Positions 1 to 7,269 of a stretch of 7,269 nt of DNA are shown one piece after another; position 1 is the first letter of the stretch, and each line of letters opens with the position of its first letter. A program made the position numbers and the translations under genes. Source of the stretch: Bacteroidales bacterium UBA3856 (GTDB lineage: Bacteria > Bacteroidota > Bacteroidia > Bacteroidales > UBA932); assembly GCA_002392525.1 (NCBI GenBank), contig DGHE01000161.1:571-7839 (forward strand), written 5' to 3'. The notes under the pieces were generated by a model. That model was not told where the DNA came from, made no database searches, and worked only from the letters and a program-made list of their open reading frames with translations.

Positions 1-366
1 GGCGTAGGTGAAGGCGGCCGTACCGGTCTCACCGCTTTCTCCACGGCCGTGTGCTTTGCCCTGGCCCTGTTCCTGAGCCCGCTGTTCCTGGCCATCCCCA
101 GCGCAGCCACCGCTCCTGCCCTCATCATCGTGGGCGTGATGATGATGCCTTCCATCAAGCGCATCCACTGGGACGACTACTGCAAGGCCATCCCCGCCTT
201 CATCACCATCATCATGATGCCCCTTGCCTACAGCATCTCCGACGGTATCCTCCTCGGTGTCATCTCCTACGTGGCCTGCCACGCCGTTGCCGGCCGCTTC
301 AAGGACATCTCCATTACCATGTGGGTGCTTGCCGTGCTGTTCATCTGCAAGTACATCTTCATTTAG
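1..366 (+). CDS. NCS2-family purine permease (AzgA/PbuG type), C-terminal part
   Basis: This is the last 121 residues of an inner-membrane nucleobase permease; the 5' part lies outside the window and the reading frame is open from base 1 to the TAG at 364-366. The fragment begins GVGEGGRTGLTA, which matches the conserved (E)EGGRTGLTA signature of the AzgA-like branch of NCS2 transporters (hypoxanthine/guanine/adenine:H+ symporters). After it come hydrophobic segments at about residues 14-33, 38-50, 66-95 and 103-121, with PLAYSISDGILLG (74-86) in the position of the family's PLTFSIADGI motif. It ends flush with the last membrane helix, as these proteins usually do. It is convergent with the PII/DUF1538 operon and has its own terminator, so no functional link to that operon is implied. 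Family assignment is firm; the exact purine specificity is not visible here. Confidence 0.92.
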   Translation, partial: GVGEGGRTGLTAFSTAVCFALALFLSPLFLAIPSAATAPALIIVGVMMMPSIKRIHWDDYCKAIPAFITIIMMPLAYSISDGILLGVISYVACHAVAGRFKDISITMWVLAVLFICKYIFI

Positions 367-392
367 AAGATCGTTTTTGGTTTTTAAACCAC

Positions 393-424
393 CCCGGGTA
401 CGCGCTTCCGTGCCCGGGTTTTTT
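393..424 (+). terminator. Rho-independent terminator of the purine permease gene
   Basis: A 10-bp stem, CCCGGGTACG (393-402) pairing with CGTGCCCGGG (409-418) with one G-T wobble, closes a 6-nt loop CGCTTC and is followed directly by six T residues (419-424). It lies 26 nt after the permease stop codon. On the minus strand the same hairpin is not followed by a T tract, so it should mainly serve plus-strand transcription. Confidence 0.93.
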
Positions 425-512
425 GTTGCTGCGGACTTGTGTCGGGGAACCTGCGACGATAGTACAACCAGCCCGGAATGGCAGCGGAGCGCCTCGCTGC
501 ATCGCGCTCGGA
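425..512. other. Convergent intergenic spacer, no gene seen
   Basis: This stretch lies between the permease terminator and the 3' end of the minus-strand operon. The only structure seen is a short inverted repeat at 481-500 (GCAGCG, 8-nt centre, CGCTGC). No T tract follows it in either direction, so it is not a convincing intrinsic terminator for the minus-strand operon. No RNA gene is evident. Confidence 0.5.
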
Positions 513-830
513 TTACTCCAAATCCAGGGAGGTACGGGAAACGGGAAGGGAGAAGACAATGCCGACGCCCTCGGTGGAAAGACCGGCGTTTTTGTAGACG
601 GCGCGCATGACAGCGTCTTTGATGTCGGCGGTGACAAGGATGAGTACCAGTTCTTTGTCGGGCTGGATGGTGAGGCCAAAGAATTCTTCGGCTTCGGGAT
701 TGGCCGATCCGCGGCCGCGCACGATGCTGCCGCCTTTGGCGCCGGCTGAGCGGGCTGCATTCATCACGTTGTCGGAGTAGCCGGCATTCACAATGCACAC
801 TATAAGTTCGTATTTCTTTTCTTCGGCCAT
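513..830 (-). CDS. PII-family signal protein (second of two), DUF1538-associated type
   Basis: A 105-residue small protein of the PII/GlnB superfamily. These are trimeric ferredoxin-fold proteins that bind nucleotides or small metabolites and control a partner enzyme or transporter in the cytoplasm. The visible fold order is beta1 YELIVCIVNAG (7-17), helix (19-29), the glycine-rich turn and strand GGSIVRGRGS (33-42), a shortened T-loop region ANPEAEEFFGLTIQP (43-57), beta3 ELVLILV (60-66), helix (69-82) and beta4 GIVFSLPV (90-97). Length and the RGRG...EEFFG...IQP(D/E)KE pattern resemble the PII-like proteins commonly encoded beside DUF1538 membrane proteins. The classical GlnB T-loop with its uridylylated Tyr51 is absent, so control by GlnD is not expected. 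The gene starts 5 nt after the stop of the preceding PII-like gene and is last in the operon. Its likely partner is the DUF1538 protein (inference). Confidence 0.88.
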   Translation of the reverse strand: MAEEKKYELIVCIVNAGYSDNVMNAARSAGAKGGSIVRGRGSANPEAEEFFGLTIQPDKELVLILVTADIKDAVMRAVYKNAGLSTEGVGIVFSLPVSRTSLDLE

Positions 831-835
831 GGCGC

Positions 836-1201
836 TTATACTGTTTTTACTTGTTTTTCGTTACTGAGGAACCCGTAAGGCAGGGTGCCGATGATACTGG
901 ACAGGGGTACGGTGAACGCTACACCTTTGTACTCTCCTCCCTTGAGGAAGTGCTCATTGAGCCGGGCTATGAGCTCTGCGGCTTCATCGGAGCGGATGAT
1001 GCTGGTAACTAGCGTCTTGGGCTTGTCTGCAAGGCCCAGGTAGTTGAGGATGAGGTGCGTGGTGCCCTTGCAGGGTACCGTGAACTGCAGATTGGCCTGC
1101 TGCGACTGGATAATGCTGGAGTAGTAGGCCTGCTTGCTGTTGTGTACAATGACAAACAGCATCTCCAATTTGACGGGGGCTATATTCCGGGATGGCTGCA
1201 T
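836..1201 (-). CDS. Divergent PII-like protein (first of two)
   Basis: A 121-residue protein that I read as a second, divergent PII-like paralogue. It aligns co-linearly with the downstream PII gene product: beta1 EMLFVIVHN (13-21), helix (22-35), beta2 LQFTVPCKG (38-46), a short loop to NYLGLADKPKTLVTSII (53-69, matching FFGLTIQPDKELVLILV), helix (71-86), and GVAFTVPLSSIIG (93-105, matching GIVFSLPVSRTS). It lacks the GGSIVRGRG segment of its neighbour, has VPCKGTTH instead, and carries a C-terminal extension of about 16 residues. The start at 1201 lies 3 nt after the DUF1538 stop; an internal Met at residue 14 sits at the edge of beta1 and would truncate the fold, so the upstream start is preferred. 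A role in regulating the DUF1538 protein, alone or as a hetero-oligomer with its neighbour, is inferred from context only. Confidence 0.78.
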   Translation of the reverse strand: MQPSRNIAPVKLEMLFVIVHNSKQAYYSSIIQSQQANLQFTVPCKGTTHLILNYLGLADKPKTLVTSIIRSDEAAELIARLNEHFLKGGEYKGVAFTVPLSSIIGTLPYGFLSNEKQVKTV

Positions 1202-1204
1202 GGC

Positions 1205-2743
1205 TTAATCGAAATAAATGATGGGGTCTTCCTCGGCCGATGCCAGGATGCGACGCATGGCAGCCTGACGGCGACGCCGCTGGGTGATGACCGACCTGAA
1301 GCCCAGGCTCTGGATGGTGATGAGCGGAGTCATGGCCACCATGGCCACCACGCCGAAAGCCAGATCCAGCACATGCGATTCGCCCTGCGCCGTGACGCAG
1401 ATGCCAATTACCATGGGCAGGATGAAACTGGAGGTGAGGGGACCGCTGGCCACCCCGCCGGAGTCGAAGGCGATGGCCGTATAGAGCTTGGGAACAAAGA
1501 AGGACAGCCCCAGGGAAATCAGGTATCCGGGGATGATGTAGTACAAAAGGGAAAAACCGTAATAGACACGCAGCACCGACAGGCCGATGGAAACGCCCAC
1601 GCCGATGGACAGCGCCAGCATCATCTCCCGCTTGGAGACTTCTCCGCCGGTGATTTCGGCTACCTGGTTGTTGAGCACGTGTACGGCGGGCTCGGCCAGC
1701 ACCACCACCATGCCGATGACAAAGGCAAGGCCGATGGTAAGCGTGGGCTGAGCGGAAAGCTGCATGCCGATCTTGAAGCCGATGGGCATGAACGCCATAG
1801 TGACGGCCGTGAGGAACAGCACCAGTCCCGCGAAGGCGAAGAAAACGCCGATGACAATCTGCAGAATCTTGGTCCGCGGAAGTTTCAGGACGGTAAACTG
1901 CAGTACAAAGAAGAAAAGGACAATGAAAACCAGCGACTTGGTCACTTCCAGGCTGGCGGTGGCCATGAGGCTTCCCAGGCCCCCTGAGAGAATGCTCTGC
2001 ATGGAGTAGTCCGGCACCGTGTAATGCATGTCTCCCTGGGAGAACAGGGACAGGAGCAGAACGGCGGCGATGGGCCCCACGGAGCACAGGGCAATGAGGC
2101 CGAAACTGTTCTCGGAGGCGTTTCGGCCGCCAATGGTGAGGGCAATGCCCACGCCCAGTGCCATGATAAAGGGCACCGTGATGGGACCGGTGGTGACACC
2201 GCCGGAGTCGAAACTCAGGGACAGCAGCATGGGGTTGCGCTCATCCAGCATGAGGGCAGCCAGACAGAAGAGCACCATGTAGGCAAACATGAGGATGCTG
2301 GTGAGATCGTGGTGGAAGATAATCTTGATCACCCCGAGCAGCAGCATAAGGCCCACGCCCACACCCACGGTGATGAGGAGGACTGTTCCGTTCATGACCG
2401 CGCTAACCTGCGTGGCCAGTACGGAGAGGTCGGGCTCGGCGATGGTAATGAGAAGCCCCATCACAAAAGATACGGTGAGGAGCAGCCCCAGTTTCTTGGA
2501 AGAGGTAAGGCCTTCTCCCACGTACTGGCCCATGGGCGTCATGGCGATATCGGCCCCCTGGTTGAACAGACCGATGCCAACAACCAGAAGGAACGTAGCC
2601 AGGCCAAAGTTCCCCAGCTCATACCCCGAAATGTCTACCCACGGCGTGAGTGAAAGCACAAGGACAATGAGGCTCACGGGAAGCACCGAGAAAAGTGATT
2701 CCTTGAGTTTGTCCATCAGCGGTTCCCAAAATGTTCTGTCCAT
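1205..2743 (-). CDS. DUF1538 integral membrane protein, internally duplicated, probable transporter
   Basis: A 512-residue polytopic inner-membrane protein with two homologous halves, as in full-length DUF1538 proteins. The first half carries ITIAEPDLSVLATQV (99-113) and FDSGGVTTGPIT (178-189). The second carries VVLAEPAVHVLNNQV (347-361) and FDSGGVASGPLT (426-437). Both motif pairs are offset by exactly 248 residues, which shows the duplication directly. AEP and FDSGGxxxGP interrupt long hydrophobic segments and are likely substrate- or ion-site elements (inference). The C-terminal tail has an RRRRQ cluster near 489-493, consistent with a cytoplasmic end. The family has no assigned substrate that I can state with confidence. 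The start Met overlaps the HTCS stop codon (TAATG), pointing to translational coupling; an alternative Met at residue 10 (MDKLKES) would lose little. The two following genes encode PII-like proteins, the usual type of regulator for such a channel or transporter. Confidence 0.9.
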   Translation of the reverse strand: MDRTFWEPLMDKLKESLFSVLPVSLIVLVLSLTPWVDISGYELGNFGLATFLLVVGIGLFNQGADIAMTPMGQYVGEGLTSSKKLGLLLTVSFVMGLLITIAEPDLSVLATQVSAVMNGTVLLITVGVGVGLMLLLGVIKIIFHHDLTSILMFAYMVLFCLAALMLDERNPMLLSLSFDSGGVTTGPITVPFIMALGVGIALTIGGRNASENSFGLIALCSVGPIAAVLLLSLFSQGDMHYTVPDYSMQSILSGGLGSLMATASLEVTKSLVFIVLFFFVLQFTVLKLPRTKILQIVIGVFFAFAGLVLFLTAVTMAFMPIGFKIGMQLSAQPTLTIGLAFVIGMVVVLAEPAVHVLNNQVAEITGGEVSKREMMLALSIGVGVSIGLSVLRVYYGFSLLYYIIPGYLISLGLSFFVPKLYTAIAFDSGGVASGPLTSSFILPMVIGICVTAQGESHVLDLAFGVVAMVAMTPLITIQSLGFRSVITQRRRRQAAMRRILASAEEDPIIYFD

Positions 2744-5700
2744 TATCCTGCGTATTCGGAAGGTGGTACGCCAAACTGTTTCTTGAAGGAGGTGGAGAAG
2801 TGGGACAGGGTGTTGAAGCCCGTCATCCAGGCAATCTCGCTCATGTTGTGTTTACCCTCCTTCAGAAGGTCTGCGGCGCGGTTGAGTTTATAGCGTTTGA
2901 AGAACACCGACGGGTTTTCTCCCGTGAGGCCCTTTACCTTGTAATAGAACTTGGTGCGGGAAATCTTCATCATTTCCGTCATGTGCACAATGTCGAGGTC
3001 GGCGTTGGCCAGTTCCTTTTCCATGAGGTCGTAGAGTTCCTGCATGAAGGCGGCGTCGCGGGGGGAGAGGGCTTCGGAGGAGAGCTCTTCCGTGGTGGTG
3101 ACGCTGCCCAGCTGCCGGTGCAGCTTTTCGCGGTTCTCCAGCAGCGATTTCACGAGGGCCATGAGGTAGGCGGGCTGGAATGGCTTGGTGACATAGGCAT
3201 CGGCCCCCTTGTCCAGGCCCTGCACCTGGCTCTCCACGGCCACCTTGGCGGTGACCAGCACTACCGGGATGTGGGAAAGCTGGAGGTCTCCCTTGATGCG
3301 GGAGCACAGCTCGTAGCCGTCCATGCCGGGCATTACGACGTCGGAGATGATGAGGTCTGCGGCGTCTTCCGCCATTCCCTTGAGGGCCGATTCGCCGTCG
3401 TAGTAGAGTGAGACCTTGTAGTGCGGCTTGAGGAGCACCTTGAGGTAGTTGGCAATGTCAATGTCGTCGTCCACCACTACGATGTGCTTCTTGGCGGCTT
3501 CCTCCTCGGGGTTGTCTTCCACGATGGCTTCCGCGAGCATGTGCGTCTGGAGCTGGGGCGCTTCGCTCACGCGCTCGTCCTGCGTGTAGGAGCTCTCGCT
3601 CACGGGCAGTACCAGGCTGAAGAGCGCGCCGCCCTCGGGCCGGTTCCACGCGCGGATGTATCCGTGGTGCATGCCGCACAGGACGCGCGCATAGTACAGG
3701 CCGATGCCGGAGCCCGCAAACTTCTTACCCGTCTCCGACTGGTAGAAACGCTCGAAAATCTTCTCCAGCTGGTCTTCATCTATTCCGGGACCGCTGTCGG
3801 CTACGCTGATGCAGGCCCACTGCTGGTCCGTATCTTTGCTCACCAGCGGGAAGCGGCGGATGGCCTCGGGCCGGCTGAGCACGTCGAAGGAGAGGGAGAC
3901 CTTGCCGCCCGAAGGGGTGAACTTGAGGGCGTTGGAGAGGAGGTTCATGACCACCTTCTGCACTTTGTCGGCGTCTACCCACATCTCGAAAGGTTCCTCG
4001 AGGCCGTATGTGCCCAGCTCGATGCCCTTGCTGCGGGCGTTGAAGCCGAAGAGCTCGGCGGTGTCCCGGAGCGGCTGAATGATGTCCATGTGGGCTACCT
4101 TCATCTGGAGCTTGTTATTGCTGATGCGGTTGAAGTCCAAGAGCTGGTTCACCAGCGACAGCAGCCAGGTGGCGTTGCGCCGGATAATGTCCACGAGCTT
4201 CTTGTCCTGCCCGGCAATGCTTTCCGACTCCGAGAGCTGCTGCGCCGGACCCGCAATCATGGTGAGCGGGGTGCGGAATTCGTGAGCCACGTTGGAGAAG
4301 TAGTTCATCTGGATCTTGTTGAGCTCTTTCTCGGCCTGCTGGGCTTCCTCGGCCCTCTCGCGCTCGCGGCGCACCTGCCAGATGCGGCGGGCGGCCTCCT
4401 TCCGCACGCGGCGGACGTGGCGGATGAAGGTGTAAAGGACAAAGAGGAGCATAAGGCCGATGAGCGTCCACAGCATCCATGCCCACCAGCTGTCCTGCCA
4501 GGGCGGCAGCACGCGGATGCGGATGCTTTCCTCGGTCTCGGAGATGGTGTGGCTGCCGTTGGCGATGGTGACGCGTAGCGTGTAGCGGCCGGGCGGCACA
4601 TGGGCGAAGTAGGCGTTGTGCCGGGTATTGATACGAACCCAGTCCTTGTCAAAGCCTTCCAGCTTGTAGGCGTAGCGGATTTGTTCGTAATCGCTGAAAT
4701 CCAGGGCCGTGAAGGAAATGTCAAAGGCGTTGTGGTTGTGCCGGATGAGGATGTCCGGTTTTTCGGAGAGAATTTTGCCGATGGGCCCGTTCTCGGAGGG
4801 ACGCACCAGCTGGTTGTGGATGGTAAGGTGCTCGAAGGCGATGGGAACGGTGCGTTTGGCGGGGGCGTCCAGCGGGTTGAAGCAGGTGAGCCCGTGCGTG
4901 CCGCCGAAGATGAGCGTACCGTCTTCCAGGATGCACGAGGCGCGCTCCGAGTACTGGTCCCCTCCGGTGCCGTCGGCTTCGGTGAACTGGACGAACCGGC
5001 CGGTGGTGCGGTCGTATTTGGCCAGGCCGTTCATGGTGGAGACCCAGATGTTGCCCTGGTGGTCTTCCTCGATGGAACAGACGTCCTGGCAGGGGAGGCC
5101 CGGCATGGATTTTTTCTCGCCGGTCCTCTGGTCGCAGAAGATGAGGCCGTTGGTGATGGTGCCCAGCCAGATGTCTCCGGCGCTGTCCTTGAAGATGCGG
5201 GTGGGGATCATGACGGAGCGGCGCACCGTGGCCTTGTAGTCCTCGTCCATGATGATCTTCTGCTTCACATCCATTGTGTAGGTGTTCACCGTTACGGGAG
5301 CCTGGTTAAAGCAGACGGCCTCCAGCCGGCCGGCTTCCTCCATGCGGAGTTCCGGGACATAGGTCCAGGAGCCGGGGGTGGCGATATCCACCGTCCGGGT
5401 GGTGCGGGTGGCTTTGTCGTAGCGGGTGAGGGTGGAGGAGAAACCGCCCACCCAGATATTTCCCTGGTCGTCCTCGGTGATGGACAGGGGGCTCATGGCA
5501 AAGAAGAAGCCCTTCTCCCGGAGCTTTTTGCCGTCCCAGGAGCAGCAGAGGATGCGCATCTTGTCACTGAAAAGGAGCCAGAGGTCTCCCTGGGAGTCGC
5601 AGAACACCTTGTTGGAGCGGATGTAGCCCACGCTCTTGTCGGGGATGAGGGCGTCGGTGTCTACCGCCTGCAGCTGCCCGCTTTCCAGGTTATAGCACCA

Positions 5701-6807
5701 CAGGCCGTCCATGAGGGTGACAATCCACAGGTTGCCGGCTTTGTCCGTGGTGAGGGACGTGACGGTCTTGTCCCGGAAGGCGTTCACGAGTGCCCGGTTG
5801 CCTCCGAAGAGTCCTTTGGCATAATAGGACACGGCGTATCCCTTGTCGGTGGTGCCGAACCACAGGTTGTGCCGGCTGTCCTGGAAGAGGGTGCGGACCT
5901 CTGCATCCGGGATGGTATAGGGGAATGCGTTGTCTGACTGGAAAAGCAGGCGGTCCGGATTTTTCTGGTACAGGAAGAAACCCTTGCCAATCACGTTGAG
6001 AAGCATGTGGCTGGGGTCTATGGCGAAGAGGATGTCCACATCTCCTCCCATCAGGCGCTTCTCTTCAAGGATGGGGGCGGGAATGGGCTGCCAGGTGCCC
6101 GTGGCCTTGTCCAGGATGCCCAGCCGGCCCATGCCGGAGACCCAGACGGTACCGTCCTGGGCGTCGGCGATGTGGTAGGCCTGGAAGCCGGTTCGGACCG
6201 TCAGGAGAAGGCTCCAGTCCTCCGTGCTGTAGCAGTTAAGGGTGAAACCGTTCCCGGAAATGACCCACAGGCGGCCTTCGGGGTCCAGCGTCATGCTGGT
6301 GGCGCCGAAGGCGTTGAGCTCGCGGAGCACGGGGAGGATGATGTCCTGGTCCGGAAAATAGCAGTAGAGGGAGCTGTTGTTGGAAAGCAGCACCTTGCCG
6401 CTACGGGTTTCCAGGATGGTGCTCATGTTGAGGGTGCCGTCCTCCACCGGAATGCGGTGGAAAGTGCCCTGGTCGGTGGAAACGGCCACGCCGTTGACCG
6501 TGGCTACGCACAGGCGGCCGTCCTGCAGCGTCTGGATGGCGTTGATCTGGTTGTCGGGGAGGCCGGTTTCGTCGTCGGTGCAGAAGAACTGCTGGAACTC
6601 ATGGCCGTCAAAGCGGTTGAGCCCGCGCAGGGTTGCCATCCAGATGTGGCCCAGCTTGTCCTCGGCAAAGGCGTTGATGCGCTGGTTGGACACGCGCTGA
6701 GACATGACGACGCTTCCTTCGGGCGGTGTGGGGATGTCTCCGCCATTATAAGAAGAACAGGCGCTGAGGCTTATGAGGCTCAGGGCCAGGATGACAATCT
6801 TTCTCAT
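2743..6807 (-). CDS. Hybrid two-component system (HTCS) sensor kinase/response regulator, AraC output
   Basis: A 1354-residue one-protein phosphorelay. In order: a signal peptide with lipobox LSAC (Cys17); about 14 Reg_prop propeller repeats over residues 45-645 (for example NAFAEDKLGHIWMATLRGL, LTTDKAGNLWIVTLMDGL, IEEDHQGNIWVSTMNGL); a Y_Y_Y domain (about 693-768, including YAYKLEGFDKDW); one membrane helix (774-795); a basic, coiled linker (796-830); HisKA with H-box NVAHEFRTPL (His842); HATPase_c with N-box N955/N959, DSGPG (1004-1008) and GSGIGL (1032-1037); a receiver (about 1107-1225) with acidic triad start D1113-1115, phospho-acceptor D1156 and K1208; and an AraC HTH domain (about 1255-1354) with helices near 1276-1296 and 1322-1350. 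All catalytic residues are present, so it should be active. The frame stays open upstream to 7083, but the ATG at 6807 is chosen because it gives a proper signal peptide and the extension would overlap the divergent esterase. HTCS proteins usually sense glycan fragments in the periplasm and activate polysaccharide utilization loci. Here the downstream genes are DUF1538 and PII-like genes instead, so the ligand is unknown. Confidence 0.96.
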   Translation of the reverse strand: MRKIVILALSLISLSACSSYNGGDIPTPPEGSVVMSQRVSNQRINAFAEDKLGHIWMATLRGLNRFDGHEFQQFFCTDDETGLPDNQINAIQTLQDGRLCVATVNGVAVSTDQGTFHRIPVEDGTLNMSTILETRSGKVLLSNNSSLYCYFPDQDIILPVLRELNAFGATSMTLDPEGRLWVISGNGFTLNCYSTEDWSLLLTVRTGFQAYHIADAQDGTVWVSGMGRLGILDKATGTWQPIPAPILEEKRLMGGDVDILFAIDPSHMLLNVIGKGFFLYQKNPDRLLFQSDNAFPYTIPDAEVRTLFQDSRHNLWFGTTDKGYAVSYYAKGLFGGNRALVNAFRDKTVTSLTTDKAGNLWIVTLMDGLWCYNLESGQLQAVDTDALIPDKSVGYIRSNKVFCDSQGDLWLLFSDKMRILCCSWDGKKLREKGFFFAMSPLSITEDDQGNIWVGGFSSTLTRYDKATRTTRTVDIATPGSWTYVPELRMEEAGRLEAVCFNQAPVTVNTYTMDVKQKIIMDEDYKATVRRSVMIPTRIFKDSAGDIWLGTITNGLIFCDQRTGEKKSMPGLPCQDVCSIEEDHQGNIWVSTMNGLAKYDRTTGRFVQFTEADGTGGDQYSERASCILEDGTLIFGGTHGLTCFNPLDAPAKRTVPIAFEHLTIHNQLVRPSENGPIGKILSEKPDILIRHNHNAFDISFTALDFSDYEQIRYAYKLEGFDKDWVRINTRHNAYFAHVPPGRYTLRVTIANGSHTISETEESIRIRVLPPWQDSWWAWMLWTLIGLMLLFVLYTFIRHVRRVRKEAARRIWQVRRERERAEEAQQAEKELNKIQMNYFSNVAHEFRTPLTMIAGPAQQLSESESIAGQDKKLVDIIRRNATWLLSLVNQLLDFNRISNNKLQMKVAHMDIIQPLRDTAELFGFNARSKGIELGTYGLEEPFEMWVDADKVQKVVMNLLSNALKFTPSGGKVSLSFDVLSRPEAIRRFPLVSKDTDQQWACISVADSGPGIDEDQLEKIFERFYQSETGKKFAGSGIGLYYARVLCGMHHGYIRAWNRPEGGALFSLVLPVSESSYTQDERVSEAPQLQTHMLAEAIVEDNPEEEAAKKHIVVVDDDIDIANYLKVLLKPHYKVSLYYDGESALKGMAEDAADLIISDVVMPGMDGYELCSRIKGDLQLSHIPVVLVTAKVAVESQVQGLDKGADAYVTKPFQPAYLMALVKSLLENREKLHRQLGSVTTTEELSSEALSPRDAAFMQELYDLMEKELANADLDIVHMTEMMKISRTKFYYKVKGLTGENPSVFFKRYKLNRAADLLKEGKHNMSEIAWMTGFNTLSHFSTSFKKQFGVPPSEYAG

Positions 6808-6812
6808 ATTTA

Positions 6813-6844
6813 CAAATATAGGTAATTTTTTGCAGACGGGAAAA
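6813..6844 (-). promoter_or_regulatory. Bacteroidota-type promoter for the HTCS-DUF1538-PII operon
   Basis: On the minus strand TATATTTG (6820-6813) is a perfect match to the Bacteroidota -7 consensus TAnnTTTG. A TTTT at 6844-6841, 20 nt upstream, is a 3-of-4 match to the -33 TTTG element at the expected spacing. The last G of the -7 box is only 6 nt before the A of the HTCS ATG, so transcription would be expected to start at or very close to the start codon, giving little or no leader. Confidence 0.65.
6823..6834 (+). repeat. TAATTTTTTGCA element inside the operon promoter
   Basis: TAATTTTTTGCA lies between the proposed -33 and -7 boxes of the minus-strand promoter. It resembles the element at 6931-6941 (TAATTTTTGCA), differing by one extra T. 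Its position would suit an autoregulatory operator, but the A/T-rich low-complexity sequence makes chance similarity possible. Confidence 0.35.
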
Positions 6845-6915
6845 GGCCTGACCCCCTTTGAACACCAGAACAAACAATTGAAAATGCGAAAAAATGACTT
6901 TTCTCCTTTTTTTTC

Positions 6916-6926
6916 ATTTTTGCATA
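6916..6926 (+). repeat. 11-bp direct repeat, copy 1 (ATTTTTGCATA)
   Basis: An exact copy of this 11-mer recurs 17 bp downstream at 6933-6943, just ahead of the esterase start codon. Paired direct repeats with fixed spacing are typical of dimeric activator sites, and AraC-type outputs such as the HTCS next door bind direct repeats. The assignment as an operator is inference. Confidence 0.45.
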
Positions 6927-6932
6927 CAGATA

Positions 6933-6943
6933 ATTTTTGCATA
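6933..6943 (+). repeat. 11-bp direct repeat, copy 2 (ATTTTTGCATA)
   Basis: Second exact copy, ending 3 nt before the ATG of the carboxylesterase. Together with the preceding TA (TAATTTTTG, 6931-6939) it also loosely resembles a -7 box, with one extra base compared with TAnnTTTG. It could therefore be a promoter element for the esterase rather than, or as well as, an operator. A T-rich run at 6907-6914 lies at about -33 spacing from it. Confidence 0.4.
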
Positions 6944-6946
6944 ACC

Positions 6947-7269
6947 ATGAAACTAAAACCAGGCTTAACTATCGTGCCGGTCCTCCTTCTTGCCTTCGCG
7001 TGCGGCTCGCCCGTAACGCGCAGTGCGAAGGAATGTGTCTCCCCGCTGGAGACATCGGCCAAAACTTCGACCGTGACCATCAAGAGCGGCCCCGTCTGCG
7101 GCTATGTGGACGACGGCGTATATATATATAAAGGTATCCCGTACGGGGAGGCGGAGCGCTTCATGCCGCCCGTGGACCCCAAGCCCTGGACGGAGCTCCG
7201 TCCCTGCCGCTCCTACGGCCCCGTGTCCCCGCACCCCACGCGCAGCGGCTGGCGGGACGACAGCCAGGC
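6947..7269 (+). CDS. Exported carboxylesterase type B family protein, N-terminal part
   Basis: The frame is open from ATG 6947 to the window edge (107 codons plus two bases), so the catalytic Ser/Glu/His are not seen. Residues 1-19 form a signal peptide (MKLK, then a hydrophobic run ending LLLAFAC). Cleavage could be at AFA by signal peptidase I or at Cys19 as a lipoprotein; the -3 to -1 residues are a poor lipobox. The mature part shows the N-terminal hallmark of type B carboxylesterases (alpha/beta hydrolase fold): VTIKSGPVCGYVDDGVYIYKG leads into GIPYGEAERFMPP. Such enzymes hydrolyse ester bonds, and in gut Bacteroidales often act on acylated sugars or xenobiotic esters. The gene is divergent from the HTCS operon over a 139-bp AT-rich region, so it could share regulation with it. 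No Shine-Dalgarno sequence is seen. A (TA)6 tract lies within the coding region at 7119-7130. Confidence 0.88.
   Translation, partial: MKLKPGLTIVPVLLLAFACGSPVTRSAKECVSPLETSAKTSTVTIKSGPVCGYVDDGVYIYKGIPYGEAERFMPPVDPKPWTELRPCRSYGPVSPHPTRSGWRDDSQ

Follow-up and report, generated by a model that had tools for sequence, protein, structure and literature searches.

Four genes packed almost without gaps, for an HTCS regulator, a DUF1538 membrane protein and two PII-like proteins, raise the question of whether such a cluster represents one functional unit or separate units that have come to lie end to end. In the window, by which we mean the whole stretch of 7,269 nt that was analyzed, ORF calls place all four on the minus strand in the same direction with junctions of -1, 3 and 5 nt: the HTCS (2743..6807, 1354 aa, ATG at 6807) and umpAB, encoding the DUF1538 protein (1205..2743, 512 aa), have one base of a TAATG in common between stop and start, a gap of 3 nt separates umpAB from the gene for PII-like protein 1 (PII1; 836..1201, 121 aa), and a gap of 5 nt separates the latter from PII-like protein 2 (PII2; 513..830, 105 aa). 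Because homologous genes are found in the same order across many genomes, these are unlikely to be chance ORFs, and the compact cluster described in an earlier, sequence-only reading of this DNA is confirmed both by the ORF calls and by this gene order elsewhere. The nearest contigs derive from Bacteroidales genomes, many of them from the rumen, with UmpAB identities of up to 80%. On the plus strand, the 3′ part of a convergent Xan_ur_permease family gene (1..366; identified by Pfam and cut by the left window edge) with a terminator-like hairpin behind it (393..418) lies outside the unit. A Pfam search of the window ORFs found no SusC, SusD or glycosidase, as the sequence-only reading had stated, but the plus-strand gene at the right edge, divergent from the HTCS, is the 5′ part of a carboxylesterase gene (6947..7269; PF00135, 35.6 bits); the window edge falls inside it, so the divergent neighbors of the HTCS itself are visible only to 7269. 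The answer suggested by comparison with other genomes is that the four genes are two units of different origin, umpAB-pii1-pii2 and the HTCS, which abut.

The HTCS carries a Reg_prop propeller sensor, Y_Y_Y, HisKA, HATPase_c, Response_reg and an AraC-type HTH_18 domain in one chain (Pfam), which is the architecture of the HTCS of polysaccharide utilization loci, and its best solved relative is 4a2l (E 5e-53, residues 33-771). Its orthologues (55-80% identity) have a divergent carboxylesterase, another esterase or SusC as their first divergent gene in all 24 readable loci, the carboxylesterase being the one found beside most of them, and SusC/SusD lie within five genes in 20 of these 24; the reference proteins for these neighbors were checked by Pfam, with one labeled SGBP_b without a Pfam hit. 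Given that the orthologues sit on esterase/SusC/SusD/GH3 loci, mostly without umpAB nearby, the proposal that this HTCS had been recruited to a non-glycan or small-molecule role finds no support: from its sequence relatives, it appears to be a regulator of the usual polysaccharide-locus type. Most likely it controls the divergent esterase/SusCD genes, and a polysaccharide locus probably starts with the carboxylesterase at 6947. As in the HTCS of Bacteroides polysaccharide loci (described in PMC11253607), sensor and regulator form one chain, and SusC, SusD and esterase genes lie beside the orthologues of the window protein; the window HTCS differs in having an unrelated, putative antiporter unit gaplessly behind it. 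A lipobox-like motif was seen at the HTCS N-termini (LSAC in the window, 6740-6807), with the strict pattern in 18 of 28 relatives, although a few of the nonmatching ones were read from inside the protein; the motif suggests a lipid-anchored sensor kinase.

The three genes behind the HTCS show a constant association. P-II follows DUF1538 in every locus read whose contig extends past the DUF1538 gene. Among related contigs, PII1 and PII2 are encoded directly 3′ of umpAB in 22 of 23 loci, the remaining contig stopping inside umpAB; PII genes are directly behind umpAB in all 14 loci of the family sample and in 34 of the 36 of the genus sample, where the other two contigs stop inside umpAB and one of those counted (L137) ends after PII1. 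It should be noted that these three Bacteroidales sets overlap. Beyond them, P-II genes lie directly behind in 12/12 DUF1538-matching loci of other Bacteroidota (besides G003) and in 9/9 plasmid records with such a match, six from Clostridia and three from Alphaproteobacteria, P-II having been identified by annotation in seven of the nine and by BLASTP in two. The Alphaproteobacteria encode two DUF1538 genes and a single P-II, the Clostridia and some Bacteroidota a fused DUF1538 and a fused tandem P-II, and other Bacteroidota show both proteins split, a split DUF1538 with a fused P-II, or the converse; the two stay partners through splits and fusions of either. This linkage across Bacteroidota, Clostridia and Alphaproteobacteria indicates that the PII-like pair is dedicated to the DUF1538 protein, so that the pairing assumed in the sequence-only reading stands; that the pair gates the transporter, as was also proposed there, we infer. 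A PII gene adjoining a transporter gene across lineages is likewise the pattern of the GlnK-AmtB type, in which glnK and amtB are reported as genetically linked (PMC10710835). In single loci, a gene for a TrkH-type cation transporter or ClC exchanger adjoins the DUF1538-PII unit (L059:10532-11758, L110:5366-6922).

The two small proteins differ in how readily they are recognized. PII2 scores barely above the PF00543 cutoff (25.8 bits against 25) and is related by sequence to P-II structures (best E 1.7e-5). PII1 matches no Pfam family at E 0.01, hence falls under the P-II cutoff, and a sequence search returned no significant solved relative. Its predicted structure (pLDDT 74), however, has PII or PII-like proteins as all of the best 50 of 1346 PDB matches, with a best E of 1.2e-4 and TM scores of 0.47-0.56 by model length among those 50. 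In profile comparisons, PII1 pairs best with the N-terminal domain of tandem P-II proteins (98.6%, E 5e-16; C-terminal domain weaker, 93.7%) and PII2 with the C-terminal domain (100%, E 1e-38; N-terminal domain weaker, 99.5%), so that the two proteins correspond in order to the two tandem domains. Judged by predicted fold and profile relation, PII1 is PII-like despite the absent Pfam match. The GDGK motif forms the phosphate-binding loop of classical PII proteins (GlnB/GlnK); in a profile alignment to GlnK rows, PII2 does not retain this loop, having one G but another residue for the lysine, which makes an adenylate ligand uncertain.

The DUF1538 protein contains two PF07556 stretches (393 bits in total, above the Pfam gathering score), and reaches 154.5 bits against NF041627 and 139.5 bits against NF041628, below the respective NCBIfam equivalog cutoffs of 490 and 500. 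It is a relative of both UmpAB subunits in fused form and not an UmpAB equivalog, and since these cutoffs are missed, its substrate and direction could differ from those of UmpAB. In ten fused proteins of clostridial and Bacteroidota origin, each half has its own AEP- and FDxGG-type motifs, with SG instead of GG in at least one clostridial first half; the structure model of UmpAB was poor and gave no usable fold match. For the family, an activity has been reported in Halomonas (now Vreelandella) zhaodongensis, whose umpAB confers Na+(Li+,K+)/H+ antiport in Escherichia coli and whose product is reported as a hetero-dimer (PMC5484666). The 4.2-kb clone described there holds ORF1-4, with umpA and umpB as ORF3-4, and umpA and umpB together sufficed to make E. 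coli tolerant, with no need for a PII gene on the clone, which fits with PII acting as a regulator. The window protein resembles this system in its two homologous DUF1538 units, which in Halomonas act together, and differs in that they are fused and followed by two PII-like genes, whereas Halomonas has two genes (PMC5484666). Taking the substrate from the family, the window UmpAB is probably a cation/proton antiporter. In a machine-learning study of growth pH, DUF1538 appears in a Pfam table headed key pH-adaptation genes (PMC13255231).

The association of the HTCS with umpAB is of a different kind. An HTCS lies directly 5′ of umpAB in only 4 of 64 distinct loci, those of the window, L002, L003 and L230 (three of the 64 show no upstream gene); elsewhere, the gene directly upstream encodes trigger factor, a glycosyltransferase, a porin-like protein or one of many unlabeled products, and in some loci a SusD-like or GH3 protein. 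In eleven genomes of the genus sample, umpAB co-occurs with an HTCS that is at least 54% identical: two have them adjacent (G003, and G604 through a second, partial HTCS copy), one has them 4 kb apart (G714) and eight have the HTCS elsewhere, in one case 26 kb off on the same contig. In the family sample, the two genes are on separate contigs in G177, G201 and G169 and about 83 kb apart in G041. A tree of 63 UmpAB proteins places the four HTCS-adjacent loci on more than one branch, with L002 neighboring L001, which has no HTCS at its umpAB; the juxtaposition therefore either formed at least twice or has disappeared several times, and its occurrence on separate branches leaves room for a functional link. 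The HTCS-DUF1538 neighborhood is thus largely not conserved among relatives, the outcome that the sequence-only reading had itself named as counting against it, although the juxtaposition does occur on more than one branch. At the start of one of these loci (L230:1-384), the last 128 HTCS residues are 92% identical to those of the window, whereas the adjacent UmpAB is 72% identical; this may reflect a separate transfer, or only a higher conservation of the HTH end than of the rest of the protein.

To read the transcriptional arrangement, we searched for the Bacteroidetes -7 element, whose consensus is given as TAnnTTTG (PMC7366714). Of the 64 distinct loci, 46 have it in the 150 nt 5′ of umpAB, compared with 3.8 expected from base shuffling, and each of the loci listed has at least one match 9-29 nt 5′ of the umpAB ATG. 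All 27 loci with a divergent upstream gene at a distance of more than 30 nt carry the element, compared with 5/20 in which a codirectional gene lies within 30 nt (Fisher p 2e-8, with kinship among loci ignored). Both L002 and L230 keep an own umpAB element within the short gap behind the HTCS, whereas in the window and in L003 it is absent before umpAB, and in the window the last 400 nt of the HTCS contain none. The sole minus-strand match in the window is TATATTTG at 6813..6820, just 5′ of the HTCS ATG, to be set against a chance expectation of 1.27 for both strands of the window; a -33 TTTG was not found at 19-22 nt from it. With no other minus-strand element, and with the start of umpAB overlapping the HTCS stop, the antiporter unit would be expressed from the HTCS transcript, and a single mRNA for HTCS-umpAB-pii1-pii2 is probable in this genome. 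Cotranscription, the further claim attached to the tight junctions, is to this extent borne out: the operon is probably real here, with the HTCS as its ordinary and loosely linked part. The element is likewise absent where umpAB follows trigger factor, a glycosyltransferase or a porin-like gene, which makes its loss general for umpAB falling behind another gene and not specific to the HTCS. For both HTCS and umpAB, the -7 elements often lie 12-15 nt from the ATG, counted from the first base of the element, which may leave the transcripts almost without a leader; such transcripts are rare in B. thetaiotaomicron, with 5′ UTRs shorter than 10 nt reported at about 3.7% (PMC7366714).

Two explanations would give the juxtaposition a meaning of its own. 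The one put forward by the sequence-only reading, that the HTCS has left glycan sensing and now drives the DUF1538/PII genes, forming with them one unit for uptake or efflux under two layers of control, draws on the start/stop overlap, on the missing umpAB element in the window and L003, and on the four HTCS-adjacent loci, which do not all share a branch. We nevertheless regard it as very unlikely: orthologues of the HTCS reside on esterase/SusC/SusD/GH3 loci without umpAB, eight of the 11 genus genomes with both genes have them neither adjacent nor 4 kb apart, and umpAB retains its own element between both genes in L002 and L230. A weaker link is also conceivable, in which a polysaccharide locus that releases acid through its esterases gains from coproduced pH or cation control, so that an adjacent umpAB is favored. 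The different branches of the UmpAB tree on which the juxtaposition is found and the SusD-like or GH3 genes directly 5′ of some other umpAB genes agree with this; yet umpAB is found just as directly behind trigger factor, glycosyltransferase, porin-like and many unlabeled genes, and we consider a selected link of this kind improbable.

The reading we favor, and hold to be fairly probable, is a PII-gated cation/proton antiporter unit abutted behind a glycan-type HTCS, with umpAB made from the HTCS transcript. Gating by PII, its ligand, the substrate, the antiport activity and the sign of control are proposed from sequence relationships. In this model, umpAB-pii1-pii2 would be an old and widespread unit consisting of a two-repeat DUF1538 antiporter and two dedicated PII-superfamily proteins, while the HTCS would control the divergent polysaccharide locus that starts at the carboxylesterase at 6947. 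Judging from the linkage, the PII pair would most likely bind the cytoplasmic face of UmpAB and, once bound, start or stop cation/proton exchange in response to a signal in the cytoplasm, as in GlnK-AmtB and SbtB-SbtA. PII1 and PII2 may work jointly, by analogy with NifI1/NifI2 of methanogens, a PII-family pair which is likewise encoded in the operon of its target and of which both members are required; the target of NifI1/NifI2 is nitrogenase and not a transporter (PMC9765008). We extend this reading only tentatively to the family as a whole, where DUF1538/UmpAB could be a widespread group of cation/proton antiporters with a constant dedicated PII partner. This partner would be one P-II protein in the Alphaproteobacteria seen and, in Clostridia and Bacteroidota, a pair made of either two domains or two genes; in the lineage of the window, the unit would also have come under a glycan sensor's transcript. 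The locus illustrates how tight operon packing can mislead: the PII proteins are old, constant partners of DUF1538, whereas the HTCS is an occasional neighbor, even if its transcript has probably taken over the antiporter unit. The DUF1538-PII pair is the part worth following.

The model could be wrong about the substrate or about the target of the PII proteins. A DUF1538 protein that carries something other than monovalent cations and protons here, while still being PII-gated, is unlikely but carries appreciable weight, because the sole activity test we found in print covers one pair of the family (PMC5484666) and the window protein misses the equivalog cutoffs; against it stand the twin AEP- and FDxGG-type motifs kept in the ten fused proteins, apart from the clostridial SG variant, and the TrkH-type transporter or ClC exchanger gene that adjoins the unit in single loci. 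That the PII-like proteins are cotranscribed signaling proteins acting elsewhere, without touching the transporter, seems rather improbable. PII proteins are described as able to act on more than one target (PMC10710835), and contact with UmpAB is deduced from linkage; but this linkage, found in every readable locus of three phyla and kept through fissions and fusions, points to one shared job.

Compared with GlnK-AmtB and SbtB-SbtA, where a PII-fold protein acts on a membrane transporter (PMC10710835) as we propose for the window, the transporter here is a DUF1538 protein and a probable cation/proton antiporter, most lineages seen have two different PII domains, and the PII2 of the window does not retain the GDGK loop. 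The transporter targets of PII named in PMC10710835 are AmtB, Amt1, Nrt, Urt and SbtA, and control is said there to seem limited to transporters that work as trimers, which, set beside the reported hetero-dimer of UmpAB (PMC5484666), counts against PII gating of UmpAB. If true, the model would bring a monovalent cation/proton antiporter under PII control, so that a metabolic signal would act on cytoplasmic pH or Na+/K+, and would extend this control beyond the ammonium, nitrate/nitrite, urea and bicarbonate transporters named in PMC10710835. The main text of PMC5484666 holds no mention of PII, P-II, GlnB, GlnK or "nitrogen regulat", further open-access papers naming DUF1538 or UmpAB leave P-II unmentioned, and no paper joining DUF1538/UmpAB with P-II was found in searches of open-access papers; it is on these searches that the novelty of the link rests.

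The distribution of umpAB is patchy: at E 1e-60, 15 of the 199 genomes in the family sample and 41 of the 200 in the genus sample have the gene; PF07556 was detected in 13/395 sampled Bacteroidota genomes and 0/14 control genomes (E 1e-20). One distant member of the Bacteroidota (L128:4124-7143) encodes a DUF1538 protein of 626 aa and a P-II protein of 380 aa, both longer than the other forms. On two mobilizable plasmids of Methylocystis rosea (L112, L115), the arrangement DUF1538-DUF1538-P-II lies near IS66 family transposase genes, a context in which the unit may move as a cassette.
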